From: a virus
Virus record (IMG/VR): IMGVR_UViG_3300034980_000222
Coordinates: 1-34,932 of that record
Reading direction: 5' to 3' (one strand)
Length of the DNA: 34,932 nt
Below the pieces are notes generated by a model that was not told the DNA's origin, did not search any database, and was given only the letters and a program-made list of their open reading frames with translations. Shown piece by piece: positions 1 to 34,932 of this stretch. Numbering within the stretch: the stretch's first letter is position 1; each line of letters starts with the position of its first letter. The translations under genes and the position numbers were made by a program.

Positions 1-23
1 ATGTAACTATCTGTACATGAAAA

Positions 24-2099
24 ATGATCGCACAGAACGAATACGAAAAAACAGACAAGAGGCGAGCGTCACGACGCAACCGCGAGCGAGACCGTATTCG
101 GGAGGACAACGAATTGTGCCCATTGCCGCCAACGCGGAATACTGATCGTCGGGAATCCTGCCGATACAGTTTTCAGTTGTTCTGCGAAACGTACCTTGGC
201 GGGATATTCATCGACCCTTGGAGCGATTCGCACTTGGAGGCCATTCGCCGAATCGAGCTGGTGATTCTCAAGTGCCAGCTTTACGCTTTCGCAATGCCGC
301 GTGGATTCGGGAAAACTAGCCTATGCCTAGCCGCTTGTCTTTGGGCAATCCTCTATGGTCATTGCAAATGGGTTTGTATGGTTGCGGCAACTGGACCGGC
401 GGCGCTGACGTTGCTGGAAGATATCAAGGCGATTCTATCGGACAGTTCGACTTTGGCAGAAGACTTTCCTGAGGCGACTTGGCCAATGCAGATGTCAGAG
501 GATCAGGGCATTAAGGCGAAAAACCTTCGATGGAATGGCGAGCTAGCTGGCATGCGGACGAGTACGAAGCGTCTGGTTATGCCCGATATTCCAGGGGCGG
601 AGTGTGCCAATGCGATAATCACGGTGACTGGAATTCTGGGAAACATTCGCGGCCAACGGAAAGTAATCACGAGCGAAGATGGCGAAGTGACGATTCATCG
701 CCCAGATAGATTCCTCGTAGACGATCCGCAGACATACCAGTCAGCGACGAGCGAAGCGGACGTAAACAAGCGGCTCGGAATACTGGGAGCGGACATCAAA
801 AAGCTGGCTCGCCAAGGCCAGAGCATGGGGGGATTTGTCCCATGTACGGTGATTCGTCCCGATTGTATGGCTGACCAATTGCTTGATCGGGACAAATACC
901 CGGAATACCACGGGACGCGCACGAAACTGTTGACTAGGTTCCCCGATCGCATGGATTTGTGGGAACAGTACGACGACGTTAGGCGGATCGACTTGGCGGG
1001 AGGTGGCGATGGAAAGACGATGCCTTCCGAGTTCTTCGCCGAGAACATGGACGCGATGAAAGACGGGTCTGTCGTTGCGTGGCCGCATCTCAACATCGAT
1101 TACGGGTTGAGTGTGCTCCAGTATTGCATGCACAAGTTCTTAGAGGATCCTGCTGCGTTCTTCGCTGAAGACCAGAACGAACCGCAGATCCAGTCCGACG
1201 AAGACGAACAGCTTTTAGCCAAAGATGATATCGCGAAGCTGGCCAATGTATACGAGCAAGGGATCGCACCGGCATCTGCCGAGATCGTCACAGGCCATGT
1301 GGACGTCCAATTGCACTGCCTTTTCTATGCGATCGTGGCTTGGAAGGACGACGCGACCGGGTATATCCTTGAATATGGGACATGGCCAAAGCAACGAGCC
1401 CGGCATTTTGAGTACAAGAAAATCAGTAACACTCTTGAGAAGGCGTACCCTGGATTGAGCAGGGAAGCACGAATAAGAAAGGCGGTGGCTGAACTGACGA
1501 ACGACCTATGCAGCCGGGACTGGAAGAGTGACGATGGGACTACGAAGCGGGTTAAGCGGTTGCTGGTTGATTGCAACTGGATGACTGACGAGGTGTATAC
1601 GGAGTGCCGGGAATCAGAACACCGGGGTATCCTCATGCCAGCCAGAGGTAAATTTGTCGGTGCCGGAACGATGGAATTAAACGAGAACCAAAAGAAGGCG
1701 GCTGGTAAGAAGCTCGGATTGCATTGGCGAGTTGAGAAGTCTAATCGGATGCCGATTAAATCTTGCACGTTTGATACGAATTACTGGAAGTCGTGGATTC
1801 ACAATCGTTATGCCACGGATTCGAAGGAACGCGGATCGCTGACACTATTCAATGCCCCTGCAAGAGATCATGTCACGTTTGCGGCTCACCAGTGCGGCGA
1901 ATACCCAATTCGAACAGAGGGCCGAGGTAGGATCGTCTACGAATGGAAAGGGAGGCCAGGCCGCCCAGACAATCACTGGTTTGACAATATCGTAGGTGCA
2001 GCGGTTGCAGCTTCGATCGAGGGCATTCAGTTACGGGCAACTGGACCGGCACCGGAGCGGCCGAAACGGAAACGACGAGACAAGGTGCAATACTTATGA
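24..2099 (+). CDS. terL: Phage terminase large subunit (GpA-like packaging ATPase/nuclease)
   Basis: This is the DNA-packaging motor. It hydrolyses ATP to pump DNA through the portal and cuts the concatemer. The 691-aa length fits large terminases, especially the lambda GpA type. The ATPase domain has a Walker A-like PRGFGKTS at residues 92-99 and a Walker B-like FLVDDPQ at about 230-236. The C-terminal half carries spaced acidic residues typical of the RNase H-like nuclease: D427 in TGHVDVQ, D516 in LLVDCN and D654 in HWFDNIVGAA. The basic, charged N-terminus may contact the small subunit or DNA. No small terminase gene is visible upstream, because only 23 bases precede this gene. It overlaps the next gene by ATGA. 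The portal and protease downstream agree with the call. Confidence 0.93.
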   Translation: MIAQNEYEKTDKRRASRRNRERDRIREDNELCPLPPTRNTDRRESCRYSFQLFCETYLGGIFIDPWSDSHLEAIRRIELVILKCQLYAFAMPRGFGKTSLCLAACLWAILYGHCKWVCMVAATGPAALTLLEDIKAILSDSSTLAEDFPEATWPMQMSEDQGIKAKNLRWNGELAGMRTSTKRLVMPDIPGAECANAIITVTGILGNIRGQRKVITSEDGEVTIHRPDRFLVDDPQTYQSATSEADVNKRLGILGADIKKLARQGQSMGGFVPCTVIRPDCMADQLLDRDKYPEYHGTRTKLLTRFPDRMDLWEQYDDVRRIDLAGGGDGKTMPSEFFAENMDAMKDGSVVAWPHLNIDYGLSVLQYCMHKFLEDPAAFFAEDQNEPQIQSDEDEQLLAKDDIAKLANVYEQGIAPASAEIVTGHVDVQLHCLFYAIVAWKDDATGYILEYGTWPKQRARHFEYKKISNTLEKAYPGLSREARIRKAVAELTNDLCSRDWKSDDGTTKRVKRLLVDCNWMTDEVYTECRESEHRGILMPARGKFVGAGTMELNENQKKAAGKKLGLHWRVEKSNRMPIKSCTFDTNYWKSWIHNRYATDSKERGSLTLFNAPARDHVTFAAHQCGEYPIRTEGRGRIVYEWKGRPGRPDNHWFDNIVGAAVAASIEGIQLRATGPAPERPKRKRRDKVQYL

Positions 2100-2338
2100 G
2101 TAGCAAACAAACGAGTAAGCAAACTAAAAAACGTGGTCGTCCTCCTGGTGCAAAAACAGAGGATCGAATAATCGTCGTGGAACGGCCAGCAGTATGCCCC
2201 ATGTGCGGAAGTCCAGACCGCACGAAAAAGGAAACGATTAGGACGATGGAGCACGCCGGGCTCCACATCACATGGTCAAAAGTCGACTGTAATGATTGCC
2301 CGTCCCGGTATACGATCCGCTGCGAAAAGCCAGCTTAA
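2096..2338 (+). CDS. Small basic Zn-ribbon protein with AT-hook-like N-terminus
   Basis: This 80-aa protein starts on the ATGA overlapping the terminase stop. The N-terminus is Lys/Arg rich, with a KKRGRPPGA stretch resembling an AT-hook that could touch DNA. The C-terminal half has CPMCG and, about 30 residues later, CNDC, which together could form one four-Cys zinc ribbon. Its position between terminase and head genes suggests a role in packaging or head assembly. A small-terminase-like or DNA-bridging job is possible but not shown by the sequence. Family not recognised. Confidence 0.75.
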   Translation: MSSKQTSKQTKKRGRPPGAKTEDRIIVVERPAVCPMCGSPDRTKKETIRTMEHAGLHITWSKVDCNDCPSRYTIRCEKPA

Positions 2339-2395
2339 AATCGCAATGCTGTTTTCGTGTCTGGATTATGGATCTAGTTGGCAAATAATTCGGGT

Positions 2396-2632
2396 ATGGC
2401 AAGTCCCGATAGAGCAGCACAGATAAGCTTCGCGCGGCAGATGGTGTCGGCGTTGCGTACGGCACTTCTCGAAGCCGCAGCCAATGGCGGTGCGGTGTCG
2501 GTTAGTTTCGATGGCCAGTCGACGACCTGGAATCATTCAGCGGCTCGTGCTGAATTGGTCGCTTGGGAAAAGAAGCTCCATCGATTACAGCATGGTCGAG
2601 TCCGCACTATCAATCTGGATGGTGCCGGATGA
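2396..2632 (+). CDS. gpW-like head-tail connector protein
   Basis: This small protein of about 78 aa lies directly before the portal, the usual place of lambda gpW-type connectors. An N-terminal helix (FARQMVSALRTALLEAA) is followed by a strand pair (VSVSFDGQSTTW), a second helix (AARAELVAWEKKLHRLQ) and a short tail. This is the helix/hairpin/helix layout of gpW, which joins the portal-filled head to the tail. I chose ATG 2396; an in-frame TTG at 2378 would add six residues. Neither start has a good Shine-Dalgarno. The stop overlaps the portal start by ATGA. Confidence 0.7.
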   Translation: MASPDRAAQISFARQMVSALRTALLEAAANGGAVSVSFDGQSTTWNHSAARAELVAWEKKLHRLQHGRVRTINLDGAG

Positions 2633-4020
2633 TCACGCAACAAGACAGACCTGGTGTCTTCTCACGTTTGCGTGGAATGTTGGGATACGAGGCAGCCGAC
2701 CCAAGCCATAAACGCAGGGATCCCGGTCGACGAATTCGCAACAGCGATCAATCGACTACAGAGGGACAGCGGCGCCAGTTGATCAATAGTGCTGGCGACC
2801 TGCAACGCAATTTCGCCGTGGCTGCATGGGCTATCCGAAAGCATCTAGATTACGTTTCCAGTTTCAACTTTCAAGCTCGCACGGATAACCCGGAATTCAA
2901 CCGGCAGCTTGAGCAATTCGTTGCACGTTGGAGCACACGAAAACGTTTCGATGTAGCAGCCCGGCACAATCGGCGGCGATTCATCCGCATGGTTGAAGCC
3001 CGGCGCGTTGTCGATGGTGACGTATTCCTGATCAAGCAACGAGGCGGCCAGCTCCAAGCAATCGAAGCCGATCGAGTACGGACAGCGGACAGCATCCAAG
3101 ACCGCGTAGAAGGTGCCACGTATACGCACGGGATACGCGAAGGCCGAGGCGGACGACTGGCCGCAATTGCGGTTCATCAGCGAGGCGACCGGGGGCAAGG
3201 TTATACGTTCGAGCGAGAAATACGCGAAGCCAACGTATGCCAGCTCGCCTATTGGCAGGGCATGTCGAAGCGTGGAATCAGTCCGATAACGGCGGCCATC
3301 AACGAGTTTCAAGACGTCCGTGAAGTCAAGGATTATGCACGAGCGAAGGCCAAAGTGACTCAGTTATTCGCGTTGGCATTTAGCCGCGACGCGGACGACA
3401 ACGAGGAAACCGTAGGCGGTGGCTATGGTTCAATTGACTTTGGCAAAGGCCCGTTTTCAGTCGACCTAGACAGCGGCGACAAGATGGAGTTTTTGGAAAG
3501 CCGTCATCCCTCGACGGAGTTTCAGGCGTTCCTGCAAGTTTGCTTGATGGCGGCGTTGAAGTCCCTGGATATTCCATGGAGTTTTTACGACGAATCATTC
3601 ACCAACTTCTTCGGTTCGCGTGCGGCGTTGATGCACTATTTGACGTCGACCAAATCAAAACGCGAAGACCTTCAAGAGTTGCTCGACGAGCTAACCCGAT
3701 GGCGTGTTTCGCTGGCAATTGGGACAGGCGAAATCGTCTTGCCTGCCGGTGTAACACTCGCTTCTCTTCGATGGGAATGGGTGGCGGATGGTGTGCCCTG
3801 GTGGGATCCACTGAAAGACATCAAGGCCAACATCTTGGCGATTGAAGCCGGGCTAACAACGCGGAGCAAAGTGGTCAAGGAAGTCTACGGAGCTGAGTGG
3901 ACGGACACGATTGACCAACTGGCGATCGAGCAAAGATACGCAGCCGACAAAGAGGTTTCGCTATCCGTAACCATGGGAGATGCAGTCGATGAGTACGACA
4001 GCGACACCGGCGAAGCGTAG
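2629..4020 (+). CDS. Phage portal protein, lambda family
   Basis: The product is about 463 aa and forms the dodecameric portal ring at the capsid vertex, through which DNA enters and leaves. Lambda-family features include a polar N-terminus with DPSHKRRD, a central DADRVRT-like segment (IEADRVRTADSI), the FYDESFTNFFGSRAALMHYL helix region and the C-terminal WWDPLKDIKA..IEAGLTTRSKVVKEVYGAEW segment. The reading frame extends 22 codons upstream to 2563, but the ATGA overlap at 2629 is the natural start, because the upstream extension lies wholly inside the gpW-like gene. The last 32 bases overlap the protease gene in another frame. Confidence 0.92.
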   Translation: MITQQDRPGVFSRLRGMLGYEAADPSHKRRDPGRRIRNSDQSTTEGQRRQLINSAGDLQRNFAVAAWAIRKHLDYVSSFNFQARTDNPEFNRQLEQFVARWSTRKRFDVAARHNRRRFIRMVEARRVVDGDVFLIKQRGGQLQAIEADRVRTADSIQDRVEGATYTHGIREGRGGRLAAIAVHQRGDRGQGYTFEREIREANVCQLAYWQGMSKRGISPITAAINEFQDVREVKDYARAKAKVTQLFALAFSRDADDNEETVGGGYGSIDFGKGPFSVDLDSGDKMEFLESRHPSTEFQAFLQVCLMAALKSLDIPWSFYDESFTNFFGSRAALMHYLTSTKSKREDLQELLDELTRWRVSLAIGTGEIVLPAGVTLASLRWEWVADGVPWWDPLKDIKANILAIEAGLTTRSKVVKEVYGAEWTDTIDQLAIEQRYAADKEVSLSVTMGDAVDEYDSDTGEA

Positions 4021-5074
4021 TAACCTGTTTAGGTCGATCGCCCTCCGTGGTGCCCCTGAGCAAATCGATCGAGAGAACGGCGTATTGCATGGCGTCAAAG
4101 TAATCGAGCTTGGCCCGTTGAAAGACGGCGACCCACGTCCCTATTACGTCGACATGACGACCCTGGAACAAGTCGTAGAACTCGGCAACCGACCCAACAA
4201 GGGAATCAAGTCGCGGTTCACGCATCCAAACATGAGTGAAGACGGCCTAGGCAAACAGCTAGGCAAGCAAAAGAATTTCAGCATCCAAGGTAACGCGGCA
4301 ATCGCTGATTTTCATCTCGGATCGTCGGCCAGAAAAGAGCATTCAGATCATGTGTTTGACATGGCAGCGGAAGCGCCGGAAGACATCGGACTTTCCATCG
4401 TCGCGGTGTTTGACGACGAGGCGATGGAATCCGAAGCGAACGAAGACGGATTACAGCCGATTAGGTTGACTGGATTACGTGCCGTAGATTTCGTCGGTGA
4501 AGGTGCGGCAACGGATGGCCTATTTGACTTGGATGATCGCAGCGGAATTCCGGCAGCGGTTACACAGTTTTTAGATACGTATTTTGCGGATTCTGACCCC
4601 GAAGACGTGGCCGATCGTGCGCTAGGTCTGCTGAGACGGTATTACAGCCGCGATTTCTCACGAGGAGATTACGAGATGACGACACAAGCTCAAGCCCCTG
4701 CGGCACCAGTTGCCGAAACCGACGATTTCAACCGAGAACTTGGCCAGCGATACATTGCCGCATTTGGCGAAATCGGCGCGGCATGGTTTGTCGAAGGCAA
4801 GACTTTCGAGGACTGCTTCGCCTTGAAGATGGCCGACTTTGAAACGGCACTTGCCGCCAAGGATGATCAGATTGAACAGTTGCAAGTCCAGATCGAAGCG
4901 GCATTGGCTGCGGCCGGTGAAGCCGATCCATTGGACAGCACCGAAGGCGTCCAGTTGAGCGACGAAGACAACGCACTTGCAGCCAGAATCAAAGTACTGG
5001 TCGAGGAAGGCCATTCGCCGAATCGAGCCAAATTCATGGCGAATGCGGAAGCATCTAAGGTATCGCACAACTAG
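3989..5074 (+). CDS. Prohead protease fused to C-terminal scaffolding domain
   Basis: This 361-aa protein has two parts. Residues 1 to about 190 look like a phage prohead protease of the herpesvirus/HK97 type. KSRFTHPNMSEDGLGKQLG carries a candidate catalytic His and EDIGLSIVAVF a candidate catalytic Ser. The C-terminal 130 residues are acidic and helical (QIEQLQVQIEAALAAAGE) and look like a scaffold that fills the procapsid before being cleaved. The N-terminal part also contains VDFVGEGAATDGLFD, common in this family. ATG 3989 is preferred over ATG 3980 because GGGAG at 3975-3979 sits nine bases upstream of it. An internal start at 4676 probably makes the scaffold alone. Confidence 0.85.
   Translation: MSTTATPAKRSNLFRSIALRGAPEQIDRENGVLHGVKVIELGPLKDGDPRPYYVDMTTLEQVVELGNRPNKGIKSRFTHPNMSEDGLGKQLGKQKNFSIQGNAAIADFHLGSSARKEHSDHVFDMAAEAPEDIGLSIVAVFDDEAMESEANEDGLQPIRLTGLRAVDFVGEGAATDGLFDLDDRSGIPAAVTQFLDTYFADSDPEDVADRALGLLRRYYSRDFSRGDYEMTTQAQAPAAPVAETDDFNRELGQRYIAAFGEIGAAWFVEGKTFEDCFALKMADFETALAAKDDQIEQLQVQIEAALAAAGEADPLDSTEGVQLSDEDNALAARIKVLVEEGHSPNRAKFMANAEASKVSHN
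4676..5074 (+). CDS. Scaffolding protein made from an internal start within the protease gene
   Basis: An in-frame ATG at 4676 is preceded by GAGGAG (4662-4667) at eight bases, a stronger Shine-Dalgarno than that of the full-length gene. Translation from here gives 132 aa, MTTQAQAPAAPV..., with a Pro/Ala linker, a globular patch (NRELGQRYIAAFGEIGAAWFV) and a coiled-coil-like segment (AKDDQIEQLQVQIEAALAA). This mirrors the nested C/Nu3 arrangement of lambda, where the scaffold is the independently translated C-terminus of the protease. The product would co-assemble with the capsid protein and then be removed. Confidence 0.72.
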   Translation: MTTQAQAPAAPVAETDDFNRELGQRYIAAFGEIGAAWFVEGKTFEDCFALKMADFETALAAKDDQIEQLQVQIEAALAAAGEADPLDSTEGVQLSDEDNALAARIKVLVEEGHSPNRAKFMANAEASKVSHN

Positions 5075-5130
5075 CAGCCGAGCGGACTACCCGACAAGGA
5101 TAATTTAGAAACTACCTAGGAGACAAAGCC

Positions 5131-6057
5131 ATGGCTAACGCATGGAGAAGTACTGCGGACGTCGTCACGATGAATTCCGATCTTGGTTTCATTATTTCCG
5201 ATGTTTTAGACGGCGCCCCGTTGGTTGCTCAGATGGCAGCCCGGACAGCGATGAAAAACACGATCACCTATTCCAAGCGGACGGTTAACCCCGTGACAGC
5301 ATTCCGTGCGGAAAACGACGGATTGGAAAACACGGATTCGACGACCGTGGCAGTCACGACGACGTTGAAGATTCTGGATGCGTCGTTTTCGGTAGACGTT
5401 GCCGTAGCCGATGCTCGTGAAGACGGATGGGCAAGCGAAGTTTTCGATGAAGGCCAAGCACACCTGCGTCAAGCGATGGCAGAAGTCGAGAGCCAGATTT
5501 TTTACTCGACTGGCACCGGCGGCCAATCGGCGGGTTTTGTCGGCCTGAATACGCTATCCAACCTGGACGACATCGCAGATGCCCAAACAGTGAACGCTGG
5601 CGGGACAACCGCCACGACTGCATCCAGCGTTTACGCGATGCGATTCGGTGAGCGTGACGTCGAATTAGTTTGGGGTCAACGCGGCCAGCTCGCAATGGGC
5701 GACATGTCAGTCGTTCCGGTTGCTGGTGCAACTGGCACATTTCCGGCGTACTACACTCCGATTACCGGGCTCGTTGGCTTGAAAATCGGTGGTGTCTCTT
5801 CCGTAGTTCGCATCGTCAACGTGACAGCCGATTCGACAAAGACGCTGTCCGATGACCTGCTCGCAGAAGCAATAGTCACAATGGACGGTGGAGCCCCTGA
5901 CGCATTTGTGATGGGTAAGCGAAGTTTGCAACAGTTGCGAGCAAGCCGTACCGCGACGAATCCAACCGGGGCTCCGGCGCCGTTTCCCGTCGAAGCGTTT
6001 GGTGTTCCGATTATCGTTTCGCCACAGATCCTCGAAACCGAAGCATTGGCTACGTAA
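5131..6057 (+). CDS. Major capsid protein (HK97-fold type expected)
   Basis: A 308-aa protein directly after the protease/scaffold, with AGGAG at 5118-5122 as a strong Shine-Dalgarno, as expected for the most abundant virion protein. The sequence has the pattern of small HK97-fold capsid proteins: an N-terminal arm (WRSTADVVTMNSDLGFII), an E-loop-like strand region rich in Thr (TTVAVTTTLKILDASFSVDVAV), a long spine helix (EVFDEGQAHLRQAMAEVESQIFYSTG) and a C-terminal A-domain-like part with PDAFVMGKRSLQQLRASR and FGVPIIVSPQ. It is followed with no gap by the head-closure gene. The fold is inferred from context and pattern, not from an alignment. Confidence 0.87.
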   Translation: MANAWRSTADVVTMNSDLGFIISDVLDGAPLVAQMAARTAMKNTITYSKRTVNPVTAFRAENDGLENTDSTTVAVTTTLKILDASFSVDVAVADAREDGWASEVFDEGQAHLRQAMAEVESQIFYSTGTGGQSAGFVGLNTLSNLDDIADAQTVNAGGTTATTASSVYAMRFGERDVELVWGQRGQLAMGDMSVVPVAGATGTFPAYYTPITGLVGLKIGGVSSVVRIVNVTADSTKTLSDDLLAEAIVTMDGGAPDAFVMGKRSLQQLRASRTATNPTGAPAPFPVEAFGVPIIVSPQILETEALAT

Positions 6058-6435
6058 ATGGCTAGCTCGATGAAATCAGCAGCGTTGGCAGCCAACAAGG
6101 CGCAACGCTCGGCCGCCGGTGAGGCTATTACGTATAAGCGTGGCGTAAACAGCGTGTCATTAACTGCCGTGATTGGGACTTCTGGATTCGATCAGGTTGA
6201 CGCTATGGGAATAGTCGAGCGAATCGAGTCGCGGGACTATTTCATCGAAGCTGCAAAGTTGATTATTGATTCTGCGCTAATTCTGCCGGGGATTGGCGAT
6301 TCGATATTGGAAACGGTTGACGGCGTAACGTATACGTACGAAGTGATGACTCTCGATGGCCAACCGGCGTGGAGATACTCAGATCCATATCGGGATAAAT
6401 TGCGAATACACACAAAACAGATCGTGATTAGTTGA
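6058..6435 (+). CDS. Head closure / head-tail joining protein (FII-like position)
   Basis: A 125-aa product that starts at the base after the capsid stop codon. The second half is beta-rich with DSILETVDGVTYTYEVMTLDGQPAWRYSD, a pattern typical of phage head-closure proteins of the lambda gpFII type, which plug the portal complex and receive the tail. The function rests mainly on gene order (capsid, this gene, tail terminator, tail tube) and on the DG.xYEV..xxxxWRYSDP pattern. It ends in a TTGA overlap with the next gene. Confidence 0.6.
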   Translation: MASSMKSAALAANKAQRSAAGEAITYKRGVNSVSLTAVIGTSGFDQVDAMGIVERIESRDYFIEAAKLIIDSALILPGIGDSILETVDGVTYTYEVMTLDGQPAWRYSDPYRDKLRIHTKQIVIS

Positions 6436-6881
6436 GCGACATACTGACACTAAATGACGCAGTGGTGGACAGCTTGAATGGAGCTGTGTTTACCCCTACG
6501 TTTACGGCCGTGAAGTCGTATTTTCCGAGGACTAGCCGAACTGGCAGTGTACTCAGAGTATTTGTAATGCCGGTAGCTGACGAGGCTATCAAGTTACAAT
6601 CTCGTGAAAAAAAACAACAGCATGACTACAGTATCCAAGTCGGGATAATTTCACCTGTAGCTGTTGTTGATGGTGTGGTGGATGTTACGGAATTCGAGTC
6701 ATTAGTTAACCTGACGGAAGCTATAAAAGACCACGTAATCGGGGCGACTGATATCCTGTCGGAATCTGGAGTCAGTCTATTTCAAGTCGTGCATAATCCA
6801 ATTTGGGACCAATCGATTCTGTCGGAAACCAACGAGTATCGATCGGCTCCTGTTTTTCAATTTCGCGTCATAAGATCTTAG
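6432..6881 (+). CDS. Tail completion/terminator protein (gpU-like position)
   Basis: A 149-aa product starting with TTG that overlaps the previous stop (TTGA), so it is probably translationally coupled. An N-terminal helix (LNDAVVDSLNGAVF) is followed by strands (VLRVFVMPV, HDYSIQVGIISPV), a helix (EFESLVNLTEAIKDHVIG) and C-terminal strands (EYRSAPVFQFRVIRS). This layout and size match phage minor proteins that cap the head-proximal end of the tail tube. Position between the head-closure gene and the tail tube supports it. The Lys-rich LQSREKKQQHDY stretch is unexplained. Confidence 0.6.
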   Translation: MSDILTLNDAVVDSLNGAVFTPTFTAVKSYFPRTSRTGSVLRVFVMPVADEAIKLQSREKKQQHDYSIQVGIISPVAVVDGVVDVTEFESLVNLTEAIKDHVIGATDILSESGVSLFQVVHNPIWDQSILSETNEYRSAPVFQFRVIRS

Positions 6882-6894
6882 AGGAGATATTTAG

Positions 6895-7356
6895 ATGGCA
6901 TTCCATGGCGTGATGGGTAAAAACGCAATCGCAGCATACAATTCCGCGACGTATAGTTCCCCTACTTGGGTGACGATCGTAGCGGTTCGTGATGTGAGCG
7001 TTTCGCTCGGAAAAAACATGGGCACCGTTACCAGTCGGGAAACGGACTGGGAGTTAAAGGGTGCCGGATTCAAGACAGCATCCGTGACGTTCGGTTATCT
7101 ACATGAGCCGACTACGGATACCGTATTTGATGCGTTGCTAGACAGCTACATCGCAGATACTCCGGTCGACATGATATTTTCGGATGGTGCCGTTGCGACA
7201 ACCGGCAACCAAGGACTACGGGCTCATTTCATCGTATCGGACATGAGCCAATCGCAGGATATGGAAGAACCGTTAATGTTTGATTTTACGATTGACGTGA
7301 CGCGTTTTGACGATTCAGGGACACTACGAAATCCGCAATGGTGGAGTGCTTCATAA
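6895..7356 (+). CDS. Major tail tube protein
   Basis: A 153-aa protein with a strong GAGGAGA Shine-Dalgarno at about 6881-6887. The sequence has the hallmarks of siphovirus tube proteins: VRDVSVSLGKNMGTVTSRETDWELKGAGFKTASVTFGYLHEP, where the tube inner strands and a Glu-Thr-Asp turn occur, then a helix (DTVFDALLDSYIADTPVDMIF) and strands ending in FDFTIDVTRFDDSG. It stacks as hexamers to form the DNA channel of the tail. It is followed at once by the tail-assembly chaperone genes and then the tape measure, the standard order. Confidence 0.82.
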   Translation: MAFHGVMGKNAIAAYNSATYSSPTWVTIVAVRDVSVSLGKNMGTVTSRETDWELKGAGFKTASVTFGYLHEPTTDTVFDALLDSYIADTPVDMIFSDGAVATTGNQGLRAHFIVSDMSQSQDMEEPLMFDFTIDVTRFDDSGTLRNPQWWSAS

Positions 7357-7523
7357 TGGAAAACAGTATCGAAGAAACATTGAAAGTTATTCGCAAAGGC
7401 TGCGAAGAGGCCGCGAAGAAAAAAGGACGATTGGTCAGCGTTTTGGCGTCTGATGTGGTTGCTATCATTGACCATTTGGAGTCCAAGTCTGGTGGCAAAG
7501 TCCCGAAGGAGAATAAATCCTAA
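7356..7523 (+). CDS. Small protein between tail tube and tail chaperone
   Basis: A 55-aa, Lys-rich, mostly helical product (SIEETLKVIRKGCEEAAKKKGRLVSVLASDVVAIIDHLES). ATG 7356 overlaps the tube stop (TAATG) and is preceded by GGTGGAG; an in-frame ATG at 7338 would give 61 aa but lies inside the tube gene. It ends in a TAATG overlap with the chaperone gene, so all three are probably co-translated. It may be a tail assembly accessory factor, but the family is not recognised. Confidence 0.65.
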   Translation: MENSIEETLKVIRKGCEEAAKKKGRLVSVLASDVVAIIDHLESKSGGKVPKENKS

Positions 7524-7978
7524 TGACGAGTTTTCGGGGGAACGATGGAAGCGAATGGCCAATTGTGATAAGCACGGCTACGCTCATACGATTGCGAGAG
7601 GCAATAGACGTTGACTTGATGAAGGTGGTTGACGGTGAGCTACTCCAGCAACTGTACGAGGACCCAGAGTTGTTGTCCAAGGTGGTATTTCACGTGTGCC
7701 AGCCGGAATCGGGATTTGCCGAGTTCGCGGAACTATTCAGCGGTGACGCACTCGACAGCGCACACGATGCCTTGATGGAGGGCCTCCTCTCTTTTTTCCC
7801 GAAAGCTCATCGCGAGACACTCGAAGCGATTCTAAGGACGTCGAGAGAGGGACAGGCGAAGGTCATGAAGGTCCTGAACGGTCCAGCGGTGAGCGAGGCG
7901 ATGACGAAGGAACTGGACGAATTGGAGGAAAAACTCCTAGCAACTCTTGGATCGCATGGAAGCGAATCTATCAACTAG
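7523..7978 (+). CDS. Tail assembly chaperone, short form (lambda G-like)
   Basis: A 151-aa product in the invariant position between tail tube and tape measure. It starts with strands (SFRGNDGSEWPIVISTATLIRLREA) and continues as helices, with an acidic C-terminus (TKELDELEEKLLATLGSHGSE). In lambda-like phages this short form and a frameshifted long form coat the tape measure during tail assembly and are absent from the virion. The -1 frame is open from 7747 and continues past this stop to 8256, so a programmed frameshift is expected. Confidence 0.78.
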   Translation: MTSFRGNDGSEWPIVISTATLIRLREAIDVDLMKVVDGELLQQLYEDPELLSKVVFHVCQPESGFAEFAELFSGDALDSAHDALMEGLLSFFPKAHRETLEAILRTSREGQAKVMKVLNGPAVSEAMTKELDELEEKLLATLGSHGSESIN

Positions 7979-8256
7979 CTGGAATCGTAGGCGTCGATCC
8001 TGCCCCGTTTTCATTGCGTCAGTTGACGTGGATGGCGGATACGAAGATGGCTCGTGACTGGGATCACACTGCAACGCTAGCCTGTTACATAATTCGCATG
8101 AACGGCGACCCTAAAAAAGTCAAGTCGATAACTCCCCAATCACTCCATCCCTACGAGTCTAAAAAACGCCGTAGGGCCGGTAGTGGAATCGGCATCACTG
8201 CCGGAAATATACACATCCTGAAGAGGATTTTCGTCGATGGTTTTCCCAAGGATTAA
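7523..8256 (+). CDS. Tail assembly chaperone, long form by -1 frameshift (lambda GT-like)
   Basis: The frame one base back from the short chaperone is open without stops from 7747 to 8256. Close to the end of the short form it reads PSNSWIAWKRIYQLAGIVGV, then DPAPFSLRQLTWMADTKMAR, DWDHTATLACYIIRMNGDPK and KVKSITPQSLHPY. These are the typical features of the T-like half: an aromatic helix, WxHTA and DPKK. No start codon with a ribosome site is seen at its beginning, so it is best read as the frameshifted extension. The fusion would be about 244 aa. The joined coordinates assume a -1 slip at 7927-7933 or at 7792-7798. Confidence 0.75.
7792..7798 (+). other. Candidate slippery heptamer T TTT TTC
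   Basis: In the frame of the short tail chaperone this reads T TTT TTC, a perfect X XXY YYZ heptamer for a -1 shift. A slip here would replace the last 59 codons of the short form by a hydrophilic stretch before reaching the T-like domain. That stretch looks like off-frame translation, which argues against this site being the one used. Confidence 0.45.
7927..7933 (+). other. Candidate slippery site G GAA AAA near end of short chaperone
   Basis: In frame this reads G GAA AAA at codons 136-137 of 151. The A-site AAA re-pairs perfectly after a -1 shift, while the P-site GAA re-pairs poorly on GGA. The site is less canonical than T TTT TTC, but it sits where lambda-like G/T shifts normally occur. 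It would join the acidic chaperone C-terminus directly to KTPSNSWIAWKRIYQLAG. Confidence 0.45.
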
Positions 8257-8671
8257 GACGGATCTATTCTTTGACTCGCCACGGGTGATAACGGTTATGG
8301 ACCGGGCGGAAAAACGAGCCCTCTCCAAGGCTGGTGCGTTCGTTCGACGGCGGGCTCAGTCAAGCCTGAGACGGCGGAAGAAGTCATCACCACCTGGAAA
8401 ACCTCCATCTCGCCATGCTGGCACAAAACAGAGCCTCAAGTTTATCCTGTTTCTGTACGAGCCACATAATCACGGCGTCGTTGTTGGTCCGGTCAAGTTC
8501 ACTGGTGGCGGCGATGTCCCGAATCTGATGGAACACGGCGGAACGGCGGTTATACGCAAAAAGGCACGTAGCAAAATCGCCAGGTATGCACGTCGGCCAT
8601 TTATGGGGCCAGCGTTGACGGAAGTCTCGGCCGAACTCCCTGCGATCTTTTCAGGTGAGGTACGCGTCTAA
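8237..8671 (+). CDS. HK97 gp10-like minor head-tail protein
   Basis: A 144-aa protein. After an N-terminal helix (RAEKRALSKAGAFVRRRAQSSL), it has the loop SSPPGKPPSRHAGTKQSLKFILF, the strand VVVGPVKF and the conserved NLMEHGG..........RPFMGPAL C-terminus. This is the pattern of phage gp10/gpZ-type proteins, where a HGG motif and a RPF(M/L)xPAL end are typical. Those proteins complete the tail end or the head-tail joint. Here the gene lies after the tail chaperones and overlaps the end of the frameshift region by 20 bases, rather than lying with the other connector genes. It ends one base into the tape measure start. Confidence 0.72.
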   Translation: MVFPRIKTDLFFDSPRVITVMDRAEKRALSKAGAFVRRRAQSSLRRRKKSSPPGKPPSRHAGTKQSLKFILFLYEPHNHGVVVGPVKFTGGGDVPNLMEHGGTAVIRKKARSKIARYARRPFMGPALTEVSAELPAIFSGEVRV

Positions 8672-10437
8672 TGGCTGCAAATATTCGAGCGGGACGAGCG
8701 TTTGTGGAAATGACCCTTGATGGTCACAATAAATTCAAGAGCGATCTAGCCAGATCGGGTGCTCGTCTTAAGAAGTTCGGCCAGACTGCCAAGTCGGTAG
8801 GGAAAAACCTACTAGCGATGGGAACTGCGGCGGCGGTGCCTCTAGCGTTGTCCGCTAAAACGTTTGCCGAATTCGACGACAAGATGCGAGCGGTTAAGGC
8901 AATCACAGGGTCGACCACAGAAGACTTTGCAAAACTTACCGCAGAAGCAAAACGGCTTGGCGCGACTACCCGATTCAGTGCGAGCGAAGCGGCTGAGGGT
9001 ATGCGGTTTCTGGGGATGGCTGGTTTCAACACTGAGCAAATCATGAAGGGTTTGCCGGCAGTGTTAGACTTGGCTGCGGCTGGAGCCGTCGAACTCGGAA
9101 TGGCGGCGGATATCGTTAGTGATGTTGGGAGTGCATTTGGATTGACGGCTGATGAGGCTGGCAGGGTTTCAGACGTGATTGCCCAAACGGCTAGCAGTGC
9201 AAATACATCCATCGAAATGATGGGCGAATCCTTCAAGTATGTAGCTCCAATTGCCAAAGCGGCAGGTCAAACACTTGAGGAGACGAGTGCCGCGATTGGC
9301 TTGCTGGGCAATTCGGGGATCAAAGCCAGTTCTGCCGGTACGCAACTGACTGAGATCATGTCCTCGATGGGTGGCAAGTCTGCGAAGGCACTTGAGAAAA
9401 TGGGGATCGCCACTAAAAACGCGGATGGCTCGTCTCGGCGATTATTGGACGTGATGACAGAGTTGGGTGCCGCAACAAGAGGAATGGATCCGCTCGATCG
9501 GCTGAACACGATGATGGACCTATTCGGCAAGAGAGGTGGGAGGGCTGCGATTGTTCTAGCTGATGCTGGCAGAGCAACCGATCAAATGCGAGTGAAGATG
9601 GATACTGCTAATGGTCGTGCCAAGGCCATGGCAGACACGATGGAAGGCGGAATCGGTGGAGCATTCCGGCAGATGAAAGCGGCGGTTGAGGGTGCTGGAA
9701 TCGCTATGGGTAAGGCCCTTGTTCCGATGCTCCTGCTAGTCACTGAGCTAACTAAAAAAGTCGCTCTGTGGTTTGAAGAGAATGCTGGGGTTGCAAAAAT
9801 ACTGGTAGTCGTCTCCGCTGGGTTGCTGGCGACTGGTGCTGTACTCGTGACGTTCGGTAGTTTGCTCACAATCGCCGGGGCTGCAGCTACGGCGTTTTCA
9901 ACTGCTATGGCCGTCATGGGTGGCGTGGTTGCGTTCCTTATGTCGCCGATCGGATTATTGATTGCATTGATTGCGACGCTGACTGCTGGCCTGTTGTACT
10001 TCAGCAATGCGGGTAAAAAGGTTCGGACGATGTTTGGAGGTGGTGCAAAATCAACAGAACTTAAGTCTGATAAGCACAAGGAAGACGCGTTGGATCAGCA
10101 AAGGGAAGTGGCGGCTGCAGAGGCAAAATCAGCGGAACTAAGATTGCAGAGTGCGGCGATGTTGAAATCAGCAATCTCAGCAGAGGGCGACGAGCGAGTC
10201 AAAAAACGACGGGCGGAAAAAGGCCGGATGGACGAGAGCAACTTCGATGACGTCAACTCTAATCTTGGTCAGAACCTGTCGGCGTCGAGCCCGCGAGGCA
10301 CATTTTCCAGCATCCAAGCGGCAAGGATGAGCAGAGGGACGATGCCTGAGATGGTAAAGGTTGCTGAGGAAACCGAGAAGATGCGGAAGCTACTGGAAGC
10401 CGCCAAGCGTGCCAAAGAAGTTATCCGGTTTGGTTAA
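8671..10437 (+). CDS. Tail tape measure protein (TP901 family core)
   Basis: A 588-aa protein that sets tail length and is ejected with the DNA. The N-terminal third matches the TP901-type core: FAEFDDKMRAVKAITGSTTE, then LGATTRFSASEAAEGMRFLG, FNTEQIMKGLPAVLDLAAAG, VIAQTASSANTSIEMMGESF and IGLLGNSGIKASSAGTQL. Residues about 365-445 hold two or three hydrophobic membrane-like segments (LVVVSAGLLATGAVLVTFGS, VMGGVVAFLMSPIGLLIALI). The C-terminus is charged and helical with long Lys/Glu/Ala runs. With about 1.5 angstroms of tail per residue, a family rule, this length suggests a short to medium tail near 90 nm. Confidence 0.92.
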   Translation: MAANIRAGRAFVEMTLDGHNKFKSDLARSGARLKKFGQTAKSVGKNLLAMGTAAAVPLALSAKTFAEFDDKMRAVKAITGSTTEDFAKLTAEAKRLGATTRFSASEAAEGMRFLGMAGFNTEQIMKGLPAVLDLAAAGAVELGMAADIVSDVGSAFGLTADEAGRVSDVIAQTASSANTSIEMMGESFKYVAPIAKAAGQTLEETSAAIGLLGNSGIKASSAGTQLTEIMSSMGGKSAKALEKMGIATKNADGSSRRLLDVMTELGAATRGMDPLDRLNTMMDLFGKRGGRAAIVLADAGRATDQMRVKMDTANGRAKAMADTMEGGIGGAFRQMKAAVEGAGIAMGKALVPMLLLVTELTKKVALWFEENAGVAKILVVVSAGLLATGAVLVTFGSLLTIAGAAATAFSTAMAVMGGVVAFLMSPIGLLIALIATLTAGLLYFSNAGKKVRTMFGGGAKSTELKSDKHKEDALDQQREVAAAEAKSAELRLQSAAMLKSAISAEGDERVKKRRAEKGRMDESNFDDVNSNLGQNLSASSPRGTFSSIQAARMSRGTMPEMVKVAEETEKMRKLLEAAKRAKEVIRFG

Positions 10438-10445
10438 GGGAAAAC

Positions 10446-11294
10446 ATGACCACAATCTTTGAAGCATTTGGGAGTCGTGATCGGTCTGGCCAGCAGGATG
10501 GCACGGGCTCGACTGCTGAACTGTTTTATATAATCGAAGGCACGACGGATGATCAGGTTGCTATCGATTTAGCGGCGAACCATTCGCCTATTTCCTATTA
10601 TAGACTTGTACGAGACACGATAGACGTCAACCAGGTTGCTCCAAATCGATGGGAAGCCACGGTTAGATACGTCGATCCTGACAAGCCAGATGAAGAAGAA
10701 CCGGGTGATCATGTTGAGGTAGGTGAGGGTGTTTTCTCGTTTGATACGACGGGTGAAATCATACACATTGATGCCGTCAAAAAAGGGAAATACACAGAAT
10801 ACTTTCACACAGCTGCTCAAGCTGTTTCTTTCAAGGGTGCGATAGGTGTGCATTCCGAAGGGGTGGATGGCGTTGATATCGTGTCTCCTGGATTGCGGTT
10901 GACTTATCGAACGAGGTTAGCCAAAGAAGATGTGACATTACAATGGATTAAAAACGTAGCCGCGATCACGGGGACAACCAACAATAATACGTTTTACACG
11001 TTCGCTAAAGGCGAGATGCTATTCCTTGGCATGCAAGGCGAGCAGTCGGGTGAAGCGGATCCAGAAATGACGTTTAATTTCGTGGCGTCGAGCAACTGGC
11101 CAATTGCAAGGACGTTTGAGACTCTTGATGGTGATGTGGATGTTTTCAAAGATGGGCATCAGTATCTATGGAATTATTACATCAAGGGGAAAGATGACGC
11201 CGCTAAAAAGACAATCCCAGTGCCGCATGGGATTGTCGTCGATACGGTGTACGAAGAATCAGATTTTGCAAACCTAGGAATTGGGACACAATAA
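10446..11294 (+). CDS. Putative tail-tip/distal tail protein
   Basis: A 282-aa protein directly after the tape measure, where distal tail or baseplate hub genes are usual. It is beta-rich with many Asp/Thr strands (FYIIEGTTDDQVAIDLAA, NRWEATVRYVDPD, GLRLTYRTRLAKEDVTLQWI). A mid-section NNNTFYTFAKGEMLFLGMQG and a FVASSNWPIARTF segment look like a structural virion domain. I do not recognise a Pfam family. The call rests on position and beta-rich composition. Confidence 0.6.
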   Translation: MTTIFEAFGSRDRSGQQDGTGSTAELFYIIEGTTDDQVAIDLAANHSPISYYRLVRDTIDVNQVAPNRWEATVRYVDPDKPDEEEPGDHVEVGEGVFSFDTTGEIIHIDAVKKGKYTEYFHTAAQAVSFKGAIGVHSEGVDGVDIVSPGLRLTYRTRLAKEDVTLQWIKNVAAITGTTNNNTFYTFAKGEMLFLGMQGEQSGEADPEMTFNFVASSNWPIARTFETLDGDVDVFKDGHQYLWNYYIKGKDDAAKKTIPVPHGIVVDTVYEESDFANLGIGTQ

Positions 11295-11295
11295 A

Positions 11296-11928
11296 ATGGC
11301 ATCACCAAGATTACCGAACGGTGTGATTATCGAAGGTACGATGGTTCTAGCCGGAACCACTATAAAGCCGGGGGTTACTCGGGCTAATATGGCTCAACAG
11401 TCGGCCGCGCAATTCGCTATTCCGTGGGAGGCATGGCGGGTGCACGATGCGTATCAGACTGTATTGCCAGGCACTGCGGCAACCGATGACCTTGGGCTTA
11501 TTGGCGGTACGTTCGGGACGGGTGTTCCATCGCTTCAGTCCAGCGATGCGAAAGCAACCACGGTTACGCAATACGCTCGGGCGGTCGTTCGGATGCCGAT
11601 CGAATACGACACTGCATCCGATGTCTCACTGTTGTTTCATGCAGGGATGAAAACGACGGTATCGGATGGGACGGCTACGCTTGATGTGGAGGCCTATCTC
11701 TCTGATAAAGAGGGATTGGTCGATGGTGCCGACAAGGTGACAACGGCAGCAACCACAATCAATTCGCTAACGTTAGCCGACAATACGTACGTTGTGAGTG
11801 CAGGTTCTCTTGAGCCCGGCGACGTGCTTGACGTACGCATCACCGTGGCAATCACGGATACAGCAACTGGAACAGCTGTACTTGGTTGGATCGGTGGAGC
11901 CTGGTTACAGTGTGATGTCCGGGGTTAA
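11296..11928 (+). CDS. Putative virion structural protein, beta-rich
   Basis: About 210 aa from ATG 11296; a TTG at 11281 would overlap the previous gene by five codons and has no well-spaced ribosome site. The C-terminal 120 residues read like a jelly-roll or receptor-type beta domain: VVRMPIEYDTASDVSLLFHA, TATLDVEAYLSDKEG, NTYVVSAGSLEPGDVLDVRITVAITD, TAVLGWIGGAWLQCDVRG. It lies in a block of tail-tip genes and probably forms part of the tail fibre or tip. Family not recognised. Confidence 0.6.
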   Translation: MASPRLPNGVIIEGTMVLAGTTIKPGVTRANMAQQSAAQFAIPWEAWRVHDAYQTVLPGTAATDDLGLIGGTFGTGVPSLQSSDAKATTVTQYARAVVRMPIEYDTASDVSLLFHAGMKTTVSDGTATLDVEAYLSDKEGLVDGADKVTTAATTINSLTLADNTYVVSAGSLEPGDVLDVRITVAITDTATGTAVLGWIGGAWLQCDVRG

Positions 11929-11931
11929 TCG

Positions 11932-12657
11932 ATGGCTAAAAAAGTAATTCCTGGGCAACCGTTCCAACCTCGCGCATCAGAGTGGAATGAGTTTGTTGAT
12001 TCAACTCGTCGCAAACCTCGTCAATTATTTAGTAATCAGCTAGGGAAAGGCCCGTACGTTGAGAACCTGAGCGGTAGCGACTTAGATAAGGGTGATGTCC
12101 TTGGAATAAGTGGCGTAACGTACGCGTTTGCCGACAATGAGGAAGAATTTGCCGAGTCGATTACCTTTACCGGTGTGACTCCTGTAGTGGCTACGCATGC
12201 TGGGAAATTCGTAGTGCTGCTTGAAGCTTGCTTAGATACTCATTTCGCAAGGTGCATTACGACAGGCGTTGTCCAAGTCCAAGTGGACATGATTGACGCC
12301 GACGACAATTGGTGCGACGTCAAAGCCTCGAATGCGGAATTATCTAGCTACGGCGCTGGCTCTGCACAAATCCTACACAAACCCTCTGGTACTGGTGTTA
12401 AGTGGTGTGTGGTGCAACTTGGTATGAGCTATGGGCCAGCGATGCGATATCGTGGCCAGCAAGTCGGAGCGTTACTTGTTTCCGATCCTAACAACGTAGT
12501 GGATAATCTAATCGCGTTGGATGGTGTACCTGTTGAGACATCGGTGACGGCTGATAACGTCCTGAATTGGTCTAGCGACGACAACGCGCCAACTTACATT
12601 GAGTACAACGCGGCATCCGAGGTGTGGGAAATGTACAACGTGGAGTGCCCCGCCTAA
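11932..12657 (+). CDS. Virion-associated protein of unknown function
   Basis: A 241-aa protein, four bases after the previous stop. The N-terminus (PGQPFQPRASEWNEFVDSTR) resembles the start of other phage-associated proteins I have seen in planctomycete genomes. It is followed by a beta domain (VTYAFADNEEEFAESITFTG, KFVVLLEACLDTHFARCITT, GVVQVQVDMIDAD, CDVKASNAELSSYGAGSAQILH). The end (LDGVPVETSVTADNVLNWSS) is also strand-rich. A structural role in the tail tip is inferred from position. It overlaps the next gene by TAATG. Confidence 0.6.
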   Translation: MAKKVIPGQPFQPRASEWNEFVDSTRRKPRQLFSNQLGKGPYVENLSGSDLDKGDVLGISGVTYAFADNEEEFAESITFTGVTPVVATHAGKFVVLLEACLDTHFARCITTGVVQVQVDMIDADDNWCDVKASNAELSSYGAGSAQILHKPSGTGVKWCVVQLGMSYGPAMRYRGQQVGALLVSDPNNVVDNLIALDGVPVETSVTADNVLNWSSDDNAPTYIEYNAASEVWEMYNVECPA

Positions 12658-13127
12658 TGCCTGGTTATCCATGTTGCTGCTCAAGCGGTTTTGGTTGTGA
12701 CGATTGCACGTCGACTGCACCTGCAAACGTTACTGTTGATATATCGACCGTAGCCGATGACCAGTGCAGTGACTGCACAGGACTCGACGATAGCTATTCA
12801 GTTCCCGAAGTTGGCTATTGTCGTTGGAATGATACGTTCGTTATTTCAGGCATAGACGCTTATGGGACTGAAGTTGATCCATGCACAGTCCCCTATTTGC
12901 GATTAGAGATTGATGTTTGGGTTAAGAATTTCACGATAGAAGTCGACATAGAGTTACGGGCGCTATCGGGTGGTTGGGTGGAAAAATTCTATTTCGTAGA
13001 CAATACACCCGATTATGATTGTGCCAATTGGCTTCAGGTTGATATCCCATATTCGTCGAAAACTGGCGGTGTCAACGGGTATTCATGTGATTTCAGCGGC
13101 GCGACAGTCGAGATAACTGCCTCATAA
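12657..13127 (+). CDS. Cys-rich virion protein with N-terminal CCC cluster
   Basis: A 156-aa product from ATG 12657 in a TAATG overlap. The first 20 residues hold seven cysteines (MPGYPCCCSSGFGCDDC...), followed by CSDC near residue 38. A beta-rich remainder follows (DTFVISGIDAYGTEVD, YLRLEIDVWVKNFTIEVDIE, CDFSGATVEITAS). The Cys cluster could bind metal or form disulfides in the particle. The following gene is also a Cys-cluster protein, suggesting a linked role. An upstream in-frame ATG at 12624 lies in the previous gene and is disfavoured. Confidence 0.65.
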   Translation: MPGYPCCCSSGFGCDDCTSTAPANVTVDISTVADDQCSDCTGLDDSYSVPEVGYCRWNDTFVISGIDAYGTEVDPCTVPYLRLEIDVWVKNFTIEVDIELRALSGGWVEKFYFVDNTPDYDCANWLQVDIPYSSKTGGVNGYSCDFSGATVEITAS

Positions 13128-13408
13128 TGCAAACCATCAAATGCAAGTGCGGCAGAGTCGTCACCATCACCAAACAATCAGTGCGTTGTGGATGTGGCGA
13201 GAGGGTGTACTCCGATGGCACGTTACCCATGTGGAAGCCTGAATCCCCCTGTATCCACCGTGGCGAATCAACCCGCGCAGTCGATTGCCCGTCATGCCGT
13301 GGTAGCGTAAAGGTGAAGGTGTTCCAGTGTTCAATTCACGAGGAATGCACCATCAAGAAACGAGCAGGCGAATTACAGACCTGCCTAGGCTGCGTGGATC
13401 ATGCCTAG
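13127..13408 (+). CDS. Small multi-Cys Zn-ribbon protein
   Basis: A 93-aa protein from a TAATG overlap. It has CKCG, CGCG, a CPSC and a C-terminal C..C pair (QCSIHEECTIKKRAGELQTCLGC), enough for two zinc ribbons. It is the last gene of the rightward virion block and ends base-to-base against the stop of the convergent - strand regulator. It may be a maturation or assembly factor for the preceding Cys-rich protein. Family not recognised. Confidence 0.65.
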   Translation: MQTIKCKCGRVVTITKQSVRCGCGERVYSDGTLPMWKPESPCIHRGESTRAVDCPSCRGSVKVKVFQCSIHEECTIKKRAGELQTCLGCVDHA

Positions 13409-13588
13409 CTAGCGTGTAATCGCATGTAACAAGATGTCACGAGCCCAGGCACTGCCACCCATTCTCGCAATCTGGCTGAATTCCGCCTCGGTCAGTCGTA
13501 TCTGCAATACCCGCTTACGCGCGGCGCCACCTAGTGGTTTTCTCCCACGTTTCTTGGGACTTTCCTGTGGTTTGCTTGCTGCGGCCAT
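13409..13588 (-). CDS. Ribbon-helix-helix-type DNA-binding regulator (59 aa)
   Basis: The - strand encodes 59 aa from an ATG at 13588 to a TAG ending at 13409. A basic N-terminus (KKRGRKPLGGAARKRV) leads into RVLQIRLTEAEFSQIARMGG and SAWARDILLHAITR. This is the strand-helix-helix pattern of MobC/Arc-type ribbon-helix-helix proteins, which bind operators as dimers with the strand in the major groove. It is the only convincing gene on this strand. A palindrome starts at its ATG and a promoter-like pair lies upstream at 13630-13658, so it may repress itself and the divergent early genes. It converges on the 13127 gene with no gap. Confidence 0.72.
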   Translation of the reverse strand: MAAASKPQESPKKRGRKPLGGAARKRVLQIRLTEAEFSQIARMGGSAWARDILLHAITR

Positions 13589-13607
13589 AATTATTCCCGG
13601 AATTATT
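13589..13607. promoter_or_regulatory. Palindromic operator candidate at start of the RHH gene
   Basis: ATTCC-C-GGAAT is a perfect inverted repeat (13593-13603) with partly symmetric AT-rich flanks, extending to 9-bp arms with one mismatch. It abuts the start codon of the - strand ribbon-helix-helix gene and is well placed as an autoregulatory operator. Confidence 0.5.
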
Positions 13608-13629
13608 GTCGTACACTATTGACGCTACC

Positions 13630-13658
13630 GATATAATGTAATACATTGAGCAAATCAA
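13630..13658 (-). promoter_or_regulatory. Promoter candidate for the RHH gene
   Basis: On the - strand, TTGATT (plus 13653-13658) and TATATC (plus 13630-13635) are spaced by 17 bases. The start point would be near 13623, about 35 bases upstream of the ATG. The 13635-13647 palindrome occupies the spacer. Confidence 0.4.
13632..13647 (+). promoter_or_regulatory. Rightward -10 box with overlapping palindrome
   Basis: A perfect TATAAT at 13632-13637 faces the early genes starting at 13711; its -35 is weak. It overlaps a perfect inverted repeat AATGTA-A-TACATT (13635-13647). A protein bound there would block both this box and the leftward promoter, as in a lysis/lysogeny-type divergent switch. 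Confidence 0.42.
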
Positions 13659-13710
13659 AGCAACCAACACCACAACGCAAGCAGGAACGAAACAAGGATA
13701 ACCAGTAATC

Positions 13711-13896
13711 ATGGATGATCGAAACACCGAATCAGATCGGACATGCCTGCGTTGCCGTAAGGTGTTTCGGTCGCTAAGTGCCGCTAATCGAATTTGTAAG
13801 CGTTGCACAAGCAAGAGGCCAGAATCTTCAGGCGTCGAGCAGAAGGTGGTAAGCACCGTCCCGAATCGAACAATCAAGGATGTGGGTGACATATGA
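13711..13896 (+). CDS. Small two-CxxC Zn-finger protein, first early gene
   Basis: 61 aa with AAGGAT about 11 bases upstream of the ATG. It has CLRCRKVFRSLSAANRICKRC, a compact four-Cys knuckle common in small phage regulators and planctomycete proteins, followed by a polar tail. It is the first gene of the rightward early operon after the divergent promoter region. A transcription or translation regulator is plausible. It ends in an ATGA overlap. Confidence 0.65.
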   Translation: MDDRNTESDRTCLRCRKVFRSLSAANRICKRCTSKRPESSGVEQKVVSTVPNRTIKDVGDI

Positions 13897-14153
13897 GCGA
13901 ATCAAGATATCAGTGGATTTTGGACATCGATTGCAAGGCATACATCACCGAACGACTGGATCAACTGGGTCCGCTGGCTGGACACGATACGCCTTACCCA
14001 TATGCATTCGGTCGGCTGAGCGTCAATTTCGCACAGGCTCAGGAAGCGATACGTCAGCTCCAATCAGAGATTGCAAATACCAACATGAAAGCCGCTCATG
14101 GCTGTTACGACTTTTCCTGTCCTGAGTGCGATGCAAGGAGTGAATCGAAATGA
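13893..14153 (+). CDS. Hypothetical protein with C-terminal CPEC
   Basis: 86 aa from an ATGA overlap. The N-terminus (YQWILDIDCKAYITERLDQL) is helical, the middle (GRLSVNFAQAQEAIRQLQSEIANTNM) is a predicted helix, and the end has one CPEC. With only one CxxC pair, any zinc site would need a partner or a dimer. No family recognised. Confidence 0.6.
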   Translation: MSESRYQWILDIDCKAYITERLDQLGPLAGHDTPYPYAFGRLSVNFAQAQEAIRQLQSEIANTNMKAAHGCYDFSCPECDARSESK

Positions 14154-14398
14154 TCATGGACAACCGATTAGAGGTGCGCAAAACGGACGAGGATATTATC
14201 CGATGGTGCGAACAGGAAGGAATCAAGGTGTACGTCATGACGACAAAAAACGAAACGCCCGATTGGCACAACGACGAAACACCGATCGAGCGATACGAGC
14301 CGATTCGGTGGAATGCGTTTGCGGTTTGGCTGGGTATCGCGGTGTTCAGCGGTGGTGGCTGGCTTGGTTTTCTATTTGCTATGTGGTTGGAATCATAA
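14150..14398 (+). CDS. Small protein with C-terminal membrane segment
   Basis: 82 aa from an ATGA overlap (ATG 14150; ATG 14156 is also in frame). The first 55 residues are polar and charged (TDEDIIRWCEQEGIKVYVMT). The C-terminus, NAFAVWLGIAVFSGGGWLGF followed by LFAMWLES, is one or two tight membrane segments. It probably sits in the inner membrane with the N-terminus inside. A superinfection-exclusion or host-takeover role is possible but unproven. Confidence 0.6.
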   Translation: MIMDNRLEVRKTDEDIIRWCEQEGIKVYVMTTKNETPDWHNDETPIERYEPIRWNAFAVWLGIAVFSGGGWLGFLFAMWLES

Positions 14399-14583
14399 TG
14401 CACGAATTTATTCAGCGGGCTATCGCGTTGCTCGAATCGGAGCAGTACCCACGATCATCGAAGGCGATTGCGAATACAGTAGCGGCACTGAGCGGCAACC
14501 GGTTTGATTCGTTTGAAATTCGGCGAGCGTTGCGGTTGCCAGCGTACGAATTGAACGACGGTGGATGGAGGGTTAAGCAATGA
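14398..14583 (+). CDS. Small helical protein, possible winged-helix DNA binder
   Basis: 61 aa from the TAATG overlap at 14398; the same frame is open upstream to 14098 but that part lies inside the two previous genes. HEFIQRAIALLESEQYPRSS, then KAIANTVAALSGNRFDSFEI and RRALRLPAYELNDGGWRVKQ look like a helix-turn-helix followed by a wing. Function not recognised. It overlaps the helicase start by ATGA. Confidence 0.6.
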   Translation: MHEFIQRAIALLESEQYPRSSKAIANTVAALSGNRFDSFEIRRALRLPAYELNDGGWRVKQ

Positions 14584-15953
14584 ACAACGAGTACTTAGAC
14601 TTCATCGCCAAAAAAACGCAGTATCGCGATGCGGTGGGCGATACGGTTGAGGCTGAGAGCCTGCCTGACTTTTTGTTTCCGTTTCAGCGGAATCTAGTTG
14701 AGTGGTCGATCAATATGGGGCGGTCGGCAATATTCGCGGATTGCGGACTAGGCAAGACCGCAATGCAGCTAGCATGGGCGAATCATTTTGTCCGATCGAC
14801 AAATAAGCCCGCTCTAATACTGACTCCGCTTTCCGTTGGGGCTCAGACAGTCAGAGAGGCGGATAAGTTTGGGATCGATGCCGTTCGTTCGCGAAGTGGC
14901 GAGATGCCGTCGGGGGCGACTGTTGTCGTTGCCAATTACGAGCAACTGCATAGGTTCAGTCATCTCGACTTCTGCTGTGTCGTCTGCGACGAATCCAGCT
15001 GTATCAAGGATTTCAGGAGCAAGCGGAAGGACTCCGTAGTCGAGTTCCTTCGTATGATTCCATACCGATTACTTTGCACGGCGACCGCAGCCCCTAATGA
15101 TTACTGGGAGCTAGGCACATCGTCCGAGGCACTGGGGCTACTTGGATTCCGTGACATGATCACTACGTTTTTCAAACAGGAAACGTCTAAGGACCATTTG
15201 GGATGGGGGAGAACTAAGTACCGATTCAGGGGGCATGCGGAAGAGCCGTTCTGGAATTGGGTTTGTTCATGGGCTCGATCAATGAGACGACCAAGCGACT
15301 TAGGGTTTCCTGACGATGGGTACATTCTGCCAAAGTTGATTGAGAGAGAATTAGTGGTCGACTGCGAAAAGACTAGGCCGGGGATGCTCTTTTCGATGCC
15401 CGGAAAGACGCTCAACGAACAGCGGGCAGAGAGGCGGAATAGCATTCCTGAACGCTGCGATAAAGCGGCGGAGATTGCAAACGGCGTTGAGGGGCCGGTA
15501 GTGTGCTGGTGCGAACTCAACGATGAGAGTAAGCGACTGACAGAAGTTGTCGACGGAGCGAAGCAAGTCACGGGATCGATGAGGGATGAAGAGAAAGAGG
15601 AAATCCTCACAGCGTTCTCGACAGGCCAGATAGATCGATTAGTCACTAAGCCAAAGATCGGAGCTTGGGGGCTGAACTGGCAGCATTGTAGCGACATCGT
15701 TTCATTTCCTAGCCATTCCTACGAGCAGTACTACCAATCAATTCGGCGGTGTTATCGATTCGGACAAGAGAGCGAAGTGAACGTTACTACGATAGTCAAC
15801 GAGGGCGAGTGTGGAATATTGGGTTCGCTGAAACGTAAGTCGAGCCAGGCCGAAACGATGTTTTCATCGATCGTCAATCACATGCACAATGCACTACATT
15901 TAATGTCGATGGATACCTTTGACCAAAAAGAGGAGCTACCCGAATGGCTGTGA
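14580..15953 (+). CDS. SNF2-like/DEAD-box helicase
   Basis: 457 aa, ATP-dependent helicase or translocase of superfamily 2. Motif I is ADCGLGKTAMQ (residues 53-63), motif II is VVCDESS (134-140) and motif III is CTATAAPND (166-174). The C-terminal domain ends in SIRRCYRFGQ, the QxxRxxRxGQ motif VI of SNF2 proteins. Many phages carry this type next to a DNA methyltransferase, exactly as here, and the two genes overlap by ten bases. The pair may act on replicating or recombining phage DNA, or may resemble a restriction-type translocase used for protection. Confidence 0.87.
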   Translation: MNNEYLDFIAKKTQYRDAVGDTVEAESLPDFLFPFQRNLVEWSINMGRSAIFADCGLGKTAMQLAWANHFVRSTNKPALILTPLSVGAQTVREADKFGIDAVRSRSGEMPSGATVVVANYEQLHRFSHLDFCCVVCDESSCIKDFRSKRKDSVVEFLRMIPYRLLCTATAAPNDYWELGTSSEALGLLGFRDMITTFFKQETSKDHLGWGRTKYRFRGHAEEPFWNWVCSWARSMRRPSDLGFPDDGYILPKLIERELVVDCEKTRPGMLFSMPGKTLNEQRAERRNSIPERCDKAAEIANGVEGPVVCWCELNDESKRLTEVVDGAKQVTGSMRDEEKEEILTAFSTGQIDRLVTKPKIGAWGLNWQHCSDIVSFPSHSYEQYYQSIRRCYRFGQESEVNVTTIVNEGECGILGSLKRKSSQAETMFSSIVNHMHNALHLMSMDTFDQKEELPEWL

Positions 15954-16996
15954 CCCGACAAGTTAAGACGGATCGGTACGCGATCTATAACGGCGATTCT
16001 GCGGAGGTACTCCAGTCACTGCCCGATAGTAGCGTTCACCTGTCAGTGTACTCACCTCCATTTGCCACCGAGAACGGAGGTGCTCTATACAACTATTCCT
16101 CCAGTCTCCGCGACTTATCGAATGCCAGAACGTACAAGGAATTCTTCGAGCATTATCAGTTCATCGTTGAGCAGATAGCTAGGGTTACCTTGCCAGGTCG
16201 AATAACGGCGGTCCATTGCATGGATGTACCGAAGCAGGGAGCGAACATCTGCGGGTACTCGGACTTCCCCGGCGACATCATTCGGATGCACGAGAAGCTT
16301 GGATTTGAATACCTGCCTAGGATTTGCATCTGGAAAGAACCACTAGCGGTACGTAATCGCACTATGAGTAAGGCATTGGCACACCGTCAAATAGTCGAAG
16401 ACTCGACAAAGACCAATATCGCTGCCGGGGATTATCTGATTCCGTTCCGCAAAAAGGGCGAGAATAAAATACCTGTCACGCATCCGTCAGGTCTCTTGGA
16501 ATATGCTGGCTCAAGAGAGATGCCAGCGGACCTAAAGTCACTACGCGGATTCGATGGAAACCAGATCAAAAATCGATACTCACATTGGATATGGCGGAAT
16601 TACGCGAGCTGTTTTTGGGATGACATCCGGCTAGATCGCGTCCTGCCGTACGACGAATCCCGTGGCGAAAAGGATGAGCGGCACCAGCATCCTCTACAAC
16701 TTGATGTAGTCGACAGGGCTGTAACTCTATGGAGTAACTTAGACGAGGTAGTGTTGTCTCCATTTATGGGCGTCGGATCAGAAATATACGGGGCGGTGAG
16801 TATTGGCCGGCGTGGCATTGGATGCGAACTGAAGCCGGAGTATTTTTCGCAAGCCGAAAAAAACTTGGCGGAATACTCGCCTGAGATGGAAAACGAAAAC
16901 ATGTTGTTTGACGAGCCAGAATCAGACGAGGAATTCGACATACGCAAGCACGCGGAATTCGGCGGGCATTGCGGCCCGGTAGCAAAGATCGAATAA
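15944..16996 (+). CDS. Site-specific DNA methyltransferase (N4/N6, SPPF-type)
   Basis: 350 aa. The catalytic motif IV is SPPF at residues 37-40, followed by LYNYSSSLRDLSNA. The AdoMet-binding motif lies near the C-terminus as SPFMGVGSEIYGAV, with CELKPEYF after it. Motif IV before motif I is the beta-type order of amino-methyltransferases. SPPF in place of DPPY or SPPY occurs in related N4-cytosine or N6-adenine enzymes, so the base modified cannot be read from sequence. It likely protects phage DNA or marks it during replication. It starts 10 bases before the helicase stop. Confidence 0.87.
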   Translation: MAVTRQVKTDRYAIYNGDSAEVLQSLPDSSVHLSVYSPPFATENGGALYNYSSSLRDLSNARTYKEFFEHYQFIVEQIARVTLPGRITAVHCMDVPKQGANICGYSDFPGDIIRMHEKLGFEYLPRICIWKEPLAVRNRTMSKALAHRQIVEDSTKTNIAAGDYLIPFRKKGENKIPVTHPSGLLEYAGSREMPADLKSLRGFDGNQIKNRYSHWIWRNYASCFWDDIRLDRVLPYDESRGEKDERHQHPLQLDVVDRAVTLWSNLDEVVLSPFMGVGSEIYGAVSIGRRGIGCELKPEYFSQAEKNLAEYSPEMENENMLFDEPESDEEFDIRKHAEFGGHCGPVAKIE

Positions 16997-17099
16997 ACAA
17001 TAACCCGGTGACCTTGCGGTTGTGTAGATGTTCACAGGGCAGCGTGTAGCTGAGGCGTTAACAGTCGCCTGATCCGGGATCTTACATGAGGCAGAATTG
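16997..17099. other. Short intergenic region with small hairpin potential
   Basis: About 100 bases between the methyltransferase and a small Zn-finger gene. AGGCG-(8 nt)-CGCCT can form a hairpin, and CCCGG near the start can pair with CCGGG near the end. It lacks the conserved T-loop and acceptor geometry of a tRNA. No clear promoter is seen. Confidence 0.35.
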
Positions 17100-17228
17100 A
17101 TGAGTGATCCGCAAACTTGCCATACGTGCGGAAAATACTATTGCTCGTGTGTTGTCATCGAGGACATGTACGACGACGCACGACGAATACCTACACGCAA
17201 CATAGAGGAGCAAACCGAAGATGAATGA
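17100..17228 (+). CDS. Very small Cys-rich protein (42 aa)
   Basis: ATG 17100 follows GAGG at about ten bases and encodes MSDPQTCHTCGKYYCSCVV and an acidic tail. CHTC and CSC provide four cysteines, a minimal zinc knuckle. The stop overlaps the start of the next gene (ATG 17221), which supports it being a real, coupled gene despite its size. Confidence 0.55.
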   Translation: MSDPQTCHTCGKYYCSCVVIEDMYDDARRIPTRNIEEQTEDE

Positions 17229-17586
17229 TTCCCGAATAGCGGAAACGATCAAGATTGGTGGCGGCGTGGAGTACGCAAAAGTATCTACGCGTCTAGCCGA
17301 ATTCCATAAGGACAACACCGAGTGCAGCATCGAAACGGAGTGCGAATTCAAGGACGGCTGGGTGATGTTCTCGGCGCGAATCACAACGTCACGAGGAATA
17401 TTCACCGGTCACAGCATGGACAAAGCTAGCGTACGACCCAAGCAATTCGAGAAACAGGAAACGATTGCGGTTGGACGTGCTCTGGCGTTTGCGGGCTATT
17501 TGTCATCCGGGGAAATCGCCAGTTTCGACGAGATGTCTGATGTCAGTCAGTTGGCGCCGTCTTCAGACGTGCCTTTCGAGGAGTGA
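17221..17586 (+). CDS. ERF/annealing-like recombination protein candidate
   Basis: 121 aa. A strand pair (TECSIETECEFKDGWVMFSA, then RITTSRGIFTGHS) is followed by FEKQETIAVGRALAFAGYLSSGEIAS. The ExxETxAxGRALAxxGY signature is frequent in small phage proteins near exonuclease genes and recalls the helix of ERF/Rad52-type single-strand annealing proteins. Its setting fits: helicase, methyltransferase, this gene, then a 5'-3' exonuclease and an HNH protein, together a recombination-replication block. The annealing role is an inference from the motif and neighbours. Confidence 0.55.
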   Translation: MNDSRIAETIKIGGGVEYAKVSTRLAEFHKDNTECSIETECEFKDGWVMFSARITTSRGIFTGHSMDKASVRPKQFEKQETIAVGRALAFAGYLSSGEIASFDEMSDVSQLAPSSDVPFEE

Positions 17587-17590
17587 GACT

Positions 17591-17932
17591 TTGAGGCGTT
17601 ACCATCGAATCGATCCTGATGACATGAACGAAGCACCAGAAAGAGAAAATGAAATGGCGAATAAAACGAATCCAAGGAATATCAAATTAGACGGTACTGA
17701 TTATTCCGTCGGTTTTGGGCAGGGGGATGATGGCGACGAAATAGAATATCTAATGGATGCACTGCGGCGATTACGGGACGAGCCGACGACTCGACAGTTA
17801 GAGAATGTGGGTTTCTGGTGCAGGGCGGTGGCTAATTCTGCCTCTTCGATCGCTTGGTCATCCGTGAAACACTACGCCGAGCACGAGAAGAAGACGAATG
17901 AGGAGGTAGTCAATGGCTCAGCGAATGAATAA
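17591..17932 (+). CDS. Hypothetical protein before the exonuclease
   Basis: 113 aa if started from TTG 17591, which has GAGGAG at 17578-17583, seven bases upstream. ATG 17624 and ATG 17654 are in-frame alternatives; the latter gives MANKTNPRNIKLDGTDYSVG. The body is acidic then helical (DEIEYLMDALRRLRDEPTTR, QLENVGFWCRAVANSASSIA). Its end carries the AGGAGG that serves the exonuclease gene, so the two are coupled. No family recognised. Confidence 0.6.
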   Translation: MRRYHRIDPDDMNEAPERENEMANKTNPRNIKLDGTDYSVGFGQGDDGDEIEYLMDALRRLRDEPTTRQLENVGFWCRAVANSASSIAWSSVKHYAEHEKKTNEEVVNGSANE

Positions 17933-19085
17933 GCGATTCCTCGACTGTTCAAAGATGACGATCGAAGAGGCAGAATCGTACGGTACAGGATTGGCCGAGC
18001 AACAACGCGATGTGATGTTCCAGCTTGGCGACCTCGCTCGATATGCGGAGGCACGGTGGCCGGATAATCATTACCAGGTCTGGCCGGAATGGGTTTCACA
18101 TGGGCTGATTGCTCGAGCTGCTGGCGTGGCGAGAGCATACCCAAATCAGGCGGATCGATTGCACGACGTTACTTATACGCAGTACATGCAAAATTCAGGA
18201 CGACAGGATCGTCACGAGCGACTCGCGGCTATCGTCGAAAAGGGTTTGACGTCGGACGAATCACGCAAGGCCGATTGGGGGGAACGACAACGTTGGCTCC
18301 TAGCTTTCGATGTGCATTTTTTCCTGCATAAATATTGGTATTCGGGTGCCGAGCTTGAATCAGCTATGTCGGTGTCGTCATGGATTGGGCGACTCGTCGA
18401 AAGGCTCAAAGAAAAACAACTCACTGACGTTGTGTGCTGCTTTGACAGCAAGCGAAACCATCGGAAGGAATTAGTCAGAAACGCAGGGTGGGAAGATCAG
18501 TACAAAGATCGTCCGCCAAAACCAGAGGGACTGGGCCAACAATTGACGTTGGTGCGTGAACTGTTGGAAAAGGCTGGTTACTGTTGTGTTTCGCAAGACG
18601 GTTTTGAGGCCGATGATTTACTCGCCAGCTTTTCGAAGCAATTCGACGGGCGAGTATCGATTAGTTCTGCCGATAAGGATTTGCGTCAATGCCTTAGCGA
18701 CAAGTGCAACATGCTACTCGATGTCACTTGGTCCGAGGACGAAACGAGCGGCGACATGATTCCAGACTACAAGTGGCTCAGCGGTAAGTCTCATACGGAG
18801 GCAACCGGAATTAGGCCGGATCAGTGGGCAGAATACCAGGCGATCATGGGAGATGCAGTCGATGGCATCAAAGGGGTGCCTGGAGTGGGTGCCAAAGGTG
18901 CTGCGGATCTGATCAAAGAATTCGGCACAGTCGAGGGTGCGATTCAGGCCGCGAAGGATGATCACGAATCTATTCGTCCAAAGAAGCGTGAGGCACTGAT
19001 TGAATTTGAGCCGAAGGCGGACATCACGCGGCAGCTCGTGTTGCTAAAAACGGATCTGGAAATTCCAACGACAACGAGAATCTAA
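17913..19085 (+). CDS. 5'-3' exonuclease/flap endonuclease with extra N-terminal domain
   Basis: 390 aa from ATG 17913 behind AGGAGG (17901-17906). Residues about 128-380 are a PIN-type 5' nuclease as in the N-terminal part of PolA or T5 exonuclease. Its acidic residues are D133 (LLAFDVHFF), D178 (CCFDSKRNHRKEL), E232/D234/D235 (GFEADDLLAS), D254/D256 (SSADKDL) and D314/D317 (MGDAVDGIKGVPGVGAKGA, which also forms the helix-three-turn-helix DNA clamp). Residues 1-125 are an added helical domain with LGDLARYAEARWPDNHYQVW and LIARAAGVARAYP. This domain resembles DNA-binding phage and plasmid proteins I have seen. The enzyme would remove 5' flaps or process ends for recombination. Confidence 0.87.
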   Translation: MAQRMNKRFLDCSKMTIEEAESYGTGLAEQQRDVMFQLGDLARYAEARWPDNHYQVWPEWVSHGLIARAAGVARAYPNQADRLHDVTYTQYMQNSGRQDRHERLAAIVEKGLTSDESRKADWGERQRWLLAFDVHFFLHKYWYSGAELESAMSVSSWIGRLVERLKEKQLTDVVCCFDSKRNHRKELVRNAGWEDQYKDRPPKPEGLGQQLTLVRELLEKAGYCCVSQDGFEADDLLASFSKQFDGRVSISSADKDLRQCLSDKCNMLLDVTWSEDETSGDMIPDYKWLSGKSHTEATGIRPDQWAEYQAIMGDAVDGIKGVPGVGAKGAADLIKEFGTVEGAIQAAKDDHESIRPKKREALIEFEPKADITRQLVLLKTDLEIPTTTRI

Positions 19086-19547
19086 ATGCCGAAACGCAGG
19101 AAGCGAACCAATTCCAAAGTGCCAGCGAAGGGGCGATTGCGAGATATGGCCGATCGCCTTTGGTCTAGAGCGGTTCGAGATGACTGGGCCAACCGTTGTG
19201 CGGTCTGCGGTAAGGGAAAGGTCGAAGCACATCACTTGGCGCCCAGGCAATTCGAGGCGACTCGATACAACCTCCTAAATGGAGTGGCATTATGTGCGAG
19301 TTGTCACAAATTCAACCCAGACATCTCGCCACATTTGAACGCATCGGGCTGGATGGATTGGTTGCGGTCTGAGCATCCAATTTTGGCTCAGTGGTATGAA
19401 AACAACCCTCGGCCAGAATTCCATGGGACGAAGAATGCGGCGTACTACGTGGCACATATTCAGCGGCTGCGGCAATACGTCGATGAGGATGACGCGGAAG
19501 AGATCATTGGAATCAGATTCATTACATTTTTAAGGGAAACGCAATAA
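19086..19547 (+). CDS. HNH / NinG-like endonuclease
   Basis: 153 aa. A basic N-terminus precedes an HNH zinc core: CAVC (38-41), VEAHHLAP (47-53), NLLNG (62-66) and CASCH (70-74). The Cys pairs hold zinc and the His/Asn residues are catalytic in HNH nucleases. The layout, with HHL between the two CxxC pairs and a helical C-terminus, also fits the NinG/Rap recombination nuclease. Its place between the exonuclease and csrA suggests a role in processing recombination intermediates. It overlaps csrA by TAATG. Confidence 0.8.
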   Translation: MPKRRKRTNSKVPAKGRLRDMADRLWSRAVRDDWANRCAVCGKGKVEAHHLAPRQFEATRYNLLNGVALCASCHKFNPDISPHLNASGWMDWLRSEHPILAQWYENNPRPEFHGTKNAAYYVAHIQRLRQYVDEDDAEEIIGIRFITFLRETQ

Positions 19548-19738
19548 TGCTCGTTGTATCAAGGAAGAAAAACGAGGTGATTATGCTGGGCGATAATATT
19601 CGGCTGGTAGTGGTGCAAATTAAAGGTGAGAAAGTGCGATTAGGAATTGAGGCGCCGCTTGAGATGCCTGTACATCGCCAGGAGGTTTACGACGCTATTC
19701 AGCGTGACAACGACGACCGGAATACAGATTCCGCTTGA
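19547..19738 (+). CDS. csrA: CsrA/RsmA carbon storage regulator
   Basis: A 63-aa full-length CsrA. MLVVSRKKNEVIMLGDNIRL, KVRLGIEAP and MPVHRQEVYDAI match the family over its whole length. R44 in VHRQEVY, the RNA-binding Arg, is retained, and R6 and R31 are also present. CsrA dimers bind ANGGA motifs at hairpin loops and ribosome sites, usually blocking translation. A copy in a phage can redirect host mRNAs or its own. Three nearby leaders each carry two ANGGA motifs around the start codon (see findings). It starts within the HNH stop (TAATG). Confidence 0.95.
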   Translation: MLVVSRKKNEVIMLGDNIRLVVVQIKGEKVRLGIEAPLEMPVHRQEVYDAIQRDNDDRNTDSA

Positions 19739-19763
19739 CTCGATTCTGTGAATTCGGCATGAT
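19735..19763 (+). promoter_or_regulatory. Promoter candidate P0
   Basis: TTGACT (19735-19740) and CATGAT (19758-19763) are separated by 17 bases. The -35 overlaps the last codon of csrA. It would drive the leader containing the hairpin at 19799-19859. Confidence 0.4.
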
Positions 19764-19798
19764 GTGGGCTCACCACCTTACACGTTAGCAATTCAAGC

Positions 19799-19859
19799 CC
19801 CCCCTGTTTCTATGCCCCGTGTTCGTTGTGGTGACTAAATTCTGGGCGACACAGGGGGG
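19799..19859 (+). terminator. Long-loop hairpin after csrA (element E0)
   Basis: CCCCCCTGT (19799-19807) is perfectly complementary to ACAGGGGGG (19851-19859), and an inner GCCC/GGGC can pair within the loop. There is no U-tract, so it is either a rho-independent-like pause or a structured RNA. An ATGGAGT motif follows at 19870, as in the other leaders, but no gene start follows it. Confidence 0.5.
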
Positions 19860-19878
19860 CACTAATTCAATGGAGTGG

Positions 19879-19906
19879 TTGACATCGATTAGGGCGATGG
19901 TAGATT
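19879..19906 (+). promoter_or_regulatory. Promoter P1
   Basis: TTGACA (19879-19884) and TAGATT (19901-19906) with a 16-base spacer. It resembles P2 and P3, which have TTGACA or TTGACT and TAGACT. Transcription would start near 19912, at the base of a 14-bp stem. Confidence 0.65.
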
Positions 19907-19911
19907 GATTG

Positions 19912-20024
19912 GCACTGGTGACTGGACCTCACCAAAGACCACCCACAAACCCTGTCGCGCAACTCTCGTGCCATCCGCACAATGAGGTCCAGTCACGCGG
20001 CAGGGTTTTTTATGGAGTGACGGA
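19912..20024 (+). ncRNA. Structured attenuator-like leader E1 (interleaved stems)
   Basis: Two long complementarities interleave. GTGACTGGACCTCA (19918-19931) pairs perfectly with 19983-19996. AAACCCTGTCGCG (19947-19959) pairs with 19996-20008 with one G-U. The order A, B, A', B' means a pseudoknot or two exclusive folds. The B stem ends in a T6 tract (20006-20011), like an intrinsic terminator, directly before ATGGAG (20012-20017), the Shine-Dalgarno of the next gene. This is the arrangement of a transcription attenuator or regulatory leader. Confidence 0.68.
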
Positions 20025-20210
20025 ATGATTGCCAGGATGTCTGAATTCAACCGTGATCTTTTCTCGGATGCTGATTTAGCGAGACTTGATTTGATCGGAA
20101 CGACGTTCAAATGGATTCATGAAACGTGGGGGGAAACCGATGCCGCAGCGATGGTGATTGGTGGCCATCTCCTTAGTATCGCGAAGGAAATATGCGAGGC
20201 CTCCGAATGA
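20025..20210 (+). CDS. Small hypothetical protein downstream of leader E1
   Basis: 61 aa with GGAG (20014-20017) seven bases upstream of ATG. SEFNRDLFSDADLARLDLIG and TTFKWIHETWGETDAAAMVI form helices; no motif is recognised. It overlaps the ParB-like gene by ATGA, so the leader probably controls both. It may be a partner of the ParB-like protein. Confidence 0.6.
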   Translation: MIARMSEFNRDLFSDADLARLDLIGTTFKWIHETWGETDAAAMVIGGHLLSIAKEICEASE

Positions 20211-20995
20211 AAACCAAGCCACTGCCCATTGATCTACTCGTGACGGATGCAGACACGCAAAGCAGGCTGTCGATCCACGGTGAGACGGTTGAAGTCTACG
20301 CAGAATTAATCGAGGAGAGCGGGACCGAGTGGCCATTCCCTCCAGTGGACGTATTCCACGACGGCAATCGGTACATGGTGGCAGATGGATTCCACCGAGT
20401 ACTCGGCGCGGCGAATACCAAACGGGCATCGATTCCGTGCATTGTCCACAAGGGGACAGCGACAGACGCACGCATATTCGCGATGACGGCCAACGATTCT
20501 CACGGTCTGCGGATGAGCCGAGCAGACAAGCGGGGATGTGTAGAATGGCTGCTCGACGCTAGCCCGAAGCGTACGCAGGAGCAAATATCAAAACTGGCAG
20601 GAGTCACGACGCGAACCGTCAAGAGAATCGTGGCAGACAGAAAGGTGACATTGTCACCATACCAGGGAGGGGTTAGTAACGATTCAGGAGAGGATGGCCG
20701 AACGGATTCGGACGGCACGGAGCCCACAGAGGAGACCGCTCACCAGCCTGCCGAGGATGGCACGGAATCGGCTGGTGAGGATATTGGAGCGACGAATACC
20801 GAGTGGGAGGACGTGGATGAATCGATTCCAGAGCCCGAAGAGCCATCGAAACCGGATCCCGAAAAGTGCAAGAACCTAGCGAATCAGTATCGTGACAAGC
20901 TCGCACGGGCGATCTGCGATTACCACCAATTGACACCGAATCGGGACGAGCGTGATCGGTTGGTTAAGTTGGTGCAGGGAGTGGATTTATGGTAA
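20207..20995 (+). CDS. ParB/Srx-fold nuclease-like DNA-binding protein
   Basis: 262 aa from ATG 20207 (ATGA overlap). Residues 1-100 are a ParB N-terminal-type domain with VADGFHRVLGA, the DGxHR nucleotide-binding/catalytic box. Next is a helix-turn-helix (TQEQISKLAGVTTRTVKRIV). A long acidic, low-complexity linker (SGEDGRTDSDGTEPTEETAH) leads to a C-terminal helical part (KCKNLANQYRDKLARAICDY). Phage copies of this fold act as DNA-binding regulators or nucleases rather than partition proteins. No ParA is present. Confidence 0.75.
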   Translation: MKTKPLPIDLLVTDADTQSRLSIHGETVEVYAELIEESGTEWPFPPVDVFHDGNRYMVADGFHRVLGAANTKRASIPCIVHKGTATDARIFAMTANDSHGLRMSRADKRGCVEWLLDASPKRTQEQISKLAGVTTRTVKRIVADRKVTLSPYQGGVSNDSGEDGRTDSDGTEPTEETAHQPAEDGTESAGEDIGATNTEWEDVDESIPEPEEPSKPDPEKCKNLANQYRDKLARAICDYHQLTPNRDERDRLVKLVQGVDLW

Positions 20996-22572
20996 CTACC
21001 ATGATGATCGAATTACCGTCACTCTACGGCCATCAAGAAACGATGCGCGACGACATCCGAGCGGCACTCGCCAAACATCGCCGGGTGATTCTGTGTGCTC
21101 CTCCGGGGACGGGCAAAACTCGGCTAGCTAAATGGATCATGGGATCGTTCGCCAACCGAGAGAAGCGGGACGGCGAATCAGGGCGGGCGATTTTCGCGGT
21201 TCAGCGGCGGGGCTTGGTCACGAATGCGTCGGATTCATTCGGGGAAGAGCCTGAATTACCCCATGGAATCATCATGGCAGGGCGTGAGACTTCGCCTGTT
21301 TGGCATCTTCAGGTGGCATCGATCGACACCATTAATTCGTGGTATTGCGAGGGTGGAACGTACGCCACGGATTGGACGTACGATCTAATAGTTTACGACG
21401 AGACGCACAGCCACATCGCCAAGCTGCGTACGTTCCTCGTTGCCCATGATGCCAAGCGGAAAGAATTGGGACTCAAGCCGTGCTTTGTCCTGGGACTCAG
21501 CGCGACACCACAGCACAAGGAATTGAATAAGGTCTACCGGTCAATCGTGAATGGGCCGTCTCCATCGTGGCTGATAGAGAATGGATACCTGAGCCCATTT
21601 CGATACTACCAGTGCACGCAGGGGCAGCTAGGGAAGCTCGTCAAGAGCGGCGACGATTACACACAGGACAGCGTATCGGAAGCGATGGCGGGGCTAGCTG
21701 GCGATCTGGTGGCGGATTGGAAGCGACTCGCAGAGGGACGCGCCACGGTTGGATTTTTCCCACGACGGACACATGCCAAAGATGCGATGGAATTATTGCG
21801 GGCCAGCGGAATTGACGCACACTACGTGGATGGCGAAACATCCGACGAGGATCGACAAGGGCTGTTCGGGCGACTGAATGCCGGGGCCATCGACTATATC
21901 TGCAACGTGGGCGTTATCGAGCGTGGCACTGATATTCCTCGCGTGAGTTGTATCCAGATGTGTACCGCAGTCGGAAGCGTCGTACGGTGGCGGCAAATGA
22001 TCGGGCGTGGATCCCGAATTCACCCGGCGAAAAAGGATTGCCTCGTGTTGGATCATTCGTCGGGGATTCGGGATCACGGATTTTTCGACGACGATATCGA
22101 ATGGACGTTGGAATGGGGTGAGCGTCCGAGTAAGGATCATGAGCCAAGATCGACGGTGGAATGTCCATCCTGCAAGGCAGTGTATCGAGGCGGAAAATGC
22201 AACGCCTGCGGATACGAGCCAACCGCGAAAGAGCGGAAGAGCCAGGGGTTGGAATTCACTGGCGGCGAATTAAAAGAGGTGACGAAAAAAGAGCGGAAAG
22301 AGCCAGCTAAAAAGACATGCGAACAGATGATGATATCGGCGTTATTCGTCGTCGGTCGGCGCGGTGGCACTTGGGGGCAAGCGTGGTACATCGCGAAAAA
22401 GATGGCTGACAAACAGGGTACACAGCTTCGCGTTCCCTCGTCGATCGAGGTGGCCGGCAGAAACTACAGGATGATTCCGTATGGTCACCCAGACGCGAAG
22501 TTGCGAGTACGTGACACGTATGGGTTCACTGTTGGGAATTATTCCGATGGCGACAATCCATACCGGCAGTAA
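20989..22572 (+). CDS. DEAD/DEAH-box SF2 helicase with Zn ribbon
   Basis: 527 aa, overlapping the ParB-like gene by seven bases. Motif I is APPGTGKTRL (38-47), motif II is VYDETH, motif III is LSATP and the C-terminal domain contains VIERGTDIPRVSCIQ and QMIGRGSR (motif VI). A four-Cys ribbon (CPSCKAVYRGGKCNACGY) follows the helicase core, as in phage UvsW/RecG-like or ResIII-type helicases. It likely unwinds or anneals strands at replication or recombination forks. With no replicative helicase or polymerase recognised, it could be central to phage DNA metabolism. Confidence 0.87.
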   Translation: MVTTMMIELPSLYGHQETMRDDIRAALAKHRRVILCAPPGTGKTRLAKWIMGSFANREKRDGESGRAIFAVQRRGLVTNASDSFGEEPELPHGIIMAGRETSPVWHLQVASIDTINSWYCEGGTYATDWTYDLIVYDETHSHIAKLRTFLVAHDAKRKELGLKPCFVLGLSATPQHKELNKVYRSIVNGPSPSWLIENGYLSPFRYYQCTQGQLGKLVKSGDDYTQDSVSEAMAGLAGDLVADWKRLAEGRATVGFFPRRTHAKDAMELLRASGIDAHYVDGETSDEDRQGLFGRLNAGAIDYICNVGVIERGTDIPRVSCIQMCTAVGSVVRWRQMIGRGSRIHPAKKDCLVLDHSSGIRDHGFFDDDIEWTLEWGERPSKDHEPRSTVECPSCKAVYRGGKCNACGYEPTAKERKSQGLEFTGGELKEVTKKERKEPAKKTCEQMMISALFVVGRRGGTWGQAWYIAKKMADKQGTQLRVPSSIEVAGRNYRMIPYGHPDAKLRVRDTYGFTVGNYSDGDNPYRQ

Positions 22573-22634
22573 CTGAGTCAAAGGGAAAGACACATTGCAC
22601 GAGTGGCATTGCACAGAATCAGGAATCGATTCCG

Positions 22635-22862
22635 ATGGAGTGGGACAGCAACGCGGCGTGGAAACGACAGATAGAGCGGACGCTGAATCGCCTCGGCTCG
22701 ATGGTGACGGGCAACCAAAAATTTCAGGCGGATCGAATAGCTGACGTGATTGAGCAGATCGACGAATTGCGGCAGGAATTGAAACGGGTTGCGGATCGTC
22801 AGGACGTTATGGCGGATTGGATTAAGGCGAATATTCCGAAGAAGGAACAGGAGGATGATTGA
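22635..22862 (+). CDS. Small coiled-coil protein
   Basis: 75 aa, strongly helical with heptad spacing: WKRQIERTLNRLGSMVTGNQ, then IADVIEQIDELRQELKRVAD. The start lacks a good Shine-Dalgarno. A 62-base gap upstream contains a GGAATCGATTCC palindrome. A remnant copy of its 3' end lies at 23282-23368. Function unknown. Confidence 0.6.
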   Translation: MEWDSNAAWKRQIERTLNRLGSMVTGNQKFQADRIADVIEQIDELRQELKRVADRQDVMADWIKANIPKKEQEDD

Positions 22863-23285
22863 ATGGAGATGGGGGAAACTCGGTGGATTAAATTAGCTAG
22901 TCGAGTTGTCAATGGTGAGTCAATGGTGGATATAGCTGCGGGTGAAAAGTGTGGAACCACGACGGTGCGACAGATGGTTCTCAAGGCATTCCGCGCCAAG
23001 AATCCGATGCTATATGAATCGTTGAAGCAGAGAATGAAGGGAGGATGCTATAGGGAGCCTTCGATGAAATTGCTAGTCGAACATGCTGTATTTTTTGGCA
23101 TAGGCCCGTCAGTTAAAAGTAGATCCCCAAAGGATAACCGGTTCACCGAGTGCGTATTTACTGCGATGGACGCGGTGCTTCCGTTGAGGGAGCACCATAA
23201 AGACGATACGGCAAATATTATCTCGATATTGCAGCGGATGATAATCAACCAAAACAAGCTGTTGCAGGCTGATTCCAGAAATTGA
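22863..23285 (+). CDS. Hypothetical HTH-containing protein
   Basis: 140 aa starting one base after the previous stop. SRVVNGESMVDIAAGEKCGT followed by TTVRQMVLKAFRAKNP reads like a helix-turn-helix with a recognition helix (TTTVRQMVLKAF). The rest is polar with a helical C-terminus (DTANIISILQRMIINQNKLL). It may be a phage transcriptional regulator. No family recognised. Its 3' end runs into the duplicated fragment. Confidence 0.6.
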   Translation: MEMGETRWIKLASRVVNGESMVDIAAGEKCGTTTVRQMVLKAFRAKNPMLYESLKQRMKGGCYREPSMKLLVEHAVFFGIGPSVKSRSPKDNRFTECVFTAMDAVLPLREHHKDDTANIISILQRMIINQNKLLQADSRN

Positions 23286-23368
23286 AACGGGTTGCGGATC
23301 GACAGGACAAGATAGCGGAATTTATTCGAGCGAATATTCCAAAGAGTTGTGGTGAGTCGGGGGAGTGA
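23282..23368 (+). pseudogene. Remnant copy of the 22635 gene 3' end
   Basis: This stretch encodes LKRVADRQDKIAEFIRANIP, matching LKRVADRQDVMADWIKANIP at the end of the 22635 gene, with high nucleotide identity (the first 20 bases are identical). It has no start and lies in a frame that overlaps the previous stop, so it is a truncated duplicate. Confidence 0.7.
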
Positions 23369-23440
23369 ATGAGGCTTTTGTTTGTTTGCCTGATCGGTTT
23401 GGAATCGTGCGGGTTCTTCGAGTTCACTCCCCTTTTTTTT
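23360..23440 (+). terminator. Intrinsic terminator with long loop
   Basis: GGGGAGTGAA (23360-23369) pairs perfectly with TTCACTCCCC (23423-23432), followed by T8 (23433-23440). The loop of about 53 bases is long for a simple terminator, but the stem and U-tract are strong. It would end transcripts just before promoter P2. Confidence 0.7.
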
Positions 23441-23455
23441 AACCCGGTGCCGTTG

Positions 23456-23485
23456 TTGACACCGGGCGATTCCAGAGGTTAGACT
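23456..23485 (+). promoter_or_regulatory. Promoter P2
   Basis: TTGACA (23456-23461), an 18-base spacer and TAGACT (23480-23485). The context GTTGTTGAC and the GATTC in the spacer are shared with P3, showing a duplicated promoter-leader unit. Confidence 0.72.
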
Positions 23486-23490
23486 TTTCT

Positions 23491-23647
23491 AATCGGGAGT
23501 TGAACGCCCCGAATTCACCCAGAGCGATATCATGACTACAATCAAAACATCGGCACGCATCCCCTTCGAGTATCGCTCCTCGAATATGCTCCGATCATTG
23601 CCCCGGTCAACCGTTCAGTTGGCGCGGGGTTTTTTTATGGAGTAATC
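23491..23647 (+). ncRNA. Structured attenuator-like leader E2
   Basis: Four parts are visible: a 5' hairpin (TCGGG 23493-23497 / CCCGA 23508-23512); a central stem GAGCGATA (23522-23529) / TATCGCTC (23571-23578); CCGAT (23591-23595), able to pair with ATCGG (23549-23553) in the central loop; and a terminator hairpin CCCCG (23601-23605) / CGGGG (23625-23629) with inner CAAC/GTTG and a T7 tract (23630-23636). The six-base terminator loop CGTTCA is complementary to TGAACG in the 5' hairpin loop. ATGGAG, the ribosome site, follows the U-tract. Confidence 0.72.
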
Positions 23648-24124
23648 ATGGATGTAGCTAAGGTGAGAATCAAATGGGCCGATAAGGAATCCGCGGTCAG
23701 GGAATTAGAACGCAACGGGAAAGTTGATCCGGCTGACCTGATTCAAGCTGCGAGGAATCCAGATCATCCCTGTCACTGTGATTTCACATGGGACATCGAG
23801 GAAGCGGCGAATGAGCGTTGGCGGGACCAAGCACGCAAGATCATTCGCACATGTAAATTCGAGGTGATCACAACAGAGATAACCGCATCAACGGTGCGGT
23901 ATGTCGAATCGCCAACCGATCAGGGAATGTTTGCCAGTCTGCCAAAGATGCGAGGCGTGCAGAATACGTCGTCGGTAATGGCGAAGGAATTAGGAATGCT
24001 TCACGGGAATGCGTCGAGAGTCTACGGAATCGCTCTGGCAAAGCAGGGGATCATTGGTGCCGAATTGGTTTCGTTGCTGCAATCGATTCGGGATCAGATT
24101 GGGTCGATTAAGGATAGTGTCTAG
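23648..24124 (+). CDS. Phage protein of the PxHxxFxWDxxxAA family, function unknown
   Basis: 158 aa. VDPADLIQAARNPDHPCHCDFTWDIEEAANERWRDQARKIIR is a pattern I associate with a widespread phage protein family (LxxAARDPxxPLHxxFxWDDxxAAExxRxxQAR), often encoded near recombination genes and next to relatives of the 24403 gene. The rest is helical with a Pro-rich turn. Leader E2 lies directly upstream, with ATGGAG eleven bases before the start codon. Confidence 0.7.
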   Translation: MDVAKVRIKWADKESAVRELERNGKVDPADLIQAARNPDHPCHCDFTWDIEEAANERWRDQARKIIRTCKFEVITTEITASTVRYVESPTDQGMFASLPKMRGVQNTSSVMAKELGMLHGNASRVYGIALAKQGIIGAELVSLLQSIRDQIGSIKDSV

Positions 24125-24310
24125 GCTGGGTTGGGAGTGGTATGGATCGATATAGCCGGGCGAGGCGGTCAAGGCGAGGCGTGTTGCGGTCTGGTGAGGT
24201 GCGGTATGGCGGGGCTGTCACGGTATGGCGGGGCGGGGTCAGGTCGGGAATGGATAGGCGGTCGTGGCAGGCTGGGTAGGGTCGGGCCGGGTGTGGCGAG
24301 GTTTGGCTGT
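24125..24310 (+). repeat. G-rich degenerate repeat tract 1 (GGC/GGT-rich)
   Basis: About 185 non-coding bases with many GG-GGGG runs separated by 2-5 bases, and strong G-over-C bias. Recurring words include GGCGAGGCGGTC, GGCGGGGC and GGTGCGG. The open frame 24131-24400 is an artefact of this composition. A related tract follows the next gene. Confidence 0.75.
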
Positions 24311-24365
24311 CAAAAGAGTTTTTGTTTTTTGATTCGGGCGTGTGTCCCGAGTCTCCTACGTAACA

Positions 24366-24385
24366 GGGAACGACATAAAGTTCCC
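24366..24385 (+). promoter_or_regulatory. Hairpin before the Shine-Dalgarno of the 24403 gene
   Basis: GGGAAC (24366-24371) and GTTCCC (24380-24385) form a 6-bp stem with an 8-base loop. It ends five bases before AGGAG (24391-24395). It may tune translation; there is no U-tract. Confidence 0.45.
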
Positions 24386-24402
24386 ACACAAGGAGAGTAA
24401 CG

Positions 24403-25185
24403 ATGGCGAAAGTAACGATGGACAAGGCGATTGAAGTAGAACCCCTACGGAGTAAAAGAATCACGGTATGGCTAAAAGGCGAGACACCGTTGATTTGTAA
24501 CCGGATGGCAGGAAAGGCAATGCGTGAATTACTCATGCCCAAAGGCCGAAAGAATGCTGCAGAGAAAGCACAATCCCTCAAGCATGATCCGATCAGTGAA
24601 TTCCGAAACTCAATGAGCATGCAGACGGGGGACGATTGCAATACGCGACTGGTCTTTCCATCGCCAGCGATCAAAGGGGCAATGGCCACGGCTGGACTGG
24701 AGACCAAAGGAACCACTAAGGCTCAGATTGGCCGACTGGTTTGGGTAGAGGGTTATTCATGTGAGTTGTACGGTGTCCCAAAGGTCTTTATGGCGATCGT
24801 GCGGTCGGCTGACATGAATCGGACTCCAGACGTTCGCACGCGGGCGATGCTGATGGAGTGGTGCCTCCAGGTCACGATATCATTCGTAACCCCTCAGATG
24901 TCCGAGCAGTCGATTATGCAACTGCTTTCCAATGGAGGTATCATCGTCGGAATCGGTGACTTTCGACAGGAAAAAGGAAAAGGAAACTTCGGTCAGTTCT
25001 CGGTTTCGACTGAGGCGAAGTGCAAGGACATCATTAAAAATGGTGGTCTGATTCACCAGGACGAGGCACTTGATAATCCTGAGTGCGTCGATGCTGACAC
25101 TGAAGAATTGCTGGCATGGTTCCAGTCGGAAGTTGAAGTCCGAGGGAAATCGGAGCTATTGCAACCGACTAACGGCAAAGCCTAA
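24403..25185 (+). CDS. Phage protein with glycine-rich RAMP-like motif, function unknown
   Basis: 260 aa with a good AGGAGAG ribosome site. GETPLICNRMAGKAMRELLM near the N-terminus is followed by DPISEFRNSMS and LVFPSPAIKGAMATAGLETK. Near the C-terminus is IIVGIGDFRQEKGKGNFGQF. These blocks (TPLxxxR, FPxxAxKxA, GxGxFRxxKGxGxFG) define a phage family I have seen beside relatives of the 23648 gene. The glycine-rich GIGDFRxxKGxG loop recalls the RAMP/Cas7-type RNA-recognition fold, but this is only a motif resemblance. It sits between two G-rich repeat tracts. Confidence 0.7.
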   Translation: MAKVTMDKAIEVEPLRSKRITVWLKGETPLICNRMAGKAMRELLMPKGRKNAAEKAQSLKHDPISEFRNSMSMQTGDDCNTRLVFPSPAIKGAMATAGLETKGTTKAQIGRLVWVEGYSCELYGVPKVFMAIVRSADMNRTPDVRTRAMLMEWCLQVTISFVTPQMSEQSIMQLLSNGGIIVGIGDFRQEKGKGNFGQFSVSTEAKCKDIIKNGGLIHQDEALDNPECVDADTEELLAWFQSEVEVRGKSELLQPTNGKA

Positions 25186-25425
25186 TCGATAGTGTCACGG
25201 CGAGGCGGTCTTGGTTAGGTCGGGCTAGGCACGGCGAGGCGGGGCTGGGTGAGGTTTGGCGGTCGAGGCATGAATAGGCGGGTCCAGGTGCGGCAGGGTC
25301 GGGCAGGGCGGTCCGATTTACGGCACGGCTGGGCTAGGTGCGGCAGTCAAGGCGGTCGTGCCAGGATCAGGCGAGGTGCGGTGAGGTTCGGCGTGGCGGG
25401 GTCATGGTCCGGTCCGGTGTGGTTG
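25186..25425 (+). repeat. G-rich degenerate repeat tract 2
   Basis: About 240 non-coding bases with the same style as tract 1: GGCGAGGCGGTC, GGTCGGGC, GGTGCGGCAG and GGCGGGGC words at short spacing. Strong G-over-C bias on the + strand makes it a candidate for G-quadruplexes or R-loops. It runs into promoter P3. The frame 25249-25452 is a composition artefact. Confidence 0.75.
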
Positions 25426-25455
25426 TTGACTCAGGACGATTCTAGATGCTAGACT
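25426..25455 (+). promoter_or_regulatory. Promoter P3
   Basis: TTGACT (25426-25431), an 18-base spacer and TAGACT (25450-25455). The GTTGTTGAC context and a CGATTC in the spacer match P2. Confidence 0.72.
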
Positions 25456-25461
25456 TTGCTG

Positions 25462-25625
25462 ATTGGGTTTGACTTCCCCTCTTGCAACAGAGTGAGAACA
25501 TGAATCACAATTCAAACATCGGTACGCATCGCTCGACGGTCTCACTCCCGTTGACTGCTCCGATCATCGCCCCGGTCATGTTTAGTCAACATGGCGCGGG
25601 GTCTTTTCATGGAGTTTGAAACGGC
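25462..25625 (+). ncRNA. Structured attenuator-like leader E3
   Basis: It has the same plan as E2: 5' hairpin GGG/CCC (25465-25478); central stem GAGTGAGA (25490-25497) / TCTCACTC (25540-25547); ATCGG (25518-25522) and CCGAT (25560-25564); terminator CCCCG (25570-25574) / CGGGG (25597-25601) with inner CATGTT/AACATG, then TCTTTT. TTGACT in the 5' loop (25469-25474) is complementary to AGTCAA at the terminator loop (25584-25589). Stem sequences differ from E2 but keep pairing. ATGGAG at 25609-25614 is the ribosome site. Confidence 0.74.
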
Positions 25626-26543
25626 ATGGAGCTAATCACAAAGTCATTTGCCGATCAGTGCATTGCGTTTCCAGCGAGGGTGGATTCTGTGCTTGCTGAA
25701 GTCACGACAGTCGCAGGCGCCAAAGACCGACTAGGCAAGGCGTCAGCTATGCAGCATTACGCTGACCGACTGAAGGCTGGAATTGAGATACAAGCACCGA
25801 TTGCGGTTGGCGTTTTGAAGATCAAGACGAAGCTGGGTGAGTTGATGCCAGCTGAAAAGGGCGGACGCGGAAATAAAGCCCCCAAGCTGCTTGGGGGCTT
25901 TTCTGAGCCAACGATTACGGCCTACCGCAAGATGGCAGCCAACGCGGAAAAGCTGGACGATTACGCCGATGCGACTGATGACGTACCGACGCAAGGTGAA
26001 TTCCTGAAGTACATCGCCAACGGTAGCATCATCGCGACCAAGCACGGTAACGGTGTCGTCGATTGGTACACTCCCGAGAAGTACATCGATGCAGTGCGAA
26101 AAGTGCTAGGAGAAATCGACCTCGATCCAGCCACGTCAAAGTGTGCACAGGACATCATCAAGGCGACGACACACTACACGGAAGCCGATGACGGACTATC
26201 GAAGGAATGGGCCGGGCGAGTGTATTTGAATCCACCGTTTAAGATGCCGGACGTCCAGTCGTTTGTTTACAAGCTTTGCGATTCCATCGAATCCAAGGCA
26301 GTAAGCCAAGCCATCATGCTGACCAACAACAACGCCGATACGAAGTGGTTTCATCGTGCCGCCAGTTTGAGCCAAGGCGTCTGCTTCACTGCAGGACGCA
26401 TTTCCTTCTACAACGCTGCTGGGGATCAATCATCCCCGACTAATGGGCAATCGTTTTGCTACTTCGGCAAGAGGCAGGCGGCGTTTGCTCGCGAATTCAG
26501 CAAGTTGGGAGTCGTCTTGTGTCCGACATCAAAGACAAAATAA
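25626..26543 (+). CDS. Phage Dam-type N6-adenine methyltransferase with N-terminal accessory domain
   Basis: 305 aa. The C-terminal part has the pattern of phage DNA N-6-adenine methyltransferases: DWYTPEKYIDAVRKVLGEIDLDPATS, then YLNPPFKMPDVQSFVYKL (catalytic NPPF), and CFTAGRISFYNAAGDQSSPT. Residues 1-110 are a helical accessory domain (AKDRLGKASAMQHYADRLKA, PIAVGVLKIKTKLGELMPAE) of the sort found beside ParB-like phage proteins. Leader E3 precedes it. An intrinsic-terminator-like hairpin lies inside the gene at 25875-25902, between the two parts. The last 25 bases overlap the next gene. Confidence 0.87.
   Translation: MELITKSFADQCIAFPARVDSVLAEVTTVAGAKDRLGKASAMQHYADRLKAGIEIQAPIAVGVLKIKTKLGELMPAEKGGRGNKAPKLLGGFSEPTITAYRKMAANAEKLDDYADATDDVPTQGEFLKYIANGSIIATKHGNGVVDWYTPEKYIDAVRKVLGEIDLDPATSKCAQDIIKATTHYTEADDGLSKEWAGRVYLNPPFKMPDVQSFVYKLCDSIESKAVSQAIMLTNNNADTKWFHRAASLSQGVCFTAGRISFYNAAGDQSSPTNGQSFCYFGKRQAAFAREFSKLGVVLCPTSKTK
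25875..25902 (+). terminator. Terminator-like hairpin inside the Dam gene
   Basis: AAAGCCCCCAAG (25875-25886) and CTTGGGGGCTTT (25890-25901) form a perfect 12-bp stem with a 3-base loop and a short T run. It encodes KAPKLLGGF in the linker between the N-terminal domain and the methyltransferase domain. Confidence 0.6.
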
Positions 26544-27121
26544 ACGCCAGCGCGGACGCATTCCATACGAAGCTTTGGCCACTGATTGAGACCAAGCTTG
26601 GCGGCGGCCGTCTCGTCCATGTCGAGTCTGTTTCTGACTCAGACTTCTTCAAGCAAGTACTCGATATGTATGGCGGAATTGATACGTGGCACGTCAATGA
26701 TAGTAAGTCGCTAGTGCGGGGGTTGGCATCGAGAATGCAAAGGACGAAGCGAGTGTTTCGTACATTCACGATTCGCTACCGCAAGAGGAGTGGATGTAAT
26801 ACTGAAATCCACAAGCGGATGAAGTCGCTCCAGCAACCAGGGCAATGGCTGCATCCGTCTTTGGTATTGCAAGGCTACTTTTCTCCAACTGATGGCGGCG
26901 GTTACGGAGAACCTAAAGCTGCAGCGATTGCGAGGATGGACGACGTTATCCGAATTATCTGCGATGGTCATCAAGGCAAGGACTATCGCGATCCTGGCGA
27001 TTGGTATCTAGACGTGACAAGTGCCAAGTGGGGCAATCGCGACAACACAGAGTTTGCAGTTGTGCCGGTGTCGTCTCTTGAAAACGCTGGAATGAAAACG
27101 AGTTGGATGGAATTCAAATAA
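26519..27121 (+). CDS. Putative PD-(D/E)XK-like phage nuclease
   Basis: About 200 aa from GTG 26519, with GGGAG about eight bases upstream; the frame is open further back but only inside the Dam gene. GGGRLVHVESVSDSDFFKQVLDMYGGIDTWHVND, GLASRMQ and FRTFTIRYRKRSGCNTEIHKR follow the order E...LDxxxGIDxW...GxAxRxQ...TFTIRxxRxSGxxTE. This is a pattern I associate with a phage/bacterial family that looks like a restriction-type nuclease fold. The D and E residues could bind metal. The assignment is tentative, but the gene itself is solid. Confidence 0.6.
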   Translation: MSDIKDKINASADAFHTKLWPLIETKLGGGRLVHVESVSDSDFFKQVLDMYGGIDTWHVNDSKSLVRGLASRMQRTKRVFRTFTIRYRKRSGCNTEIHKRMKSLQQPGQWLHPSLVLQGYFSPTDGGGYGEPKAAAIARMDDVIRIICDGHQGKDYRDPGDWYLDVTSAKWGNRDNTEFAVVPVSSLENAGMKTSWMEFK

Positions 27122-27186
27122 CAGCCCCTGATGGCAAAACAGGAACGTGTGCGGCTGCCCGCCTGGATCTGAGGATCGAATAGGGT

Positions 27187-27450
27187 GTGTCCAAATCCGG
27201 TATCTTCGGGACGTATGAACTCGACTCAATTGGAGTTGGCCCGAAGACGGCGGCGAATCGATTCGTCGTTAATTCACCCGGTGCCGAGGAGCCATTGGGT
27301 TGGCTGATTGCAGGGCTTTGTGCTGCGGAGCGGGTGGGGGGAGTTGCGCAACGAGGTTGCTTCAATACAGACAAAAACGGTTGGCCCCTAGTTACCTGGC
27401 CGGCATCGATTCCAGTCCATGGCTTTCCCTGCCTGCCGAAAAACCTTTAG
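27187..27450 (+). CDS. Doubtful open frame in an otherwise gene-free stretch
   Basis: 87 aa from GTG 27187, preceded by AGGA about 13 bases upstream. The translation (GWLIAGLCAAERVGGVAQRG) looks unlike the neighbouring proteins and no domain is recognised. An internal ATG at 27215 in another frame gives only about 30 aa with an Arg-rich run. The 340 bases from 27122 to 27461 may instead be non-coding; no promoter or terminator is evident there. Confidence 0.25.
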   Translation: MSKSGIFGTYELDSIGVGPKTAANRFVVNSPGAEEPLGWLIAGLCAAERVGGVAQRGCFNTDKNGWPLVTWPASIPVHGFPCLPKNL

Positions 27451-27461
27451 AGAGAAAATAA

Positions 27462-27680
27462 ATGATAGATCGATTAGGACTACCCACATGCGAGGACGAA
27501 GACGTTGTGATGGAGATGCTAAAGATGCCCATTAGCAGCCTGTCAGAGACACAGATTCGGATGCTGGACGACTGGGTGGCGCCACGGTTGCGAGCGGTTC
27601 AGGATTCGTATTCACGGCATCCATTCAGTGCGAGAGATAGGTATGGTGTGTTGGGATGGGTGCAGTCGGGGAAAAAATGA
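27462..27680 (+). CDS. Small hypothetical protein
   Basis: 72 aa behind AGAGAG. Acidic N-terminus, then helices (EDVVMEMLKMPISSLSETQI, RMLDDWVAPRLRAVQDSYSR). No family recognised. It overlaps the next gene by ATGA, beginning a run of three small overlapping or closely spaced genes. Confidence 0.6.
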   Translation: MIDRLGLPTCEDEDVVMEMLKMPISSLSETQIRMLDDWVAPRLRAVQDSYSRHPFSARDRYGVLGWVQSGKK

Positions 27681-27886
27681 GACTAATTACTGTACTGTCG
27701 AAACCGATCGAGACGTGGATATTTGTCTACGACGACCATCGAGTTGTTGACGTTTTACGCTTGCTTGGGGAATATGCTGCTGACCCAGAGATGAGCTTTA
27801 ATTGGTACGATGCAGCGAAATTAGCTCGCGAAATACGCGACCCAAAAACCGAATTAGGAGACGAGACATGGAATGGATTGCGATAG
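27677..27886 (+). CDS. Small hypothetical protein
   Basis: 69 aa from the ATGA overlap at 27677. LITVLSKPIETWIFVYDDHR and VVDVLRLLGEYAADPEMSFN suggest a strand-helix fold. The last 19 bases overlap the next gene, whose ribosome site (AGGAG) lies within this one. Function unknown. Confidence 0.6.
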   Translation: MRLITVLSKPIETWIFVYDDHRVVDVLRLLGEYAADPEMSFNWYDAAKLAREIRDPKTELGDETWNGLR

Positions 27887-28104
27887 TGACGATGATCGTG
27901 GAGATGATCCAAAAATGCCGAGAGGACAGGGACAACGAATCGATTACGGCGATCGCCTTGAATCGGCCTGTCGGACGGTGGCTAATTCGACGTGAGATGA
28001 AGTCTCGTGGATTACGAGGGAAGAAACTCCGTGCAGCGATGCAAAAAGTCAGCGACTACAAGATGTCGGATTCTGACGTTGAGGCGTTTGTTGAAAACGC
28101 ATAA
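27868..28104 (+). CDS. Small hypothetical protein with hydrophobic start and basic body
   Basis: 78 aa from ATG 27868 behind GGAG (27857-27860). MEWIAIVTMIVEMIQKCRED is hydrophobic or amphipathic, then a basic middle (RPVGRWLIRREMKSRGLRGK) follows. It could be a small membrane-linked protein. The same frame extends upstream to 27802 but without a ribosome site. Family not recognised. Confidence 0.6.
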   Translation: MEWIAIVTMIVEMIQKCREDRDNESITAIALNRPVGRWLIRREMKSRGLRGKKLRAAMQKVSDYKMSDSDVEAFVENA

Positions 28105-28124
28105 CCCAAACAACGAGGTAGAAA

Positions 28125-28733
28125 ATGAATGCTCTTTTACTTTTGGCACTGTCAGCAACCGCACAGATACCGGTTGTGATCGATGTGCCACCGGGGACGT
28201 ACGTTGTGCGAATTACGGCCAAGGCGGATGGGACGGCGACCGTCACGCAGCTCAAAGTTCACTCGCTGGTTGCTGGGCCGGAAGTCGATCCGATCCCTCC
28301 TACTACGGGCGATCTGACGGAATTTTCCAAGCGAGTGCAAAGCCTAACCGCTGCCGTAGACGACGAGCCCGAAACACTTCAGGCGTTTGCGATGCTGTAC
28401 GACGCGGTTGCAAAAGGCGTCACAGACGGATCAATTAAGGTTGAGAATGCGAATAAGTCGCTGGCGCTAGGCTCGAATGCGATCGTCGGACGGACAAGCA
28501 CGGGCGAAAAATGGAAGGCGTGGCGCGAGGGTGTCAGTGCGGAATTGCTGACCCGTGCGGCAAGCGGGAAGTATTCGACACCTGAGGAGATCGCCGGTAC
28601 TCTAGATGAGGTTGTCGCCGGGATAAACGCACATGCTGATTCGTCGGGGCTATTTGAGCGATTGGATCCCGACAAACTGCAAAAGTGGTTGGAATTTATC
28701 GTCAAGCTAATTGCACTATTCCAGGGGCTCTAG
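28125..28733 (+). CDS. Secreted hypothetical protein
   Basis: 202 aa with a very short signal-peptide-like start (MNALLLLALSATA, then QIPVV). A short beta part (VPPGTYVVRITAKADGTATV) and a Pro-rich linker are followed by a helical domain (EFSKRVQSLTAAVDDEPETL ... KLQKWLEFIVKLIALFQGL). Export past the inner membrane is likely. It precedes the metalloprotease by one base and may assist it in the lysis or exit step. No family recognised. Confidence 0.62.
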   Translation: MNALLLLALSATAQIPVVIDVPPGTYVVRITAKADGTATVTQLKVHSLVAGPEVDPIPPTTGDLTEFSKRVQSLTAAVDDEPETLQAFAMLYDAVAKGVTDGSIKVENANKSLALGSNAIVGRTSTGEKWKAWREGVSAELLTRAASGKYSTPEEIAGTLDEVVAGINAHADSSGLFERLDPDKLQKWLEFIVKLIALFQGL

Positions 28734-28734
28734 G

Positions 28735-29586
28735 ATGACGCTCGATTCAAGAGTGCGGAAGATGCTGGAATACGGTCACGGTTTGGCCCAGGGAATTGAG
28801 CCGGGCGAGGCGGTGGTCAACGAGTCGACGATTGCTAACATTGTGGCATCGTGGCAAGAGATCATGAGTCTCAAGGTGGATGGCGATCTTGGTCCAATTA
28901 CGAATGCCAGTCTACTGGTTGAGCGGTGCGGTTGTCCCGATCACCAGGCGGCAGGACAGGGGACGTTCTACGATCCTTGCTTTTCGGAGGGGATCCGTTT
29001 TAGCTTCGATGATCGTCGTCGTCCGTCGTCGTTTTCTGCTGCTCATTCGGAGCAGATGATTGACGATGTTGTGGCGGCGTATGCTGCAATCGGTGCCAGG
29101 TTGATCCGGGTTGAACCAGGCGATCACGAGACGATTCGGAGCTATTGGGAGCCACTTAGAGGATCAACTATTGGGCTCGCACAACTCACGAATGGACCAT
29201 GCGGGCAACGTCTATTCTGCAAGATCGATCCCGATTACGGTCGTGCTGGCCTAGTGCAAATGTCGGCATTGTGGTGCCACGAGATCGGCCATAATTTCGG
29301 GCTACGTCATACGCAATCTGGTATCATGAGCCCAACGATTGTTAAGCTTAATTCGTTCGATGGCTGGACGAAAAGCGATCCATCCCATCGGACGCTGCAA
29401 CGGTGGTACGGTGGTCGTCCGATCAATCCTCCACCGGTTGAGCCAATTCCAGCGGATGGAATCACGCTAGATGTCGGCAATATACTAGTGACGGCTAAAG
29501 ACTCGGATGGCAAAAAACTAGGAACTTGGATCCCCGTCGTCGTTGATGGTAAACTGATCCAACTGCGTCCATGGGAAAACGTCTAA
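28735..29586 (+). CDS. Matrixin-type zinc metalloprotease with cysteine-switch motif
   Basis: 283 aa from ATG 28735 with AGG just upstream. HEIGHNFGLRH (182-192) is the HExxHxxGxxH zinc site and SGIMSP (195-200) is the Met-turn, together defining metzincins. The N-terminus (NIVASWQEIMSLKVDGDLGP) resembles a peptidoglycan-binding-type helical domain and is followed by RCGCPDH (64-70). That sequence closely matches the PRCGxPD cysteine switch that keeps matrix metalloproteases inactive until cleaved. Domain order (pro-like domain, switch, catalytic domain) equals that of matrixins. No signal peptide is seen, so release may depend on the neighbouring holin-like proteins. Confidence 0.85.
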   Translation: MTLDSRVRKMLEYGHGLAQGIEPGEAVVNESTIANIVASWQEIMSLKVDGDLGPITNASLLVERCGCPDHQAAGQGTFYDPCFSEGIRFSFDDRRRPSSFSAAHSEQMIDDVVAAYAAIGARLIRVEPGDHETIRSYWEPLRGSTIGLAQLTNGPCGQRLFCKIDPDYGRAGLVQMSALWCHEIGHNFGLRHTQSGIMSPTIVKLNSFDGWTKSDPSHRTLQRWYGGRPINPPPVEPIPADGITLDVGNILVTAKDSDGKKLGTWIPVVVDGKLIQLRPWENV

Positions 29587-29600
29587 AAGGGAATTGATCC

Positions 29601-30101
29601 ATGAAGTTTATCGCGTTGGTTTTGCTGTCGGTGCCGTGTTTTGCTCAGGATTACTCGCCAGAGACGGCAACGATTCCGGTGCTGGATTACTCGCCAGAGA
29701 CGGCAACAATTCCAATTCCAGATCCACAGCACGGAAGTAGGTGGACGTATCCAGGGAATATCTTTAGCCACCTCGGCGGCGCGAATCACCGTCACGATAT
29801 CGTTGGCGATTATTCCGGGTTGACTCGAAAGCAGGCCGAGGACTTACACAGCGATCTGCACAACACAGGGCAAACGCTCAATGCTGCGGACTACGGTTCG
29901 GTGGCTACTGTGAGCTACGCGCCGGAATTATTAGCTACGGCAGGTTGTCCCGATGGACAATGTCCGGTGAGGATGTCGCCTGTGCGTCGTGTTTCGTCGG
30001 CTGGGTTGGCTATTACGCAGAGATCGCGGTCGATAGTCCAGCGTGGGAATCGTCGCGTGCGTGGATTCTTCGGTCGGTTGTTTCAGAGATTCCGTCGATA
30101 G
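29601..30101 (+). CDS. Secreted repeat-containing protein
   Basis: 166 aa with a clear signal peptide (MKFIALVLLSVPCFAQ, cleavage after CFAQ likely). The mature start has two copies of DYSPETATIP. A His/Gly-rich middle (FSHLGGANHRHDIVGDYSGL) is followed by CPDGQCPV and a strongly basic Arg-rich end (RRVRGFFGRLFQRFRR) that could bind membrane or nucleic acid. Function unknown; it sits between the protease and the holin-like genes. Confidence 0.65.
   Translation: MKFIALVLLSVPCFAQDYSPETATIPVLDYSPETATIPIPDPQHGSRWTYPGNIFSHLGGANHRHDIVGDYSGLTRKQAEDLHSDLHNTGQTLNAADYGSVATVSYAPELLATAGCPDGQCPVRMSPVRRVSSAGLAITQRSRSIVQRGNRRVRGFFGRLFQRFRR
29648..29713 (+). repeat. 36-base in-frame tandem repeat
   Basis: The first 30 bases of the unit recur 36 bases later with a single mismatch (29648 and 29684), encoding DYSPETATIP twice with short spacers. 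Confidence 0.8.
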
Positions 30102-30110
30102 GGGAAAAGC

Positions 30111-30281
30111 ATGTTGTGGGACAAGGTGGACGGCTACAAGACATATCTGACGGCAGCGGCTATTGCAGTCTATGCCATTGCCGGGGTTGCATTGGGTCTA
30201 CACTCGCAGGACCGGGTGATTGAATTATTCCTGCAAGCCTTTGCTCTAGTCGGATTGCGTCACGGAATCGCCAAGGTTTAA
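30111..30281 (+). CDS. Small holin-like membrane protein (56 aa)
   Basis: AGGGG lies ten bases before ATG 30111. The product has a polar start, one strong membrane segment (TYLTAAAIAVYAIAGVALGL) and a second, more amphipathic one (VIELFLQAFALVGLRHGIAK). Two-segment proteins of this size next to lysis genes are usually holins, which open the inner membrane. It lies after the metalloprotease and secreted protein, supporting a lysis or release cassette. Confidence 0.65.
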   Translation: MLWDKVDGYKTYLTAAAIAVYAIAGVALGLHSQDRVIELFLQAFALVGLRHGIAKV

Positions 30282-30296
30282 GCATGGGGCAATGGT

Positions 30297-30563
30297 ATGG
30301 ATGCAGCAATTGCGAGCATCATCGGTAATTTAGGCGTCGGTGGAATTCTGGCAGGAATGTTTTACCTGCACTTATTTAAGGTGGTGCCGATTAAAGAAAA
30401 ACACGCAACCGAAGAACGTGAGCGGTTGGTGTTTGCGTTTCGCGAGGAATCAGAATCACAACGTCGGCTATTCAGGGAAGAGCAATCGGCGGCAAGGCAA
30501 CAGCACGAAGAGCTGATGAACCGGCTTGTTAAGGCAATTACAAATAGCACGAACAAAGATTGA
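30297..30563 (+). CDS. Membrane protein with long coiled coil (spanin/holin-partner-like)
   Basis: 88 aa. The N-terminus (ASIIGNLGVGGILAGMFYLH) is one membrane segment, followed by a highly charged helix (EERERLVFAFREESESQRRL to HEELMNRLVKAITNS). This is the layout of an inner-membrane spanin or a holin-associated regulator. It follows the holin-like gene by 15 bases. Spanin function is an inference from topology. Confidence 0.6.
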   Translation: MDAAIASIIGNLGVGGILAGMFYLHLFKVVPIKEKHATEERERLVFAFREESESQRRLFREEQSAARQQHEELMNRLVKAITNSTNKD

Positions 30564-30564
30564 G

Positions 30565-31008
30565 ATGATGGACATCGAAAAACTAAAATCCGAGTTAACC
30601 GCTGACCCCGTTTCGATGGGCTACGCTGCACTCAGTGACGCTGACGCAGCGGCAGCAATCAACCTCGCGGATCTTGCCTACACGGTTCCGCTCAATAGTC
30701 GCACGTCTCTATCCTGGGCGATGCGAACCGGACGACTGTGGGACATCGAAAAAGCGACGACAACAGGCACACCTGCCATCCAATCGATTGCTCTTGGCGT
30801 GAAACACTTGCTAGGTCGTTCCGATACTGAAATCGATATGGGTAACTCGGATCACGTGGCAATGATAGATGGACTTGTAGCGGCCGGGGTTCTCGACGCG
30901 GCAGATAAGGCGGAACTAGTGACGATGGCAACGAGCCAACGCAGTCGCGCAGACGAATTGGGGCTTGGTCAAGTGAGAGTCGGACACGTACAGGAGGCAC
31001 GGCGATGA
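30565..31008 (+). CDS. Phage protein of the LKxELTxDPxxxGYA family
   Basis: About 147 aa from ATG 30565 (ATG 30568 also possible). DIEKLKSELTADPVSMGYAA and the C-terminal SRADELGLGQVRVGHVQEAR are features of a widespread phage family (ELxxDPxxxGYAxMSDxxAAxxLN ... SRAxELGLxxVxxGxVxxAR). It is found near tail-fibre genes and has no known activity. The ATGA overlap links it to the next structural gene. Confidence 0.7.
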   Translation: MMDIEKLKSELTADPVSMGYAALSDADAAAAINLADLAYTVPLNSRTSLSWAMRTGRLWDIEKATTTGTPAIQSIALGVKHLLGRSDTEIDMGNSDHVAMIDGLVAAGVLDAADKAELVTMATSQRSRADELGLGQVRVGHVQEARR

Positions 31009-31559
31009 GTAAAATGATAGCATTTGGTGTTTCGGGGTCATTCGTCCCGGTTGATTCTGGTACATCTTGGCTAGCAGACGTAGCGACGAGTGATTATTCA
31101 TGGGTCGCCATTACACTTTCGGGAGTGGCTGATGCGGCAGGTAGGCAATCGGCCAAGGCTGATTTGGGCCTAGTCCGCCCCCGCGAATGGGACTTATTCG
31201 GGTGTGTGGATTACACCGGCGAAACCCCCACGGCTGGCGAAACGATAGACTACTATTGGGCATCGTCATCCAGCGGGACCGCCGGGAATTCCAATCTATT
31301 CGGAAACAGCGGAGGCGACGCAGATTGCCCTGGTGGTGCAATTGGTTCGCTGACCTTGGCGGAATTCCTAGACGGATGTCAATTCATTGGAAGTTTGGTG
31401 ACTAGCGACGATGCGGCGGTGCAGAATCAGCAGGTCAATAAAGCCGGCCCATGGATTCCTAGTAGTCGCTTTGGCCAGCTGATCGTCGTCAATAACGGAG
31501 GCGACGCGTTTGAAGCCGATGACGTGGAAGCACACCAGGTAGCAATTCCTAGGGGCTGA
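31005..31559 (+). CDS. Virion structural protein, beta-rich
   Basis: 184 aa from the ATGA overlap. Its strand-rich text (DYSWVAITLSGVADAAGRQS, GETIDYYWASSSSGTAGNSN, FGQLIVVNNGGDAFEADDVE) suggests a receptor-type or decoration domain. It lies between the LKxELT-family gene and the double-LamG gene and probably forms part of the tail fibre. Family not recognised. Confidence 0.62.
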   Translation: MSKMIAFGVSGSFVPVDSGTSWLADVATSDYSWVAITLSGVADAAGRQSAKADLGLVRPREWDLFGCVDYTGETPTAGETIDYYWASSSSGTAGNSNLFGNSGGDADCPGGAIGSLTLAEFLDGCQFIGSLVTSDDAAVQNQQVNKAGPWIPSSRFGQLIVVNNGGDAFEADDVEAHQVAIPRG

Positions 31560-31560
31560 A

Positions 31561-33057
31561 ATGGGTAGTGTGATTCAGACGGGTTTCAGTGATCTACTAT
31601 ATCCCTCATTAAGTGTGGGGAAAGTGTTATCCTTTTCCAACCGGTTTCAGGGTACTGGCGGAACTGTTTTCCGGGATCAGAGTCCCCGTGATAATGATGG
31701 AAATTTAGCGGGGGCTACTACCGGAGTTATTCTTAAGCACGAATATTTGCTCGATGGTGTCGACGACTATGTCGCGTGTGGCGATATCAAGACCACCGGG
31801 CCCGCGACTGTGTCGATGTGGATTTACCCTACCGCCGAAGATGATCGGCGACTTTGGGCTCAGGCGTCTGGATCAACAGGCCAGAGTGGTGCGGCTGGAA
31901 TCAACAGCGGTCTTTTGCGGATTTGGAACGGGGGTGCCTGGAAGACCGTTGTCAGTAGCGGGATTGCACTGAATGAGTGGCAGCATGTGTTAGTAACTTA
32001 CAACGGTAACACTACCGCTACCGGTTGGTTGAATGGGAATGAGAACACAACAACCGGTGTCGGTACTGATTTTGAGTTCGACGGCGTCGGATTCGATTTG
32101 TTCGGGCGGCTCGTGCGTTCATTCGGAAATGAATTCGAAGGGCGTTGCAAAGACGTCATTATCTACAGCCGTGCTTTAGCGGATGACGAAATTCGCACGT
32201 TAGCTATACGTCCAGACATCGCGACGGAGCGAACTCCCTACGTCTACGAGCCAATTCGGACGCTAACCTACCCATCGTTGAGCCGGGGGAGAGTCGGGGC
32301 GTGGTGTCCGAGTGAGCAAGGTCCGGGTGGGTTGATTCTGAGGGATTTGAGTGGTGGTAAGAATCATGATGGCACGTTTGTAAGCATGCTGACGGACAGC
32401 TGGCAAAACCAGTCGCTCTACTTCGATGGGACGGAATACGTAGAGATACCCTATTCGAATAAATTCAATCCCAAGTCTATAACGGTCGAAGCTTGGATTA
32501 ATACAACGATGGCGGCATATGGGAATATCATCGACAGAGACCCTGAAGGGGCGGCTGGGCGACAATTTCAGTTTCGTGTAACACCGACGGGAGTCGCTGA
32601 ATTTGTCTCGTTTATTGGCGGTGGATCAAATGCGACTACCGGAGTAACAGCCGTCAATACTGGAAAATGGGTCCACGTCGCGGCATCCTATCAAGTGGGA
32701 TCCGGGCAGCAAATTGTATGGGTCAATGGCAAGCCAGATACAGTAGAGGCTAAGTCGGGGGCGGGGCTTGATTCCGAGACATCGACAGACGCCAAGCTAT
32801 GGATTGGCACACATGGCAACGGAACCAAGACACAGAAATTTACTGGCTATATCGACGCTGCATCGCTCTACAGCCGAGCTCTGAATCCCGCAGACATTCG
32901 GCTACTCGCAACACGCAGAAAAATAGCCTACGAAACCGATTCGTTAGTCTCCCCGTTTGCAGCTCAATGGGGATCGGTAGCAGCAGCACCGCCGCCGCCT
33001 TCGGGTGGAATGCCTATGCTGGCCATGAATCATTATCGAAATGCAGGAGCACTCTGA
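31561..33057 (+). CDS. Tail-fibre-like protein with two LamG/concanavalin-A-like domains
   Basis: 498 aa. Two similar jelly-roll domains of the laminin-G-like type are visible. The first covers roughly residues 55-220 (YLLDGVDDYVACGDI, ATVSMWIYPTAEDDRRLW, EWQHVLVTYNG, VIIYSRALADDEI). The second covers about 290-455 (YFDGTEYVEIPYSNKFNPKS, ITVEAWINTTMA, KWVHVAASYQVGSGQQIVWV, ASLYSRALNPADI). LamG domains bind glycans, so this is a strong candidate receptor-binding protein. The domains are joined by repeats of TLTYPSLSRGR-type linker text. It overlaps the next gene by TGATG. Confidence 0.82.
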   Translation: MGSVIQTGFSDLLYPSLSVGKVLSFSNRFQGTGGTVFRDQSPRDNDGNLAGATTGVILKHEYLLDGVDDYVACGDIKTTGPATVSMWIYPTAEDDRRLWAQASGSTGQSGAAGINSGLLRIWNGGAWKTVVSSGIALNEWQHVLVTYNGNTTATGWLNGNENTTTGVGTDFEFDGVGFDLFGRLVRSFGNEFEGRCKDVIIYSRALADDEIRTLAIRPDIATERTPYVYEPIRTLTYPSLSRGRVGAWCPSEQGPGGLILRDLSGGKNHDGTFVSMLTDSWQNQSLYFDGTEYVEIPYSNKFNPKSITVEAWINTTMAAYGNIIDRDPEGAAGRQFQFRVTPTGVAEFVSFIGGGSNATTGVTAVNTGKWVHVAASYQVGSGQQIVWVNGKPDTVEAKSGAGLDSETSTDAKLWIGTHGNGTKTQKFTGYIDAASLYSRALNPADIRLLATRRKIAYETDSLVSPFAAQWGSVAAAPPPPSGGMPMLAMNHYRNAGAL

Positions 33058-34073
33058 TGGCCTTCCAAGGGTTCTTGAAACAATCGACAGCTATTGACAT
33101 TCTGCTAGGCCCATTCGTTGATGATACTGATGGTGTTTCGCCAGAGGCAGGTCTAACGATTGCAGCGGCGGACGTACTCCTGTCCAAGGCAGGCCAAACG
33201 CTGGCACTTAAAAGCGATGTAACAGCATGCGCGGCCGATGGCAGTGAGGGCGATTACAACTGCGAATTAGACGCCACCGATACCAACACGGTTGGTCAAT
33301 TAACAATTCGATGTAGCCCAACTGGTGCCCTACCAGTGCGACTGGATTACCACGTAGTTGAAGAGGCTGTCTATGATGCGATGTACGGAGGCAGTGCCGC
33401 GGGACCACTCCAGAGCACTACAGCGGCACGCACTCTCGACGTGACTGCAACGGGGGCTGCTGGAATAGATTGGGGCAACGTGGAGAATCCCAGTACGGCG
33501 GTGGACTTGTCGTCTACAGATATTCAACTTTGTGATACGATCACTACATATACTGGAAACACAGTTCAGACAGCGGATCACACAGCTGGCATAGCCGATA
33601 TACCAACGGTAGCAGAATTCAATGCACGCACTCTCGTAGCGGCATCGTACTTCGACCCCGCTGCGGATGCCGTGGCAAACGTAACATTAGTAGCCACCAC
33701 GACGACCAATACCGACATGCGAGGCACCGATTCCGCTGCATTGGCGTCAGTGTGTACAGAGGCTCGCTTGGCGGAATTAGACGCGGCCAATTTGCCTGCT
33801 GACATCGACAACATCCTGCTGGATACAGCGGAGATCGGAGCGGCAGGAGCCGGCCTAACGAGCATATTCACTACGCAAATGACCGAGAGCTATTCCGCTG
33901 ATGGAGCGGCACCGACACCGGCACAGAGTCTATTCCTGATCCAACAGTCACTGACAGAAGTGGCTATTTCGTCGACAACCGAAACGATTAAGAAACTCGA
34001 TGGCTCGACAGCAGCGGCAACGCTCACACTCGATTCTGCCTCGGCGCCAACCTCCAAGACGAGGGCGACATAA
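33057..34073 (+). CDS. Tail/fibre-associated structural protein
   Basis: 338 aa from ATG 33057 (TGATG overlap); the frame is open further upstream only inside the LamG gene. The N-terminal 100 residues (AIDILLGPFVDDTDGVSPEA, GLTIAAADVLLSKAGQTLAL, GDYNCELDATDTNTVGQLTI) form a beta sandwich of the type found in phage baseplate or fibre proteins. The rest is rich in Thr/Ala with short repeats (EARLAELDAANLPADIDNIL). A role as fibre connector is likely from position. Confidence 0.68.
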   Translation: MAFQGFLKQSTAIDILLGPFVDDTDGVSPEAGLTIAAADVLLSKAGQTLALKSDVTACAADGSEGDYNCELDATDTNTVGQLTIRCSPTGALPVRLDYHVVEEAVYDAMYGGSAAGPLQSTTAARTLDVTATGAAGIDWGNVENPSTAVDLSSTDIQLCDTITTYTGNTVQTADHTAGIADIPTVAEFNARTLVAASYFDPAADAVANVTLVATTTTNTDMRGTDSAALASVCTEARLAELDAANLPADIDNILLDTAEIGAAGAGLTSIFTTQMTESYSADGAAPTPAQSLFLIQQSLTEVAISSTTETIKKLDGSTAAATLTLDSASAPTSKTRAT

Positions 34074-34339
34074 TGCGAGCCAGCACTCGCGAATTAGTCT
34101 TGGTCGCTGGGATAATATCCGCTCCATTCTGGATGATGGCGTCGAATTGGGGCGACATGTCCGAAGCCGCTAGCACTGGATTAGGTGCGGCATTGGCTCC
34201 AATTCTGCTGGCAGCATATCGTAAGCTGATGGGTGGATCGGGCGAATTACTCATGGCTGATTTGCGGTTGCCGGATGGAAAGAGCGTAAATCAGGCGAGC
34301 TATTGGAGAGGATATAAAGACGCTGGGGGAGAAAGCTAG
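34073..34339 (+). CDS. Small membrane-associated protein, possible holin
   Basis: 88 aa from a TAATG overlap. TRELVLVAGIISAPFWMMAS and EAASTGLGAALAPILLAAYR are two hydrophobic stretches, followed by a polar tail. Two-segment topology and a place near fibre genes fit a second holin-like or virion-membrane protein. No direct evidence for lysis function. Confidence 0.55.
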   Translation: MRASTRELVLVAGIISAPFWMMASNWGDMSEAASTGLGAALAPILLAAYRKLMGGSGELLMADLRLPDGKSVNQASYWRGYKDAGGES

Positions 34340-34572
34340 TGGCTATCGGGCAAGTACTCACGGGCGGATTAGGCAACGGCACTCTCACCACGACGATCCC
34401 GTTGGTGCTATTGAGAGGGCTGACGTCCGCAGTGACATTGCCGCCAGACACCCCAGGGATTGAGGCAGTGCAGGCCGGTACGCTGATACACGCAAGGCAG
34501 GCCGGTACATTGATTCACGCAACGCAACCCAATACACGATTGCATCTAGTCGACGATGGAGGTGAATTCTAA
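34339..34572 (+). CDS. Small structural protein with QAGTLIHA repeats
   Basis: 77 aa from GTG 34339 overlapping the previous TAG. The middle has two copies of QAGTLIHA and a related QPNTRLHL, spaced 8 or 9 residues apart, as in phage beta-helix or decoration proteins with short strand repeats. It overlaps the following gene by TAATG. Role inferred as fibre or decoration. Confidence 0.58.
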   Translation: MAIGQVLTGGLGNGTLTTTIPLVLLRGLTSAVTLPPDTPGIEAVQAGTLIHARQAGTLIHATQPNTRLHLVDDGGEF

Positions 34573-34910
34573 TGGCCGGCATATACCTACAGCAGGAATA
34601 CAATATAGCAGCGGGTGACACAGAGACGGTCAGCATCGATTGTACCGATCACCTCGACGGCACTGAGCTATTGAGCACAGTCGATTCCGTCACGGTCAGC
34701 AGTGGGCCAACAGGCTCGACAATCAGCAGCGTGGCGGTTAGTACCGCAACATACGTTGATGCGTATCGTGCGGTTACGGTTGCCGTTGGATGTGCAGCCC
34801 AATTCAAACTGGCGACAACTACAACCACAGGCACGTATGACGTCAAGTATCAAGTGACGACAGATGCCGGTCGGATATGGACGAGGCACGTCTTGATCCA
34901 TGCGAAATAG
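34572..34910 (+). CDS. Small Ig-like structural protein, last gene of window
   Basis: 112 aa from a TAATG overlap. Alternating strands (NIAAGDTETVSIDCTDHLDG, STVDSVTVSSGPTGSTISSV, AQFKLATTTTTGTYDVKYQV, TTDAGRIWTRHVLIHAK) form a likely Ig-like or BppU-type beta domain. It ends 22 bases before the end of the window, after which the sequence would rejoin the terminase if the molecule is circular. Confidence 0.65.
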   Translation: MAGIYLQQEYNIAAGDTETVSIDCTDHLDGTELLSTVDSVTVSSGPTGSTISSVAVSTATYVDAYRAVTVAVGCAAQFKLATTTTTGTYDVKYQVTTDAGRIWTRHVLIHAK

Positions 34911-34932
34911 TAGGTACTTTCTGCGGATGTAG

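Follow-up and report, generated by a model that had tools for sequence, protein, structure and literature searches.

The window, by which we mean the whole stretch of 34,932 bases analysed here, is the linear virus record IMGVR_UViG_3300034980_000222, and it contains genes for a large terminase, an exonuclease, a helicase, a ParB-like protein, methyltransferases and CsrA. Two of its plus-strand genes, one encoding a protein of 158 amino acids (P0001, 23648..24124, phrog_15946, function not assigned) and the other a Dam-type DNA N6-adenine methyltransferase (25626..26543; Pfam PF05869, E 2.3e-15), are each preceded on the same strand by a module of about 190 bases, which consists of a promoter, a folded RNA, a terminator and a ribosome site and is present twice in this phage. 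Module E2 spans 23456..23642, as delimited by its similarity to a further copy (E5, see below) and by the alignment of E2 with E3; module E3 spans 25426..25614, as delimited by similarity to E5 over 25426-25615. An earlier sequence-only reading had paired these two elements, and every E2 and E3 string it quoted is present in the window at the position given for it. The common promoter and layout which it proposed are likewise confirmed: E2 and E3 can be aligned from the -35 box through ATGGAGT.

The E2 promoter (TTGACA-18-TAGACT, 23456..23485), common to E3 and E5, matches the consensus at 10 of 12 positions; in E3 (TTGACT-18-TAGACT, 25426..25455) the match is 9 of 12, with a TG ahead of the -10 box. 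The predicted folds place a 5' hairpin at 23493..23512 in E2 (TCGGG/CCCGA) and at 25465..25478 in E3 (GGG/CCC), followed by a core (23522..23584 and 25490..25554, respectively) and by a predicted intrinsic terminator. The terminator of E2 (23600..23636) carries the loop CGTTCA (23612-23617) and a U-tract of 7, that of E3 (25569..25607) the loop AGTCAA (25584-25589) and a U-tract broken by one C, while the stem GCCCCG/CGGGGT is kept in all four known copies. The AUGGAG ribosome sites (23637..23642 and 25609..25614) belong to the conserved unit. The earlier reading had drawn attention to the contact between U-tract and AUGGAG; terminators abutting ribosome sites are common in other phages without such leaders, so that this feature alone means little.

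Upstream of E2, the preceding operon ends in a terminator-like hairpin on the plus strand (23359..23440; -31.3 kcal/mol, z -4.3) with eight T after it. A 70-nt direct repeat (22773-22842 versus 23276-23345, 81% identical) forms the 3' end of the gene at 22635-22862 and has its second copy just before this hairpin. The palindrome CCCGGTG/CACCGGG (23443-23466) flanks and overlaps the E2 -35 box and is a candidate operator; no palindrome of this kind was seen at E3.

Copies and distribution of the module

The conserved block GCTCCGATCAT-N-GCCCCGGTCA is found in the window at 23588 and 25557 only, where shuffles predict none. Scanning IMG/VR with it yielded one true relative, IMGVR_UViG_3300037808_000806 (L004, or L027 when reversed), the contig of a sister phage whose helicase and methyltransferase are 97% and 92% identical to those of the window. 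Two more copies lie on its minus strand, E4 (L004:3395-3240) and E5 (L004:2223-2072), and the four can be sorted into type A (E2 and E5) and type B (E3 and E4). DNA similarity between E2 and E5 (85% identity) starts at the -35 hexamer and stops at the ribosome site, with nothing in common outside, and the similarity between E3 and E5 has the same sharp ends; being limited in this way, it defines the unit as promoter, leader, terminator and ribosome site. The genes behind the copies differ: P0001 follows E2, the Dam-type methyltransferase follows E3, a phrog_5931 protein follows E4, and E5 stands before an uncharacterized protein and then the methyltransferase. The modules thus precede unrelated genes although the phages are 90-97% identical around them. 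In the most likely reading, E2-E5 represent a single phage expression module that can be moved about, with one exchangeable gene or short operon under the control of each copy.

Beyond these two phages the searches returned little. The conserved-block pattern matched in IMG/VR, besides L004, just two further records (L003 and L005), both without the module, and among GTDB genomes it gave 20 matches, at none of which the remainder of the module is present. A gapped-pattern match (L026) was discarded, as the terminator is absent from it. The terminator-to-ribosome-site pattern matched 84 stretches in IMG/VR, of which those inspected, except for L004, are ordinary phage terminators, and the best other model score among these stretches was 27 bits, whereas the real copies score about 160. 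Searching about 1,090 genomes with the model R1, drawn from the phyla of a planctomycete MAG (392), a Vicinamibacteria MAG (297) and a Novosphingobium MAG (398), gave one match (E 0.002 per genome). This is another kind of leader, which has hardly more than a terminator in common with the module and is roughly what chance would give at that size. The element was not found in phage DNA searched in distant mode or in plasmid DNA, and searches with neighbouring proteins in IMG/VR returned only L027, L028 and one distant relative, L117. It should be noted that exact-pattern scans of IMG/VR miss diverged copies and that the genome searches were run under strict filters. The planctomycete connection suggested earlier was not borne out: the model search gave no copy in the 392 genomes of that phylum, and the closest helicases in the sample are just 30-32% identical, leaving a planctomycete host without support.

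The statement that no named RNA family has this plan agrees with the Rfam comparison. Rfam 15 at gathering scores gave no match in the window, L004, L028 or L032, and a permissive search of 23430-25650 gave chance matches only, all outside the elements. Whether one should speak of an RNA class is another matter: further homologues with covariation do exist, but so far these amount to four copies in two sister phages. E2-E5 look like an undescribed family of structured leaders with a very narrow known distribution.

Folding of the core and proposed contact between the loops

Covariation was examined in the alignment of the four copies (A4), which are related in pairs, so that the following counts are not independent events. 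The full structure is paired in 93% of cells on A4, compared with 87% after shuffling and 36-47% when the pairing partners are slid; the covariation score is 0.274, compared with 0.155 +/- 0.027 for shuffled and at most 0.10 for partner-slid alignments. Fifteen cells are changed on both sides, where shuffles give 7.1 +/- 1.6 and none of 500 reaches 15. The proposal, made from E2 and E3, that the stems change their letters and yet keep pairing was therefore upheld on copies which had not been seen at the time (E4 and E5). Folding energy taken alone is unremarkable for E2 and E4 (z -1.6 and -0.5).

Helix a exists in three versions, GAGCGATA/TATCGCTC in E2 (23522-23529/23571-23578), GAGTGAGA/TCTCACTC in E3 (25490-25497/25540-25547) and E4, and GAGCAAGGA/TCCTTGCTC in E5; these are 8, 8 and 9 bp long, both strands being one base longer in E5, and each is fully self-complementary, those of E2 and E3 as perfect inverted repeats. 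Helix b (23565-23570/23579-23584 in E2, 25533-25539/25548-25554 in E3) reads either TTCGAG/CTCGAA or TCGACGG/CCGTTGA, with five double-changed pairs, and over the four copies both helices of the E2 core are 100% paired. The single central stem of the earlier reading is a perfect inverted repeat indeed, but its 3' strand exactly coincides with the loop of helix b, a second covarying helix. In each version this loop is fully complementary to the upstream strand of its own copy, and can pair over 3-4 nt only with the strands of the other versions. As helices a and b have no nucleotide in common, the arrangement points to a pseudoknot over a plain switch. An 8-9-nt loop paired along its full length would, in our judgement, be sterically tight, and folds forced into helix a or helix b lie only 2-6 kcal/mol apart, so that partial mutual exclusion is possible; the core may form a pseudoknot or else consist of two folds which compete and are close in energy. 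The pairing ATCGG/CCGAT (helix c; 23549-23553/23591-23595 in E2, 25518-25522/25560-25564 in E3), also noted previously, appears in the minimum-energy fold, but it is invariant and hence gives no covariation evidence either way.

The proposed contact between the loop of the 5' hairpin and that of the terminator is kept in three letterings: TGAACG/CGTTCA in E2 (5' loop segment 23501-23506), TTGACT/AGTCAA in E3 (25469-25474) and TGACA/TGTCA in E4 and E5, the first two being perfect inverted repeats. When only the loops are compared with random loops, the p values for E2-E4 are 0.002, 0.002 and 0.009 (Fisher 6e-6), an optimistic result, since the loop boundaries were set after the pairs had been seen. 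A wider test, of the first 32 nt against the entire terminator interior, gives 0.06, 0.05 and 0.25, which is weak for each element. In E3, moreover, the terminator-loop segment AGTCAAC is also complementary over 7 nt to the nearer GTTGACT (25550-25556), a competitor for the loop-loop contact. The pairing of the loops is thus moderately supported by sequence, short of being established, and makes a weaker claim than the covariation of the core. As the predicted contact leaves the base stem of the terminator intact, its effect on termination is not obvious.

Proposed conditional termination and competing explanations

Judged from these comparisons, the module is very probably a real, hitherto undescribed regulatory leader RNA. 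As to how it would act, we give about even credence to the modules being cis-acting, promoter-linked conditional terminators, i.e. attenuators. A sigma70-type promoter would then produce a structured leader of about 150 nt, followed by an intrinsic terminator, a ribosome site and one accessory gene or a short operon. Folding of the leader would take place during synthesis: the 5' hairpin forming first, the central domain second, with its 8-9-nt hairpin loop pairing with the upstream strand (as a pseudoknot or in bistable folds), and the terminator third, its loop matching that of the 5' hairpin; the nascent fold would govern the amount of polymerase reading through into the following gene. Termination, regulated read-through and the loop contact as a switch are what we infer in this scheme. 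Its trigger might be a phage or host protein acting on the nascent RNA or the polymerase, the translation of a short ORF, or the phage CsrA.

The promoter scan found no promoter-like site between the E2 terminator and the gene at 23648, and since the upstream operon is closed by a terminator-like hairpin, this gene needs read-through for its expression from the module; together with the ribosome site lying within the conserved unit, this favours a conditional terminator acting in cis. As in attenuators generally, the leader lies between promoter and gene, an intrinsic terminator precedes the ribosome site, and there is alternative or tertiary pairing with covariation (the double changes of helices a and b). 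In having a promoter, an alternative or pseudoknotted leader and a terminator just before the ribosome site, the E modules resemble the 5'-leader attenuators of the riboswitch, T-box and protein types. Unlike these, they show neither a known aptamer nor a T-box or a protein-binding motif, they precede unrelated phage genes, and their terminator loop matches the loop of the 5' hairpin. CsrA may be the regulator, given that the phage encodes it (19547-19738; Pfam E 8e-23) and that the CsrA-like motif AUGGA follows the U-tract of E2, E3 and a third leader, E1 (described below); AUGGAG, however, is also a plain ribosome site.

A leader AUG stands right after helix a, and in each of the four copies its frame stays open across the terminator as far as the following gene (37 codons in E2, 23532..23645, ending ATGGAG-TAA; 39 codons in E3, 25500..25619); in E5 the frame is fused to the next gene. 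Types A and B would encode different peptides, and a conserved leader peptide was discarded, as indels shift the frame between the types as well as between E2 and E5. We regard these frames as possible leader ORFs, which ribosomes may translate. The same frameshifts argue against chance or a short conserved peptide rather than an RNA as the origin of the pattern. E3 and E4 do have one open frame with a common peptide, and the folding energies of E2 and E4 are ordinary, but the double changes in paired columns exceed those of all 500 shuffles, and we hold this explanation to be extremely improbable.

The main rival, in our opinion unlikely, is a dual-function RNA like IsrK, where the promoter would chiefly yield a terminated RNA (about 150 nt) with a function in trans, while a smaller share of transcripts would read through and serve as messenger, a short upstream ORF coupled to the downstream gene aiding its expression. 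A short RNA that activates its read-through messenger in trans is what characterises this type. Each E module is a complete promoter-RNA-terminator unit, as the rival would have it, and the layout, compared by description, is alike: a phage promoter, a structured RNA with a terminator, and read-through into a gene. The frame after helix a, with its unconserved peptide and the in-frame fusion in E5, resembles what is described for orf45 of IsrK, from the Salmonella prophage Gifsy-1: conservation in letters rather than peptide, and coupling to the gene that follows (PMC4825925). In IsrK, however, the short ORF comes after the terminator, whereas that of the E modules passes through it, and the E modules are present in several copies per phage. 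No trans target has been identified, the copies in the window have different loops and hence would not cross-pair, and the conserved unit includes a ribosome site, for which an sRNA by itself would have no use.

Two further explanations appear to us improbable, to a similar degree. By the first, the modules would be RNA antiterminators like the put RNAs of phage HK022, in which the structured RNA binds the beta' zinc-binding domain of its own polymerase and suppresses the terminators downstream, both adjacent and later ones. The two similar promoter-proximal copies with compensating stem changes and terminators ahead recall, by description, putL and putR, two related RNAs of about 70 nt with two stem-loops each, located past early promoters (PMC9378689). 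Put, though, has no terminator of its own, the E elements with their pseudoknotted core and terminator are about twice as long (about 150 nt, outside the size of put), and a match in Rfam is absent. The other explanation dispenses with RNA switching: a plain portable expression cassette, in which promoter, sturdy 5' leader and leaky terminator would tune or insulate newly acquired genes. It would suit modules standing before different genes in closely related phages, and junctions of terminator and ribosome site as frequent as they are in phages, but it does not account for the compensating changes that preserve helix a, helix b and the pairing of the loops. Type III toxin-antitoxin systems of the ToxIN/CptIN kind (PMC5086642) likewise combine a promoter, a pseudoknotted RNA, a Rho-independent terminator and a downstream gene; they were rejected here, because the E elements lack tandem repeats and are followed by a Dam methyltransferase or uncharacterized, unrelated phage families rather than a ToxN-like endoribonuclease or another toxin.

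Within the conditional-terminator reading, a more specific proposal can be put forward tentatively: the promoter-proximal hairpin and the pseudoknotted core would dock on the terminator loop and set read-through, the module being a mobile cassette and a new cis-regulatory class, with E1, and perhaps E0 (see below), working likewise. If this were true, phages would possess movable regulatory cassettes, built on structured RNA, for their accessory genes, in which termination is set by contact of the first hairpin with the terminator loop instead of a classic antiterminator, and there would be a handle on the immediate control of newly acquired phage genes. The module would then also offer a small RNA part that terminates itself, with natural compensatory mutants at hand in its three letterings.

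Leaders E1 and E0 and further intergenic sequences

E1 (19879..20017, plus strand) is a leader of the same plan in unrelated letters, with a promoter, a 5' hairpin (19916-19934, loop CTGGACC), a terminator, a U-tract and AUGGAG at 20012-20017; it contains a perfect complement of 14 nt (19918-19931/19983-19996), the 3' part of which lies inside the terminator. Against the covariance model it scores 15.8 bits only, which is chance level. As E1 repeats the plan, we count it in support of the conditional-terminator reading. E0 (19764..19875, plus strand) is a GC-rich hairpin leader directly after csrA, with AUGGAG at 19870 and no U-tract. Its short complement between 5' part and loop, TCACCAC/GTGGTGA, is statistically weak and can still pair, using G-U pairs, in the diverged copy of L027. 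It seems from these comparisons that the phage places such leaders ahead of exchangeable genes. A replacement hot spot (19863-20679) extends from E0 to the conserved 3' part of the ParB-like gene; it differs among the window, L027 and L028/L032, with flanks 90-96% identical.

Other intergenic sequences deserve mention. On either side of the gene at 24403 lie G-rich, strand-skewed degenerate arrays (24124-24320, with 99 G and 30 C, and 25186-25425, with 115 G and 49 C) composed of words such as GGCGG, AGGCG, GCGGT and CGGTC; according to TRF they are not tandem repeats, and they may be recombination (Chi-like) or packaging signals. Finally, the 76-bp intergenic piece at 27123-27198 is 97% identical to L027:7050-7125, which sits just upstream of E5, while its counterpart in the window stands after another gene; by its sequence it would be another intergenic piece that has moved.
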